Below are positions 1-48,426 of a stretch of 48,426 bases of DNA, one piece after another. The notes below the pieces were generated by a model. It was given only the letters and a program-made list of their open reading frames with translations. It was not told the DNA's origin and did no database searches. A program made the translations under genes and the position numbers. Origin of the DNA: Clostridia bacterium (GTDB lineage Bacteria; Bacillota; Clostridia; Oscillospirales; CAG-272). The stretch is from NCBI GenBank assembly GCA_017473085.1, contig JAFUNF010000024.1, positions 1 to 48,426 on the forward strand, in the 5' to 3' direction. Every line of letters starts with the position of its first letter. Positions within the stretch are counted from its first letter, which is position 1.

Positions 1-67
1 AGTCTTGTACTGCCAGTGTCTTTAGTTCTTTACTATACTTCTTGTTCTTATGTGATCTTCTTTGCAT
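1..67 (-). CDS. IS3-type transposase OrfA, N-terminal fragment (runs off the window)
   Basis: The minus strand from 67 opens with ATG and encodes 22 residues before the window edge, beginning MQRRSHKNKKYSKELKTLAV. The basic start followed by KYSKELKTLAV resembles the first helix of the helix-turn-helix OrfA proteins of IS3-family elements (typical form RRYSKEFKLEAV). An AAGGGG stretch lies eight bases upstream. The assignment rests on this short fragment plus the matching IS end and OrfB tail at the other end of the window. Confidence 0.6.
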   Translation of the reverse strand, partial: MQRRSHKNKKYSKELKTLAVQD

Positions 68-71
68 AAAA

Positions 72-136
72 ATAATCCCCTTAAAGTAGTCTTGAAAACT
101 TTTTGTTTTTTCAAGTGTCTACTCTAAGGGGATTAT
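72..136. repeat. Terminal inverted-repeat hairpin of the left IS copy
   Basis: Perfect 12-base arms (72-83 and 125-136, ATAATCCCCTTA and its complement) enclose further pairing (GTAG/CTAC, TTGAAAA/TTTTTCAA). Read inward on the minus strand, the outer arm carries AGTAGACA followed by AAAAAACAAAAAG. The same two blocks occur at the IS end at 48191-48230. The hairpin lies directly upstream of the transposase start and may also block incoming transcription; this role is inferred. Confidence 0.6.
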
Positions 137-184
137 ATCAGATTTCAGTCTGTATCGGTTTTTAATTATAAAATTAGTTGCGAA

Positions 185-2056
185 TTATTCTTCTGGATAT
201 TGTGCTAAACAAATTTCAGCCCAACTATTTTGATAATAGCCAGGGGATTCCATGTAAATAACAACCTTAGAAATTTCACAATTCACATGAAAACGTGTAA
301 CATAAGATCCATCAGAGGTGTCGCCAAAGCATCCAGTTGAAAAACCACATTCATCACCATTTTCATCGTACCAAGTTATTGTATAGCTTGCATTTCCGTA
401 GCCTGCTACATAGATTACTTCAACCATTGTAGTATTTTCAAGCTCTAAGGTTACAGTCATAGGTTGCATACAACCAATAACATAGCAGTTTTCCCAGTTT
501 CCATCCACAAGTGAAGCACCTTGATTAAATCCTGCGCCAGAAGTAGAGTCGATAACAGGTGTGTTATTCCCCATAGCTGTAGGTGTAACGTTTACCATAT
601 CCTTTACAACAGGCTCGTTGCAACGATAACAAGTGCCTTTTAATTTCATAGGAGTAGTAGAATCCCAGGAATTACAGTCATGACCAAGTGGAGAACCAAA
701 TGAGATAGTTTCGACAGCACCACAGCCTGGAACACCACAGACACGCTCACGAACCTCAGCAGTTGTGCAGGTTGCCTCGGATAAAAGTTGAAAACCACCA
801 GTTACTGCCCAGTTGTGTGTATCATAGACACCATCAATACAGCATTTTTTCCATTTTGCGATAAGGGTGAGGTCAGAATCAACAATTGTGTCCTCTAAAA
901 CCATAACATCCTTATCGTTAAACCAACCTATAAATTTATAGCCATCCTTTTGAGCATTGGGAAGCTTGCCAAGAGCACTGCCAGTCTCAAGCTTAATAAC
1001 GGAGCTTGGTGTATAGCCATCATTGTCAGGTGCTAAGCTTTCATCTGTACCAAGAATTAATTCAACTGTAACAAGTCCATCTTCACTCGCGTTTTTTTGC
1101 CATTGAGCGATAAGGTCAATATCGTACTCAACCTCGAAGGTGCGTGTAATCTTTTCTTCAAGTGTTATGTCGTCAACGTCGTACCAACCAAGGAATGTGT
1201 AGCCATTTCTTTCTGGTGTTGGAAGCTTGCCAATACTTTCATTGTCTTGACGATAAAATTCGGTTTCAACGTCTTCAGAAAGAGTGCCACCATTTGCATC
1301 AAGAGTAACTAAATGGTTCTTAATCCATTTCGCATAAAGAATTGTATTCTCTGTAATATCATCTGTGCCTAAACTCCAAGGGGTAGTGCATGCTTCGTCC
1401 TTGTACCAACCACCAAAGGTGTAAAGCTCTCTTGTTGGTGTAGGTAGCTGACTGATTTTTTCACCATCAACAATGTAAAATTCCCCTTCGCTTTCGCTTG
1501 AAAGAGTGCCACCGTTTACATTAAGAGTAACTAAATATTTGTCAATCCACCTTGCATAAAGTGTGGTATTTTCTGTAACAATGCCTACGGCAAAATCCCA
1601 TGTAACTGTATATTCTTTGTCTAAGTACCAACCACCAAAAGCATAATTTGTTTTTATTGGGTCAACAGGCTTGTTTATTAGATCGCCGAAAAGTAGCACT
1701 TGACCATTTACAGAGGAGCCACCCATTGAATCAAAGATGACGTTATAATTTTGTGGTGGTATCTCCTCAGGAGTCCACTTAGCATAAACAGTCATATCAG
1801 TCGTTAATGGCTCATTTAGAAGAGAGTTTGCTGTAAAGGGCTTTTGCCAGGTGTCCTTATCCCAGTACCAGCCCTCAAAAACATAGCCGTTTTTAGTTGG
1901 GTTTTCTGGAAGTGCAATTGTCTTACTCCCACTTGTTGAAATGGTGTGCACAACCTCGCCATCGGAAACAAAGCTAATATCGAAGCTAACAGCTGTACAG
2001 CCAATAAGCAACAGAAGTGTTGCTATTATTAAAGTGGATAAAAATAGTTTTTTCAT
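185..2056 (-). CDS. InlB B-repeat (Listeria-Bacteroides repeat) surface lipoprotein
   Basis: A 623-residue predicted lipoprotein: KK start, hydrophobic stretch and lipobox LLIGC with Cys20. Five repeats of about 70 residues follow (roughly 25-94, 104-170, 175-244, 249-320, 330-402), each with a GY.F.GWY core and ending in YAKW, YARW or IAQW, the Flg_new/InlB B-repeat pattern. The C-terminal part has a cysteine-containing segment (ERVCGVPGCG) and a beta-rich module ending LAQYPEE, probably F5/8 type C-like. It is a clear paralogue of the protein at 25962-27185, sharing the last repeats and the whole C-terminus. The start has an AAGGAGA site seven bases upstream. It lies 20 bases after the epimerase gene, so the two are probably co-transcribed. 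Binding partner unknown; adhesion or glycan binding is inference. Confidence 0.85.
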   Translation of the reverse strand: MKKLFLSTLIIATLLLLIGCTAVSFDISFVSDGEVVHTISTSGSKTIALPENPTKNGYVFEGWYWDKDTWQKPFTANSLLNEPLTTDMTVYAKWTPEEIPPQNYNVIFDSMGGSSVNGQVLLFGDLINKPVDPIKTNYAFGGWYLDKEYTVTWDFAVGIVTENTTLYARWIDKYLVTLNVNGGTLSSESEGEFYIVDGEKISQLPTPTRELYTFGGWYKDEACTTPWSLGTDDITENTILYAKWIKNHLVTLDANGGTLSEDVETEFYRQDNESIGKLPTPERNGYTFLGWYDVDDITLEEKITRTFEVEYDIDLIAQWQKNASEDGLVTVELILGTDESLAPDNDGYTPSSVIKLETGSALGKLPNAQKDGYKFIGWFNDKDVMVLEDTIVDSDLTLIAKWKKCCIDGVYDTHNWAVTGGFQLLSEATCTTAEVRERVCGVPGCGAVETISFGSPLGHDCNSWDSTTPMKLKGTCYRCNEPVVKDMVNVTPTAMGNNTPVIDSTSGAGFNQGASLVDGNWENCYVIGCMQPMTVTLELENTTMVEVIYVAGYGNASYTITWYDENGDECGFSTGCFGDTSDGSYVTRFHVNCEISKVVIYMESPGYYQNSWAEICLAQYPEE

Positions 2057-2076
2057 TTTTTTCTCCTTATCTAAAT

Positions 2077-2952
2077 TTATTCAACTGTAATTGTGTACCC
2101 ACCACGATAGGTGTAGCCAGAGGGTAGATGGTACATCTCCTTCTTAGTAAGTAGGTCGTCAACCTCGCCCTCGGTTGCAGGAATAGAGGACCAAGGCTCA
2201 AGGCAGATATAGGGCGCATCGGTTTTTGGTGCGTGCCAAAGACCTAAATACTTCATACTATCGTAAGAGATAGTAACACTTCTTTTTGATTTTGCAGACC
2301 AGAGCTTAGCCGACTTAGGCACGTTATAAAGGAAAATTGCATCATCGTCAAAAAGGGAATGAGCAAGGTCAATTTTCTTAATAGCAGACCCTGTAAATAC
2401 CTTGTCCTCGTGGGTACAATAGCAAGCAGGGGAGAAGTCTAAGCGAATGGCTTCACACTCTTTTGGAAACTCAACACAGTAGTCCTCAAAGGAAAGCCCC
2501 TTTTCAAGTGGCACGTTAAAGGCAGGGTGTCCACCTACGCCAAAAATAAGGTCACGAGTGTCGGTATTCTTAACAATATACTTAACCTCAAGGGACTTTT
2601 CATTCAGAGTAAAGCAAGTCTGAAAAACAAAATCAAAGGGGTATTGCTCCTTGGTTTTTTCGTTTGCTTTCAATTCCAAAATTAAGCTGGATTTTGAAAT
2701 TTCCCTTAATTCAAACTCACTTGCCCTTGCAATGCCGTGGTTAGGCATTGAATATTCCTTGCCAAAATAGGTATATTTACCACCAAAAAGGCGACCACAG
2801 GTAGGGAACATAATAGGAGCACGACCACCCCAATATTTCTTGTCTCCCTGCCATAAATATTCAACTCCGTCACTTGACAAAATTGAATACATTTCAGCTC
2901 CCTCGGAGCTTACAGAAACAGTTAAAAAATCATTAGAAATAGTATGTATCAT
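2077..2952 (-). CDS. Aldose 1-epimerase family protein (LacX/galactose mutarotase-like)
   Basis: A 291-residue cytoplasmic protein without signal peptide, of usual length for the LacX/YeaD branch of the mutarotase superfamily. Visible family features are an early WQGDKKYWGGRAPIMFP segment, NHGIAR with a candidate catalytic His, GGHPAFN with the second His, and a late CLEPWSS segment carrying the candidate catalytic Glu. The expected activity is interconversion of alpha and beta anomers of a free sugar or sugar phosphate; the substrate cannot be read from sequence. It is the first gene of a two-gene unit with the InlB-repeat lipoprotein, driven by the promoter at 2983-3011. GAGG lies upstream of the ATG. 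Confidence 0.85.
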   Translation of the reverse strand: MIHTISNDFLTVSVSSEGAEMYSILSSDGVEYLWQGDKKYWGGRAPIMFPTCGRLFGGKYTYFGKEYSMPNHGIARASEFELREISKSSLILELKANEKTKEQYPFDFVFQTCFTLNEKSLEVKYIVKNTDTRDLIFGVGGHPAFNVPLEKGLSFEDYCVEFPKECEAIRLDFSPACYCTHEDKVFTGSAIKKIDLAHSLFDDDAIFLYNVPKSAKLWSAKSKRSVTISYDSMKYLGLWHAPKTDAPYICLEPWSSIPATEGEVDDLLTKKEMYHLPSGYTYRGGYTITVE

Positions 2953-2982
2953 AAAAATACCTCACTTTATTGTTCTTAGTCT

Positions 2983-3011
2983 ATTTTATCATAAAATATT
3001 TTAAAAATCAA
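2983..3011 (-). promoter_or_regulatory. Promoter for the epimerase-lipoprotein unit
   Basis: On the minus strand, TTGATT (3006-3011), a 17-base spacer and TAAAAT (2983-2988) precede the epimerase start. It is back to back with the promoter at 3016-3044. Confidence 0.6.
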
Positions 3012-3015
3012 TATG

Positions 3016-3044
3016 TTGAAAAATCATTTAATATATGATAAAAT
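3016..3044 (+). promoter_or_regulatory. Promoter for the radical SAM-nitroreductase unit
   Basis: TTGAAA (3016-3021), a 17-base spacer and TAAAAT (3039-3044) end 19 bases before the ATG at 3064. Confidence 0.6.
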
Positions 3045-3063
3045 AACAAAAGGGGGTGTTGAC

Positions 3064-4017
3064 ATGGCAAACATAGCACTTTTAAATAGATGCAACCTTC
3101 GTTGTCCCTATTGCTTTGCAGATAGCTACTTAGGAAGTGAGGGCGACGATTTAAAAATAGACACACTAATGGAGCTTTTGGACTTTTGTGCAGACGAGGG
3201 CACAATTGGCTTAATAGGTGGAGAGCCACTTTTACATAAGCAAATTGATACAATTTTAGAAATATTAAAGCAAAATATGTGGTATCATAAGGTGACCATT
3301 TTCACAAACGGGATTTTCCTTGACCGAGTAGCACCAAGCCTTAACCACCCTAAATTCCACCTGCTGATAAACGTAAATTCCAAAAAGGACATTGGCGAAA
3401 AAGCATTTTCAATGTTAGAAAAGGGCATAGAGGAAGCACTTAAATACCTACCTTTGCAAAACGTGGATTTAGGCATAAATGTTTACGAGGAAAATCAAGA
3501 CTTTTCAAGCCTTTTGTACCTTTTGGAAAAATTCAATTTAAAAAAGCTAAGAGTCAGCCTTGTAATCCCTAAGGATAAAAGGGAGGGTGGAATACCCTAT
3601 TTCTATCGTATGAAAAAAACGCTACTTTCCCTTTATGAAAAAATCAAGACACTTGGCGTTTGCCCAGGCTATGATTGTAACGCAATTCCAGAGTGCGTTT
3701 TCACAGAGGAGGAAAGAGCATTTTTAGACACTCTGTCCTACGAAAACCAATTTGAACGAGAAATTTTTACAGGAAAACGCTCCGTTTGCTCCCCGGTTGT
3801 AGATATATATCCCGATAAAACTGCAACAAGATGCTTTGGTATGTATGACCGTGCAAGAGTAAGCATTACGGACTTTAAGAGCCTTAATGACCTAAAAAAC
3901 TATTTCTTTAAGGAAGTAGATTGTAGAATAATAAATAACTACCCACAAGAGAAATGTAAGGATTGCTATAAAAACAAAACCTTTGGTTGCTTTGGTGGCT
4001 GTCTTTGCTATTTATAA
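3064..4017 (+). CDS. Radical SAM protein with SPASM-like C-terminal cysteines
   Basis: I start this at ATG 3064 because GGGGG lies eight bases upstream; the longer frame from 3013 would begin inside the promoter. The 317-residue product opens with NRCNLRCPYCFAD, a CX3CX2C radical SAM cluster motif (Cys10, Cys14, Cys17), followed by GGEPL, the SAM-binding element. The C-terminus has a cysteine-rich tail (SVCSP, TRCFG, EKCKDCYKN, GCFGGCLCYL) like the auxiliary-cluster SPASM/twitch region of peptide- and protein-modifying radical SAM enzymes. No precursor peptide is evident nearby, so the substrate is unknown. The stop is followed directly by the ribosome binding site of the nitroreductase. Confidence 0.85.
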   Translation: MANIALLNRCNLRCPYCFADSYLGSEGDDLKIDTLMELLDFCADEGTIGLIGGEPLLHKQIDTILEILKQNMWYHKVTIFTNGIFLDRVAPSLNHPKFHLLINVNSKKDIGEKAFSMLEKGIEEALKYLPLQNVDLGINVYEENQDFSSLLYLLEKFNLKKLRVSLVIPKDKREGGIPYFYRMKKTLLSLYEKIKTLGVCPGYDCNAIPECVFTEEERAFLDTLSYENQFEREIFTGKRSVCSPVVDIYPDKTATRCFGMYDRARVSITDFKSLNDLKNYFFKEVDCRIINNYPQEKCKDCYKNKTFGCFGGCLCYL

Positions 4018-4028
4018 AGGAGAATATT

Positions 4029-4556
4029 ATGGAACTAAAAAACGCAATTTACAAAAGACGTAGCATAAGAAAATATGCACAAGCTCAAATTCCTCTTGAG
4101 CATATCGAAAAAATGATAGAGAGTGCCCAAATGGCACCATCCTGGAAAAACTCTCAAACTGCAAGATTTTACGTTGCCCACACAGAAAAAGCAATAGAAG
4201 AAATGAGAGATTGTCTTGCAAGCTTTAATAAGGAAAGAACAGAAAACGTAGGTGCCTTTATAGTTACCACAGTAGTAAAGGGAATAAGTGGCTACGTAAA
4301 CGATCAGCCCACACATCTTGGCAACGGCTTTGAGTGCTTTGACAACGGCTTAAGCGTGCAAAACCTACTTTTAACTGCCACCGAGCTTGGCTATGGCTCA
4401 CTGATTATGGGACTTTATAAGCCCGAAAAAATAAAGGAGCTTTTCCAAATCCCAACCACCGAGGAGGTAGTGGTAGTAATTGCCTTAGGCAAAGCCGACG
4501 TAAACCCCGACACTCCCCCTCGCTTACCCCTTGACCAAATCCTAACCATAAAATAA
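4029..4556 (+). CDS. Nitroreductase family FMN-dependent oxidoreductase
   Basis: The ATG at 4029 follows AAAGGAGA with good spacing, giving 175 residues, typical of short nitroreductases. N-terminal RRSIRKY and APSWKNSQ match the FMN-binding segments of the NfsB/NfnB fold, and the C-terminal VVVVIALGKAD fits the family's last strand. Members reduce nitro groups, quinones or enones with NAD(P)H; the substrate here is unknown. It is translated right behind the radical SAM gene (11-base gap), so the pair probably forms one operon. The downstream stem beginning at 4554 is the probable end of transcription. Confidence 0.85.
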   Translation: MELKNAIYKRRSIRKYAQAQIPLEHIEKMIESAQMAPSWKNSQTARFYVAHTEKAIEEMRDCLASFNKERTENVGAFIVTTVVKGISGYVNDQPTHLGNGFECFDNGLSVQNLLLTATELGYGSLIMGLYKPEKIKELFQIPTTEEVVVVIALGKADVNPDTPPRLPLDQILTIK

Positions 4557-4984
4557 AAAAGACGAGCATAGCGTGATGTCCTTAACGGACAAATCACGCT
4601 AACTAAGTTTGCCCTTACGGGCAAGTGAAGTTATCTTCGATAGTGAAGTTCACTTCGTGAGTGAAGTTTCGCCTAACGGCAAAGTGATGGGCAAACTTAA
4701 CTTCACTTGTGCGTAGCACAAACTTCACTGCATACGGGGTTCCCCGAAGCGAAGTATGAGCTTTGGGGGTTCGCGGAGCAACTTCACTTTTGCGATAGCA
4801 AAAACTTCACTAACAGAAAAAGAGAGGACATTACGGATTAAACCGTTTTGTTCTCTCTTTCTGCTTGTAATATGGGTTTGGACTTAGCCCATATCAGCAT
4901 TTGACTAGTCAAATGCGATGCTTGCACTTTTGTCAAGTTGCAAATTCTCCGCTAAGAACCTCACCCAATCGCTCGTCTTTTTTA
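4554..4984. repeat. Hairpin array 1, linker GTGAAGTT/AACTTCAC, inside a 14-base inverted repeat
   Basis: No gene is supported here. Outer arms TAAAAAAGACGAGC (4554-4567) and its complement (4971-4984) bound the block. Inside, linker GTGAAGTT occurs at 4625, 4643 and 4661, and its complement AACTTCAC at 4699, 4721, 4780 and 4803, each separating a small stem-loop (for example TATC-TTC-GATA, CAC-TTC-GTG, TTGTGC-GTA-GCACAA, TTTTGC-GAT-AGCAAAA). AAGTTTGCCC (4605-4614) pairs with 4689-4698 around the first half. Further palindromes include 4570-4600, 4814-4863 and a perfect 20-base palindrome at 4897-4916. The outer arms end in A6/T6 runs and could terminate transcription in either direction. Confidence 0.75.
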
Positions 4985-5105
4985 ACCCTTGCAAAGTAGG
5001 GGTCCCCAAAAAGTCGCAGACTTTTTGGGGTTCTCGTAGGGATTTCATCACAAAGTGATTTCATCCGTAAAAGACGGATTTCATTGTCGACTTATAGTCG
5101 GTTTT
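4985..5105. repeat. Short hairpin cluster with ATTTCAT linkers
   Basis: A 12-base perfect stem with a GCA loop (5004-5030, CCCCAAAAAGTC arm) is followed by small stems (ATCAC-AAA-GTGAT, CCGT/ACGG, GTCGAC) separated by ATTTCAT. These linkers resemble those of the arrays inside the pyr operon. Confidence 0.55.
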
Positions 5106-5369
5106 TGACTGCCCCACGCACAAACTAACCTAAGGGGCATCAGGAGGGGTAGAGAAAAGGCGAACGCGTGGTCGTCGGCGTACTTTGTACGGTAGAGTAG
5201 CGGTCGCCTTTAGAAAAGCAGATAAAAAGGATTTTTCTAAAGAAGACTTATGGGAAAGGTAAAACAATATATAGAAAAATCCTACCTTATAGATAGGGGA
5301 AGCAAAGAGCAAAAAAGAAAAGCAAGGATTTTCCCTGCTTTTCGTTCTATACTGCTATCTGACTGCCCC
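5106..5369. repeat. Structured repeat-like element between TGACTGCCCC direct repeats
   Basis: TGACTGCCCC occurs at 5106-5115 and 5360-5369. The interval holds TGCCCC/GGGGCA arms (5110-5139), a stem from AAAAGGCGA (5156) to TCGCCTTT (ending 5211) with an inner CGTAC-TTT-GTACG, a 12-base stem AGGATTTTTCTA with its complement about 40 bases later (5228-5286), and the pyr terminator. The reading frames here are palindrome artefacts. The direct repeats could be a target-site duplication; this is inference. Confidence 0.45.
5311..5343 (-). terminator. Intrinsic terminator of the pyr operon
   Basis: On the minus strand a 12-pair stem (5317-5343, arm GAAAAGCAGGGA) is followed by six T (5311-5316), 28 bases after the pyrI stop. 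Confidence 0.85.
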
Positions 5370-5371
5370 CA

Positions 5372-5788
5372 CTACTTAGCTTTGGTTTCACAATACAAGC
5401 AACGATAAACTCTATTTTCTTTATCGGTTAGAGTAAACACCTGGTCAAGCTCCTGCTCACAGGAGGTAATGCAACGTGGGTTTTTACAGCAAATCACGTT
5501 TACAAGCTTTTCGGGAAGAGTAACACCCTTCTTGTCAACAATCTTGCCATTTTTAATAATGTTAATCGTAACCTCAGGGTCAACGTAACCAAGAATAGTA
5601 GTATCAAGCTCAATGTCTGCATCAATCTTGATAATGTCCTTCTTGCCCATCTTTTCGCTACCAACGTTTTTGCCGATAACAACGGAGCAATCAAGAGTGT
5701 CAAGCTTTAAAAGAGAATAAAGCTCCATACCACGACCTGCTGTAATGTGGTCGATAACTATACCATTTTTAATTGAATCAATATTCAT
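5372..5788 (-). CDS. pyrI: Aspartate carbamoyltransferase regulatory chain
   Basis: A 138-residue regulatory subunit that binds nucleotide effectors and docks on the PyrB trimers. The N-terminal allosteric domain includes KNGIVIDHITAGRG, the characteristic effector-binding opening. The C-terminal zinc domain keeps all four ligands: Cys101 and Cys106 (CKNPRC) and Cys130 and Cys133 (CLYC). It is slightly shorter than the enterobacterial protein (about 153 residues) but has every recognisable part. It is the last gene of the operon, 12 bases after pyrB, with an AAGGGGG site, and the intrinsic terminator follows. Its presence implies the ATCase is the allosteric B/I type rather than the catalytic-only Bacillus type. 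Confidence 0.95.
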   Translation of the reverse strand: MNIDSIKNGIVIDHITAGRGMELYSLLKLDTLDCSVVIGKNVGSEKMGKKDIIKIDADIELDTTILGYVDPEVTINIIKNGKIVDKKGVTLPEKLVNVICCKNPRCITSCEQELDQVFTLTDKENRVYRCLYCETKAK

Positions 5789-5800
5789 AAGCCAACCCCC

Positions 5801-6715
5801 TTAATCAATTCCCAAAAGCATTAAAATCAGAGCCATACGCATATATTTACCATTCAATGCTTGCTCAAAATAACAAGCACGTGGGTCGCTATCTACCTTA
5901 ACACTAATTTCATTTACACGGGGAAGTGGATGCATAATGCAAAGGTCACTCTTTGCATTTTCAAGCTTAGCAAGGTCCAAAATATAGCTATCCTTCAAGC
6001 GTAGGTAGTCCTCCTCGTTGAAGAAGCGCTCCTTTTGTACTCTTGTCATATAGAGAATATCAAGCTCAGGCATAGCACCAACAAGGTCGGTGGTTTCCAC
6101 ATATTCAATACCCTTTTTGTTAAGAGTTTCTGTCTTTACATAGTCAGGAATCTTAAGCTCCACAGGGGAGATAAGCACAAACTTAATTCCCTCATATCTG
6201 GAAAGAGCAGAGATAAGTGAGTGAACAGTTCTTCCAAACTTCAAGTCACCACAAAGACCAACAGTAAGATTATTAAAGCGACCCTTCTTTCTTTTAATTG
6301 TAAGAAGGTCGGCAAGAGTCTGTGTTGGATGGTTGTGACCACCATCGCCTGCATTTACAACAGGAATAGATGCATTCATAGAAGCAACAAGTGGTGCACC
6401 CTCCTTAGGATGACGCATAGCAATAATATCTGCATAGCAGGAAATCATCTTAGCAGTGTCGGCAACGCTTTCGCCCTTAGCACTTGATGAGGAGCTTGCC
6501 TCGGAAAAGCCAAGCACGTTACCACCAAGCTCATACATCGCAGCCTCAAAGGACAAGCGAGTTCTGGTAGAAGGCTCAAAGAAAAGAGTAGCAAGCTTCT
6601 TTCCACGACACTTCTCGCTATATTTTAAAGGATTTGCAATAATATCAAGGGCTGTGTCAATAAGACTATCAAGCTCCTCTAAGGACAATTCCTTAATATC
6701 TATAAGACTTCTCAT
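5801..6715 (-). CDS. pyrB: Aspartate carbamoyltransferase catalytic chain
   Basis: Condenses carbamoyl phosphate with aspartate to N-carbamoyl-aspartate. I place the start at ATG 6715 (AAAGGAGAAACT just upstream), giving 304 residues, the family's usual length; a start at 6769 would add 18 residues without a comparable site. Visible motifs are [13 protein letters not shown] near residues 45-57 (carbamoyl phosphate binding), [23 protein letters not shown], the [15 protein letters not shown] segment, and HPLPRVNEI near the C-terminus (aspartate and phosphate contacts). It lies directly before pyrI, which supplies the regulatory chain. The 214-base gap upstream to pyrE carries hairpin array 2. 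Confidence 0.96.
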
Positions 6716-6800
6716 AGTTTCTCCTTTTGCGAGCCTTACAGGCTGGTGAAAACGAAAAGCAGGGAACATTTAACCTTTCTTCAACCTTAAAGCTCTTGTA

Positions 6801-6929
6801 ATTTCAAACGTGACGTAGTCACTCATAACGCTTGCGTGAGCAAGCTCATAACGCTTTGCGAAAGCAAAGCTCATAGCTTACACGCAAGTGTAATCATAAC
6901 TGCAAGGCAACGCCTTGCTTTGCCTTGCC
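6801..6929. repeat. Hairpin array 2, linker TCATAACG, between pyrE and pyrB
   Basis: TCATAACG or TCATAAC occurs at 6823, 6846 and 6894, with TCATA at 6871. They separate perfect small stems: GTGAC-GTA-GTCAC, CTTGC-GTGA-GCAAG, CTTTGC-GAAA-GCAAAG, TTACAC-GCAA-GTGTAA, and GCAAGGC-AAC-GCCTTGC. It lies between two co-transcribed genes, so it would be in the mRNA. Confidence 0.7.
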
Positions 6930-7580
6930 TTAGGCGCCGTAAACCTCAAGATACTTCTTGATTCTATCTACGTTTTCCTTGTTGGACTCGTCCTCGGACA
7001 AGTACTCAATAATATCGTAAACGTCAACTACGGAGTAAACAGGGAAGCCAAACTCCTCCTCAATTTCAACCATAGCACCCTTTTCGCCCTTGCCCTTTTC
7101 CTTTCTGTCAACCATAACGAAGCAAGCGCAAACCTTGATGCCCTCAACGGACTTCATAATTTCCATAGTTTCACGAATAGCAGTACCAGCTGTAATAACG
7201 TCCTCAACGATTACAACCTCCTCGCCTGCCTGTGGCTTGTAGCCTACGAAAACACCACCCTCGCCGTGGTCCTTAACCTCTTTTCTGTTAAAGAAGAATG
7301 GTAGATTTAGACCATTCTTGCCAAGTGCAATAGAGGTAGCAACTGCAATTGAAATACCCTTGTAAGCAGGGCCATAAAGTGCAGATTTCTTGTTACCAAG
7401 CTTGTCAAAATATGCCTTAGCATAAAACTCGCCAAGCTTTGCAATATGCTCGCCAGTCTTAATCTCGCCTGCATTGATAAAGTAAGGAATCTTTCTACCA
7501 CTCTTAGCAGTAAAATCGCCAAACTTCAAAACTCCTGCACTTTGTAAAAATTGTATAAATTCTCTTTTGTATTGTTCCAT
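6930..7580 (-). CDS. pyrE: Orotate phosphoribosyltransferase
   Basis: Transfers phosphoribosyl from PRPP to orotate, giving OMP. The 216-residue product has the type I phosphoribosyltransferase PRPP loop VVIVEDVITAGTAIRE at residues 122-137, the early KSGRKIPYFINAG segment, and YGPAYKGI before the flexible loop with FNRKEVKDHGEGG, all standard for PyrE. AAAGAGGAGA precedes the ATG. It is the fifth gene after pyrC, flanked on both sides by hairpin arrays rather than tight junctions, unlike the overlapping pyrK-pyrD-pyrF block upstream. Confidence 0.96.
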   Translation of the reverse strand: MEQYKREFIQFLQSAGVLKFGDFTAKSGRKIPYFINAGEIKTGEHIAKLGEFYAKAYFDKLGNKKSALYGPAYKGISIAVATSIALGKNGLNLPFFFNRKEVKDHGEGGVFVGYKPQAGEEVVIVEDVITAGTAIRETMEIMKSVEGIKVCACFVMVDRKEKGKGEKGAMVEIEEEFGFPVYSVVDVYDIIEYLSEDESNKENVDRIKKYLEVYGA

Positions 7581-7600
7581 ATCAAAAATCTCCTCTTTAA

Positions 7601-7798
7601 ATCCAAATGAAATGTGCTAAAGCACATGAAATGATTGCTTCGCAATCTTGAAATGAAAGCCAAGCTTTCTTGAAATAAAATGAATCCTATGTTCTATTGG
7701 CTCGTCCAATGGAACATTTCACGCTTGCCACAGCAAGCATTTCACGACAACTATGTCATTTCATGAATCTGTTACGGATTCATTTCATTGTGAGTTTG
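7601..7798. repeat. Hairpin array 3, linker TGAAATG/ATTTCA, between pyrF and pyrE
   Basis: Left half: TGAAATG at 7608, 7627 and 7649 separating TGTGCT-AA-AGCACA, ATTGC-TTC-GCAAT and AAAGC-CAA-GCTTT. The core TTGAAATAAAATGAATC (7670-7686) follows. Right half: ATTTCA at 7716, 7739, 7758 and 7782 separating GCTTGC-CACA-GCAAGC and others. ATGAATCC (7680-7687) pairs with GGATTCAT (7776-7783). A last stem, TGAGTTTGTT with its complement, includes the pyrF stop codon. It shares its core and right end with array 4. Confidence 0.75.
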
Positions 7799-8497
7799 TT
7801 AGTCAACAAACTCACTCACGCATCTGCGATATGCTGCAACAGGGTCAGTCGCTGCTGTAATTGGTCTACCAACTACTATGTAGTCACTACCAATCTTCTT
7901 AGCCTCGGCAGGGGTCATAACTCTTACCTGGTCACCCTTGTCGCCATCTGCAAAGCGAACACCTGGGGTAACTGTAACAAAGTCCTTACCACATACGTTG
8001 TGTACCTTTTCTGCCTCAAGTGGAGAGCAAACGATACCTGCAAGGCCTGCCTTCTTAGCATTTTGTGCGTAGTGCATAACAACCTTATCCATTGGCTCGT
8101 TAATAAGTAGGTCATCTCTCATTCTTTCCTCACTTGTAGAGGTAAGCTGAGTAACTGCAATAAGAAGTGGGCAAGTGCCGTCCTCACGAGTAAGACCCTC
8201 AAGTGCAGCCTCCATCATAGCGATAGTACCACTTGCGTGTACGTTTGTCATATCAACGTCAAGTCTTGACAAAACTGCCATAGCCTTTTTAACTGTGTTT
8301 GGAATATCGTGAAGCTTAAGGTCTAAGAAAATCTTGTGACCTCTTCTCTTAATCTCACGAACGATTTCTGGACCTTCAGCATTGAAAAGCTCCATACCAA
8401 TCTTTACAAATGGCTTTTCCTCCTTGAACAAGTCAAGAAAATTGAAAACCTGCTCCTTGCTTGCAAAATCACAAGCGATAATTACGTCCTTTCCCAT
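7799..8497 (-). CDS. pyrF: Orotidine 5'-phosphate decarboxylase
   Basis: Removes CO2 from OMP to give UMP, the last step of the pathway. The 232-residue protein has the signature [10 protein letters not shown] with Asp59, Lys61 and Asp64, the D-K-D part of the catalytic tetrad, in the B. subtilis/E. coli type fold. Late motifs VTPGVRF and YIVVGRPIT contact the phosphate. The ATG overlaps the pyrD stop by one base (TAATG) and uses an AGGAGGT site inside the end of pyrD, so it is translationally coupled. The coding end forms one arm of a stem-loop that continues into array 3. Confidence 0.96.
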
Positions 8498-9408
8498 TAG
8501 TGGGCACCTCCTATTATATCCTTTAAATTTTTTATACCATACTTTTCCATAACCCTTGGCAAATCCTCAATAATCTTAGGACAAGCATATGGGTCAACAA
8601 GGTTTTGTGCGCCAATCTCAACTGCACTTGCACCTGCAAGCATCATTTCAATTACGTCCTCGGCACTGGCAACTCCACCACCACCAACGATTGGAATTTT
8701 AACTGCCTCGTAAACCTGATAAACCATTCTGATAGCCACAGGCTTAATCGCAGGACCAGAGAAGCCACCCATCTTATTGTGAATAACAGGCTTTTTGGTC
8801 TTTAAATCTATCTTCATTCCAAGTAGAGTATTGATAAGGCTAATTCCGTCAGCACCAGCATCCTCGCAAGCCTTAGCAATTGCTACAATGTCAGTTACGT
8901 TAGGAGAAAGCTTAACAATAACAGGCTTAGAGGTAACCTTTTTTACCTCACGCACAACCTCTGCAGCAGCCTCTGGCGAAGTACCAAAGCTCATACCGCC
9001 ACCATGCACGTTAGGACAGCTTACGTTTACCTCAAACCAACCAATTTGTGGCTCACTATCAAGCATCTTTACTGTGTAAACGTACTCCTCAACAGAGAAG
9101 CCACTTACGTTTGCCATAACAGGCTTGTTAAAGCACGCCTTTAGCTTAGGAAGCTCATTTTTAATTACGTTTTCAACTCCAGGATTTTGAAGTCCAACGG
9201 AGTTAATCATACCACGCTCGCACTCTGCAATTCTTGGAGTAGGATTGCCAAAGCGAGGGTCCTTAGTAGTTCCCTTAAAGGAAAAGCTACCAAGACAGTT
9301 TATATCATAAATTTCTGCAAACTCATAGCCAAAGCCAAAGGTACCACTTGCAGGAATTAATGGATTGTCAAGCTCAATTCCACAAAGCTCTGTTTTTAAG
9401 CTTACCAT
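8497..9408 (-). CDS. pyrD: Dihydroorotate dehydrogenase, class 1B catalytic subunit
   Basis: Oxidises dihydroorotate to orotate with FMN. The 303-residue protein has the class 1 signature [11 protein letters not shown] with active-base Cys131, typical of PyrD 1A/1B rather than the Ser of class 2. [12 protein letters not shown] and the late [12 protein letters not shown] and [12 protein letters not shown] bind FMN. The adjacent pyrK supplies FAD and an iron-sulfur cluster, which defines the NAD-linked class 1B heterotetramer. It overlaps pyrK by seven bases and pyrF by one base, consistent with coupled synthesis of the two subunits. GGAGG lies just upstream of the ATG. Confidence 0.96.
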
Positions 9409-10130
9409 ATAATTTCCTCCTTCTCAAGCACAGGACCATCCTTGCAGATTCTCTTATTGCCATATTTAGTCTTGCAGGAGCAACCCATACAAGCACCAAA
9501 GCCACAGCCCATTCTTTCCTCAAAGGAGAATTGACCACTTGTTATGCTCTTATTGTAAACAGCCTTGAGCATTGGCTCAGGACCACAGGTGTAAAAGTAG
9601 GTGTAATCAACAAGGTCAAAGCCATCTGTTACAAAGCCCTTAATACCATAGCTACCGTCAGCAGTTGCCACAATAACCTTAGCACCAAGCTTTTTAAACT
9701 CATCCTCATAGAAAACCTCGTCCTTTGAGTTAAAGCCTAAAATAACGCTAACCTGCTTACCCTGTGCTACTAAATCACGACAAAGCTTATACATAGGTGG
9801 AACACCAGCACCACCACCAACCAAAAGGGGAGCATTACCACTCTTGCTTGTATCATAGCCATTTCCAAGACCTGTCAAAACTAAAAGCTCAGTGCCCTTG
9901 CCCATTTGTGCCATAGCCTCAGTACCCTTACCTACAACCTTGTATATAAGGGTGAGCTTATCGCCCTCTACGTCACATACGGAAATAGGTCTGCGTAGAT
10001 AAAAGCCATCAAGCTTGATATTTACAAACTGACCACATTTAATGTCAGTGCAATCGCCTAAAAGCACCATTTCAAAGGTGTTTTTAGCGATTTTTTTGTT
10101 GTCAACAACTGTAAAAATTAAATCCTTCAT
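9402..10130 (-). CDS. pyrK: Dihydroorotate dehydrogenase electron-transfer subunit (FAD/[2Fe-2S])
   Basis: Passes electrons from PyrD's FMN to NAD+. I choose ATG 10130 (AAAGGA six bases upstream, 242 residues) over a GTG at 10160 with no good site. The FAD-binding RRPIS is at residues 46-50 and the nucleotide-binding LLVGGGAGVPPM at 102-113. The C-terminal cluster cysteines are Cys209, Cys214, Cys217 and Cys229 (CX4CX2CX11C), the PyrK [2Fe-2S] pattern. The 282-base gap to carB upstream is filled by array 4, so in the transcript its ribosome binding site sits just after a strongly structured region. Confidence 0.95.
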   Translation of the reverse strand: MKDLIFTVVDNKKIAKNTFEMVLLGDCTDIKCGQFVNIKLDGFYLRRPISVCDVEGDKLTLIYKVVGKGTEAMAQMGKGTELLVLTGLGNGYDTSKSGNAPLLVGGGAGVPPMYKLCRDLVAQGKQVSVILGFNSKDEVFYEDEFKKLGAKVIVATADGSYGIKGFVTDGFDLVDYTYFYTCGPEPMLKAVYNKSITSGQFSFEERMGCGFGACMGCSCKTKYGNKRICKDGPVLEKEEIIW

Positions 10131-10170
10131 TTTTGTTCCTTTTGGGAGAATATAAATCACCCTAATGTAG

Positions 10171-10412
10171 TTTTACGTACAAATGAAATGTGCCATTATG
10201 GGTTTTCAAGATTCTTACCGTTTTCGAAAACCCATAGCACATGAAATAACGAGCAAGCTCATTATGAAATGTATGCCTGTGGCATACTTGAAATAAAATG
10301 AATCTCATGCACGCAAGTGCATTTCAAGCTTGCTATGGCAAGCATTTCAAGACCTTCGGGTCATTTCACGAATGTCGCCGAGGCGGATTCATTTCATTGA
10401 TGCATAGCATCA
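10171..10412. repeat. Hairpin array 4, linker TGAAATG/ATTTCA, between carB and pyrK
   Basis: TGAAAT(G) occurs at 10184, 10242 and 10265, then the core TTGAAATAAAATGAATC (10288-10304), then ATTTCA at 10321, 10344, 10363 and 10391. The stems between them include a long one ending GAAAACCCATAGCACA, GTATGCC-TGT-GGCATAC, GCAC-GCAA-GTGC, GCTTGC-TATG-GCAAGC and GACC-TTCG-GGTC. The right end GGATTCATTTCATT (10385-10398) is identical to array 3 (7776-7789). Stem sequences differ from array 3 although the linkers agree. Confidence 0.75.
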
Positions 10413-13400
10413 TTATGAATCAATAGTAGAAATTGTAAGTGTAATTTCCTCTAAAACATCAAGCAAAATTCTTACTGTGTCAAGTGAGGTAAATAGTGAA
10501 ATGTTATTTTCAATTGCCAAATGTCTTATTTGGTATCCGTCCTTTTGATTTTGGTCGGATGCATCGTCCTGTCCGTCACTTGTGTTAATAACATAAGCAA
10601 TATGTCCTTGACGCATAGACTCTGGAATATCACTTGAGCCTGAACCAATCTTTTTCTTAACTCTTGTTCTGATACCATGCTCCTTTAGATACTTAGCTGT
10701 ACCCTCAGTTGCCTCAATGTTAAAGCCAAGATTGTAGAAGCGACGGATAAGAGGTAGTGCCTCATCCTTATCGCTATCAGCCACAGTTACCAAAACTGTA
10801 CCATAGTTTTGTAGTTGCATACCAGATGCCTGAAGTGCCTTATAGAAAGCACGATTAAGTGTATCGTCGTAGCCGATTGCCTCACCAGTTGATTTCATTT
10901 CAGGAGATAGGTAAGCATCAACTCCACTAATCTTCTTATAGGAGAATACAGGCACCTTACAGTACCAACGCTTTTTCTCCTGTGGATAAAGGTCGAATAT
11001 ACCAAGCTCCTTCAAGGACTTACCAAGAATAACCTCAGTTGCAATGTCAGCCAAGCTATAACCAGTTGACTTGGAAAGGAATGGAACAGTTCTTGATGAA
11101 CGTGGGTTTACCTCGATAATATATACATCATCATTTGAGTCAACGATAAACTGAATATTGAAAAGACCAACAATTCCAATGCCAAGACCAAGCTTCTTGG
11201 AGTAGGTCAAAATCTTGCCCTTAACCTTATCGGAAATAGAGAAGGATGGATATACGCTTATAGAGTCACCTGAGTGAACGCCTGTTCTCTCAACAAGCTC
11301 CATAATACCTGCAACGAATACGTCACGTCCGTCGCAAATTGCATCAACCTCTACCTCCTTGCCCTTGATATAGTGGTCAACAAGCACAGGCTTATCAACG
11401 TCAATTTCAACGGCAGTCTTTAGATAGTGTCTTAATTGCTCCTCGTTAGCAACCAACTGCATTGCACGGCCACCAAGCACGAAGGAAGGACGAACCAATA
11501 CAGGATATCCAACCATTGAAGCAACCTTAACACCGTCCTCAATGTTTGTAACAGCTTGTCCCTTTGGCTGAGGAATGTTAAGCTCCTCAAGAATTTTCTC
11601 AAAGGTGTCACGGTTTTCAGCTCTGTCAATAGCCTGACAGTCTGTACCGATTAGCTTAACTCCACGCTCGTAAAGAGGTGCAGCTAAATTAATAGCTGTC
11701 TGTCCACCAAGAGAAGCGATAACTCCGTCTGGCTTTTCGTATTCAATAACCTCCATAACGTCCTCAACAGTAAGTGGCTCAAAGTAGAGCTTGTCTGAGG
11801 TTGTGTAGTCGGTTGAAACTGTTTCAGGGTTGTTGTTTATGATAATAGCCTCGTAGCCACTTTCCTTAATTGTCTTAACTGCGTGAACAGTAGAGTAGTC
11901 AAACTCAACACCCTGACCGATACGAATAGGACCTGCGCCAAGAACTATTATTTTCTTCTTATCTGTAAGAATTGATTGATTCTTTCCTTGATATGAGGAA
12001 TAGAAGTAAGGTGTATATGCGCCTACGTGAGCAGTATCAACCATCTTGAAGTTAGGTATAATACCATTCTCGTGACGGAAGGCGTAAACCTCCTTTTCAG
12101 TTTTCTTCCAGAGCTTAGCTACATACTTGTCAGCAAATCCCATTTCCTTAGCCTCCTTAAGAAGCTTAGCATCGCATACGTTTTCACAAAGAGCTTTTTC
12201 CATCTTAACAATCTTTTCAAAGGACTTTAGGAAGAACTCTGTAATCTTAGTAATCTTATGAAGCTCGATAGTTGTAACACCACGACGAAGTAGCTCGCAA
12301 ATTGCAAAGGCGTTGTCATCGTGGAACTCGTTTATATATTCCTTAATTGCCTCAGTTGAAAGTCCGTCAAACTTAGCCATATGAAGGTGGCAAACACCAA
12401 TCTCAAGGCTTCTTGCAGACTTGAGCAAGCATTCCTCAAGGTTAGAGCCGATGCCCATGCACTCGCCTGTTGCCTTCATCTGTGTTCCAAGCTTATTTGG
12501 AACAGTAGTAAACTTATCAAATGGAAAACGTGGGAATTTAGCAACGATATAGTCAAGACAAGGCTCAAAGGATGCCTTTGTTCCTGCAACCTCAATCTCG
12601 TCAAGAGTCATACCAAGAGCAACCTTAGCAGTAACTCTTGCAATTGGGTAGCCACTTGCCTTAGAAGCAAGAGCAGAGGAACGAGAAACTCTTGGGTTTA
12701 CCTCAATAAGATAATATTCACTAGTAGTTGGGTTAAGTGCAAACTGTACGTTACAGCCACCTGAAATCTTAAGTGCCTTGATTAGCTTAATTGCACTATT
12801 GTTGAGCATCTTGTGGTCATGCTCGCTAAGAGTAAGGATTGGAGCAACAACCAAGGAGTCACCTGTGTGAACACCAACAGGGTCGATATTTTCCATACCA
12901 CAAATTGTTATTGCGTTGTCCTCGCCGTCACGCATAACCTCGAACTCAATTTCCTTAAAGCCCTTAACACTCTTCTCAACAAGCACCTGATGAACAGGAG
13001 ATGCAGCAAGCGCACCCTCTGCAAGCTCAACGTACTCCTCCATATTGTAAGCAAAGCCACCGCCTGTGCCACCGAGAGTAAATGCAGGACGAAGAACAAC
13101 AGGGAAGCCAATCTTTTCAATTGCACTCATAGCCTCGTCCATATTGTTAGCAATCTCTGAAGGAATAACAGGCTCGCCAATCTCTTGACAAAGCTGTTTA
13201 AATAGCTCTCTGTCCTCAGCTCTTTCAATACTCTTAGAGCTTGTACCGAGAAGCTCAACGCCATTTTCCTTTAAAATGCCCTTCTTTTCCAGTTGCATAG
13301 CAAGGTTAAGACCTGTCTGTCCACCAATACCTGGAACAATCGCATCAGGACGCTCGTGTCTTATAATCTTAGCCACGTATTCAAGTGTAAGTGGCTCCAT

Positions 13401-13595
13401 ATAAACCTTATCAGCAATAACTGTGTCAGTCATAATAGTAGCAGGGTTAGAGTTTACAAGAATAACCTCGTAGCCCTCCTCCTTAAGTGCCAAGCACGCC
13501 TGTGTGCCAGCATAGTCGAACTCAGCAGCCTGACCGATAACGATAGGACCCGAGCCGATAATCATAACTCTTTTAATGTCTGTTCTTTTTGCCAT
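10413..13595 (-). CDS. carB: Carbamoyl phosphate synthase large subunit
   Basis: Makes carbamoyl phosphate from bicarbonate, ammonia and two ATP. At 1060 residues it is full length: two homologous ATP-grasp halves, each opening with a dinucleotide-like loop (VMIIGSGPIVIGQAAEFDYAG near residue 10 and VLGAGPIRIGQGVEFDYS near 555), an oligomerisation region between them, and a C-terminal methylglyoxal-synthase-like allosteric domain (TVADSDKDEALPLI onward). An AAGGAGAAGG site precedes the ATG; the gene starts 22 bases after pyrC. The glutaminase subunit carA is absent from the operon and the window, so it must be encoded elsewhere or ammonia is used; the former is far more usual. Confidence 0.97.
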   Translation of the reverse strand: MAKRTDIKRVMIIGSGPIVIGQAAEFDYAGTQACLALKEEGYEVILVNSNPATIMTDTVIADKVYMEPLTLEYVAKIIRHERPDAIVPGIGGQTGLNLAMQLEKKGILKENGVELLGTSSKSIERAEDRELFKQLCQEIGEPVIPSEIANNMDEAMSAIEKIGFPVVLRPAFTLGGTGGGFAYNMEEYVELAEGALAASPVHQVLVEKSVKGFKEIEFEVMRDGEDNAITICGMENIDPVGVHTGDSLVVAPILTLSEHDHKMLNNSAIKLIKALKISGGCNVQFALNPTTSEYYLIEVNPRVSRSSALASKASGYPIARVTAKVALGMTLDEIEVAGTKASFEPCLDYIVAKFPRFPFDKFTTVPNKLGTQMKATGECMGIGSNLEECLLKSARSLEIGVCHLHMAKFDGLSTEAIKEYINEFHDDNAFAICELLRRGVTTIELHKITKITEFFLKSFEKIVKMEKALCENVCDAKLLKEAKEMGFADKYVAKLWKKTEKEVYAFRHENGIIPNFKMVDTAHVGAYTPYFYSSYQGKNQSILTDKKKIIVLGAGPIRIGQGVEFDYSTVHAVKTIKESGYEAIIINNNPETVSTDYTTSDKLYFEPLTVEDVMEVIEYEKPDGVIASLGGQTAINLAAPLYERGVKLIGTDCQAIDRAENRDTFEKILEELNIPQPKGQAVTNIEDGVKVASMVGYPVLVRPSFVLGGRAMQLVANEEQLRHYLKTAVEIDVDKPVLVDHYIKGKEVEVDAICDGRDVFVAGIMELVERTGVHSGDSISVYPSFSISDKVKGKILTYSKKLGLGIGIVGLFNIQFIVDSNDDVYIIEVNPRSSRTVPFLSKSTGYSLADIATEVILGKSLKELGIFDLYPQEKKRWYCKVPVFSYKKISGVDAYLSPEMKSTGEAIGYDDTLNRAFYKALQASGMQLQNYGTVLVTVADSDKDEALPLIRRFYNLGFNIEATEGTAKYLKEHGIRTRVKKKIGSGSSDIPESMRQGHIAYVINTSDGQDDASDQNQKDGYQIRHLAIENNISLFTSLDTVRILLDVLEEITLTISTIDS

Positions 13596-13617
13596 TTTCC
13601 TTCTCCTTAATCTATTC

Positions 13618-14805
13618 TTACTTAATTATTTGCCCATTTCTAACAGTGCCTAAGCACTTGCCATAAAGCTCACAGCCTTCAAATGGAGTAGCCTTGCCCA
13701 TTGATTTAAACTCACGTGGGTCAACCACGTATTTTTTGCCAAGGTCAAACACAGTAAAGGAATTACCAAGCTCAATGCCGAAACGCTCTCTTGGATTGTA
13801 GCACATCAAGTCAAGAAGCCTTTCCATAGTAATCACACCTGGCTTTACTAAGTGGGTGTACATTACTGAAAATGCAGTTTCAAGCCCTACAACTCCCATA
13901 TTGCTACCTGCAAGCCCCTTGGATTTTTCCTCAGCGCTATGTGGTGCGTGGTCGGTAGCTATCATATCAATAGTTCCGTCCTTTATGCCCTCTATAAGCG
14001 CAAGCCTGTCAGCCTCACTTCTTATAGGTGGATTCATTTTAAAGCGACCCTCGTCTTTTAGGTCCATATCATTAAACACAAGGTAGTGTGGAGCAGTTTC
14101 ACAGGTAATATCAACGCCCTGCGCCTTAGCCTGTCTTATCAGCTCAACGCTTTCCTTAGTTGAAATATGGCATACGTGATACTTACAGCCTATTTTCTTA
14201 ACAAGCTCAATGTCTCTTTTTATCTGTCCCCATTCACTCTCAGAGCAAATACCCTTCATTCCGTTTAGCCTTGCAAACTCTCCGTCGTGAATGTAGCCAC
14301 CCTTTAGTAAATCATTTATTTCACAATGGGCAACTATGATTTTGTCAAGCTCCTTAGCCTTCTTCATAGCCTTAGCCATCATTTCGTCACTCTGCACACC
14401 TCGACCATCGTCCGAGTAGGCAATGCACAAGTCTTTCATGCCCTCAAGGTCGGCAAGCACCTCGCCCTTTTGACCCACAGTAATTGAGCCATAAGGATAA
14501 ATGCCGATTTTTCCGTCCCTTTTGATTATATCCAGTTGCTTTTGCAAATTTTCAACCGAATCAGGCACGGGATTAAGATTAGGCATAGTGCAAACGTCAG
14601 TGTAGCCACCATTAGCTCCAGCCTCCGAGCCTGTCTTAATGGTCTCTTTATAAGAAAAACCCGGCTCTCTGAAGTGAACATGCACATCACAAAATCCGGG
14701 AAAAATAACTATATCATCAAGACAAAGAGAGAAATTTGAAAAAGAAGTGCCCAAAATAGCACTAACAAGCTTTTCATCAACTGCAAATCTTGTAAACTGT
14801 TTCAC
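13618..14805 (-). CDS. pyrC: Dihydroorotase
   Basis: Cyclises N-carbamoyl-aspartate to dihydroorotate. I place the start at GTG 14805, preceded by AAAGGAGA; the upstream ATG at 14874 lies before the leader terminator hairpin and has no site. This gives 395 residues. DVHVHFREPG at 40-49 carries two metal-binding His (42, 44); later come YSDDGRGVQ, VAHCEI, CHISTKES and the catalytic TDHAPH, the Bacillus-type class I pattern. The N-terminal domain is shorter than the roughly 55-60 residues usual before the HXH motif, so part of the N-terminal beta-sandwich is reduced. It is the first gene of the pyr operon, directly behind the attenuator. Confidence 0.94.
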   Translation of the reverse strand: MKQFTRFAVDEKLVSAILGTSFSNFSLCLDDIVIFPGFCDVHVHFREPGFSYKETIKTGSEAGANGGYTDVCTMPNLNPVPDSVENLQKQLDIIKRDGKIGIYPYGSITVGQKGEVLADLEGMKDLCIAYSDDGRGVQSDEMMAKAMKKAKELDKIIVAHCEINDLLKGGYIHDGEFARLNGMKGICSESEWGQIKRDIELVKKIGCKYHVCHISTKESVELIRQAKAQGVDITCETAPHYLVFNDMDLKDEGRFKMNPPIRSEADRLALIEGIKDGTIDMIATDHAPHSAEEKSKGLAGSNMGVVGLETAFSVMYTHLVKPGVITMERLLDLMCYNPRERFGIELGNSFTVFDLGKKYVVDPREFKSMGKATPFEGCELYGKCLGTVRNGQIIK

Positions 14806-14830
14806 CTTCGTATCTCCTTTAAAATTGCTA

Positions 14831-14937
14831 TAAAAAAATCTTGTCCCACGACAAGATTCGCAAAATATCCCCAAGTAGTCTGGGGAGCTATTATTAAGAC
14901 AAATCTTGTCGATATCTCTGTATCGACCTTAAAGATC
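14831..14937 (-). promoter_or_regulatory. pyr operon leader: PyrR-type anti-antiterminator, antiterminator and terminator
   Basis: At the predicted 5' end of the transcript, 14902-14937 folds as a lower stem (GATCTT/AAGATT), a 5' bulge (TAAG), a 7-pair upper stem (GTCGATA/TATCGAC) and hexaloop CAGAGA (14915-14920). The loop fits the CNGNGA hexaloop of PyrR binding sites as I recall the consensus; the stem bases do not match it well. Downstream, AATCTTGTC (14850-14858) pairs with GACAAGATT (14837-14845) and is followed by a T run: a terminator. The 3' arm of the first hairpin contains the same GACAAGATT (14902-14910) and can pair with AATCTTGTC instead, giving an antiterminator. Binding to the first hairpin would therefore favour termination. 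pyrR is not in the window. Confidence 0.7.
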
Positions 14938-14943
14938 GTAAAT

Positions 14944-14972
14944 ATTATAGCAAACCAAAACTGATTTGTCAA
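14944..14972 (-). promoter_or_regulatory. Promoter of the pyr operon
   Basis: Perfect consensus on the minus strand: TTGACA (14967-14972), a 17-base spacer, TATAAT (14944-14949). The start of transcription should fall near 14937, exactly where the leader hairpin begins. Confidence 0.9.
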
Positions 14973-15015
14973 TACAAAAATCAATTTTTTTATAAATAAT
15001 ATGCGTGCGTGCGCA

Positions 15016-15044
15016 TTGACATTAATGAAGGGTTGTGATAAAAT
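15016..15044 (+). promoter_or_regulatory. Promoter for the MORN-repeat genes
   Basis: TTGACA (15016-15021), a 17-base spacer and TAAAAT (15039-15044), divergent from the pyr promoter, with AAAGGAGG and the start codon 20-30 bases downstream. Confidence 0.75.
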
Positions 15045-15074
15045 TAAGGAAAGAAACTATCTAAAGGAGGGAAT

Positions 15075-16535
15075 ATGAAAAAAATTGAAAAAAAGTATTT
15101 CCCCGATGGTAGTGTTTACGAGGGCGAAATTGAAAATGGCGAGATGAATGGCTATGGCAAGCTAATCTATGCAGATGGCACTGAGCTATGTGGAGAATTT
15201 AAATTTGATGCCCCAAATGGTTATCTTGTTTGTAAGGGTGCAGATGGAAGTGTTTTCAAGGGAGAATATCTTGACGGAGAGCCAAACGGAAGGGGTAGAT
15301 TAGAAAGCTCCGATGGCACTGTTTATAGTGGCGAATATAAAAACGGACTTTTTGACGGCTATGGCGAAATGACCTACCCAAACGGAATAGTGTATCGTGG
15401 CTATTGGAGTAAGGGCAACCCCACCTCAGAGGGCGAGGTGCTTTTTCCCAATGGTCAAAGAATAGGTGGAGTAACAGGCAATAGCACTATACTTTATGAA
15501 AATGGTAAAATCTACGAGGGCGAGGTAAGAGATGGCAAGGCAAATGGCTACGGCACACTGGACGAGGGTGGCGGTAAAATTTGCAAGGGCTACTTTCTTG
15601 ATGATAAGAAGCATGGCAAATGCACTATTACAACCGAGGAGGGCGAAAGCTTCGTCGGCGAATATAAAAACGATAAAAGAGAGGGCTATGGCAAGGAGGA
15701 GTTTGTAAACGGAGACTCCTATGAGGGCTTTTTCAAGGACGATAAGCGTCACGGCTATGGCAAATATACGTATAGTAAGGGTGGCTATTTCGAGGGTAGC
15801 TATTTTGACGGAAAAAGGCACGGCTTCGGTGTTGACCACCTTCCCTCAGGTGCTATCTACTCAGGCTATTACGTAATGGGAGAAAGAACGGGAATGGCGA
15901 CCTTTACGTATAGTAGTGGTGGGTCACTTACAGGAATGTTTGTAAATGGACGTTGTGATGGCTATGGCAAGCGCGAATATAAGGGCGATATTGTTTACGT
16001 AGGTGATATTGTGGACAACATTCCTCATGGTAAGGGTAAAATTACCTATAAGGATGGCACAGCTTATGAGGGCGAGGTCAATCAAGGCAAAAGAAGTGGG
16101 CAGGGAAGGGTCACAAGTCCTGACGGCTACTCCTACGAGGGTCATTTTGAGGAAGGCTACCCTCACGGCTATGGAAGAGAGCTTCTTTCTGATGGCTCAA
16201 CCTATGAGGGCAATTTTGAAAGAGGCAAAAAGCAGGGTAAGGGTATCTTTAAATACCCTAATGGCGATGTCTATGATGGTATGCTATGGAATAGCTTAAA
16301 GCATGGCTTTGGTAAATATATCTACGCAAACGGAGCCTACTTCGAGGGCAACTATGAAAAGGGAGTAAGACAGGGCAAGGGCTTTCAGCTCCTGAAAAAT
16401 GGGGACACCTACGAGGGCGAGTATAAGGATGGCACGTATCATGGCTATGGCAAATATACAGTAAAGAAAAGTGGCAGAGTGTTTGAGGGCTACTGGGAAA
16501 ATGGCGAGCTCAAAAAACGCACTCAAGAGGAATAG
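15075..16535 (+). CDS. MORN-repeat protein, about 20 repeats
   Basis: A 486-residue protein built almost wholly of 23-residue MORN repeats (core YEGE...G..HGYGK..Y..G); I count about twenty from residue 12 to the end, a few of them degenerate (residues near 105-135). There is no signal peptide, membrane segment or extra domain, so it should be cytoplasmic. MORN repeats form elongated beta-hairpin rods known for membrane or protein contacts in eukaryotes; bacterial functions are mostly unknown and I do not assign one. AAAGGAGG precedes the ATG. A second MORN gene follows after 11 bases, so both are one transcription unit. Confidence 0.9.
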   Translation: MKKIEKKYFPDGSVYEGEIENGEMNGYGKLIYADGTELCGEFKFDAPNGYLVCKGADGSVFKGEYLDGEPNGRGRLESSDGTVYSGEYKNGLFDGYGEMTYPNGIVYRGYWSKGNPTSEGEVLFPNGQRIGGVTGNSTILYENGKIYEGEVRDGKANGYGTLDEGGGKICKGYFLDDKKHGKCTITTEEGESFVGEYKNDKREGYGKEEFVNGDSYEGFFKDDKRHGYGKYTYSKGGYFEGSYFDGKRHGFGVDHLPSGAIYSGYYVMGERTGMATFTYSSGGSLTGMFVNGRCDGYGKREYKGDIVYVGDIVDNIPHGKGKITYKDGTAYEGEVNQGKRSGQGRVTSPDGYSYEGHFEEGYPHGYGRELLSDGSTYEGNFERGKKQGKGIFKYPNGDVYDGMLWNSLKHGFGKYIYANGAYFEGNYEKGVRQGKGFQLLKNGDTYEGEYKDGTYHGYGKYTVKKSGRVFEGYWENGELKKRTQEE

Positions 16536-16546
16536 GAGAAATAAAT

Positions 16547-16984
16547 ATGAGAAGCTTTCATGATAGAATACAGTATCCAAATGGAAATGTTTATATAGGA
16601 GAAACAAAAAACGATATACCAGATGGTATTGGCTGTCTTTACGACAAGGAAAACAGGCTAATTTACGAGGGCGACTGGAAAAATGGCGAATACCATGGAC
16701 ATGGCACCTCATACAATCTGGGTGGAGAAAAGTACGAGGGTGAATGGAAAAAAGGAAAAAGATGTGGAGAGGGCAAAATGAAATATGAAAATGGCGACCT
16801 CTACATAGGACAGTTTAAGGATAACGTAAGATGTGGAGATGGCGTGCTTATCTATGCAACTGGTGGTAGCTATAATGGTAGCTTTAAAAACGACCTTCCA
16901 AATGGTATGGGCTCCTTTATTAGACCAAATGGTCAGGAGAAAAAGGGCTTATGGGTAAATGGTAAGCTTTTTTTAGGCAAATGA
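16547..16984 (+). CDS. Small MORN-repeat protein, six repeats
   Basis: A 145-residue companion of the preceding gene with about six 23-residue MORN units (for example YEGEWKKGKRCGEGKMKYENG split over 73-95), no signal peptide and no other domain. An AGGAGA site precedes the ATG. The two proteins may stack or co-assemble, or this may be a split-off tail of the larger one; both are inference. No clear terminator follows within the next 130 bases. Confidence 0.85.
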   Translation: MRSFHDRIQYPNGNVYIGETKNDIPDGIGCLYDKENRLIYEGDWKNGEYHGHGTSYNLGGEKYEGEWKKGKRCGEGKMKYENGDLYIGQFKDNVRCGDGVLIYATGGSYNGSFKNDLPNGMGSFIRPNGQEKKGLWVNGKLFLGK

Positions 16985-17116
16985 TTCTAAAATAGATTAG
17001 TAACATATTACTAAAAAAATCCACAGTTTATTGTGCAATTTAACAAATAGACACTTTAAAATAGGGAATAAAACAAAAATTTTTGTGCAAAAATATTAAA
17101 AATGCCTTTTAAAACA

Positions 17117-17149
17117 TTGACAAAATGCAGGCAAGTGTGGTATTATAAT
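17117..17149 (+). promoter_or_regulatory. Promoter for the methylglyoxal-synthase-like gene
   Basis: TTGACA at 17117-17122 with TATTAT (17141-17146, 18-base spacer) or the overlapping TATAAT (17144-17149). Apart from this promoter, 16985-17187 holds only AT-rich sequence with two TTGTGCA motifs. Confidence 0.6.
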
Positions 17150-17187
17150 TAAAGAAAAGTAGTTACTACACTAAGGAGGTGTTACCC

Positions 17188-17643
17188 TTGGAAATTGCAA
17201 TTATTGCAGACGATACCAAAAAGGAGCTGATTACTCAGTTTTGTATTGCATACTGTGGTATTTTGAGTAAGCACTCAATTTGTGCCACAAGTACAACAGG
17301 CTCCTACATTTCAGAGGCAACAGGCTTAAAAATAGAAAAGCTTCTTTCAGGCGAGCTTGGTGGAGAACAGCAAATCGCCTCAAGAATTTCCTTTGACGAA
17401 ATAGATATTCTTTTCTACTTCCGTCCAACAACACCACAAAACGATATGATGTATAATAAGCATTATATGGTTGAACAAAATCTGCTAAGACTTTGTGACG
17501 TTCACAACGTTTTGCTTGCCACAAACATTGCAACTGCCGAAACAATCGTAACAGCACTTGAGCGTGGCGACCTTGACTATCGTGAAATCATCAACCCTCG
17601 CTCCGAGTACAACCTAAGAAAGAAAAGAGAAAACAGATTTTAG
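17188..17643 (+). CDS. Methylglyoxal synthase-like protein with altered active-site residues
   Basis: The TTG at 17188 follows AAGGAGGT with seven-base spacing, giving 151 residues; a GTG at 17179 lies inside that site. The fold-defining segments ATSTTGSYISEATGL, SGELGGEQQIA and LATNIATAET match methylglyoxal synthase (dihydroxyacetone phosphate to methylglyoxal). However, residues needed in the characterised enzymes differ: the general-base Asp of GGDQQ is Glu60, the His of the IAHD segment is Asp8, and the second catalytic Asp (HDPD/HEPD) aligns with Val95; His92 is kept. It may be inactive, have a new substrate, or act as a ligand-binding MGS-like domain. The downstream LRR gene is separated only by a terminator. 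Confidence 0.8.
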   Translation: MEIAIIADDTKKELITQFCIAYCGILSKHSICATSTTGSYISEATGLKIEKLLSGELGGEQQIASRISFDEIDILFYFRPTTPQNDMMYNKHYMVEQNLLRLCDVHNVLLATNIATAETIVTALERGDLDYREIINPRSEYNLRKKRENRF

Positions 17644-17683
17644 TAAAAGAGCCTAACAAAAAGGCAAACAAATATAAATAAAG

Positions 17684-17707
17684 GGCTCGTTGAAAACGAG
17701 CCTTTTT
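17684..17707 (+). terminator. Intrinsic terminator after the MGS-like gene
   Basis: GGCTCGTT-GAA-AACGAGCC followed by five T. It ends only 22 bases before the next start codon, and I see no promoter between, so the LRR gene probably depends on read-through. Confidence 0.85.
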
Positions 17708-17729
17708 CTGTCTAAAAGGAGAAATCATT

Positions 17730-20700
17730 ATGAGAAAATGGATTGTAGGCATTGTCCTGGCGCTTACCTTAGTGCTAACTCTTGCAGGGTGCAACCAAGC
17801 ACCAGAAAGCGAGGAAAGGGCTGACCTTGCCGATTTTGAATATATAGAGGAAAATGACACTATTACTATAACAGGGCTAAAGGACTTAGAGAAAAAGACC
17901 TTAACTGTGCCCGAGGACGTTACCCATATAGGAAGAGGTGCATTTTCTTGGTCGAAGATGGAGGAAATTACTCTTCCAAGCACGCTTGTATCTATTGAAG
18001 AAATAGCCTTCTCCGACTGTGAAAATTTAAAGAAAATACAAATACCAGAGAGTGTTACATATATAGGCGCATATGCGTTTCGCGGATGCACTTCACTTGA
18101 GGATTACAATATACCTAAAGCAATTACCACAATTCCCAGGGGTGCCTTTTCAGGCTGTGATAGCCTTACTAAAATAGAAATACCAGCCCACGTAACAGCA
18201 ATTGGCGACAGTGCCTTTGGTAACTGTAAGAATGTAACCGAGGTCTTGATACATACTAACGTGACCCAAATAGGAAATTATTCCTTTTCAGGCTGTGAAG
18301 CTCTTTGTGTGCTCACTATTCCAAAAAGCGTTACAGTAATCAATGAAGGCTTGATAAATGGAACAGGTATAAAGAAAATGATTATACCAAAAACTATTAC
18401 CGAAATAGTAACGGATGCGTTTTCCTACTGTAAGGGTGCAACAATTTATTTTGAGGCGCAGGACCAAAGCCAAATCACCCTTCACGAGAATTGGAATTCT
18501 GCTAACTGTCCTGTGGTTTTTGGCATAACCCCTAACAACACAGTAATAGTAGATAACCTTCAATATTTTATAAATGGCGAGGTAGCCGAGGTAGTCGGCT
18601 ATGCTGAGGAGGCTAAGACCGTCACCATTCCCGAAACCATTAAAATCGAGGAAAAGTCCTACCCAGTGTCTAAAATCAACCCATTTGTGTTCCGTGAAAA
18701 TCGAGTTTTAGAAAGCATAGCACTGCCTGATACAATCACTTTCATTGAGGACGAGGCATTTATTAATTGTAGCGAATTGACAACCATAGTAGCAAGCGTT
18801 GAAAAAATAGGTGAAAGAGCATTTTACGGATGTGAAAGGCTTGTTAATATACCATCATTTGCAGGTGCTTCGGAAATTGGACAGAGTGCATTTGAAAAAT
18901 GTATTTCCCTTACACAGATAGATATAAGTAGTCTTGAAATAATACCAAAAAGACTATTCCAAGGCTGTGAAGCCCTCAAGACAGTTACCTTAGGGCAAGG
19001 ACTTGTTGAAATTCAAGAGGAAGCATTTCGTGAGTGCATAGTCCTAACAGACGTAAGTTTGCCAAACGGACTTGTAAGTATTGGAAAGCTTGCATTTTTG
19101 GCATGTAGCTCCATTACTAAAATAGACCTACCTAACAGCATACAAAGTCTAAACGACCCATTTTCAGCTTGCACAGGCATTGAGGAAATAGTAATTCCTT
19201 CTCAGCTTAGCCAAATAGAAATGTGTTCCTTTAGGACGTCAACCAATCTTAAAAGGCTAACTACTCCTACTGAGCATTTAGACAAATTTACCCTTACCTG
19301 TGTAGAAAATGTCATAATAAATGGTGGCGAGGAAATACCAAAAAATACCTTTAATGGTTGTAGTAGTCTTAAGGAAATTACACTTTCCTCTACAATTACC
19401 AAAATAGGCGAGAGTGCCTTTGCAAATTGTGTCGAAATAAGCAATATAGAATTTCCACCACACCTTACCCAAATTGAAAGCAACGCACTACAAAATTGCT
19501 CAAAAATAGAAAAAATAGTAGTGCCAAGCTCGGTTATCAAAATAGGAAAGGGAGCATTTTCTGGTTGTGCTGGAATTAAAGAGCTGACCCTTCCATTTAT
19601 AGGCGAAGAGGTAAAAGCACCTACCGACCCTTCCCAATACCCACTTGGATATATATTCGGCGAAGAGGCATACGAGGGTGGAACCCTAACTAAGCAACCC
19701 TACAAGAATGAATACGGAAAAAACAGTGAATTTCAAGCCTACATACCAAACGGACTAACTAAGGTAATTGTCGTAGGTGGAGATATATTAGGTGGTGCCT
19801 TTGCAAATTGTAGCTACTTAGAAGAGGTCATTTTGCCTCAAACCACTACACAAATTGGCGAAAACGCATTTTTACGTTGTAGTCAAATAAAAAGCTTAGA
19901 TATACCAACAGGCACGACCAAAATAGACAGCTGGGCATTTGGACGTTGCACTGGTTTAGAGCAAATTACTCTACCAGATACAGTTACAAGCATTGGCGAA
20001 AGAGCATTTTTATATTGCGAAAAGCTAACAGAAATACAATTGCCAAGTCAGCTTAAGGAAATAGGAACAGGTGCCTTTTGCTATTGCTCAAGCTTTAGTG
20101 AAATTTATGTACCAAGCTCAGTTGAAAGCATTGGTGCATATGCCTTTGCAAGCTGTACTGCACTTGAAAAAATCACTCTTCCATTTGTAGGTAATTCCGT
20201 AAAGCAAGTAAGTGATTCCACTCAATATCCCTTTGGCTTTGTCTTTGATACGAATGGATTAAATAACCAAATATGTACCGAGCAATCTTACATATATAAT
20301 GGTAGAGTTGTAACCGATAAATATTACCTACCAAGCACCCTAAAATCCGTAACTATAACGGGTGGAAATATACTACAAGGTGCATTTTCAGGCTGTGGTA
20401 GTCTAACGGAAATAATTCTTCCAAATGACATTACCTCAATTGGAAAGGAAGCCTTTGCAGATTGTACAGGTATTGAAAAAATAGAAATTCCAAGTGGCGT
20501 TGAAAGTCTTGGTGCAGGAGTATTTAAAAACTGCACAGGACTAAAGAAAATTGATGTCCCAAGTGGAGTTAGTGTAATAAAAGAGGAATCCTTCTACAAT
20601 TGTACTGCCTTAACTGAGGTGTTGCTATCACCAAGCACAAGTAAAATCTACGACTATGCGTTTTATAATTGTGACTTTAATTCCATAAGCCTAAACGAGG

Positions 20701-23384
20701 GACTTGTAGAAATAGGCGAGTATGTTTTTTCTGACACAGGCATAGTCTCAATTAAATTGCCATCATCACTTGCTACAATAGTAAGCACCAGCTTTAATGG
20801 TTGTAGCTTATTAGAGGAGGTAATAGTTGACGGAAATAACCTAACCTTCACAATAGAGAATGGCGCATTAATAAAGGGCGAAAGAATAGTTTTATATCCA
20901 CAGGGTAGAAAAAATGAGCTATTTACCCTTCCGACAGGCATAACTACAATAGACGATTATGCCTTCGAGGATAACCCCTATTTAAAGAATGTCACCTTGG
21001 GCACAGACCTTGCCACAATAGGAATGAGTGCCTTCAAAAATTGCACCTCAATTGAGGAGCTGACCCTTAACGGAGATAACGTTACCATAGGCAATGAAGC
21101 CTTTTATGGCACAACTAAGTTAGCAAAAATCAACTACAATATTGCATATGGCTCAGTCCATGGTGGTATGGAGAACGATAACAGGATTTTTTATGGCACA
21201 GGTGCCAATACAGAGGGCACAGCCTTAGTAATAGGTGCAACAGTTAAAGAAATTCCTAACTATCTATTCAGACCCGAATATCAGCAATCAGAAAACACAC
21301 CTAAGCTTACAAGTGTTATCTTTGAAGAGGGTAGTGTATGCACAAGAATTGACGAATACGCCTTTGCTGGTGTGTCAGGAATAAAATCCTTAAGCCTACC
21401 ACAAAATCTTAGCTATGTTGAAGAGGGTGCCTTTCTTGATTGCACAGGGCTTGAAAGCGTATCCTTCGGTGCCTTAGTGCATAGCATAGGCAAGAGTGCC
21501 TTTAAGAATTGTACCAGTCTTGCTCAGCTATCAACCCCTGAGGGCGTAATTGCCTTTAGTGACTATGCATTTTACAACTGCACCAACCTAAAGGGCGTAA
21601 GCCTACCAAGTGAAAATACAACTATCGGTAGCTATGCTTTCGCAGAATGCAAGAGTCTTGAAAACGTAGAAATAGCTGAGGGAGTGGCTGAATTCGGTGC
21701 AAATTCCTTTGAAAATTGCACCTCACTTTTAAAGGTAAGTGCAAATGGCTACGTATCTAACAAAAATAGCATAATCTGTGATAATTCATTCTCTGGCTGT
21801 ACTAAGCTAAAGGAATTTTCATTAGTAGAAATAATTGATAAAATAGGTGCTTATGCCTTTGCAAATTGTAATTCACTAACCACCCTTGAAGCAGATAAGA
21901 CCTATGAAATCAAGGACTATGCATTCTTGAATTGTACCTCGATGGAAGACTTAGACATAAATGGTGTTATATCCGTTGGAAATTATGCATTTAAGGGATG
22001 TACTGCTTTAAAGGAATATACAGTATCATCAAATTTCACCTCAGTCGGTCAGGGTATCTTGTCGGGATGCTACAACATAGAAAAATTAAATATTTACTAC
22101 GTTGACTCGTCCGATGACCTAAAAACAAAATATTTAGGCTATCTATTTGGAGAGGAGGCATATGCTGGTTCAACAAAAACTCTTCAATGCTATGACGACG
22201 ATGAGGACGACCCATTGTATTATAGCTTCTACATTCCAGAAAAGCTAACAACTGTGGTATATGGCATAGCAACTGTGCCAAATTACTACTTTGAAAATTG
22301 TAGCAATATTAAAAACGTAACACTTGATGGCACAACTCGCATTAATGATTATGCATTTAGTAATTGCACAGGCTTAGAAAATATAGACTTAGGCACAAGC
22401 CTTGATTCAATTCAAGAATTTGCATTTAGTAAGGTTGGCTTAAAAACTATTACAATTCCAAGCACGACAACCTTAATCATGTACGAGGCATTTTCCCAAT
22501 CAAGCATTGAAAGTATTTTGGTTGATGAGGCAAATGAGACATATTACAGTGTTGACGGTGTGTTGTTTGAGGTCAGTGATAGTTCATTAGTAAGATTCCC
22601 ACCAATGAAAAACGTTAATACCTACACAGTGCCAAATGGCACTAAAAGGATTGATGTCTATTCCTTTGCGGACAACAAATTTATTATGTACGTAAATGTA
22701 CCTGGTACAGTTACCGCAATTGACAGCTATGCATTTTTAAGCTGTAGCAATCTTTTAAGCATTAGCCTTACCGAGGGACTTGAAAGAATAGAATCAGATG
22801 CCTTCCAAAATTGTACAGAATTAAGAGGAATTGATTTTCCAAGCACAACGAATGTTCTTGGCAACAACGTGTTTTGGGGCTGTTACAATATAAGTACTAT
22901 TGCAATCCCTTCAACACTTACAAGCGTTTCACCCAATGCACTTGTAGGATGCTTTGGATTAACGGAATTTTACGTAAGTCAGGACCACCCATACCTATGT
23001 AGCATTGATGGAGTAGTGTTTAATAAGGAAGTAACAATACTTAATGCATATCCACCATCAAAGCCTAACAGAGAATACACAATTCCATCAACTGTTACAA
23101 CAATAGCTTCTGATGCCTTCAGAGGTAGCAAAAAGTTAGAAGAGATAACAATAGGTGACTCGGTTAAGACAATAGGACCATATGCATTCAGCTACTGTAC
23201 AAATCTCAAAACGGTCTATATTGGAATAGGCATTGAGGATATTCTACCATATGCATTCCTTGAAGCAGGCGTAGAAAAACTATACTACGCAGGCACAAAG
23301 GTTCAATGGGTCGTGGATGTAAGCTGTGGCGAATTAGAGCTTGAAAGAGCAGAAAAAATATTCAATTACAAAAAGAAGGACTAA
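17730..23384 (+). CDS. Giant BspA-type leucine-rich-repeat lipoprotein
   Basis: A 1884-residue predicted surface lipoprotein. Residues 1-21 form a type II signal peptide ending LTLAGC (Cys21). Nearly all the rest is several dozen 23-residue LRR_5 units (core IG..AF..C.SL..I.IP..V..), the BspA/TpLRR class. The array is interrupted by three related longer loops around a YP.GY.FG or YLGYLFG segment (near residues 630, 825 and 1465) and by DGVL- or DGVVF-type units near the C-terminus. No LPXTG, SLH or other anchor is seen, so anchoring is by the lipid. AAAAGGAGA precedes the ATG. BspA-like proteins in other bacteria bind host or bacterial surfaces; the ligand here is unknown. The internal repetition makes assembly collapse possible. 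Confidence 0.9.
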   Translation: MRKWIVGIVLALTLVLTLAGCNQAPESEERADLADFEYIEENDTITITGLKDLEKKTLTVPEDVTHIGRGAFSWSKMEEITLPSTLVSIEEIAFSDCENLKKIQIPESVTYIGAYAFRGCTSLEDYNIPKAITTIPRGAFSGCDSLTKIEIPAHVTAIGDSAFGNCKNVTEVLIHTNVTQIGNYSFSGCEALCVLTIPKSVTVINEGLINGTGIKKMIIPKTITEIVTDAFSYCKGATIYFEAQDQSQITLHENWNSANCPVVFGITPNNTVIVDNLQYFINGEVAEVVGYAEEAKTVTIPETIKIEEKSYPVSKINPFVFRENRVLESIALPDTITFIEDEAFINCSELTTIVASVEKIGERAFYGCERLVNIPSFAGASEIGQSAFEKCISLTQIDISSLEIIPKRLFQGCEALKTVTLGQGLVEIQEEAFRECIVLTDVSLPNGLVSIGKLAFLACSSITKIDLPNSIQSLNDPFSACTGIEEIVIPSQLSQIEMCSFRTSTNLKRLTTPTEHLDKFTLTCVENVIINGGEEIPKNTFNGCSSLKEITLSSTITKIGESAFANCVEISNIEFPPHLTQIESNALQNCSKIEKIVVPSSVIKIGKGAFSGCAGIKELTLPFIGEEVKAPTDPSQYPLGYIFGEEAYEGGTLTKQPYKNEYGKNSEFQAYIPNGLTKVIVVGGDILGGAFANCSYLEEVILPQTTTQIGENAFLRCSQIKSLDIPTGTTKIDSWAFGRCTGLEQITLPDTVTSIGERAFLYCEKLTEIQLPSQLKEIGTGAFCYCSSFSEIYVPSSVESIGAYAFASCTALEKITLPFVGNSVKQVSDSTQYPFGFVFDTNGLNNQICTEQSYIYNGRVVTDKYYLPSTLKSVTITGGNILQGAFSGCGSLTEIILPNDITSIGKEAFADCTGIEKIEIPSGVESLGAGVFKNCTGLKKIDVPSGVSVIKEESFYNCTALTEVLLSPSTSKIYDYAFYNCDFNSISLNEGLVEIGEYVFSDTGIVSIKLPSSLATIVSTSFNGCSLLEEVIVDGNNLTFTIENGALIKGERIVLYPQGRKNELFTLPTGITTIDDYAFEDNPYLKNVTLGTDLATIGMSAFKNCTSIEELTLNGDNVTIGNEAFYGTTKLAKINYNIAYGSVHGGMENDNRIFYGTGANTEGTALVIGATVKEIPNYLFRPEYQQSENTPKLTSVIFEEGSVCTRIDEYAFAGVSGIKSLSLPQNLSYVEEGAFLDCTGLESVSFGALVHSIGKSAFKNCTSLAQLSTPEGVIAFSDYAFYNCTNLKGVSLPSENTTIGSYAFAECKSLENVEIAEGVAEFGANSFENCTSLLKVSANGYVSNKNSIICDNSFSGCTKLKEFSLVEIIDKIGAYAFANCNSLTTLEADKTYEIKDYAFLNCTSMEDLDINGVISVGNYAFKGCTALKEYTVSSNFTSVGQGILSGCYNIEKLNIYYVDSSDDLKTKYLGYLFGEEAYAGSTKTLQCYDDDEDDPLYYSFYIPEKLTTVVYGIATVPNYYFENCSNIKNVTLDGTTRINDYAFSNCTGLENIDLGTSLDSIQEFAFSKVGLKTITIPSTTTLIMYEAFSQSSIESILVDEANETYYSVDGVLFEVSDSSLVRFPPMKNVNTYTVPNGTKRIDVYSFADNKFIMYVNVPGTVTAIDSYAFLSCSNLLSISLTEGLERIESDAFQNCTELRGIDFPSTTNVLGNNVFWGCYNISTIAIPSTLTSVSPNALVGCFGLTEFYVSQDHPYLCSIDGVVFNKEVTILNAYPPSKPNREYTIPSTVTTIASDAFRGSKKLEEITIGDSVKTIGPYAFSYCTNLKTVYIGIGIEDILPYAFLEAGVEKLYYAGTKVQWVVDVSCGELELERAEKIFNYKKKD

Positions 23385-23397
23385 CAAATAGTACTTG

Positions 23398-23441
23398 AAT
23401 TTGCGTGATACTCTTAACTGAGTACCACGCAAATTTTATTT
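23398..23441 (+). terminator. Terminator of the LRR gene
   Basis: AATTTGCGTG (23398-23407) pairs with CACGCAAATT (23426-23435), with inner TACTC/GAGTA pairing, followed by a TTATTT run. Confidence 0.75.
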
Positions 23442-23456
23442 GACTATACCGAGTAA

Positions 23457-23752
23457 TGTTTGCTTCGCAAGCTTTAGGCGAATAGCTTTGCATAATAACT
23501 AACCACAGTCAACGCAAAGCATTGTATGAAAAAAGTCGCACCAGCGAGGTACGACCATATTTACATAATAACTAATCTTAATCAACGCGAAGCGTTGTAT
23601 ATCATCAAAACGCAGTTTTGTATATCACCAATTTTGCAAAAATTGTATATCATCATTGCGAAAGAGGATACAGCCTGTGGCTGATGATATACACCTTTGG
23701 TGATGAGATACACGACAAGTCGTGACGATATACCATTGCTTTCGCAATGGAT
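23457..23752. repeat. Hairpin array 5, linker GTATATCA/TGATATAC
   Basis: No gene is supported in 23442-23752. GTATATCA occurs at 23597, 23620 and 23645, separating CAACGC-GAA-GCGTTG, CAAAAC-GCA-GTTTTG and CAATTTT-GCA-AAAATTG. The complement form appears at 23685 (TGATATAC), 23704 (TGAGATAC) and 23726 (CGATATAC), separating CACC-TTT-GGTG, CACGAC-AA-GTCGTG and CCATTGC-TTTC-GCAATGG. Two imperfect direct copies of CATAATAACTAA plus a TCAACGC.AAGC.TTGTAT stem lie at about 23490 and 23563. Confidence 0.7.
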
Positions 23753-23753
23753 A

Positions 23754-23785
23754 AAAAAATCCAAGTCTCACGACTTGGATTTTTT
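23754..23785 (-). terminator. Bidirectional terminator behind tRNA-Thr
   Basis: ATCCAAGTC-TCAC-GACTTGGAT (23759-23780) flanked by A and T runs, so it can stop transcription of the tRNA on the minus strand and anything entering from the left. Confidence 0.85.
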
Positions 23786-23860
23786 GGAGCTACTAGCCAG
23801 AATCGAACTGGCGACCTCATCCTTACCAAGGATGTGCTCTACCAACTGAGCCATAGTAGC
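23785..23860 (-). tRNA. tRNA-Thr (anticodon GGT)
   Basis: A 76-base cloverleaf: acceptor arms GCTACTA/TAGTAGC, D arm GCTC/GAGC, anticodon stem CATCC/GGATG around TTGGTAA (anticodon GGT), T arm GCCAG-TTCGATT-CTGGC, discriminator T and an encoded CCA. Confidence 0.97.
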
Positions 23861-23871
23861 ATAGCGAAACT

Positions 23872-23900
23872 ATTATACACTAAGATAAGTTATTTGTCAA
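23872..23900 (-). promoter_or_regulatory. Promoter of tRNA-Thr
   Basis: TTGACA (23895-23900), a 17-base spacer and TATAAT (23872-23877) on the minus strand, 11 bases before the mature tRNA. Confidence 0.85.
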
Positions 23901-23945
23901 GTCCCTTTTTAAATTAAATATAGATTAAAAAATTCTGTAATATGG

Positions 23946-23974
23946 TTGAAATAACCAAAAAAATATAGTAAAAT
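23946..23974 (+). promoter_or_regulatory. Promoter for the YhcC-like gene
   Basis: TTGAAA (23946-23951), a 17-base spacer and TAAAAT (23969-23974), 48 bases before the start codon. Confidence 0.6.
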
Positions 23975-24021
23975 AAATGTAACGCAATTTCCTTATAAAT
24001 CAAGGGCAAGGGAGGGGTAAA

Positions 24022-24978
24022 ATGTCACAGGCAGAGAAGAATCCCTATAAGTATTCCAATACAAATAAGCGATACTATACCTACGACTATTTTTTAAAAA
24101 CCACCTTTGGCAAAAAATGTGCAAAGATAACCCTTGATTTAGGCTTTACCTGTCCCAACATAGATGGCACTCGTGGAGTAGGTGGCTGTATTTATTGCTC
24201 AGGTGGTAGCTTTGCAAGAAACGTTGACAGCCTAAAACCACCCCTTGTGCAATACCAAGAGGGTGTTGAAATAATGAAACGAAAATGGGACATAGATAGC
24301 TTTATTCCATACCTTCAAGCCTATACAAATTCCTACACATCCCCCGACAAATTTGCAAAAATCCTTGAGGAAGTGTCTAATTTTCAGGGTGCAGTAATGG
24401 TATCAATTGCCACCCGTGCCGATTGCCTTGAAAATGAAAAGCTTGATATTTTAAACACCCTGTCCCGAAAAATCCCTGTTACAGTAGAATTAGGACTCCA
24501 AACAAGCAACGATAAAACTGCACAGCAAATCAATAGATGCCACACCTATGAGGAATTTACGGACTGCTTCTATCGAATAAGAGAAAGAGCACCAAGAGTA
24601 AAAATCTGTATTCATATCATAAACGGACTACCCACAGAAACCGAGGGAAATATGAAAAAAACGGCACAGAGTGTCGCAAATTTGCACCCTGACATAGTAA
24701 AAATTCATCTTTTACACGTGTTAGAGGGTACACCCCTTGCTAAAATGTATAAGAGTGGCAAATACACTCCAATGGAAAGAGAGGACTATATTAGAATAGT
24801 CTGTGACCAAATAGAGCTTTTACCACCCGACACAGTTCTTGAAAGACTAACAGGCGACGGAATTGCAAGCGAGCTTTTAGCGCCACTGTGGAGCAAGAAA
24901 AAGGTTACTGTACTTAATGATATTGATAAGGAGCTTTTCAAAAGAAACACCTATCAAGGAATATACTACAAGCCATAA
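24022..24978 (+). CDS. TIGR01212/YhcC family radical SAM protein
   Basis: A 318-residue protein with the unusual cluster motif of this family, CPNIDGTRGVGGCIYC (Cys44, Cys56, Cys59), in place of the common CX3CX2C. The preceding YYTYDYFLKTTFG segment and the later ELGLQTSND and HIINGLPTET segments also match YhcC-type proteins. The family is widespread, but its reaction was not settled as far as I know. GGGAGGGG lies upstream of the ATG. The DUF4886 gene follows after 34 bases and is probably co-transcribed; a functional link is not evident. Confidence 0.88.
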   Translation: MSQAEKNPYKYSNTNKRYYTYDYFLKTTFGKKCAKITLDLGFTCPNIDGTRGVGGCIYCSGGSFARNVDSLKPPLVQYQEGVEIMKRKWDIDSFIPYLQAYTNSYTSPDKFAKILEEVSNFQGAVMVSIATRADCLENEKLDILNTLSRKIPVTVELGLQTSNDKTAQQINRCHTYEEFTDCFYRIRERAPRVKICIHIINGLPTETEGNMKKTAQSVANLHPDIVKIHLLHVLEGTPLAKMYKSGKYTPMEREDYIRIVCDQIELLPPDTVLERLTGDGIASELLAPLWSKKKVTVLNDIDKELFKRNTYQGIYYKP

Positions 24979-25012
24979 AATAGTAAGCTATTTAAAATAA
25001 AGGAGAAGAAAA

Positions 25013-25735
25013 ATGAACGTACTATGTATTGGAAACAGCTTTTCACAGGATGCAACCAGATATTTGCACCAAATTTCTGACGATGAAATTTTCGTAAGAA
25101 ATCTGTATATCGGTGGTTGCTCCCTTGAAACACATTGGAACAACATCAGGGAGGCGAACCCCTACTATGAGTATCAAAAAAATGGTAGAAAGCTAAAAAT
25201 GACCTCAATTAATGATGCACTAACAAAGAAAAAATGGGACTACATAACAGTTCAACAGGTTAGTCAGCAATCTGGACTTATAGAAAGCTATGAGCCATTC
25301 CTTGGCAACATAGTTGAATTTCTAAAGGAGAATTGCCCAAAGGCAAAAATAGTATTCCATAGAACCTGGGCGTATGACGATAAAAGCACCCATGGAGGTT
25401 TTGTTTTCTATGACAACTCAAGGTCAAAAATGTATAAGGCTATTGTTGATACCACCAACAAAATTGCAGAGAAATATGGCTTTGACATCATTCCTTGTGG
25501 AGATGCAGTTGAAAAGGCAAGAGAATTACCAGAGTTTTCACAGGGTGGACCTCTTAACATAAATCGTGATGGCTTCCACCTCTCCCTCGATTACGGAAGG
25601 TATCTTGCAGGACTTGTAATGTTTGCATACTTCACAGGCAAAAATCCCGAGGACGTAACCTACGCACCTGAGGAAACAGACATAGAAATAATTAAAAAGC
25701 TAAGAGCAATTGCAAGGAATGTAACTCTGGGTTAA
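25013..25735 (+). CDS. DUF4886-type SGNH hydrolase-like protein
   Basis: A 240-residue protein without signal peptide. The N-terminal IGNSFSQD (residues 6-13) places a Ser in the block I position of SGNH hydrolases, and the late RDGFHLS supplies the Asp-X-X-His pair of block V. The central WDYITVQQVSQQSG and IVFHRTWAY segments match DUF4886 as I remember it. This suggests an esterase acting on an acylated carbohydrate or peptide, substrate unknown. AAAGGAGAAG precedes the ATG. It is probably second in an operon with the radical SAM gene. Confidence 0.8.
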   Translation: MNVLCIGNSFSQDATRYLHQISDDEIFVRNLYIGGCSLETHWNNIREANPYYEYQKNGRKLKMTSINDALTKKKWDYITVQQVSQQSGLIESYEPFLGNIVEFLKENCPKAKIVFHRTWAYDDKSTHGGFVFYDNSRSKMYKAIVDTTNKIAEKYGFDIIPCGDAVEKARELPEFSQGGPLNINRDGFHLSLDYGRYLAGLVMFAYFTGKNPEDVTYAPEETDIEIIKKLRAIARNVTLG

Positions 25736-25864
25736 GGCATAATATATATTATAGTAATCAATTTAAAATGTAGGCAAAGTGCACAATTTTTCCAAGCTTC
25801 GTTTTTTTAAAACTGTTGATTATTTGTGCAAAAAGTCGAATTTGGTTAAAAATCTCAACTTCGA

Positions 25865-25893
25865 TTGACTTTAAAATATGGAAGTGCTATAAT
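25865..25893 (+). promoter_or_regulatory. Promoter for the InlB-repeat lipoprotein and deacetylase genes
   Basis: TTGACT (25865-25870), a 17-base spacer and TATAAT (25888-25893). The leader holds a small GGGGG-TGTTCT-CCCCC stem. Upstream, 25736-25864 is AT-rich with two TTGTGCA-like motifs. Confidence 0.75.
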
Positions 25894-25961
25894 AAAAGAG
25901 CAAGTTAGGGGGTGTTCTCCCCCTTGTAATATTTTGTAATATATTTGAAAGGAATACAAAA

Positions 25962-27185
25962 ATGAAAAAGAACACACTTATTAAGCTTCTCAGCGTTGCT
26001 TTGGTTTGTGTACTCCTTCTACCAATGGTAGTTGCATGTAATAGTGGTCCTCAGTACCTAATTACACTTGATGCAAATGGTGGTACACTTTCTGACGATG
26101 TTGAGGTAGAATTCTATCGTGGCGAGGAAGAAAAAATCGGTAAGCTTCCAACACCAATCAGAAAGGGCTACACCTTCCTTGGCTGGTACGACGTTGACGA
26201 CACAACACTTGAGGAAAAGATTACTCGTTCCTTCGAGGTTGAGTACGATATGGACCTAATCGCTCAATGGCAAAGAAATGAGGGCGAGGGTGCTCTTGTT
26301 ACAGTTGAGCTTATCCTTAACCCAGGCGAAAGCTTAGTTCTTGATGAAAACGGCAATGAGCCAAGCACAGTTATCGAGCTTGAATCTGGCGACAGACTTG
26401 GAAAAACACCTGATGCTGAAAAGGAAGGCTTCAGATTTAAGGGCTGGTACAACGATAAGGATGTACAATTTACACAAACATCTGTAATCAATGCTGACAC
26501 TAAGCTAACAGCTAAGTGGGAAAAGATTAACTACTGTATCGACGGTACAGAAAACCACGACTGGGCATCTACTGGTGGTTACAAGCTTAAGTATGAGGCA
26601 GACTGCATTACTGCTGAAACATACGAGCGTGTTTGCGGTATCCCTGGATGTGGTGTTATTGAAACAACAGAAATGAACCCTGCTCTTGGTCACAGCTATG
26701 AATGGAATGACGATGTTCCAATGCAAAGAACAGGTATATGCACACGTTGTGGCGACGACGACCAAATTAAGTTCGTTGACGTTACACTTGAGGCAATGGG
26801 TAAAACTAACCCTGTGGTTGACTCAGGCGCTGGTTGGGGCTTGACACTTGGTGGTGACCTTATTGATGGTAACTGGGAAGGTAAAACAATTGCTGGTAAC
26901 CAAAAGCCTATTACTGTAACACTTGAGTTTGAATCCGCAACAGTTGTTGACGTAATTTACGTTGCAGGTCAAGGTACAGCTGGTTATACAATCACTTGGT
27001 ATGATGCTGACGGAGAAGAGGTTAGCTTTAGCAAGGGTGCGTTTGGTTCAGTTGAAGCAGGCAACTACATAAATATGTTTGAAGTAGGTGCTGAAATCGC
27101 TAAGGTTGTAATTGAACAGCCAACACCAAGCTATGGTCAGGACTACTGGGGCGAGGTTCGTTTAGCAAGATATCCTGAAGAGTAA
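25962..27185 (+). CDS. InlB B-repeat surface lipoprotein (paralogue of 185-2056)
   Basis: A 407-residue lipoprotein: signal peptide with PMVVAC lipobox (Cys26), two InlB B-repeats (about 32-102 and 113-187, cores GYTFLGWYD and GFRFKGWYN), a cysteine-containing linker (ERVCGIPGCG) and a C-terminal beta-rich module ending LARYPEE that may be F5/8 type C-like. It aligns over its whole length with the last two repeats and C-terminus of the 623-residue protein at 185-2056, so one is a repeat-expanded or contracted copy of the other. It has its own promoter and AAAGGAA site. A hairpin at 27204 separates it from the deacetylase gene, which has no promoter of its own. Binding target unknown. Confidence 0.85.
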   Translation: MKKNTLIKLLSVALVCVLLLPMVVACNSGPQYLITLDANGGTLSDDVEVEFYRGEEEKIGKLPTPIRKGYTFLGWYDVDDTTLEEKITRSFEVEYDMDLIAQWQRNEGEGALVTVELILNPGESLVLDENGNEPSTVIELESGDRLGKTPDAEKEGFRFKGWYNDKDVQFTQTSVINADTKLTAKWEKINYCIDGTENHDWASTGGYKLKYEADCITAETYERVCGIPGCGVIETTEMNPALGHSYEWNDDVPMQRTGICTRCGDDDQIKFVDVTLEAMGKTNPVVDSGAGWGLTLGGDLIDGNWEGKTIAGNQKPITVTLEFESATVVDVIYVAGQGTAGYTITWYDADGEEVSFSKGAFGSVEAGNYINMFEVGAEIAKVVIEQPTPSYGQDYWGEVRLARYPEE

Positions 27186-27203
27186 TATTTGATTTTGATG
27201 TAG

Positions 27204-27232
27204 CCCTCGGGAAAAATAACTCCCGAGGGTTA
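27204..27232 (+). terminator. Terminator-like hairpin between the two lipoprotein genes
   Basis: CCCTCGGGA and its complement TCCCGAGGG form a 9-pair stem followed by TTATTTT. It lies 22 bases before the next start codon, so it is probably a partial terminator or mRNA stabiliser. Confidence 0.7.
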
Positions 27233-27253
27233 TTTTACAATAAGGAGAATAAA

Positions 27254-30200
27254 ATGAAATTAAAAAATAAAATTCTTTGTCTCCTTCTTTGCGTGTTGTG
27301 TCTTTGTGGCATAGTAGCACTTGCCTCCTGCGAGCCAAGTGGACCAAAGTACACAGTTACCTTTAATCCAGGTAATGGTGGTACAATGGTAAGTGAAAGC
27401 ACAATACAAGTAGTAGAAGGACAAAAAATCCCAACGCCAACAGCCACAAAAGAGGGCTACAGGGTAAACGGATGGTATTCTGGTAGAACAGCAAATACCA
27501 AGTGGGATTTTGAAAACGACGTTGTTACAGAGGACGTCACCCTAACAGCTTGGTGGACCCCTGACTACCCCCAAGGTGGAGGATGCGACCACAACTACGT
27601 TGAGAACGCAAACAGAGTAAACACCTATCCAACCTGTGAAAAAAGCGGTAAAATAAACTATGTATGTACAGAATGTACAGGTGAAACCTATGAGGTTAAG
27701 CCAAGGTTAGGTCACGACCTTGGTGAGGAAATCGTTGCTCCAACCTGTGGAGACAAGGGCTATACAAGAGTATATTGTAAGCGCGAGGGCTGTACCTACG
27801 AGGAAAGAAAAAACGAGGTTAATGCAACGGGTGACCACCAGTGGAGCAAATGGGAGGTAGTAACTCCTGCAACAAAATATACCTCAGGCCTTGAAAAAAA
27901 GACCTGTTCGGTTTGTAATGGCACATATGAAGTGATAATTTCTGCCACATATACTGATGAGCCAGATTGCTTTGACAGCCTTGAAATTGGCAACTACAAA
28001 TACACGGGTGGCGACTACGTAAACGCACCCTTTGTAAACATAACAAAATTCGCTGGCTCCTATGCCTCAAACTACTACACAATCTGCGAGCCAAAGCTTG
28101 CAATTGATGGCGATGTTTCCACTTATTGGAGTGCAGACACTCTCGCTGATGGTGCACAAATGACAGGAGGCTTTTATCAAGTATCCTTTGCGCAAGAGTT
28201 TGTTGTAGGTGCAATTAGTGCAATAGTACCCTTCTACACCTCATGGGAGGTAGCCGAGGATTGCTACGTATCATATGATATTATGGCGCTTGTAGGTAGC
28301 GAATGGCAAAAGGTTGGAGAGCTTAGTGATAAAAACGCCTCTCAATCTGGTTTAAACGGATACGTTTTAACTGAGCTTGAAAGTCCTGTTACAACAAAGG
28401 AAATTAAGCTTGTGGTATCTCATTCCTCAAGATATTGCCCAGCTGCAATTTATGAGCTTGAGGTTTTGGCTGAAGCGCCAAAGAACGAAAGAGTTCCCGT
28501 TTCATTAGTTGGCTCCTCACTTGTTACTGCATCTGGTGTTTATAACTCCTGGGGCAATGCACCATCTGATGCAATTGACGGCTCAAACAGCTCATATTGG
28601 TTTACTGATACAAAGCACGCATCTGACGGACATGAGGTATATATCTGCCTTGACTTCTCAGAGGACAAATACTTAGCAGCAGTTCAATTTACAGTAACTG
28701 CCAACTATGGTAGCAAAAATTATACGCTTTACTACTGGGATAAAACCCTTAATGGTGGCGAGGGCGACTGGGCAACCAGAGACGATCTTGATTTTCTTGC
28801 TGGAACAGACACCTGTACCGCAGGTGGTGTATATTCAGAGGCAGAGAAATCAGGAAGAATTTGCACCTTCCTTGCAGAAATGGACGTAACAACAAGTAAG
28901 ATTAAACTTGTAGAGTACAATGTTGACGGAACAGCTAAAAGCATGGCAGACTATAAGGTTTGTGAAATCCTACCACTTACAATAATCGAACAGGCTAAGG
29001 CAGATGCAATTGGCACATATACAGGATGTCTACACAATTACAGAATAGTTGATAGAAATGGCGATGGTAAGCGTAATGACAAGGACGCAATTCCTGCAAC
29101 CTGTACCTCAATTGGATATACCAATATGGAATGCTCCAAGTGTAAGATGACCATTAAGACAGATGCAACGGATATCCTTAAGCATACCTGGGGCGTGCCT
29201 ACAATTAAAACAGCAGCAACAGCAACCTCTCTTGGTGTAAAGGAGTCTGTCTGTGGTGGTTGTAGCGCAACAAAAACCTTCAATTATCAAGAAACACTTG
29301 AGCAACCTGTTGTAACACCATACTATCACAACGCACCATCTGCATGGGCTATGACCTTTGACGATGGTAACTATATCGGTACCTACGAGTGGGTAATTCC
29401 AAAGCTTTTGGAATACAACTATAAGGCAACAGCTGTTCTTTCCGTTTGCTACGTAACAGGCTACGTTAAGGAATGGCAGGGTTATTTTGCAAGTGGTGCC
29501 TTCGACCTTGGCTCTCACTCATATAACCATACTTATATTTATACTGCCGCAGCAAGTGAAAAGAATCTCTTGGATGAGGTAAATAAGGCTAACTATTGGT
29601 TTATGAATAACTTCAAGGGTCAAATGGTATTGACCTTTGCAACACCTGGTGGTACAACCTCACAACCAAATGCTGAATATTTTGCAGGCGTTATGGCAGC
29701 TGGTCGTCATGGTGATGCTCAGGTATTTGATAACATTATGGATAACCTAACCGAGCGTAAGCATTGGGGCGACCTTAATACCTACGTTTCAAAGTCCGAC
29801 CAAACAGAGGGCTTCTACGTATTCGTTAAGGATGGCAAAATCCTTTCTGATGTAAAATATGCAGGTGCTATCAATACAAGTGGCTCCTTCGGTAAAATCC
29901 AAACAGGCGTAAATTCAAAGGGCAACGCAATTTATAGCTCAGAGTGGAGTGAATGGATTGAGGGTGCAAACGTTTTATCAAATGGTGGCTTTGAAATCCT
30001 CCTTGAAGAGGGCGTAACTGCCGACAATGGCGAAAACAGAGTTTACGACAATAATTACATTGTAATAAAGACTCTAACAGGCGTAAAAATCTGTGCAAAG
30101 GAAACTCTTGATGCACTTACAGTTCAAAACTACATATTCAACCCCGAAACAAATATGATGGAGCTTTCCGAACAGGTAGGTACTTACTACTACGACGAAG

Positions 30201-30823
30201 CAAACTATAAGTTTGAGTGGAAGACCACAGGCTCCTACGTTGACCAAGGTGGAGTGCTTGTATATAACGAGAGTGATGATTCTGGCTATAAGCTATACCA
30301 CGTAACACTTGGCTCCTACGAGAAATATATCAACTACCTTGTTGAAAATGGCTCTTGGACAATCGAGTGTATCCACGAGATTAATGGTCCAACCATTTCC
30401 GTAACCTACGCAGCAACAATCTCTAAGTTTGAGCACTTAAAGAAGGCTGGCGTATGGTGTGGCTCATGGTATCAAGTAACACTTTATGGTAAGGAATACC
30501 AATCATCAAACATTGAGGTGCTTGAATCAACAGATTCTCAAATCAAGCTCAACCTAACTGATGAAATGGACGATTTCTTGTTCAACCAAGCACTAACAAT
30601 CAAGGTTGACATTCCTGACAGCTGGACATCAGTAACAGCAACCCAAGCAGGCAAGGAAATCCCACTTGTAACAAACGCAGAATACAAGGACGATATGACA
30701 GTTGTAACCTGCACAATCATCAACGAATTGATTGACGAGGAGGCAGGCACATACAATAAGTACCTTTGCATCGATGCAATTCCAGACGGTGGCGAAATCG
30801 TAATCACAGGCATTACAGAATAA
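27254..30823 (+). CDS. Multidomain lipoprotein with NodB-type polysaccharide deacetylase domain
   Basis: An 1189-residue surface lipoprotein. Order: signal peptide with ALASC lipobox (Cys26); one InlB B-repeat (about 33-102); a cysteine-rich region with repeated C..C plus GHDL/GDHQW-type segments (about 110-240); two F5/8 type C-like carbohydrate-binding modules (about 260-405 and 415-580); another cysteine motif region; and a NodB deacetylase domain with TFDDG (about 702), SHSYNH (about 753) and a PGG motif (about 797). The C-terminal 350 residues are beta-rich and unassigned. The Asp and two His of the metal site are present, so it should be a metal-dependent deacetylase acting on extracellular glycan; the substrate cannot be read. 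AAGGAG precedes the ATG. Probably co-expressed with the preceding lipoprotein. Confidence 0.88.
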   Translation: MKLKNKILCLLLCVLCLCGIVALASCEPSGPKYTVTFNPGNGGTMVSESTIQVVEGQKIPTPTATKEGYRVNGWYSGRTANTKWDFENDVVTEDVTLTAWWTPDYPQGGGCDHNYVENANRVNTYPTCEKSGKINYVCTECTGETYEVKPRLGHDLGEEIVAPTCGDKGYTRVYCKREGCTYEERKNEVNATGDHQWSKWEVVTPATKYTSGLEKKTCSVCNGTYEVIISATYTDEPDCFDSLEIGNYKYTGGDYVNAPFVNITKFAGSYASNYYTICEPKLAIDGDVSTYWSADTLADGAQMTGGFYQVSFAQEFVVGAISAIVPFYTSWEVAEDCYVSYDIMALVGSEWQKVGELSDKNASQSGLNGYVLTELESPVTTKEIKLVVSHSSRYCPAAIYELEVLAEAPKNERVPVSLVGSSLVTASGVYNSWGNAPSDAIDGSNSSYWFTDTKHASDGHEVYICLDFSEDKYLAAVQFTVTANYGSKNYTLYYWDKTLNGGEGDWATRDDLDFLAGTDTCTAGGVYSEAEKSGRICTFLAEMDVTTSKIKLVEYNVDGTAKSMADYKVCEILPLTIIEQAKADAIGTYTGCLHNYRIVDRNGDGKRNDKDAIPATCTSIGYTNMECSKCKMTIKTDATDILKHTWGVPTIKTAATATSLGVKESVCGGCSATKTFNYQETLEQPVVTPYYHNAPSAWAMTFDDGNYIGTYEWVIPKLLEYNYKATAVLSVCYVTGYVKEWQGYFASGAFDLGSHSYNHTYIYTAAASEKNLLDEVNKANYWFMNNFKGQMVLTFATPGGTTSQPNAEYFAGVMAAGRHGDAQVFDNIMDNLTERKHWGDLNTYVSKSDQTEGFYVFVKDGKILSDVKYAGAINTSGSFGKIQTGVNSKGNAIYSSEWSEWIEGANVLSNGGFEILLEEGVTADNGENRVYDNNYIVIKTLTGVKICAKETLDALTVQNYIFNPETNMMELSEQVGTYYYDEANYKFEWKTTGSYVDQGGVLVYNESDDSGYKLYHVTLGSYEKYINYLVENGSWTIECIHEINGPTISVTYAATISKFEHLKKAGVWCGSWYQVTLYGKEYQSSNIEVLESTDSQIKLNLTDEMDDFLFNQALTIKVDIPDSWTSVTATQAGKEIPLVTNAEYKDDMTVVTCTIINELIDEEAGTYNKYLCIDAIPDGGEIVITGITE

Positions 30824-30831
30824 AACAAAAA

Positions 30832-30857
30832 AAGGTAGTCGTTTGACTACCTTTTTT
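30832..30857 (+). terminator. Terminator after the deacetylase gene
   Basis: GGTAGTC-GTTT-GACTACC followed by six T and preceded by an A run. Confidence 0.92.
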
Positions 30858-30940
30858 ATCTAATCGGCAACTTGCTCTCACACCTTGCCAAATATTCTAA
30901 ATTTTCGCCTTCACTATCTTTTCTATAAATCTCTTTTATT

Positions 30941-31128
30941 TTCCATTTTTAATTTCAATAGTAGTAGTCTTTAGCTTTCAACGTGGAAAACTAATGTAGT
31001 TTTCCATGTTGTAAGGTAAGCCTGGTGTGGTAATGTGGCAAACCCTGTTTTCCATATTTCCACACTAAAAAAAGCGAAACAATCCAACCGTGGAAATGTG
31101 GGAAGTCCCACTTTCCACATTTCCACGA
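30941..31128. repeat. Three-hairpin repeat, copy A
   Basis: After an AGTAGTAGTCTTTAG lead-in, three consecutive hairpins built from TTTCCACA-like arms: 30979-31011 (15-pair stem, ATG loop), 31025-31065 (GTGTGG/CCACAC outer stem) and 31089-31127 (13-pair CGTGGAAATGTGG stem plus inner pairs). Copies B (45761) and C (46239) share the lead-in and the arrangement. No gene is seen in 30858-31361. Confidence 0.8.
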
Positions 31129-31320
31129 CTGAAGATAAACAAAAAACCACCCTTTTTGGGTGGAGAAGGTTGCCATTTAGCAAGTGCGAATAAAGTACGC
31201 AGGTTTGGCAACGAGTCTTGCCAAGTCCCTTGTGAGCAAGCTCCCAGATGATTTATGGCAGACTTGCACACCTGATTTGCAACAGAGTTGCAAAGACAGC
31301 TCGAATCCACGACGGACTAT
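31129..31320. other. Palindrome-rich non-coding stretch
   Basis: Contains CCACCC-TTTTT-GGGTGG (31147-31164), TTGGCA/TGCCAA arms and TTTGCAAC-AGA-GTTGCAAA, followed by a CTCGAATCC stretch reminiscent of a tRNA T arm. The reading frames here resemble spurious frames often annotated next to tRNA-Arg. I support no gene. Confidence 0.4.
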
Positions 31321-31360
31321 GTACAAAAAAGGACAGGTTACAACCTGTCCTTTTTTGTAC
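31321..31360 (-). terminator. 40-base palindromic terminator behind tRNA-Arg
   Basis: Nineteen-base perfect arms (starting GTACAAAAAAGGACAGG) around a two-base centre, with A6/T6 runs inside the arms; it works on either strand. Confidence 0.85.
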
Positions 31361-31361
31361 A

Positions 31362-31437
31362 TGGCGCGCCCGGCAGGATTCGAACCTGCGACCTACCGGT
31401 TCGTAGCCGGGCACTCTATCCGCTGAGCTACGGGCGC
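31362..31437 (-). tRNA. tRNA-Arg (anticodon ACG)
   Basis: A 76-base cloverleaf: acceptor GCGCCCG/CGGGCGC, D arm GCTC/GAGT, anticodon loop CTACGAA (anticodon ACG, probably read as inosine), T arm GCAGG-TTCGAAT-CCTGC, discriminator G and encoded CCA. The outermost anticodon-stem pair (27-43) is a C/T mismatch. Confidence 0.96.
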
Positions 31438-31459
31438 GTATGTTATTTAGTGCTTAAAT

Positions 31460-31488
31460 ATATTAACACACATTTATTAAAATGTCAA
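31460..31488 (-). promoter_or_regulatory. Promoter of tRNA-Arg
   Basis: TTGACA (31483-31488), a 17-base spacer and TAATAT (31460-31465) on the minus strand, 22 bases before the mature tRNA. Confidence 0.75.
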
Positions 31489-31597
31489 TACCTTTTTAAA
31501 AAATATTTGTTCACTCAAAGCAAGCATTAAAAAGGGTGGCTTTGACATATCAACCTGCTTAATCATAAACTATAAGGTAAGAAAGGTAGGTGCAAAA

Positions 31598-32635
31598 ATG
31601 AATAAACCTATTATTTGTGTAATTTTTGGTGGAAAAAGTCAGGAATATGAGGTCTCGCTTAGGTCAGCTTATAGTGTGCTAAACGCACTGAACGAGGACA
31701 AATATCAAATTGTAAAAATAGGCATAACAAGACAGGGAAGCTGGTATTTGTATAATGGTGGTAACGAGCAAATACTAAGTGACACTTGGCATAAAAGCCC
31801 AGACCTGATAGAAATTGCTCTTGATTTTAACTCTCACTCATTTATACTTTCTGATAGTGGCAAAAGGCTCAAGCCTGACAAGGTGTTAATTGTAATGCAC
31901 GGAGAAAACTCCGAGGACGGACGATTACAAGGGTGCTTAGATATGGCACAAATTAGCTACGTAGGACCAGGTCAGGACGCAAGTGCAATTTGCATGAATA
32001 AATACATAACAAAGTTAGTCGCAAGGGATTTGGGTATTCGGGTGGCAAAGGACATCTTGGTAACACGAAGAGGCTATTCATTAAGTGACATTTATGAAAA
32101 AACAAGAAAAATAGGCTACCCTGTGTTTGTAAAACCCACCTGTGCAGGCTCCTCGGTAGGAGTTACAAGAGTAGAAAATGAAGCTCAATTAAAGAGTGCT
32201 ATTGAAAAATCACTTACATTTTCTCCCTCTGCCTTAATTGAGGAAGCTATACAAGGAGTTGAGACAGAGGTTGCCATTTTGGAGCAAAACCAAAAAATTA
32301 TAGCAATATCAACGGGTCAGCTTAGCTACAAGGGAGAATTTTACACTTATGATGAAAAATATAAAAACCAAAAAACAGAGTACATAATCCCCTCAAAAAT
32401 AGACCCTAAAACAGAAAAATCCTTGAGGGAGTGTAGCAAAAATCTGTTTTTCGCCTTAGGTCTTAAGGCTTTGTCACGACTTGATTTTTTTGTAACCCCT
32501 CAAAATGAAATAATTTTCAACGAGGTAAACACCCTACCAGGTATGACAGATATAAGCATGTACCCTATGCTAATTAAACAAAGCGGAATTTCCTTTTCCC
32601 AGCTACTTCAAGCTTTATTAGAAAATTTTGACTAA
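31598..32635 (+). CDS. ddl: D-alanine--D-alanine ligase
   Basis: Joins two D-alanines for the peptidoglycan stem peptide in the cytoplasm. The 345-residue ATP-grasp protein has the Ddl motifs: early GGKSQEYEVSL, MHGENSEDGRLQG, KPTCAGSSVGVTRV, EEAIQGVETEVAILE, the omega-loop FYTYDEKY with the Tyr and Lys typical of D-Ala-D-Ala rather than VanA-type ligases, and the C-terminal FNEVNTLPGMT that binds ATP and magnesium. A GAAAGGTAGG site precedes the ATG. It leads a long unit with murD and the peptidases; a weak TTGACA near 31552 may be its promoter. Confidence 0.95.
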   Translation: MNKPIICVIFGGKSQEYEVSLRSAYSVLNALNEDKYQIVKIGITRQGSWYLYNGGNEQILSDTWHKSPDLIEIALDFNSHSFILSDSGKRLKPDKVLIVMHGENSEDGRLQGCLDMAQISYVGPGQDASAICMNKYITKLVARDLGIRVAKDILVTRRGYSLSDIYEKTRKIGYPVFVKPTCAGSSVGVTRVENEAQLKSAIEKSLTFSPSALIEEAIQGVETEVAILEQNQKIIAISTGQLSYKGEFYTYDEKYKNQKTEYIIPSKIDPKTEKSLRECSKNLFFALGLKALSRLDFFVTPQNEIIFNEVNTLPGMTDISMYPMLIKQSGISFSQLLQALLENFD

Positions 32636-32696
32636 TTTTTCTAATAGTTATTGCAATAAATAATTAAATGTTATATAATATTTTGAAAGGCTTTTT

Positions 32697-33971
32697 ATGT
32701 TAGCAAATAAATCAGTAGCCTTAATAGGCTTCGGTAAATCAAACCAAGCACTTTATACCTATCTAAAGAGCAAGGACATTCATCCAACTATTCGTGTGCC
32801 AAATACTTGCACCCTTCCACCAAATTCAAAGGTAATTGTCGGCAAGGACTATCTTAATACAAGTGAGGATGTAATTTTTCGCTCCCCTGTAATTCGACCT
32901 GATAAAATCAAGGCAAGGGGCAAAATATATACGGAAATTGGCTACTTTTTAGAAAAAACACCCTCCTTTAAAATCGGTATAACAGGCTCTGACGGAAAGA
33001 CAACCACCTCAACCCTTATCCACAAAATTCTTGAGGCAGAGGGCAAAGCCTCATACTTAGGTGGGAATATCGGTACTCCCCTTATTACCTATCTTGATAA
33101 AATGCAAGCTGATGACATTTCCGTTTGTGAGCTTTCAAGCTTTCAGCTTTTTGATATGATGCCACACCTTGACGTAAGCGTTATTACCAACATAAGCCAA
33201 AACCACCTTGATTGGCATATAGATATGGACGAATACAAGTACGCCAAGGAAAACATACTAATAAACTCAAAAAAGCTAATCCTGTGCCTTGACCAATACG
33301 AAAAAAGACAATTTCCAAACAAGGAAGTTACCTATTTTTCAAAGGATAAGCCAATCACCCTTAATAAAGATGCAAGCTACATATACACACAGGGTGGCTA
33401 CATTGTAAGAAATGGCACAAGGCTTTTCCCAATTGACGAAATAAAGCTAAAGGGCGAGTTTAATTTACTTAACTACCTCTGTGCAATTGCTACCACGTAT
33501 CACCTTGTATCCCTTGATAAAATAGTACAGGTAGCAAGGACCTTTTCAGGTGTTTCCAATCGTATGGAGCAGGTAGCCAATATTAATGGCGTTACCTTTA
33601 TTGATTCCTCAATTGACTCAACACCTACAAGGACAAATGCAACCCTTAGCGCCCTTGATTTGAAAAATTCAGTAGTAATATTAGGTGGCTACGACAAAAA
33701 TCTTGACTACTCCATTTTGAAAAACACTCTAAGTGGCGTAAGAGCAATAGTCTTATGTGGAGAAAATAGCCAAAAAATCTATACCCACATAAAAAATCAC
33801 AAAAATGTAATTTTCGCCCCCTCCCTCCTTCAAGCAACAAGGGAGGCGTACAACCAAGCTCTGCCCTGTGGCACAGTTGTTTTATCTCCTGCCTCAGCAA
33901 GCTTTGATATGTTTGAAAATTATAAGGAAAAATCAAAGGAATACAGAAAAGCAATAAACACTCTAAGATAA
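32697..33971 (+). CDS. murD: UDP-N-acetylmuramoyl-L-alanine--D-glutamate ligase
   Basis: Adds D-glutamate to UDP-MurNAc-L-alanine. The 424-residue protein keeps the Mur ligase pattern: N-terminal VALIGFGKSN, P-loop GITGSDGKTTT near residue 94, GGNIGTPL, ELSSFQL (MurD-specific), NISQNHLDWH, and NRMEQVANINGVTFIDSSIDSTPT in the C-terminal half. It is slightly shorter than the usual 450 residues because the N-terminal domain is compact. AAAGG lies just upstream. With ddl it makes a peptidoglycan-precursor pair at the head of the cluster. Confidence 0.95.
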   Translation: MLANKSVALIGFGKSNQALYTYLKSKDIHPTIRVPNTCTLPPNSKVIVGKDYLNTSEDVIFRSPVIRPDKIKARGKIYTEIGYFLEKTPSFKIGITGSDGKTTTSTLIHKILEAEGKASYLGGNIGTPLITYLDKMQADDISVCELSSFQLFDMMPHLDVSVITNISQNHLDWHIDMDEYKYAKENILINSKKLILCLDQYEKRQFPNKEVTYFSKDKPITLNKDASYIYTQGGYIVRNGTRLFPIDEIKLKGEFNLLNYLCAIATTYHLVSLDKIVQVARTFSGVSNRMEQVANINGVTFIDSSIDSTPTRTNATLSALDLKNSVVILGGYDKNLDYSILKNTLSGVRAIVLCGENSQKIYTHIKNHKNVIFAPSLLQATREAYNQALPCGTVVLSPASASFDMFENYKEKSKEYRKAINTLR

Positions 33972-33986
33972 AAGAAAGGAAGACCT

Positions 33987-35024
33987 ATGGAAAATATAAA
34001 GCAAAGGCTAAGGGCACTGTGCGAAATTCCAAGCGTTTCAGGGCACGAATCATCATATTTTGATGAAATACTAAAGGTCTTAACAAAGGAAGAAAAGGGT
34101 AGCCTTGACGAAATAAGGACCGATAGCTTTGGCAACCTGATTCTTGTCAAAAAATCAAACAAGGAAAACGCACCAGCCTTAATGCTTGATGCTCACCTTG
34201 ACATAATCGGCTTTATGGTAACCGAAATTTGTGACGGTGGCTTTTTGAAAATAATTTCAATCGGTGGACTTGATACAAGAGTTTTGCCTGCCACTCACGT
34301 TTACGTAAATGGTAAGGAAAAAATTTTTGGTGTTATCACCTCAACCCCACCCCACCTTCGCAAGGGAGACTCCCAAGTCCCAAGCGTTGAGGACCTAATG
34401 GTTGACACAGGCTACTCCAAGGAAAAATTACAGGAGCTTGTTTCCGTAGGGGACACCATTTCCTTTTCTCCAATGTTTACACCACTTTTAAATAATTATG
34501 TAAGTGGAATAGGACTTGACGATAAGGCTTGCGTCTGTGCAATCCTTGACTTCATAACTAAGGTTGACAAAAATAGCCTTGAATATGATGTTTATGGCGT
34601 TTTGTCTGCCCAAGAGGAAACAGGCAAGTGGGGACCTGCTCGTGTTGCCTTCAATCTCGACCCCGATGTAGCAATAATTACCGACGTAAACTTTGCTAAG
34701 CAAAAGGGCGTGTCCGAAAATGAGTCAATCGAGTGTGGCAAGGGACCCAGTGTGGATATTTCCTCCCTTTGTAACAGAAAATTAACCAAAAATATAATCA
34801 GACTTTTCAAGGAAAATAACCTTGACCACCAGATAATTTGTGAGCCAGGAAGAACAGGCACAAATAACGATGCAGTATCAGTTAGCGGACAAGGAATAAG
34901 GACTGCAATTTTAAGCGTGCCACTAAAATCTATGCACACACCAAGCGAGGTTGTAAAGCTTGATGACATCAAGACCTTATCTAAGGCTTTTGAGCTTATA
35001 GCAACATCAAAGGAGGCACTATGA
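33987..35024 (+). CDS. M42 family metallo-aminopeptidase, copy 1
   Basis: A 345-residue cytoplasmic di-metal peptidase of the M42 (glutamyl aminopeptidase/tetrahedral aminopeptidase) family. Likely metal and catalytic residues are present: DAHLD, GIGLDDKA, AQEETG, TDVN and a late MHTPSEV. The QEETGKWGP segment departs from the usual QEEVG.RGA, and AHLD replaces AHMDE, so it is the most divergent of the three tandem copies. AAAGGAAG precedes the ATG. Its stop overlaps the start of copy 2 (ATGA). These enzymes release N-terminal residues from short peptides; specificities probably differ between the copies. Confidence 0.88.
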   Translation: MENIKQRLRALCEIPSVSGHESSYFDEILKVLTKEEKGSLDEIRTDSFGNLILVKKSNKENAPALMLDAHLDIIGFMVTEICDGGFLKIISIGGLDTRVLPATHVYVNGKEKIFGVITSTPPHLRKGDSQVPSVEDLMVDTGYSKEKLQELVSVGDTISFSPMFTPLLNNYVSGIGLDDKACVCAILDFITKVDKNSLEYDVYGVLSAQEETGKWGPARVAFNLDPDVAIITDVNFAKQKGVSENESIECGKGPSVDISSLCNRKLTKNIIRLFKENNLDHQIICEPGRTGTNNDAVSVSGQGIRTAILSVPLKSMHTPSEVVKLDDIKTLSKAFELIATSKEAL

Positions 35025-36073
35025 AGGAGCTTTTAAACATAAATAAGGACCTTTGCCTTACCTTTGGACCAAGTGGCTACGAGGACTTGGTAAGTGCAAA
35101 AATTAAGGATCTAATAACACCCTATGCTCTTGAGAATTCAGAGCTATACTTTGATAAGGTAGGCAATCTTTACTACCACATACCCAAGGAAAATGCACCT
35201 TCGCTTATGATAAATGCTCACATGGACGAGGTGGGCTTTATGGCTACCTCAATCAATAGTGATGGCTCAATCTCCTTTGGCACAGTAGGTGGCTTTGATA
35301 CAATAATTCTACCATCAAAAAAGGTAATCTGCGAAAACGGACTTAAGGGCGTAATCCTATCTAAGCCTGTTCATCTTTTGTCAAGGTCGCAAAGAAAAAA
35401 GCCAATCGATGTAGATGATTTAGTAATCGACATAGGTGCTGAGAGCAAGGAGGAGGCAGAAAAGCTAATCTCTCTTGGCGACTACTTCGCCTTTGATTTA
35501 CCCTACGTTGAATTTGGCGAGGGACAAATTTGCTCAAAGGCACTTGACGACCGTCTTGGCTGTGCTATTATGGTTAAGCTGATAATGGACATCAAGGAGC
35601 AAAAAATAGACATACCCTATGATTTATATTTTGCCTTTACCTGTCGTGAGGAGGTAGGCTATTCCTCTTGCTTCGGAGCAGCCGAAAGAATAAAGCCAAA
35701 TTACGCAATAGTAATTGAGTCCAAGGCAGTATCCGACCTTTATGGTGTTGAGGAGGAAAAGCACGTTGCCCAGTTAGGAAAGGGTGGAGTTATCTCCTTT
35801 GCCGACTGTGGAGCAATCCTTGACCGTGATTTAGTTAAGCATATAATCAGCCTTTGCGAAAAGGGAAATGTTAAATATCAAATGAATAGGTCAGTATCAG
35901 GTGGAAATGATTCTTCTAATATTCAAAGAAGTGCAGGAGGTGCTAAGGTAGCCCTAATCTCTGCACCCTCCAGATACATTCACTCCTCATCAAACGTAAT
36001 CCACAAAACCGATATGGAAAGCATTTACAAGGCGCTCTATGGGGTGCTAACTGATAAAAACCCGCTTAAATAA
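35021..36073 (+). CDS. M42 family metallo-aminopeptidase, copy 2
   Basis: A 350-residue paralogue. Metal and catalytic positions: NAHMDEVGFM, ALDDRLGC, TCREEVGYSSC, IESKA and RYIHSSSNV. The acidic residue after the catalytic pair is Glu (IESKA) where the neighbours have Asp. Translation is coupled to copy 1 through a four-base ATGA overlap, with an AGGAGG-like stretch in the end of copy 1. The next paralogue starts ten bases after the stop. Peptide degradation for amino acids is the expected role; the position after murD might suggest cell-wall peptide recycling, but this is conjecture. Confidence 0.88.
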   Translation: MKELLNINKDLCLTFGPSGYEDLVSAKIKDLITPYALENSELYFDKVGNLYYHIPKENAPSLMINAHMDEVGFMATSINSDGSISFGTVGGFDTIILPSKKVICENGLKGVILSKPVHLLSRSQRKKPIDVDDLVIDIGAESKEEAEKLISLGDYFAFDLPYVEFGEGQICSKALDDRLGCAIMVKLIMDIKEQKIDIPYDLYFAFTCREEVGYSSCFGAAERIKPNYAIVIESKAVSDLYGVEEEKHVAQLGKGGVISFADCGAILDRDLVKHIISLCEKGNVKYQMNRSVSGGNDSSNIQRSAGGAKVALISAPSRYIHSSSNVIHKTDMESIYKALYGVLTDKNPLK

Positions 36074-36083
36074 GGAGAGCAAA

Positions 36084-37058
36084 ATGATAGATTTGTTGAA
36101 AAAATTAATGCTTACCCCATCTGTTTCAGGCAGAGAGGATAAGATAAGAGAGATTATCAAAAAAGAGGTTGAGCCCTATGTTGATGAGGTAATAACCGAC
36201 CCACTTGGCAACCTAATCGCTCACAAAAAAGGCAATGGCAAAAAAATTATGTTTTGCGCCCATATGGACGAAATCGGCTTTTTTGCAACCTATATTACAG
36301 ATAAGGGCTTTATCAAAATAAGCCCAATCGGTGGCATAAACTTTTTAGCATCAGCCTTTTGCGAGGTAGTGAGCGAAAATGGTGTACCTGGCGTGCTTGT
36401 GCCTGAAAAGTCAGGCGAAATGCCAACTGCCGAAACAGTATATATTGATATTGGTGCTAAGACCAAAAAGCAAGCAGAAGCAAAGGTAAGCTTAGGCGAC
36501 TTCTTTGTAGTTAAGCCAAGCATTAAAAGGCTAATGAATCAAAGATATGTAGGCAGACCCTTTGATGACAGAGTAGGCTGTGCAATTTTAATCGAGGCAC
36601 TAAAACAGACCGAGAGCCAAAACGACCTGTACTTTGTATTCTCCACACAGGAGGAGGTTGGCTCAAGAGGTGCTAAGCCTGCCACCTACACACTAAAGCC
36701 TGACATCGGCATAGCAATTGATGTAACAGGCACAGGAGACAAGCCTGGCTCTAAGCCTCTTGCAATAGAATTAGGCAAGGGCTGTACAATAAAGCTAAAG
36801 GATTCAAGCGTAATCTGTGCACCCTCACTTATAAAATCAATGCGTAAAATCGCCAATGAAAACAAGGTAAAATATCAAGACGAGGTCCTGCCCTATGGTG
36901 GCACAGATACCTCCGTTATGCAAACCACAGCAGGTGGCGCCTTGGCAGGAGCAATCTCCATTCCAAGTGCAAATATACACTCATCTGTTGAAATGATTGA
37001 TATGCTTGATGTTAAAGAGGCAGTTAAGCTAACAGCCCTACTTGCAAAGGAGCTATAA
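36084..37058 (+). CDS. M42 family metallo-aminopeptidase, copy 3
   Basis: A 324-residue paralogue and the most canonical of the three: CAHMDEIGFF, PFDDRVGC, STQEEVGSRGA, IAIDVTGTGD and NIHSSVEM correspond to the two-metal site and catalytic Glu. AAGGAGAG precedes the ATG. Its stop codon abuts the start of the following lipoprotein gene without a gap. Tandem triplication with divergence suggests three different substrate ranges, possibly as hetero-oligomers of the tetrahedral M42 assemblies; this is inference. Confidence 0.9.
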   Translation: MIDLLKKLMLTPSVSGREDKIREIIKKEVEPYVDEVITDPLGNLIAHKKGNGKKIMFCAHMDEIGFFATYITDKGFIKISPIGGINFLASAFCEVVSENGVPGVLVPEKSGEMPTAETVYIDIGAKTKKQAEAKVSLGDFFVVKPSIKRLMNQRYVGRPFDDRVGCAILIEALKQTESQNDLYFVFSTQEEVGSRGAKPATYTLKPDIGIAIDVTGTGDKPGSKPLAIELGKGCTIKLKDSSVICAPSLIKSMRKIANENKVKYQDEVLPYGGTDTSVMQTTAGGALAGAISIPSANIHSSVEMIDMLDVKEAVKLTALLAKEL

Positions 37059-37688
37059 ATGAACAGAATTTTAAAAAGAGTATTACCCATAGCCCTAATT
37101 CTTGTAATTTGTACTTGCTGTCTTTTCGGCTGTGGCTGTAATAATGAAACTGAAATACCCGAGGGCATGAAGCTTGCCTCAAGCTCAACCCTTTATAAGC
37201 TTTTTGTTCCTGAGGAATGGCAAATAAACCAATCCACTCCCTCAATGGTAAGTGCGCAAGCCAGCGATACAGATATTGCAAACGTATCTGTTATGTATTG
37301 GCAGGTAAGCGAGGAATGTAAGGACCACGACTCCTTTTTAGTTGAGTATAAATTACAGATAGAGGGCGTGTTTACCGACGTACAATTTAAGGAAAGTGGT
37401 ACGTCAAGCGTAGTCGGAGAGTCCTATGCCGTAACAGATGAAAACGGCAATAAGACAAGCCCATACAATGCAAGGGACTACGTTTATACTGCCAAAATAG
37501 CAGGTAATTACTATAAATACCACGTAACCGTTGTATTACATGGTGGAGTTTTCTATGTAATCACCTTTACCTTCCCACAGGACAACTACGGCACAAATTA
37601 CGATAAAATTGAGGACGTAGGCTTTAAATCCTACACAAATCACGAGTCCAATATTGAGCAAATTTTAAAGGTGTTTAAGATAGGATGA
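37059..37688 (+). CDS. Small lipoprotein, PsbP/DUF1795-like by pattern
   Basis: A 209-residue predicted lipoprotein (hydrophobic start, LFGC lipobox, Cys25, then CGCNN). The mature part begins with KLFVPEEWQIN and has alternating strands with VSVMYWQVSEE and VVLHGGVFYVITFTFPQDNY, which recalls the Mog1/PsbP-like (DcrB) fold; I infer this from pattern only. The ATG follows the preceding stop directly, and its own end overlaps the desulfurase start by four bases, so it is an integral operon member. Function unknown. Confidence 0.75.
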   Translation: MNRILKRVLPIALILVICTCCLFGCGCNNETEIPEGMKLASSSTLYKLFVPEEWQINQSTPSMVSAQASDTDIANVSVMYWQVSEECKDHDSFLVEYKLQIEGVFTDVQFKESGTSSVVGESYAVTDENGNKTSPYNARDYVYTAKIAGNYYKYHVTVVLHGGVFYVITFTFPQDNYGTNYDKIEDVGFKSYTNHESNIEQILKVFKIG

Positions 37689-38848
37689 GTGAGATATATT
37701 TCGACAATAGCGCCACTACCAAAATGTCAAAGGGAGCAAGGGACAAAATGCTTTCAGTCATAAACGAAAGCTATGGCAACCCCTCATCTCTTCACAAAAA
37801 GGGACTTGATAGTGAGCACGTAATAAAGGAAGCAAGAGATATTATTCTTAATTCCATAGGTGTTATGCGAGGTAACAAAAACGAGTTAATCTTTACCTCA
37901 AGTGGCACCGAGGCAAATAACCTTGCTATATTTGGCACAGTATTTGCTAAAAAAAGACAGGGTGGCGAAAAAATCCTTACCACAAGAGGGGAGCACGCCT
38001 CAGTAGAGGAGCCACTTACCTATCTTGAAGGGCTTGGCTATCGCATACTCCGTGTGCCAACCGAGGGTGGTAAGCTTGATTTAGACTTCATTCGCCAAAA
38101 CGCAAGGGACGTTATTTTATGCACATTTATGCACGTAAATAACGAAACAGGTGCAACCTACGACCTGAAAACTGCCTTTGATATAGTAAGGGAGCAATCC
38201 CCAAACGCCGTCTTTCACGCAGATTGTGTTCAATCCTATCTCAAAACCAACCTGACTGTAAAAGGCATAGGCGCAGACCTACTAACCATAAGCGCCCACA
38301 AGGTAAATGGTGCAAAGGGAGTCGGTGCTCTTTACGTAAGACCTGAAATTATCAAGGCAAAAAAGCTTGTAGCCGTCACTCTTGGTGGTGGGCAGGAAAG
38401 CAATTTCCGTTCAGGCACAGAAAACGTATATGGCATTTCTGCCTTTGGCGAGGCAGTTAAGGAGCATACCCAGTGCCTAAAACACGAGCTTGAAAAAATG
38501 AGCACAGTCCGTGCTTATCTGGTTGACAAGCTTTCACAAATGAATGGTGTTTCCTTAAATCTACCAGAAGCACCTGCCCCCCACATTTTAAATATAGAGG
38601 TTAAGGGGATAAGAAGCGAAACAACGCTACATTACCTTTCCTCAAAGGGCATTTTTGTATCAAGTGGAAGTGCCTGCTCATCAAACGCAAATAAGGGACA
38701 CAGCAGGGCACTGGTCTCCTTTGGATTAAAGCCCTATCAAATTGATAGTGCAATAAGAATTTCCCTAAGCCCACAAAACACGATACAGGAGGCAGATATG
38801 TTTCTTGACGTATTAGCCGAGGCTATCAAAAGACTTGCAAGACGTTAA
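37685..38848 (+). CDS. Cysteine desulfurase, NifS/IscS family
   Basis: A PLP enzyme that takes sulfur from cysteine as a persulfide for Fe-S clusters or thio-modified tRNA. The 387-residue protein has YFDNSATT at the N-terminus, SSGTEANNLAI, GEHASVEEP with the PLP-stacking His, HADCVQ, SAHKVNGAKGVG with the Schiff-base Lys near residue 206, GGGQESNFRSGTENV, and the catalytic loop SSGSACSSN with the persulfide Cys near residue 328. No IscU/NifU scaffold or thiI lies beside it, so the recipient is unclear. It starts inside the preceding gene's stop (ATGA). Confidence 0.92.
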   Translation: MSEIYFDNSATTKMSKGARDKMLSVINESYGNPSSLHKKGLDSEHVIKEARDIILNSIGVMRGNKNELIFTSSGTEANNLAIFGTVFAKKRQGGEKILTTRGEHASVEEPLTYLEGLGYRILRVPTEGGKLDLDFIRQNARDVILCTFMHVNNETGATYDLKTAFDIVREQSPNAVFHADCVQSYLKTNLTVKGIGADLLTISAHKVNGAKGVGALYVRPEIIKAKKLVAVTLGGGQESNFRSGTENVYGISAFGEAVKEHTQCLKHELEKMSTVRAYLVDKLSQMNGVSLNLPEAPAPHILNIEVKGIRSETTLHYLSSKGIFVSSGSACSSNANKGHSRALVSFGLKPYQIDSAIRISLSPQNTIQEADMFLDVLAEAIKRLARR

Positions 38849-38870
38849 TAATTAAAAAGAGGTACATAAA

Positions 38871-39992
38871 ATGAATTTCGCAATCTTACTTGATGGAATA
38901 AAGCAATTATTCCAAGGCGACGGGTGGAAAATGCCTGTCATGTGGATTATAGGCGGTGTGCTTATTTTCCTCGCAATCAAAAAGGAAATGGAGCCAACAC
39001 TCCTTCTACCAATGGGCTTCGGTGCTATCCTTGTCAACCTACCTGACTCAGGTGCTGCTGCAGTTATCGACCACCTATTCGATATTGGTATTAACTCTCA
39101 CGAGCTATTCCCACTAATACTCTTTATCGGTATCGGTGCTATGATTGACTTTGAGCCACTTCTCACAAACCCAAAGCTTATGCTATTTGGTGCAGCTGCC
39201 CAATTCGGCATATTCTTTACCCTTTGCGTTGCAAGTCTATTCGGCTTTGAGCTTAAGGACGCAGCCTCAATCGCAATTATCGGTGCAGCAGACGGACCAA
39301 CTGCAATCTTCGTTGCACAAACTCTAAAGTCCAACTATATGGCAGCAATAATGGTAGCCGCCTACTCCTATATGGCGCTTGTGCCTGTTGTTCAGCCACC
39401 AATTATTAAGCTCTGCACAACCAAAAAGGAAAGACTCATTAAGATGAACTACAAGGGCAAAAAGGTATCTAAGCTTACAAAGATTCTTTTCCCAATTATC
39501 GTAACAGTAATTGTAGGACTTGTAGCACCAGATGCAGTTGCACTAATCGGCTTCTTAATGTTTGGTAACTTGATTCGTGAATGTGGAGTTCTTAACTCAC
39601 TTTCCGAAACAGCACAAAAGGTGCTTGCAAACCTAATCACAATCTTCTTAGGTATTACAATTGCATCTCAAATGACAGCAAACGAATTCTTGAGATTAGA
39701 AACAATAATAATCATCGCATTAGGACTTGTAGCATTCGTATTTGATACCTTCGCAGGCGTAATGCTCGCTAAGTTTATGAACCTATTCTCAAAGGAAAAG
39801 ATAAACCCAATGATAGGTGCTGCAGGAATTTCTGCCTTCCCAATGTCTGCTCGTGTTGTACATAAGCTTGGACTTGAGGAGGACAACTCTAACTTCCTAC
39901 TAATGCACTCAATCGGCGTAAACGTATCAGGACAAATCGCATCTGTTATTGCAGGTGGCTTGCTCTTGTCCGTAGTACAATCATTAATCTAA
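38871..39992 (+). CDS. Sodium ion-translocating decarboxylase subunit beta
   Basis: A 373-residue multi-pass membrane protein of the OadB/GcdB/MmdB family, which decarboxylates carboxybiotin and exports Na+. Repeated hydrophobic helices cover nearly its whole length; the conserved GAADGPTAIF near residue 137 holds the Asp of the Na+ site, and the C-terminal SAFPMSARVVHKLG and the NVSGQIASVIAGG re-entrant segment are also family features. AAAGAGG precedes the ATG. The gene for a gamma-like subunit follows after 15 bases. No alpha (carboxyltransferase) or biotin carrier subunit is in the window, so the substrate (oxaloacetate, methylmalonyl-CoA or glutaconyl-CoA) is undetermined. Confidence 0.93.
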   Translation: MNFAILLDGIKQLFQGDGWKMPVMWIIGGVLIFLAIKKEMEPTLLLPMGFGAILVNLPDSGAAAVIDHLFDIGINSHELFPLILFIGIGAMIDFEPLLTNPKLMLFGAAAQFGIFFTLCVASLFGFELKDAASIAIIGAADGPTAIFVAQTLKSNYMAAIMVAAYSYMALVPVVQPPIIKLCTTKKERLIKMNYKGKKVSKLTKILFPIIVTVIVGLVAPDAVALIGFLMFGNLIRECGVLNSLSETAQKVLANLITIFLGITIASQMTANEFLRLETIIIIALGLVAFVFDTFAGVMLAKFMNLFSKEKINPMIGAAGISAFPMSARVVHKLGLEEDNSNFLLMHSIGVNVSGQIASVIAGGLLLSVVQSLI

Positions 39993-40007
39993 GGAGGACG
40001 AGGAAAA

Positions 40008-40298
40008 ATGAAAAGAAAGATATTTTCAATACTTGCACTAATATTAGTTTTTGCCTCCTTGCTTTCAATAGGAGTGCTTGCACAGGCAGAGGGGGATGTT
40101 ACCCCACCACCAGCACAGGAGCAGGGTATGGTATTAAAATTCGTGCCTGAATCCTTAGGTCAGACAGTACAAATTTTAGCAACAGGAATGATAGGAATAT
40201 TTATAGTAACAGGCATAATTATAATGGTTGTTCTACTACTTAATACAATCCTTGAAATCGTAGCAAATAAGCAAGCAAATAAAAACAACAAGAAATAA
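40008..40298 (+). CDS. OadG-like small membrane subunit of the decarboxylase
   Basis: A 96-residue protein with a probable signal peptide (residues 1-27, ending VLAQA), a Pro-rich spacer, and one membrane helix (about 56-82) preceded by GQTVQILATGM, which resembles the TGM entry of OadG-type gamma subunits, then a basic Asn/Lys-rich tail. In characterised pumps the gamma subunit holds the complex together and binds zinc through its C-terminus; the His/Asp-rich end is not visible here. The assignment rests on topology, length and position 15 bases behind the beta subunit. AAGGAGG precedes the ATG. Confidence 0.65.
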   Translation: MKRKIFSILALILVFASLLSIGVLAQAEGDVTPPPAQEQGMVLKFVPESLGQTVQILATGMIGIFIVTGIIIMVVLLLNTILEIVANKQANKNNKK

Positions 40299-40305
40299 AA
40301 AGGAA

Positions 40306-40329
40306 TGCCCGTGTGAATTTTCACACGGG
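40306..40329 (+). terminator. Hairpin in front of the phosphatase gene (no T run)
   Basis: GCCCGTGTG-AATTTT-CACACGGGC is followed by AACTTAATAAA and then the ATG at 40342. Without a T run it is a poor terminator. AAGGA lies just before the stem rather than between stem and ATG. Confidence 0.55.
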
Positions 40330-40341
40330 CAACTTAATAAA

Positions 40342-41655
40342 ATGAAAAGAAAAATATATTTAGCATTATTTGTGCTAATTTTAACCACCCTGTGTCTGTT
40401 TTCCTGTAATGAAGCAAGACTAAACGAGGAAATAGACCTCAGTGGCTACAAGGTAATAATTTCGGAAAACGCAGATACGTTGACTGAATATTGTGCAGAT
40501 AATTTTGTTTTAACAATGTATGAAAAATTCCAAATCAAGCTACCAATAGCATACGATACGGAAACGGAGCAGGACAAGGAAATTCTGATAGGAAAAACAA
40601 ACAGAGAGGAGTCCCAAACAAAAAGGACACCTAAGAATATGCAGTATCAGCTATTCAAGGTCGGGGACAAAATAGTTATTCAAGGAAATAGCATTTACGT
40701 AGGTAGTGGCTGTGGCGCGTTTTTAAACGACCACCTTGAATTTAAGGACGGAAAAATGCACCTTAAAAATATGCCAACCACCGACACTCCTCGCACCATT
40801 TATTTCGAAAACGACTATAAAAGCGTCATTTTTATGATAGGCGACGGTATGGGACAAAACCACATAGAAATGGCAGAATGGGACGGACTTGACCACTTTG
40901 TAGCAAGAGATTTTTATAGCATAGGCACAGTAATTACCCAGTCACAATCCGTAATTGAGGGATATGAGGAATTTACCGACAGCACTGCCTCTGCAACTGC
41001 TATGGCAACAGGCACAAAGACCTATAACTCCTACGTAGGTGTGGATAAGGATAAGAAGCTACTTTTGAACATAAGAGAAATTGCTTACCTGAGTGGAGCA
41101 AGAACAGGCGTGCTTACAACCGATGTAATAACGGGTGGCACTCCCTCGTCCTATCTTTGTCACCTTGATTCAAGAAATGAAACCGAGCTTTTGCAATTGC
41201 AAATAGATGAGCTGGTGGCAAATCGGCAGGTTGACTACCTTGGTAGCGAGGTAGGAGACGACTTGACTAAATCAACAAGAGAGGCACTTTATAGGCTAAA
41301 CGGAGAAAACGGCTTCTTCCTAATGATAGAGGAGGCACACATAGACAAGGCATCAGCTGAGAGAAATATGCGAAGGACAATCAACTGTGTCATTCGCTAT
41401 AATGATGCAGTTACCTACGCCTCACAATTTGCGCTAATGCACCCAGACGTAGCCCTTATTGTAACAGCCGACCACGAAACAGGTGGAGTTACATCAAACG
41501 AAGAAAAAACCTACTACACCTTTACAACAAAGGAGCATACAAACGTTGACGTGCCCTTTTTTGCCATAGGTGCAGGCGTAAATAAGCTAAAGGAAAGAAT
41601 AGACAATACGCAGTTCTTTGAATTTTGTAAGAAAGCTTACGAAAAAAATCAATAA
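40342..41655 (+). CDS. Alkaline phosphatase family lipoprotein
   Basis: A 437-residue exported protein: signal peptide with CLFSC lipobox (Cys22), an N-terminal domain (about 30-150, with ILIGKTNREES) and a PhoA-superfamily catalytic domain. Active-site elements are FMIGDGMGQNH (metal Asp168), TDSTASATAMATG with nucleophile Ser214, a later EEAHIDKAS, TADHETGG, and EHTNVDVPFF with the final metal His. It hydrolyses phosphomonoesters outside the membrane to supply phosphate. Between a strong hairpin and the ATG there is no clear ribosome binding site, which is unusual in this window. It lies 43 bases after the decarboxylase genes; no Pho box was recognised. Confidence 0.9.
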   Translation: MKRKIYLALFVLILTTLCLFSCNEARLNEEIDLSGYKVIISENADTLTEYCADNFVLTMYEKFQIKLPIAYDTETEQDKEILIGKTNREESQTKRTPKNMQYQLFKVGDKIVIQGNSIYVGSGCGAFLNDHLEFKDGKMHLKNMPTTDTPRTIYFENDYKSVIFMIGDGMGQNHIEMAEWDGLDHFVARDFYSIGTVITQSQSVIEGYEEFTDSTASATAMATGTKTYNSYVGVDKDKKLLLNIREIAYLSGARTGVLTTDVITGGTPSSYLCHLDSRNETELLQLQIDELVANRQVDYLGSEVGDDLTKSTREALYRLNGENGFFLMIEEAHIDKASAERNMRRTINCVIRYNDAVTYASQFALMHPDVALIVTADHETGGVTSNEEKTYYTFTTKEHTNVDVPFFAIGAGVNKLKERIDNTQFFEFCKKAYEKNQ

Positions 41656-41660
41656 CATAC

Positions 41661-41689
41661 TTGAAAAAGCGACTAATATAGATTAAAAT
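41661..41689 (+). promoter_or_regulatory. Promoter for icd
   Basis: TTGAAA (41661-41666), a 17-base spacer and TAAAAT (41684-41689), 33 bases before the start codon. Confidence 0.65.
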
Positions 41690-41722
41690 AGTTGTATAAA
41701 TTTATGCACAGGAGCAGACAAA

Positions 41723-42940
41723 ATGGAAAAAATTAAAATGACAACCCCCCTTGTTGAGATGGACGGGGACGAAATGACAAGAATAATCTGGAAAATGATT
41801 AAGGACGAATTGCTTTGTCCATTCATTGACCTTAAAACAGAATATTACGACTTAGGCTTGCCTGAAAGAGAAAGAACAAAGGACAAGGTTACCTTTGATT
41901 CTGCTTATGCAAATAAGAAGTATGGTGTTAGTGTAAAGTGTGCAACCATCACTCCAAATAAGCAAAGAGTTGAGGAATATAACCTTAGCGAAATGTGGAA
42001 AAGCCCAAATGGTACAATTCGTGCAATTCTTGACGGCACAGTATTCAGAGCACCAATTTTGATTGACTCAATCAAGCCAGCAGTTCGCAATTGGAAAAAG
42101 CCAATCACAATTGCTCGTCACGCCTATGGTGACGTTTATAAATCAACGGAATATCGCCCAGAGGAAGAGGGCAAGGCAGAGCTTGTGTTTACCGATAAAA
42201 ACGGCAACGAAAGGTTCCGTCAAACAATTTACGACTTTGAGTGCCCAGGCGTTTTACAGGGTCAATATAATAAGGACTCATCAATTCGCTCCTTTGCTCA
42301 CTCCTGCTTTAACTACGCAATTTCAACAAAGCAGGACCTTTGGTTCTCAACCAAGGACACAATCTCAAAGCAATACGACCAAACCTTTAAGCTAATCTTC
42401 CAAGAGATTTACGAAAAGGACTATAAGCAAAAATTTGAGGAATTAGGCATAACCTACTTCTATACCCTAATTGACGATGCAGTAGCAAGAGTAATTCGCT
42501 CCGAGGGTGGCTATATCTGGGCTTGTAAAAACTACGATGGCGACGTTATGTCCGATATGGTTTCCACAGCCTTCGGCTCCCTTGCTATGATGACCTCCGT
42601 TTTAGTTTCCCCAGACGGCAACTTCGAATACGAGGCAGCTCACGGCACAGTAACAAGACACTACTATCGCTACCTGAAGGGCGAGGAAACCTCAACCAAC
42701 CCAATGGCAACAATCTACGCTTGGAGTGGCGCCCTTCGTAAAAGAGGCGAGCTTGACAACCTACCAAGCCTCGTTGACTTTGCCAACAAGCTTGAGGAAG
42801 CCTGCATCGACACCCTAAACGATGGCATAATGACTAAGGATTTAGTAGGCCTCGTTTCCGAGGGCGTAAACGCCACAGCCGTAAACACCCTAACCTTCAT
42901 CAAGGAAATCCGCTCTCGCCTTGAGAAAAAATTAGCCTAA
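41723..42940 (+). CDS. icd: NADP-dependent isocitrate dehydrogenase
   Basis: Oxidatively decarboxylates isocitrate to 2-oxoglutarate. The 405-residue protein belongs to the homodimeric type II branch shared with eukaryotes rather than the E. coli Icd branch: [13 protein letters not shown] opening, [19 protein letters not shown] (substrate phosphate-loop region), [43 protein letters not shown] (metal-binding Asp residues), and [13 protein letters not shown] for NADP. AGGAG lies eight bases before the ATG. It has its own promoter and a strong terminator, so it is a single-gene unit. In an anaerobe it most likely supplies 2-oxoglutarate and NADPH for glutamate synthesis. Confidence 0.95.
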
Positions 42941-42953
42941 GCTATAACCAAAA

Positions 42954-43001
42954 TACAACAACAAAGCCCTTGCTTTCAAAAGCAAGGGCTTTGTTGTTGT
43001 A
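42954..43001 (+). terminator. 48-base palindromic terminator after icd
   Basis: Twenty-three-base perfect arms around a CA centre. The core AAAGCCCTTGCTTT-CA-AAAGCAAGGGCTTT is the same as in the terminator at 45656-45690. Confidence 0.85.
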
Positions 43002-43089
43002 AAATTTTACAAAATTATTCAGCCTGAAATGGAATAATTGTGCACATACACAAAATTGTTTGTTGAGCAAAAAAAATGATAGTTTAAAA

Positions 43090-43118
43090 TTGATTTTTTT
43101 TGCTGAATGTGTTATATT
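43090..43118 (+). promoter_or_regulatory. Promoter for the beta-helix protein gene
   Basis: TTGATT (43090-43095), a 17-base spacer and TATATT (43113-43118). TTGTGCA and TTGCACA motifs lie on either side of it. Confidence 0.6.
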
Positions 43119-43191
43119 CGATTACAGTATTTTTGCACAGTTGTGTTCGTGATCTGTGCTGATACGAAAAAATTGTTAAAGAGGTATGAAA

Positions 43192-45504
43192 ATGAACAGA
43201 TTTAAACGCACATTCGTTTTACTCAGCATGATGATAATTGCTATGCTCACTATGGCAATGCCAGCCTTTGCGGAGGAAACAAATGTATCCTCACTTGGCT
43301 CAGGCGCTGAGGACGACCCCTACATTATTGACAGTTATGAAGATTTATGTCTTTTTAGAGATTCCTTCAATGCAAAGGAAACAGCACAAAAGCCGTATGT
43401 CGAGTTGAAAGCTGATATTGACTTAGCTGGAAGTGCTGATAATCAGTGGACACCAATTGGCTCAAAGGAGTATAAATTTGGAGGAGTATTCAACGGAAAC
43501 GGTCATACAATTTCAAATTTATATTGCGATCTCGGACCAAGCACACAACGTTCTGGTCTCATTGCCGAGGCAGATGGGATAGCTGTTAAAAATCTTAATG
43601 TGCATAACGTATATTGCACGGGCTTGGCAAGCGTAAGTGCTATTATGGGTGGCGCATCAAATTCAACAATTGATAACTGCCATGTATCGGGAGAGATTTA
43701 TTTACAGGGCTATCAATACATAGGTGGCATTGTTGGTAAAGCAACTAACGTAAATACAACAAATTGCTCTCTTGTGGGAAATGAGCAGGATCGCGCACAG
43801 ATTCTTCCATACGAAGAAGATACGTATACAAAAATGTATGCTGGTGGTATAATCGGATGGCTTAATGGTGCCTATGGAGAAATAATTTCAAATTGTATTG
43901 TTAAAAACCTTGATATAAAGCACGATTTAAATGTGGGTTCAATTACAGGACTTTGCTCCTACGATTTGATAGAAAGCTGTGTTGTGGAAAACGTAACGAT
44001 TACAGCCGACTCGGTAAACGGAGCAGGTGGCACACGTCCTGATACGGTTGGACTTTTAGCAGGTGGATGCTATGGAAGCGAGACCTATCCATCTGTGTTC
44101 ACAGGCAACACTATCATAAACGTTGTGGTAACTGACAATGGTGAAAAGGTCACACGCTTATACGGCGAAGACCCAGCACCAAATGCAGAAACTGGTCCTA
44201 AGGAGGTTTTTGCAACTATAACAGAAACAGTTACCTACGTAGCTAAAATAGGTGAAAACTACTACCTCACCATTGATGAGGCGCTTGAAACTCTTACAAA
44301 TGGGGATACCCTTGTTTTGCTTGATGATGTGGCTATAAGCTCTACTATTACAATTGCTAAGAATAACGAAATTACATTTGACCTTAATGGCAAGGTGTTA
44401 AAAGCAACAGAGAGTAATACATCGGTAATATGTGTAAGCTATGGTGCACACTTTATTCTTAACGATAGTGTTGGAACAGGTGTTATCGATGCACAAAAAT
44501 GTTCAACAGGCTTCTTGCTTACACAGAAAGACGGTAATGTAGAGGACGGAATAGCCAAGCTCACAATTAATGCTGGAAAGGTACTTGCAGGCTTTTATGG
44601 CTATGGTATAGCGGGTAATGGTGGACGTCACGGCACAGAGATAATTATAAATGGTGGCACTATTGAAACAGAAGAGGGAATTGCAATATTCCATCCACAA
44701 TCAGGCACCATTACAGTAAACGATGGTGTTATTAAGGGTGCTGTCGGTATCGAGATGCGTGGTGGAGAGCTTTATGTTACAGGTGGAGAAATTTACGGAA
44801 GTGGAAAATTATATACAAATGTAACGACCACAGGTGCAACTGTATGGTATGGTGTTGCAATTGCTCTTTCTCAACATTCAACTAATATGCCTACAAGCGT
44901 AGTTGTAACAGGAGGAACACTTAGCGCAGAGTACGCATTTTACCAAAACCGCTTGACTGGTGATGGTGTGTCGTCACAAAATATTAGTGCAACAATTTCA
45001 AGCAATGCAAATATTGACGGCTTGGTTTATGCTGCTGAAAATGGATTTATAATGACAAAGCAGGCTGACGGAGCTTATGCTTTAAAAGAAAGTCAATATC
45101 AAGTAGCAGATTTCTTTGAGTATCTTGGATATTCGTATTGCGAATTCAAAAATGGTATTACAACAGGTTATAAGCTGAATACAGATATATATGAAAGCTT
45201 TGTTTCCGAAAATATGGATTCGGACATTGATTTTGGTGTTGCCTTTGGTATTGAAAGCTTGGATAATGGAGAAATTCGTATAAGCCTGTCTGGTAAAAAA
45301 ATTACAAGCTACTACAATGCAATTATATTGGATATTGATGAAGCAAATTTTGATACAAAATTGGTTATGGCAATGTATGTAACAGTTGATGGTGTAAGCC
45401 AATACACAACAGGTACAGAAGCAGGCGGAACTATATGCACACTCAATAAAGGAGAGGTGCTTGCAGTTTCATATAACATGGCTAAGAGCAAGGAGGACAA
45501 ATAA
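43192..45504 (+). CDS. Secreted beta-helix protein with GLUG-like repeats
   Basis: I use ATG 43192 because AAGAGG has proper spacing to it; an ATG at 43186 is too close. The 770-residue product has a type I signal peptide (cleavage after Ala27, PAFA-EE). Residues 40-110 carry the GSGAEDDPYIIDSYEDL entry and FNGNGHTISNLYC motif common to adhesin-like beta-helix proteins, followed by GLUG-like IGGIVGKATN and GGIIGWLNG units. Around residues 370-620 are irregular strands (ITINGG.I-type) expected of a right-handed beta-helix. The last 130 residues look globular. No sorting signal is present, so it is secreted or held by unknown means. It is coupled to the 49-residue gene behind it. Function unknown; adhesion is a guess. 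Confidence 0.82.
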   Translation: MNRFKRTFVLLSMMIIAMLTMAMPAFAEETNVSSLGSGAEDDPYIIDSYEDLCLFRDSFNAKETAQKPYVELKADIDLAGSADNQWTPIGSKEYKFGGVFNGNGHTISNLYCDLGPSTQRSGLIAEADGIAVKNLNVHNVYCTGLASVSAIMGGASNSTIDNCHVSGEIYLQGYQYIGGIVGKATNVNTTNCSLVGNEQDRAQILPYEEDTYTKMYAGGIIGWLNGAYGEIISNCIVKNLDIKHDLNVGSITGLCSYDLIESCVVENVTITADSVNGAGGTRPDTVGLLAGGCYGSETYPSVFTGNTIINVVVTDNGEKVTRLYGEDPAPNAETGPKEVFATITETVTYVAKIGENYYLTIDEALETLTNGDTLVLLDDVAISSTITIAKNNEITFDLNGKVLKATESNTSVICVSYGAHFILNDSVGTGVIDAQKCSTGFLLTQKDGNVEDGIAKLTINAGKVLAGFYGYGIAGNGGRHGTEIIINGGTIETEEGIAIFHPQSGTITVNDGVIKGAVGIEMRGGELYVTGGEIYGSGKLYTNVTTTGATVWYGVAIALSQHSTNMPTSVVVTGGTLSAEYAFYQNRLTGDGVSSQNISATISSNANIDGLVYAAENGFIMTKQADGAYALKESQYQVADFFEYLGYSYCEFKNGITTGYKLNTDIYESFVSENMDSDIDFGVAFGIESLDNGEIRISLSGKKITSYYNAIILDIDEANFDTKLVMAMYVTVDGVSQYTTGTEAGGTICTLNKGEVLAVSYNMAKSKEDK

Positions 45505-45653
45505 TGAAATATATTACCCCTGAATATAAGCTCGATGCAATCGACACAGAGGATATAATGAGTGCAAGCGTTATTCAAACCGAAAACGAAACCAACTCCT
45601 CAATCTCCTTCGACGACCTAATGAATAGCTTAAAGGACCTAACAAACAACTAA
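45504..45653 (+). CDS. 49-residue acidic protein coupled to the secreted beta-helix gene
   Basis: The ATG shares one base with the preceding stop (TAATG), with AAGGAGG upstream inside the end of that gene, so translation is real and coupled. The product starts MKYITPEYKLDAIDTEDIMS and ends in an Asn/Ser/Asp-rich tail (FDDLMNSLKDLTNN). It has no signal peptide or cysteine. The arrangement of an aromatic-Pro-Glu opening and an ED-I-hydroxy residue motif resembles short proteins I recall from many Clostridia, but I know no function. A strong terminator follows after two bases. Confidence 0.75.
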   Translation: MKYITPEYKLDAIDTEDIMSASVIQTENETNSSISFDDLMNSLKDLTNN

Positions 45654-45655
45654 AC

Positions 45656-45690
45656 AAAAAGCCCTTGCTTTCAAAAGCAAGGGCTTTTTT
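45656..45690 (+). terminator. Terminator after the 49-residue gene
   Basis: AAGCCCTTGCTTT-CA-AAAGCAAGGGCTT (45659-45686) with a T run to 45690; same core as the icd terminator. Confidence 0.92.
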
Positions 45691-45760
45691 CTTATAAAAA
45701 TTTCCTAAGAACGACAATTTTGATTTGCGTTTTTAAACCAATTACTCGACTTTTACAAAT

Positions 45761-46010
45761 TCTTTTCCATTTCATTTAGTATAGTAGTAGCCTTTAGTTT
45801 TCAATGTGGTAAGGTCGCAGAGCTTTCCACGTTGTAAACTAAATCTCGTGTGGTAATGTGGAAAGTCCCACTTTCCATATTTCCATACAAAAAAACAAAC
45901 GACATTAACCATCTGTGGTAATGTGGGAAACCTTGTTTTCCATATTTCCACACCTGTACGTAAAAGCAGTGTCTTAAATATGTCCCCTCATAAACTCAAG
46001 TAATTCGTCA
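45761..46010. repeat. Three-hairpin repeat, copy B, with a copied Doc tail
   Basis: Aligns with 46239-46479 with only scattered differences and a short indel near 45960. It includes the AGTAGTAGCCTTTAG lead-in, three hairpins with TTTCCACA-type arms, and at its right end the last codons of a doc gene. The flank to the left (45691-45760) has nothing recognisable. Confidence 0.85.
45974..46010 (-). pseudogene. Vestigial C-terminus of a Doc gene
   Basis: The minus strand encodes DELLEFMRGHI and a stop, identical to the end of the intact Doc at 46443-46817, and then diverges upstream into unrelated sequence. It is the remnant of a duplication or of an earlier doc copy. Confidence 0.75.
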
Positions 46011-46238
46011 AAGCCTTCCCCTTTGTTCGGAGGGCACCCTTGTGGCGTGCCTTGTGCAGAAGGGGGACCGTCTAAAGACGGTGGATTAAGTGACACTCCA
46101 AGAACACAAGTCTGTGACGAAGTGCGATTGGTTAGTGGAACTTATGCACGCGAGCAAAGCGAGTCGCAGAGGTGTAGTAGGAAAAATACACTAACATTTT
46201 GTAAAAGTCAAAAACAATTATATTTATACCTTATTGTT
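46011..46238. repeat. Palindromic repeat inserted between the two copies
   Basis: Begins AAGCCTTCCCC and contains GGCAC/GTGCC and ACCGTC-TAAA-GACGGT stems and a GTGGATTAAGTGA segment, a pattern like interspersed GC-rich palindromic repeats seen in gut Clostridia; the resemblance is from memory. It is visibly richer in G and C than its surroundings. No gene is supported. Confidence 0.5.
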
Positions 46239-46479
46239 TCTTTTCCATTTCATTTAGTATAGTAGTAGCCTTTAGTTTTCAATGTGGTAAGGTCGTAGAG
46301 CTTTCCACGTTGTAAACTAAACCTCGTGTGGTAATGTGGAAAGTTCCACTTTCCATATTTCCATACAAAAAACAAACGACATTAACCATCTGTGGTAATG
46401 TGGGAAACCTTGTTTTCCATATTTCCACACCTGTACAGTGTCTTAAATATGTCCCCTCATAAACTCAAGTAATTCGTCA
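46239..46479. repeat. Three-hairpin repeat, copy C, reaching into doc
   Basis: Second member of the tandem pair with 45761-46010. Its right end (46443-46479) is the 3' end of the intact doc gene, so the repeat unit includes doc coding sequence. Confidence 0.85.
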
Positions 46480-46817
46480 TACTTCATAGAGCCTGAAGCA
46501 ACGCCTAATCCAACCTTTATAAACTCCTCATTTGTCATCTTAACAAAGATACCATTGACCTCTAAAAATACAAGCATTACAAGCATACCAATTCGCTTGT
46601 TGCCATCAACAAATGGATGGTTAGATATTAAAGAAAAGCCAAGACGTACACCCTTTTCTAAAAGAGTAGGATATAGCTCTACATCCCCAAAGGTTTGAAA
46701 GGGACCCTCAAGAGCACTTTCCAAAAGTCCAACGTCACGAATATTAGGGTCGCCACCTGTCTGTTGACTTATCATTTCGTGCAAGGACAAAACCTTTTCC
46801 AAAGATAATCTAATCAT
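46443..46817 (-). CDS. doc: Doc family (Fic-fold) toxin
   Basis: A 124-residue death-on-curing type protein. The Fic-fold motif reads HPFVDGNKR (residues 67-75): the second Gly of the AMP-transferase motif is Lys, as in Doc, whose known activity is phosphorylation of EF-Tu. GGDPNIRDVGLLESAL is the usual Doc N-terminal segment. The start overlaps the stop of the upstream antitoxin gene (ATGA), the standard antitoxin-first order. The 3' end lies in a duplicated repeat, and an 11-codon copy of it remains at 45974-46010. Confidence 0.9.
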   Translation of the reverse strand: MIRLSLEKVLSLHEMISQQTGGDPNIRDVGLLESALEGPFQTFGDVELYPTLLEKGVRLGFSLISNHPFVDGNKRIGMLVMLVFLEVNGIFVKMTNEEFIKVGLGVASGSMKYDELLEFMRGHI

Positions 46818-46951
46818 TTCGCCAAATCCTCAAAGCCTTCCTTGTAGCGAGTTAAAATCTCCCATGCCACAAAATCTATTTTTTCATCATCAGTCATTTC
46901 AACGTATTCAAGCACAGTCTTTTCTAATTCTTGCTTCTTATTTTTGTCCAT
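46814..46951 (-). CDS. Antitoxin of the Doc system (45 residues)
   Basis: The minus strand from ATG 46951 encodes a 45-residue acidic, helical protein (start MDKNKKQELEKTVLEYVE, end ILTRYKEGFEDLAK). The C-terminal pattern with a Tyr-Lys..Phe..Leu-Ala-Lys end resembles the toxin-binding helix of small Doc-partner antitoxins. There is no room for a DNA-binding domain, so autoregulation by this protein is not expected. GGGGGTG precedes the ATG; the stop overlaps doc by four bases. Confidence 0.8.
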   Translation of the reverse strand: MDKNKKQELEKTVLEYVEMTDDEKIDFVAWEILTRYKEGFEDLAK

Positions 46952-46971
46952 AATAACACCCCCATAAACCA

Positions 46972-47000
46972 ATTATACACCAAGCAAAAACCAATTGCAA
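46972..47000 (-). promoter_or_regulatory. Promoter of the antitoxin-doc operon
   Basis: TTGCAA (46995-47000), a 17-base spacer and TATAAT (46972-46977) with TG one base before the -10 box. Confidence 0.75.
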
Positions 47001-47007
47001 CTAAAAT

Positions 47008-47029
47008 AAAAAAAGCCTTGCATTGCAAG
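47008..47029 (-). terminator. Terminator of the XRE regulator gene
   Basis: On the minus strand CTTGCAATGCAAG (47017-47029) is followed by GCTTTTTTT. It separates the regulator from the toxin operon, although the loop is very short. Confidence 0.6.
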
Positions 47030-47030
47030 A

Positions 47031-47234
47031 CTAATTTTTGTGATATTCTTCGAAAAGGTCGTTTGGGGTACATTCCAAAATATCGCAAAGTGCCTTTAAA
47101 TTATCGAGCTTGATAGCAGTAGTTTCATTGTTTACAATTCTATTAAAGTTCTGATAGCTTAACCCAAGCTGAATGTAAAGCCAATACTTAGTTTTCCCCT
47201 TTTGCTCAAGTATTTCCTTGATTCTGAATCTCAT
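47031..47234 (-). CDS. XRE family helix-turn-helix regulator
   Basis: A 67-residue single-domain DNA-binding protein: IKEILEQKGKTKYWLYIQLG, then LSYQNFNRIVNNETTAIKLD (helix-turn-helix) and LKALCDILECTPNDLFE, the Cro/CI-type pattern ending shortly after the domain. GAGGG precedes the ATG. It is divergent from the zinc-ribbon gene at 47349, and two identical palindromes lie between them, one only 12 bases from its own start, so it most likely represses both genes. It is in tandem with the Doc operon but separated by a terminator. Confidence 0.9.
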   Translation of the reverse strand: MRFRIKEILEQKGKTKYWLYIQLGLSYQNFNRIVNNETTAIKLDNLKALCDILECTPNDLFEEYHKN

Positions 47235-47245
47235 ATTTAACCCTC

Positions 47246-47259
47246 ACATTATATAATGT
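47246..47259. promoter_or_regulatory. Operator palindrome 1
   Basis: ACATTATATAATGT, a perfect 14-base palindrome, located just upstream of the XRE start and overlapping a TATAAT on that strand. Confidence 0.75.
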
Positions 47260-47283
47260 CTAAATTATATATTCTTTTTAGCC

Positions 47284-47312
47284 TTGACAAATAGACTTTT
47301 ACATTATATAAT
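47284..47312 (+). promoter_or_regulatory. Promoter of the zinc-ribbon protein gene
   Basis: TTGACA (47284-47289), a 17-base spacer and TATAAT (47307-47312); the -10 box lies inside operator 2. Confidence 0.88.
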
Positions 47313-47314
47313 GT
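47301..47314. promoter_or_regulatory. Operator palindrome 2
   Basis: Identical ACATTATATAATGT, covering the -10 box of the rightward promoter. Centre-to-centre distance to operator 1 is 55 bases. Confidence 0.78.
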
Positions 47315-47348
47315 ATACATAAGATATTTTTATACAAGGAGAGAAAAA

Positions 47349-48164
47349 ATGACAGATTATTACTACGTCGATTACTTCGACGAAAAAACAATGAAGCAAA
47401 AATTTATTAATGTAGTTAAGGAACAGGCAGGAAAGGACCAATTTATTGAAAAGGATTTTTTGTCAATTGCAACCGACCCAAGTAAGCTAAGCTACAGAGT
47501 AGTATTAAATGGCATATTGACCTTTTACGCAGACGTGTATTTATCGGTTGCTTGGCATGCGGTGAAGTATGAACTGTTTGAAAAGCCAGACAGATGGGGT
47601 GGAACAGAATCCGGAAACTATAAAAGCAAAGTATTCCTTTTGGATAAGGGATTGAGAGGCGAATACGAGCCATACAAAACACGTGGAACCTTTTATACAG
47701 ATAAATATACAAGGGAACAACTATCGTATGCAACTAACATTCCCGAAATACTTGGGTTTTCTCAAAGTATGGAAAAAGCAATCCTTGCTGATGTGACTTC
47801 CTTCGAAGATCAAGCGATGGAACGAGTATGGAAGAAATTTAGTGATTATTCAGTCACAAGAGAGAAACCGTATGTAAGATTAGATGGACCCCCTAGTCTG
47901 TTCGGGGCTGACAGATATATTAGTCCGACATACGAAATATCCATTCTGTATGAAAACAAAAAAATTTCTGCTTGGTTTAACAAGGAAGGTCAAATGATAA
48001 ATGAAATTGATTATCCTATAGAAAAAAAGGAACGAGAAAGAAGAGAGAAAATCCAAAGGCAACAGCAATGGAGAAAAGAAAATCGCTGTCAGTATTGTGG
48101 AGGAAGTTTTACGGGATTTTTTAAAAAGACCTGTACTAACTGTGGAGTAAAAAAAGATTATTAA
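47349..48164 (+). CDS. Unrecognised protein with C-terminal zinc ribbon
   Basis: A 271-residue protein I cannot place in a family. Residues 1-200 show no signal peptide or motif I know; it is rich in aromatic residues and ends in beta-like strands (YISPTYEISILYENKKISAWFN split around 190-212). Residues about 220-245 form a basic, Arg/Gln/Glu-rich helix, followed by a zinc ribbon with CQYCGG and CTNCG. Such ribbons often mediate nucleic-acid or protein contacts. An AAGGAGAG site precedes the ATG. It is controlled by a consensus promoter whose -10 box is inside a putative XRE operator. This suggests an inducible accessory gene, perhaps part of a defence, phage-related or stress module; that is inference. 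Confidence 0.75.
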   Translation: MTDYYYVDYFDEKTMKQKFINVVKEQAGKDQFIEKDFLSIATDPSKLSYRVVLNGILTFYADVYLSVAWHAVKYELFEKPDRWGGTESGNYKSKVFLLDKGLRGEYEPYKTRGTFYTDKYTREQLSYATNIPEILGFSQSMEKAILADVTSFEDQAMERVWKKFSDYSVTREKPYVRLDGPPSLFGADRYISPTYEISILYENKKISAWFNKEGQMINEIDYPIEKKERERREKIQRQQQWRKENRCQYCGGSFTGFFKKTCTNCGVKKDY

Positions 48165-48190
48165 AACAAAAAAAGCCTTCGATTTTTTAT

Positions 48191-48230
48191 GTGCTCCCTG
48201 TCAAGTAGACATAGTAAAAAACAAAAAGAT
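48191..48230. repeat. Terminal end of the right IS copy
   Basis: GTGCTCCCTGTCAAGTAGAC followed by ATAGTAAAAAACAAAAAG. The AGTAGACA and AAAAAACAAAAAG blocks match the inward-read left IS end at 72-136. It lies about 50 bases beyond the transposase stop, where an IS3-type right end is expected. Confidence 0.6.
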
Positions 48231-48247
48231 AATTGAACAAATCTTTC

Positions 48248-48273
48248 ATTCCCCTACCACGTGGTAGGGGAAT
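48248..48273. terminator. 26-base perfect palindrome next to the transposase
   Basis: ATTCCCCTACCAC and its complement with no loop bases spared, followed on the plus strand by five T. It would protect the transposase gene from convergent transcription and may also end its own transcript. Confidence 0.7.
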
Positions 48274-48279
48274 TTTTCG

Positions 48280-48426
48280 TCACGCAGCGGTGGCGAAGTA
48301 ATACTCCCACGGTGTCATACAATTAAGACGTTTTTGATAACGGCGAGTATTGTAAAAATGTATGTAATTTTCAATCGCTGAAACAAGCGTTTCTTTGCTC
48401 GTAAACTTTTTAAGATAGTACATCTC
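48280..48426 (-). CDS. IS3-family transposase OrfB, C-terminal fragment (runs off the window)
   Basis: The minus strand encodes 48 residues and a TGA at 48280-48282. The segment ENYIHFYNTRRYQKRLNCMT followed by PWEYY is the typical end of the DDE integrase domain of IS3-type OrfB (usual form YI.FYN..R.Q..L...TP.EY). The rest lies outside the window. Confidence 0.9.
   Translation of the reverse strand, partial: EMYYLKKFTSKETLVSAIENYIHFYNTRRYQKRLNCMTPWEYYFATAA

Follow-up and report, generated by a model that had tools for sequence, protein, structure and literature searches.

The window, by which we mean the whole stretch of DNA analysed (48,426 nt from a Clostridia bacterium), carries a branched palindromic array at positions 4554–4984. 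This array is located downstream of a nitroreductase-family gene (an ORF at 4029–4556 matching Pfam PF00881, E 7e-27), between the end of that gene at 4556 and the stop of the convergent pyrI gene at 5372; the features described here lie on the forward strand unless stated otherwise. Three direct linkers, GTGAAGTT, are found at 4625–4632, 4643–4650 and 4661–4668, followed by four reverse-complement linkers, AACTTCAC, at 4699–4706, 4721–4728, 4780–4787 and 4803–4810. The small stem-loops between the linkers differ from one another in sequence. The array is enclosed by a 14-base inverted repeat, in which TAAAAAAGACGAGC at 4554–4567 pairs perfectly with 4971–4984, with 403 nt between the two arms. 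Constant linkers, different stem-loops and the enclosing repeat had all been described in the original prediction, and each was seen where it had been placed. When folded as DNA, the stretch reached −100 kcal/mol, compared with −48.6 (sd 4.4) in 100 dinucleotide shuffles (z −11.7), none of which folded as well. A CRISPR array was considered and rejected, because the linkers are found in either orientation and are separated by hairpins.

Based on the information content of 65 copies, the element proper was delimited as the 402 nt at 4568–4969. Comparison of copies identified a conserved 5′ hairpin, TAGCGTG..CTTAACGG..CACGCTA, at 4569–4601. The 5′ half of the array follows at 4600–4672 and matches the Gut-1 RNA of Rfam (RF01706) with 49.9 bits (E 1e-8), just under the gathering score of 50; at gathering threshold, the Rfam search of the whole window gave two tRNAs only. 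An enclosing strand, TAAGTTTGCCC (4604–4614), is complementary to 4689–4699, detected as its pairing partner by an inverted-repeat search, and shows partial complementarity to the nearby GGGCAA at 4619–4624. The conserved 3′ domain, represented by covariance model R1, occupies 4817–4966 and consists of a long hairpin (4819–4859), GGGTTTGGNCTTAGCCC, the GCATTTGAC hairpin and the CCGCTAAGAACNTCACCC end.

Other repeats adjoin or interrupt the window copy. Between reverse linkers 2 and 3 (4729–4779), other copies have a short hairpin (tgcatagc), while the window copy has an unrelated 40-nt palindrome at 4736–4775, which lies outside the element consensus. This palindrome belongs to a separate 38–43-nt repeat, GGGGTTCCCC..GGGGTTCNCG, with a variable inner stem, which is present again at 4999–5036; 33 copies with distinct flanks were found in the loci examined, including three in tandem with a 44-nt period at locus L068. 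On the reverse strand, 5037–5100 holds the remnant of a second array with the linker GATTTCATC (33.1 bits to Gut-1, below the cut-off), so that two different linker families adjoin in one intergenic region. Further palindromic intergenic sequence at about 5100–5370 resembles the orthologous place in a related genome (L070 in G005), where a related block occurs twice.

The array is one of many copies, in agreement with the earlier suggestion of a mobile element, which is borne out by the copy number and by the empty sites described below. In its own genome, 35 BLAST matches to a 541-base query were merged into nine places with long stretches of the element, the window included; the remaining matches were short or arose from neighbouring repeats. 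The element was detected in all 22 same-genus genomes searched; among 15 others from the order it was found in three, weakly in one. We collected 67 distinct full-length copies, with bodies of 295–505 nt and no transposase gene in them. Both flanks were available for 65; the other two were dropped from the flank tests as they did not have 40 nt on both sides. Model R1 was built on an alignment of 19 rows, comprising 14 of 19 listed stretches (three with internal insertions and two duplicates were excluded) and five found later. A later 3′-domain analysis covered 69 sources among the loci, which did not include all of the 67 elements.

Next to the element, the flanking DNA revealed the nature of the 14-base repeat. 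Conservation among the 65 copies begins 3 nt ahead of GCGTG, ends 3 nt past CACCC and falls to near zero beyond, and the ends, [T/A]TAGCGTG and CACCC[A/T][T/A]T, are sharp, without a terminal repeat common to copies. The last three bases at the two ends are complementary (ATA/TAT) in 8 of 65 copies, and the commonest pair, TTA/ATT (21 copies), is non-complementary. Outside these ends, the outer 5′ arms differ in all 65 flanked copies, and each pairs with its own right flank: the mean stem was 10.7 contiguous bp, compared with 6.29 (sd 0.17, maximum 7.06) in 10,000 flank permutations. A stem of at least 10 bp was present in 37 of the 65 copies, compared with 2.5% of cross pairs, and a stem shorter than 7 bp in five. 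An A-run is found in the left flank of 57 copies, and a T-run in the right flank of 56. The order A-run, stem and T-run is the anatomy of bidirectional intrinsic terminators. Removal of the element would leave a loop with a median of 5 nt in the 59 copies with the stem close to both ends.

In the window, the 5′ arm (A-run and GACGAGC, 4554–4567) overlaps the nitroreductase stop codon at 4554–4556 and pairs with the 3′ arm (GCTCGTC and T-run, 4971–4984). The 14-base inverted repeat is thus the intrinsic-terminator stem of the nitroreductase gene upstream, specific to this site, and not a part or an end of the array as had been supposed. Sister copies occupy dozens of other, unrelated gene ends. 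As a negative control, the 33 copies of the 38–43-nt GGGGTTCCCC..GGGGTTCNCG repeat were analysed with shorter flanks, and their own-flank complementarity was 2.48, compared with 2.37 (sd 0.12), indicating that hairpin-loop targeting is no general artefact of repeats in these genomes. A mechanical ORF listing for the 67 copies, in which apparent ORFs ending at most 2 nt from the element were taken as complementary-strand artefacts, placed 28 between convergent genes, 8 in sense only, 9 in antisense only and 22 ambiguously. This mixed orientation would fit a palindromic target, not a cis-acting element of mRNA.

At four copies, three in genome G000 and one in G040, the terminator stem is found in a sister species, identical or with a single letter changed, and closed by a loop of 5–6 nt. 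The empty sites are AAAAGACGAAGG/CCTTCGTCTTTT with the loop TCAAAG, AAATCAAGGAC/GTCCTTGATTT with ctcaca and AAAACACCCTAAG/CTTAGGGTGTTTT with aaaaat, all in G005, and AAAAAGCTTGACG/CGTCAAGCTTTTT with aaaat in G040. At the third site, the filled G040 copy has AGG for AAG; at the fourth, the filled copy is 3′-truncated and the left junction alone was tested. The supporting alignment is good on both sides at the second site only (L033/L156), lies mainly on the 5′ side at the first and fourth (L032 and L034), and on the 3′ side at the third (L118). These stems without the element indicate that, where tested, the terminators were there before the element. At the orthologous place of the window array, a comparison that the original prediction had proposed, each of the three closest relatives has a plain short-loop terminator with other stem sequences, not a degenerate array. 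A more distant relative, G039, carries after the orthologous nitroreductase gene a simple array of hairpins with TGAAAT linkers in direct orientation (L077:2030–2160), without the 5′ hairpin or the 3′ domain of the element; it is perhaps an ancestor or relative of the element's array. For one further G000 copy (L029, on C20), no clear empty site was found in the relatives, and the one match, L160, is a terminator whose loop is longer and whose letters differ. The element may produce a short target duplication at insertion; the positions beyond the element ends carry no sequence information across copies, and the empty sites compared belong to other species with diverged loops.

We then analysed the fold of the element across copies. 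The pattern of linkers and reverse linkers was detected in 63 of 67 copies and was missing from four, compared with its detection in 3% of 335 shuffled arrays. Body folding energies averaged −139 kcal/mol, compared with −94 in shuffles, and were more than 30 kcal/mol lower in all 65 copies. Dinucleotide shuffling, named in the original prediction as the control that might undo it, thus failed to give either the fold of the array or its linker pattern. Within the 3′ domain (70 aligned sequences), 16 of 31 pairs have changed on both sides, with 204 such cells compared with 58.6 in shuffles (0 of 500 as high). This signal was lost when the partner was slid by one to three columns, a comparison in which the alignment, being fitted to the structure, favours the true pairing over the slid versions. 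Judged from these substitutions, the fold of the element is kept by selection through compensatory changes.

The two halves of the array are likewise matched. The commonest 8-mer of each half, found without assuming pairing, was complementary to that of the other half at six or more of eight positions in 51 of 55 copies (12 of the 67 elements, with no word present three times in each half, were omitted), compared with 33% of all cross pairs and 10% of pairs between different linkers. At least seven linker families were distinguished: GTGAAGTT, RTGATGTT, GTTATGA, GTGAAATC, CGATAT, GTGAATTG and GTGATATT. In most copies the linkers change in concert, so the proposal that they can pair across the centre is supported both by the complementarity of the halves and by the co-variation of linkers between families. 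The exception is a chimera, L281 (JAFVZL010000014.1), with ATGATGTT linkers in the 5′ half and AACTTCAC linkers in the 3′ half, in which the linkers no longer match between halves.

Growth by addition of linker-plus-hairpin units, also proposed at the outset, agrees with a copy (L051) that carries an exact tandem duplicate of one AACTTCAC-plus-hairpin unit, and with two copies (L054 and L031) that are without some units. Several copies, L034, L064 and L067 among them, end at the internal long hairpin.

The loops of the small hairpins differ between the halves. Among 3-nt loops, TNC accounted for 72 of 139 in the 5′ half and GNA for 29 of 63 in the 3′ half, with the opposite kind found once in each; among 4-nt loops, TNNC accounted for 53 of 86 in the 5′ half and GNNA for 33 of 47 in the 3′ half. 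These loops indicate that the halves are opposite in polarity. GNA loops form unusually stable DNA minihairpins. G-T cells outnumbered A-C cells by 108 to 21, in 16 columns compared with 7, with 74 of the 108 contributed by three columns, and the plus strand folded better than the minus strand in 51 of 65 copies. Given this G-T excess and the better folding, the plus strand appears to be the working form. In equilibrium folding, the outer stem closed in 46 of 51 folds with the real body and in 88 of 102 with shuffled bodies. That the body fold preserves termination is plausible but gained no support from this modelling; as shuffled bodies still allow the outer stem, a need for the body fold to close the terminator is unproven.

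The relation of the element to Gut-1 was analysed in 33 loci. Matches at or above the cut-off were found in nine distinct places, eight of which lie inside elements with the 3′ domain downstream, a share that is biased because most of these loci had been picked for carrying the element. Two loci had been entered twice in the scans, and L090 and L259, which are one contig, were counted once. The ninth place, L274:5671–5745, is an array that lacks both the 5′ hairpin and the 3′ domain and lies within another stem, GGGCGACCT..AGGTCGCCC. No Gut-1 match at the cut-off was found in the scanned examples of the ATGATGTT, GTTATGA, CGATAT, GTGAATTG and GTGATATT linker families. In the same locus, at L274:413–790 and 904–1262, the right end of an element is separated by somewhat more than 100 nt from a gene for RNase P RNA, which is read from the opposite strand; the element there possibly sits in the terminator of the RNase P RNA.

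The element has a patchy distribution within a single order of gut Clostridia. Among 197 genomes sampled from the order, 14 were matched by model R1, which scored more than 100 bits in families f1, f11, f12, f16, f17 and f20; this search, run under strict filters, gave no match in 12 genomes that represent ten further genera of the family to which the window belongs. In a public genome collection, at least 117 stretches contain an exact copy of one 20-mer of the element. Titles among the matches listed named uncultured Clostridia, Oscillospiraceae, Clostridiales, one Ruminococcus and one Bacillota; the RGIG titles among them named cecum, colon or rectum of sheep, goat, deer or yak, and the other titles gave no sample. 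No exact match to CAAATGCGATGCTYGCACTT was found among IMG/VR viral contigs, and none to the element in the plasmid and phage collections searched. Four copies are 97–99% identical across all 371 nt, each in a different terminator. Two of these, in genus g1 (L218) and family f17 (L087, in G169), share 97.6% identity over the 371 nt. The patchy spread and this identity across two families suggest horizontal transfer of the element between lineages.

Taken together, the copy-specific outer stems, which pair with their own flanks, and the empty sites suggest that the array in the window is very probably a copy of a small mobile element (about 300–500 nt), non-coding and non-autonomous, with the apical loops of intrinsic (Rho-independent) terminators as its insertion sites. 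An enzyme acting in trans would move the folded plus strand, as RNA or as single-stranded DNA, and would recognize its target by hairpin shape and not by sequence. The terminator loop would be a nearly harmless landing place, because a compact insert that folds on itself would leave the terminator arms able to pair. The linkers would form the rungs of a central helix, and between successive rungs one small hairpin would project from either side; as rungs they would have to change together, giving rise to element families with different linkers.

Some features of the element recall an ordinary DDE-transposase MITE, whose terminal inverted repeats would be the 14-base repeat: the element is small, palindromic, intergenic and multi-copy, and its body holds no transposase gene. 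This assignment was rejected for want of terminal inverted repeats common to copies and has a very slim likelihood, as the outer repeat is a different one in each of 65 copies, the conserved ends are complementary over the last three bases in some copies only, and the stem is already present in the empty sites. The strong covariation, the G-U excess on one strand and the Gut-1 match would be expected of a primarily functional non-coding RNA, as proposed for Gut-1, with dispersal secondary and a transcribed plus strand that serves the cell or the element. We consider this reading unlikely, since copies lie both in sense (8) and in antisense (9) to the only gene that could be terminated, and since the sites are unrelated between copies and, where tested, empty in sister species.

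The remaining readings concern the enzyme, for which 17 element-bearing genomes were compared with 19 without an element match, most of these genomes being incomplete. A REP/BIME-like element moved on a folded single strand by a RAYT or another Y1 transposase of the IS200/IS605 type would account for the strand-specific fold, the hairpin at the 5′ end and the missing common terminal inverted repeats, and Y1 proteins were found in G000 and G006, where their ORFs of 258 and 273 aa have a RAYT-like size. Y1 transposases were, however, present in 9 of 17 carriers and 9 of 19 element-free genomes, showing no association, and the carriers G042, G003, G011, G016 and G019 gave no match, in a set composed mostly of incomplete genomes; we therefore regard this reading as rather improbable. 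Neither reverse transcriptases (2 of 17 carriers, 6 of 19 element-free) nor IS110-profile matches over the cut-off (4 of 17, 5 of 19) were associated with the element. Twelve IS110-profile matches lie in ORFs of about 980–1480 aa and cover only the first 55–76 profile positions; from their position at the profile start in long ORFs, we infer that they are RuvC-like domains of larger proteins. ORFs of about 1430–1480 aa that match only this RuvC-like start, as at G000:C15:24455 and similarly in G003, G004, G010, G012, G019 and G042, are possibly Cas9-sized nucleases. No recognized pair of ends lay more than 441 nt apart among 61 pairs, giving no gene-bearing version among them; such a version may exist among the 62 right ends (15 of them the alignment's own rows) and 55 left ends without a recognized partner. 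A relic or satellite of a terminator-targeting retroelement would agree with the insertion of group IIC introns at terminator motifs (PMC4424553). This origin is most unlikely, as that insertion is described after the motif and not in the loop (PMC4424553, as far as the available part of that account goes), reverse transcriptases are found in few carriers, and a group II intron at the locus itself was rejected, with no group II intron family match in 4500–5380 even at E up to 1.

Insertion of a mobile element into terminator loops thus remains our preferred reading. The element is a structured, mobile, small non-autonomous interspersed repeat in an unusual niche, and a new class of mechanism is possible rather than probable. 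Tentatively, such a class would be a folded single strand that moves from hairpin loop to hairpin loop, with no shared terminal repeats or target sequence and with terminator shape as its integration site; its body would be a branched inverted array, with GNA/GNNA minihairpins of the halves on opposite strands and concertedly evolving linkers, and Gut-1 would be a fragment of it. Integration inside a terminator hairpin was not found described in our searches of the open-access literature. Terminators are common in shape, not in sequence, at many gene ends, and an element that reads shape would therefore have very many near-harmless sites. An enzyme reading hairpin shape would be of practical interest, and the concerted change of linkers offers a natural series of compensated branched structures for folding tests of RNA and DNA junctions.

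REP and BIME sequences are, like this element, non-coding palindromic repeats in intergenic space. Their units are smaller, the element's carriers show no association with Y1 transposases, and to our knowledge nesting of REP or BIME in terminator loops is not known. The REP-targeting insertion sequences IS1397, IS621 and ISPpu9/10 also insert into an intergenic palindrome, but they target REP sequences and carry a transposase gene (PMC1525189), whereas the targets of this element share no sequence and no gene was seen in it. Group IIC introns resemble it in inserting at intrinsic terminator motifs, and differ in that they insert after the terminator and are retroelements with their own reverse transcriptase (PMC4424553); the element has no Rfam match of this kind. 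Predicted terminators are reported to flank a Porphyromonas MITE in 10 of 19 cases (PMC4596501). BOX of Streptococcus pneumoniae has conserved end modules and a variable number of internal modules (PMC3049150), comparable to the gain of a unit in L051 and the loss of units in L054 and L031. BOX has its own terminal inverted repeats, which have been compared with ISSpn2 (PMC3049150); the present element, in contrast, has no outer repeat common to copies, takes its outer stem from the host terminator, and has internal units that share the linker only. In the parts of these sources available to us, none of the REP-targeting insertion sequences, group IIC introns, BOX or the Porphyromonas MITE is described in terminator loops.

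In structure, Gut-1, with three hairpins and a constant GUGAARU-type linker between them, corresponds to the 5′ half of the element's array. Gut-1 was described as certainly an RNA, found in human gut only, and most likely a non-coding RNA unaffiliated with mRNAs; the portion of that description available makes no link to a mobile element (PMC2864571). The original prediction had held that the array matches no repeat class known to it, which is not quite right, as the 5′ half lies a tenth of a bit below the cut-off of a known family. The phrase 'Gut-1 RNA' was not found in the open-access papers searched, and the main text of a later survey of human-microbiome RNAs, in the part available, does not name it (PMC8040213). 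In the copies analysed here, by contrast, the Gut-1-like stretch makes up one half of an inverted array that belongs to a mobile element, in gut Clostridia of which many are from ruminants and deer; if this is true, an orphan family of structured RNA would be explained as part of a mobile element.
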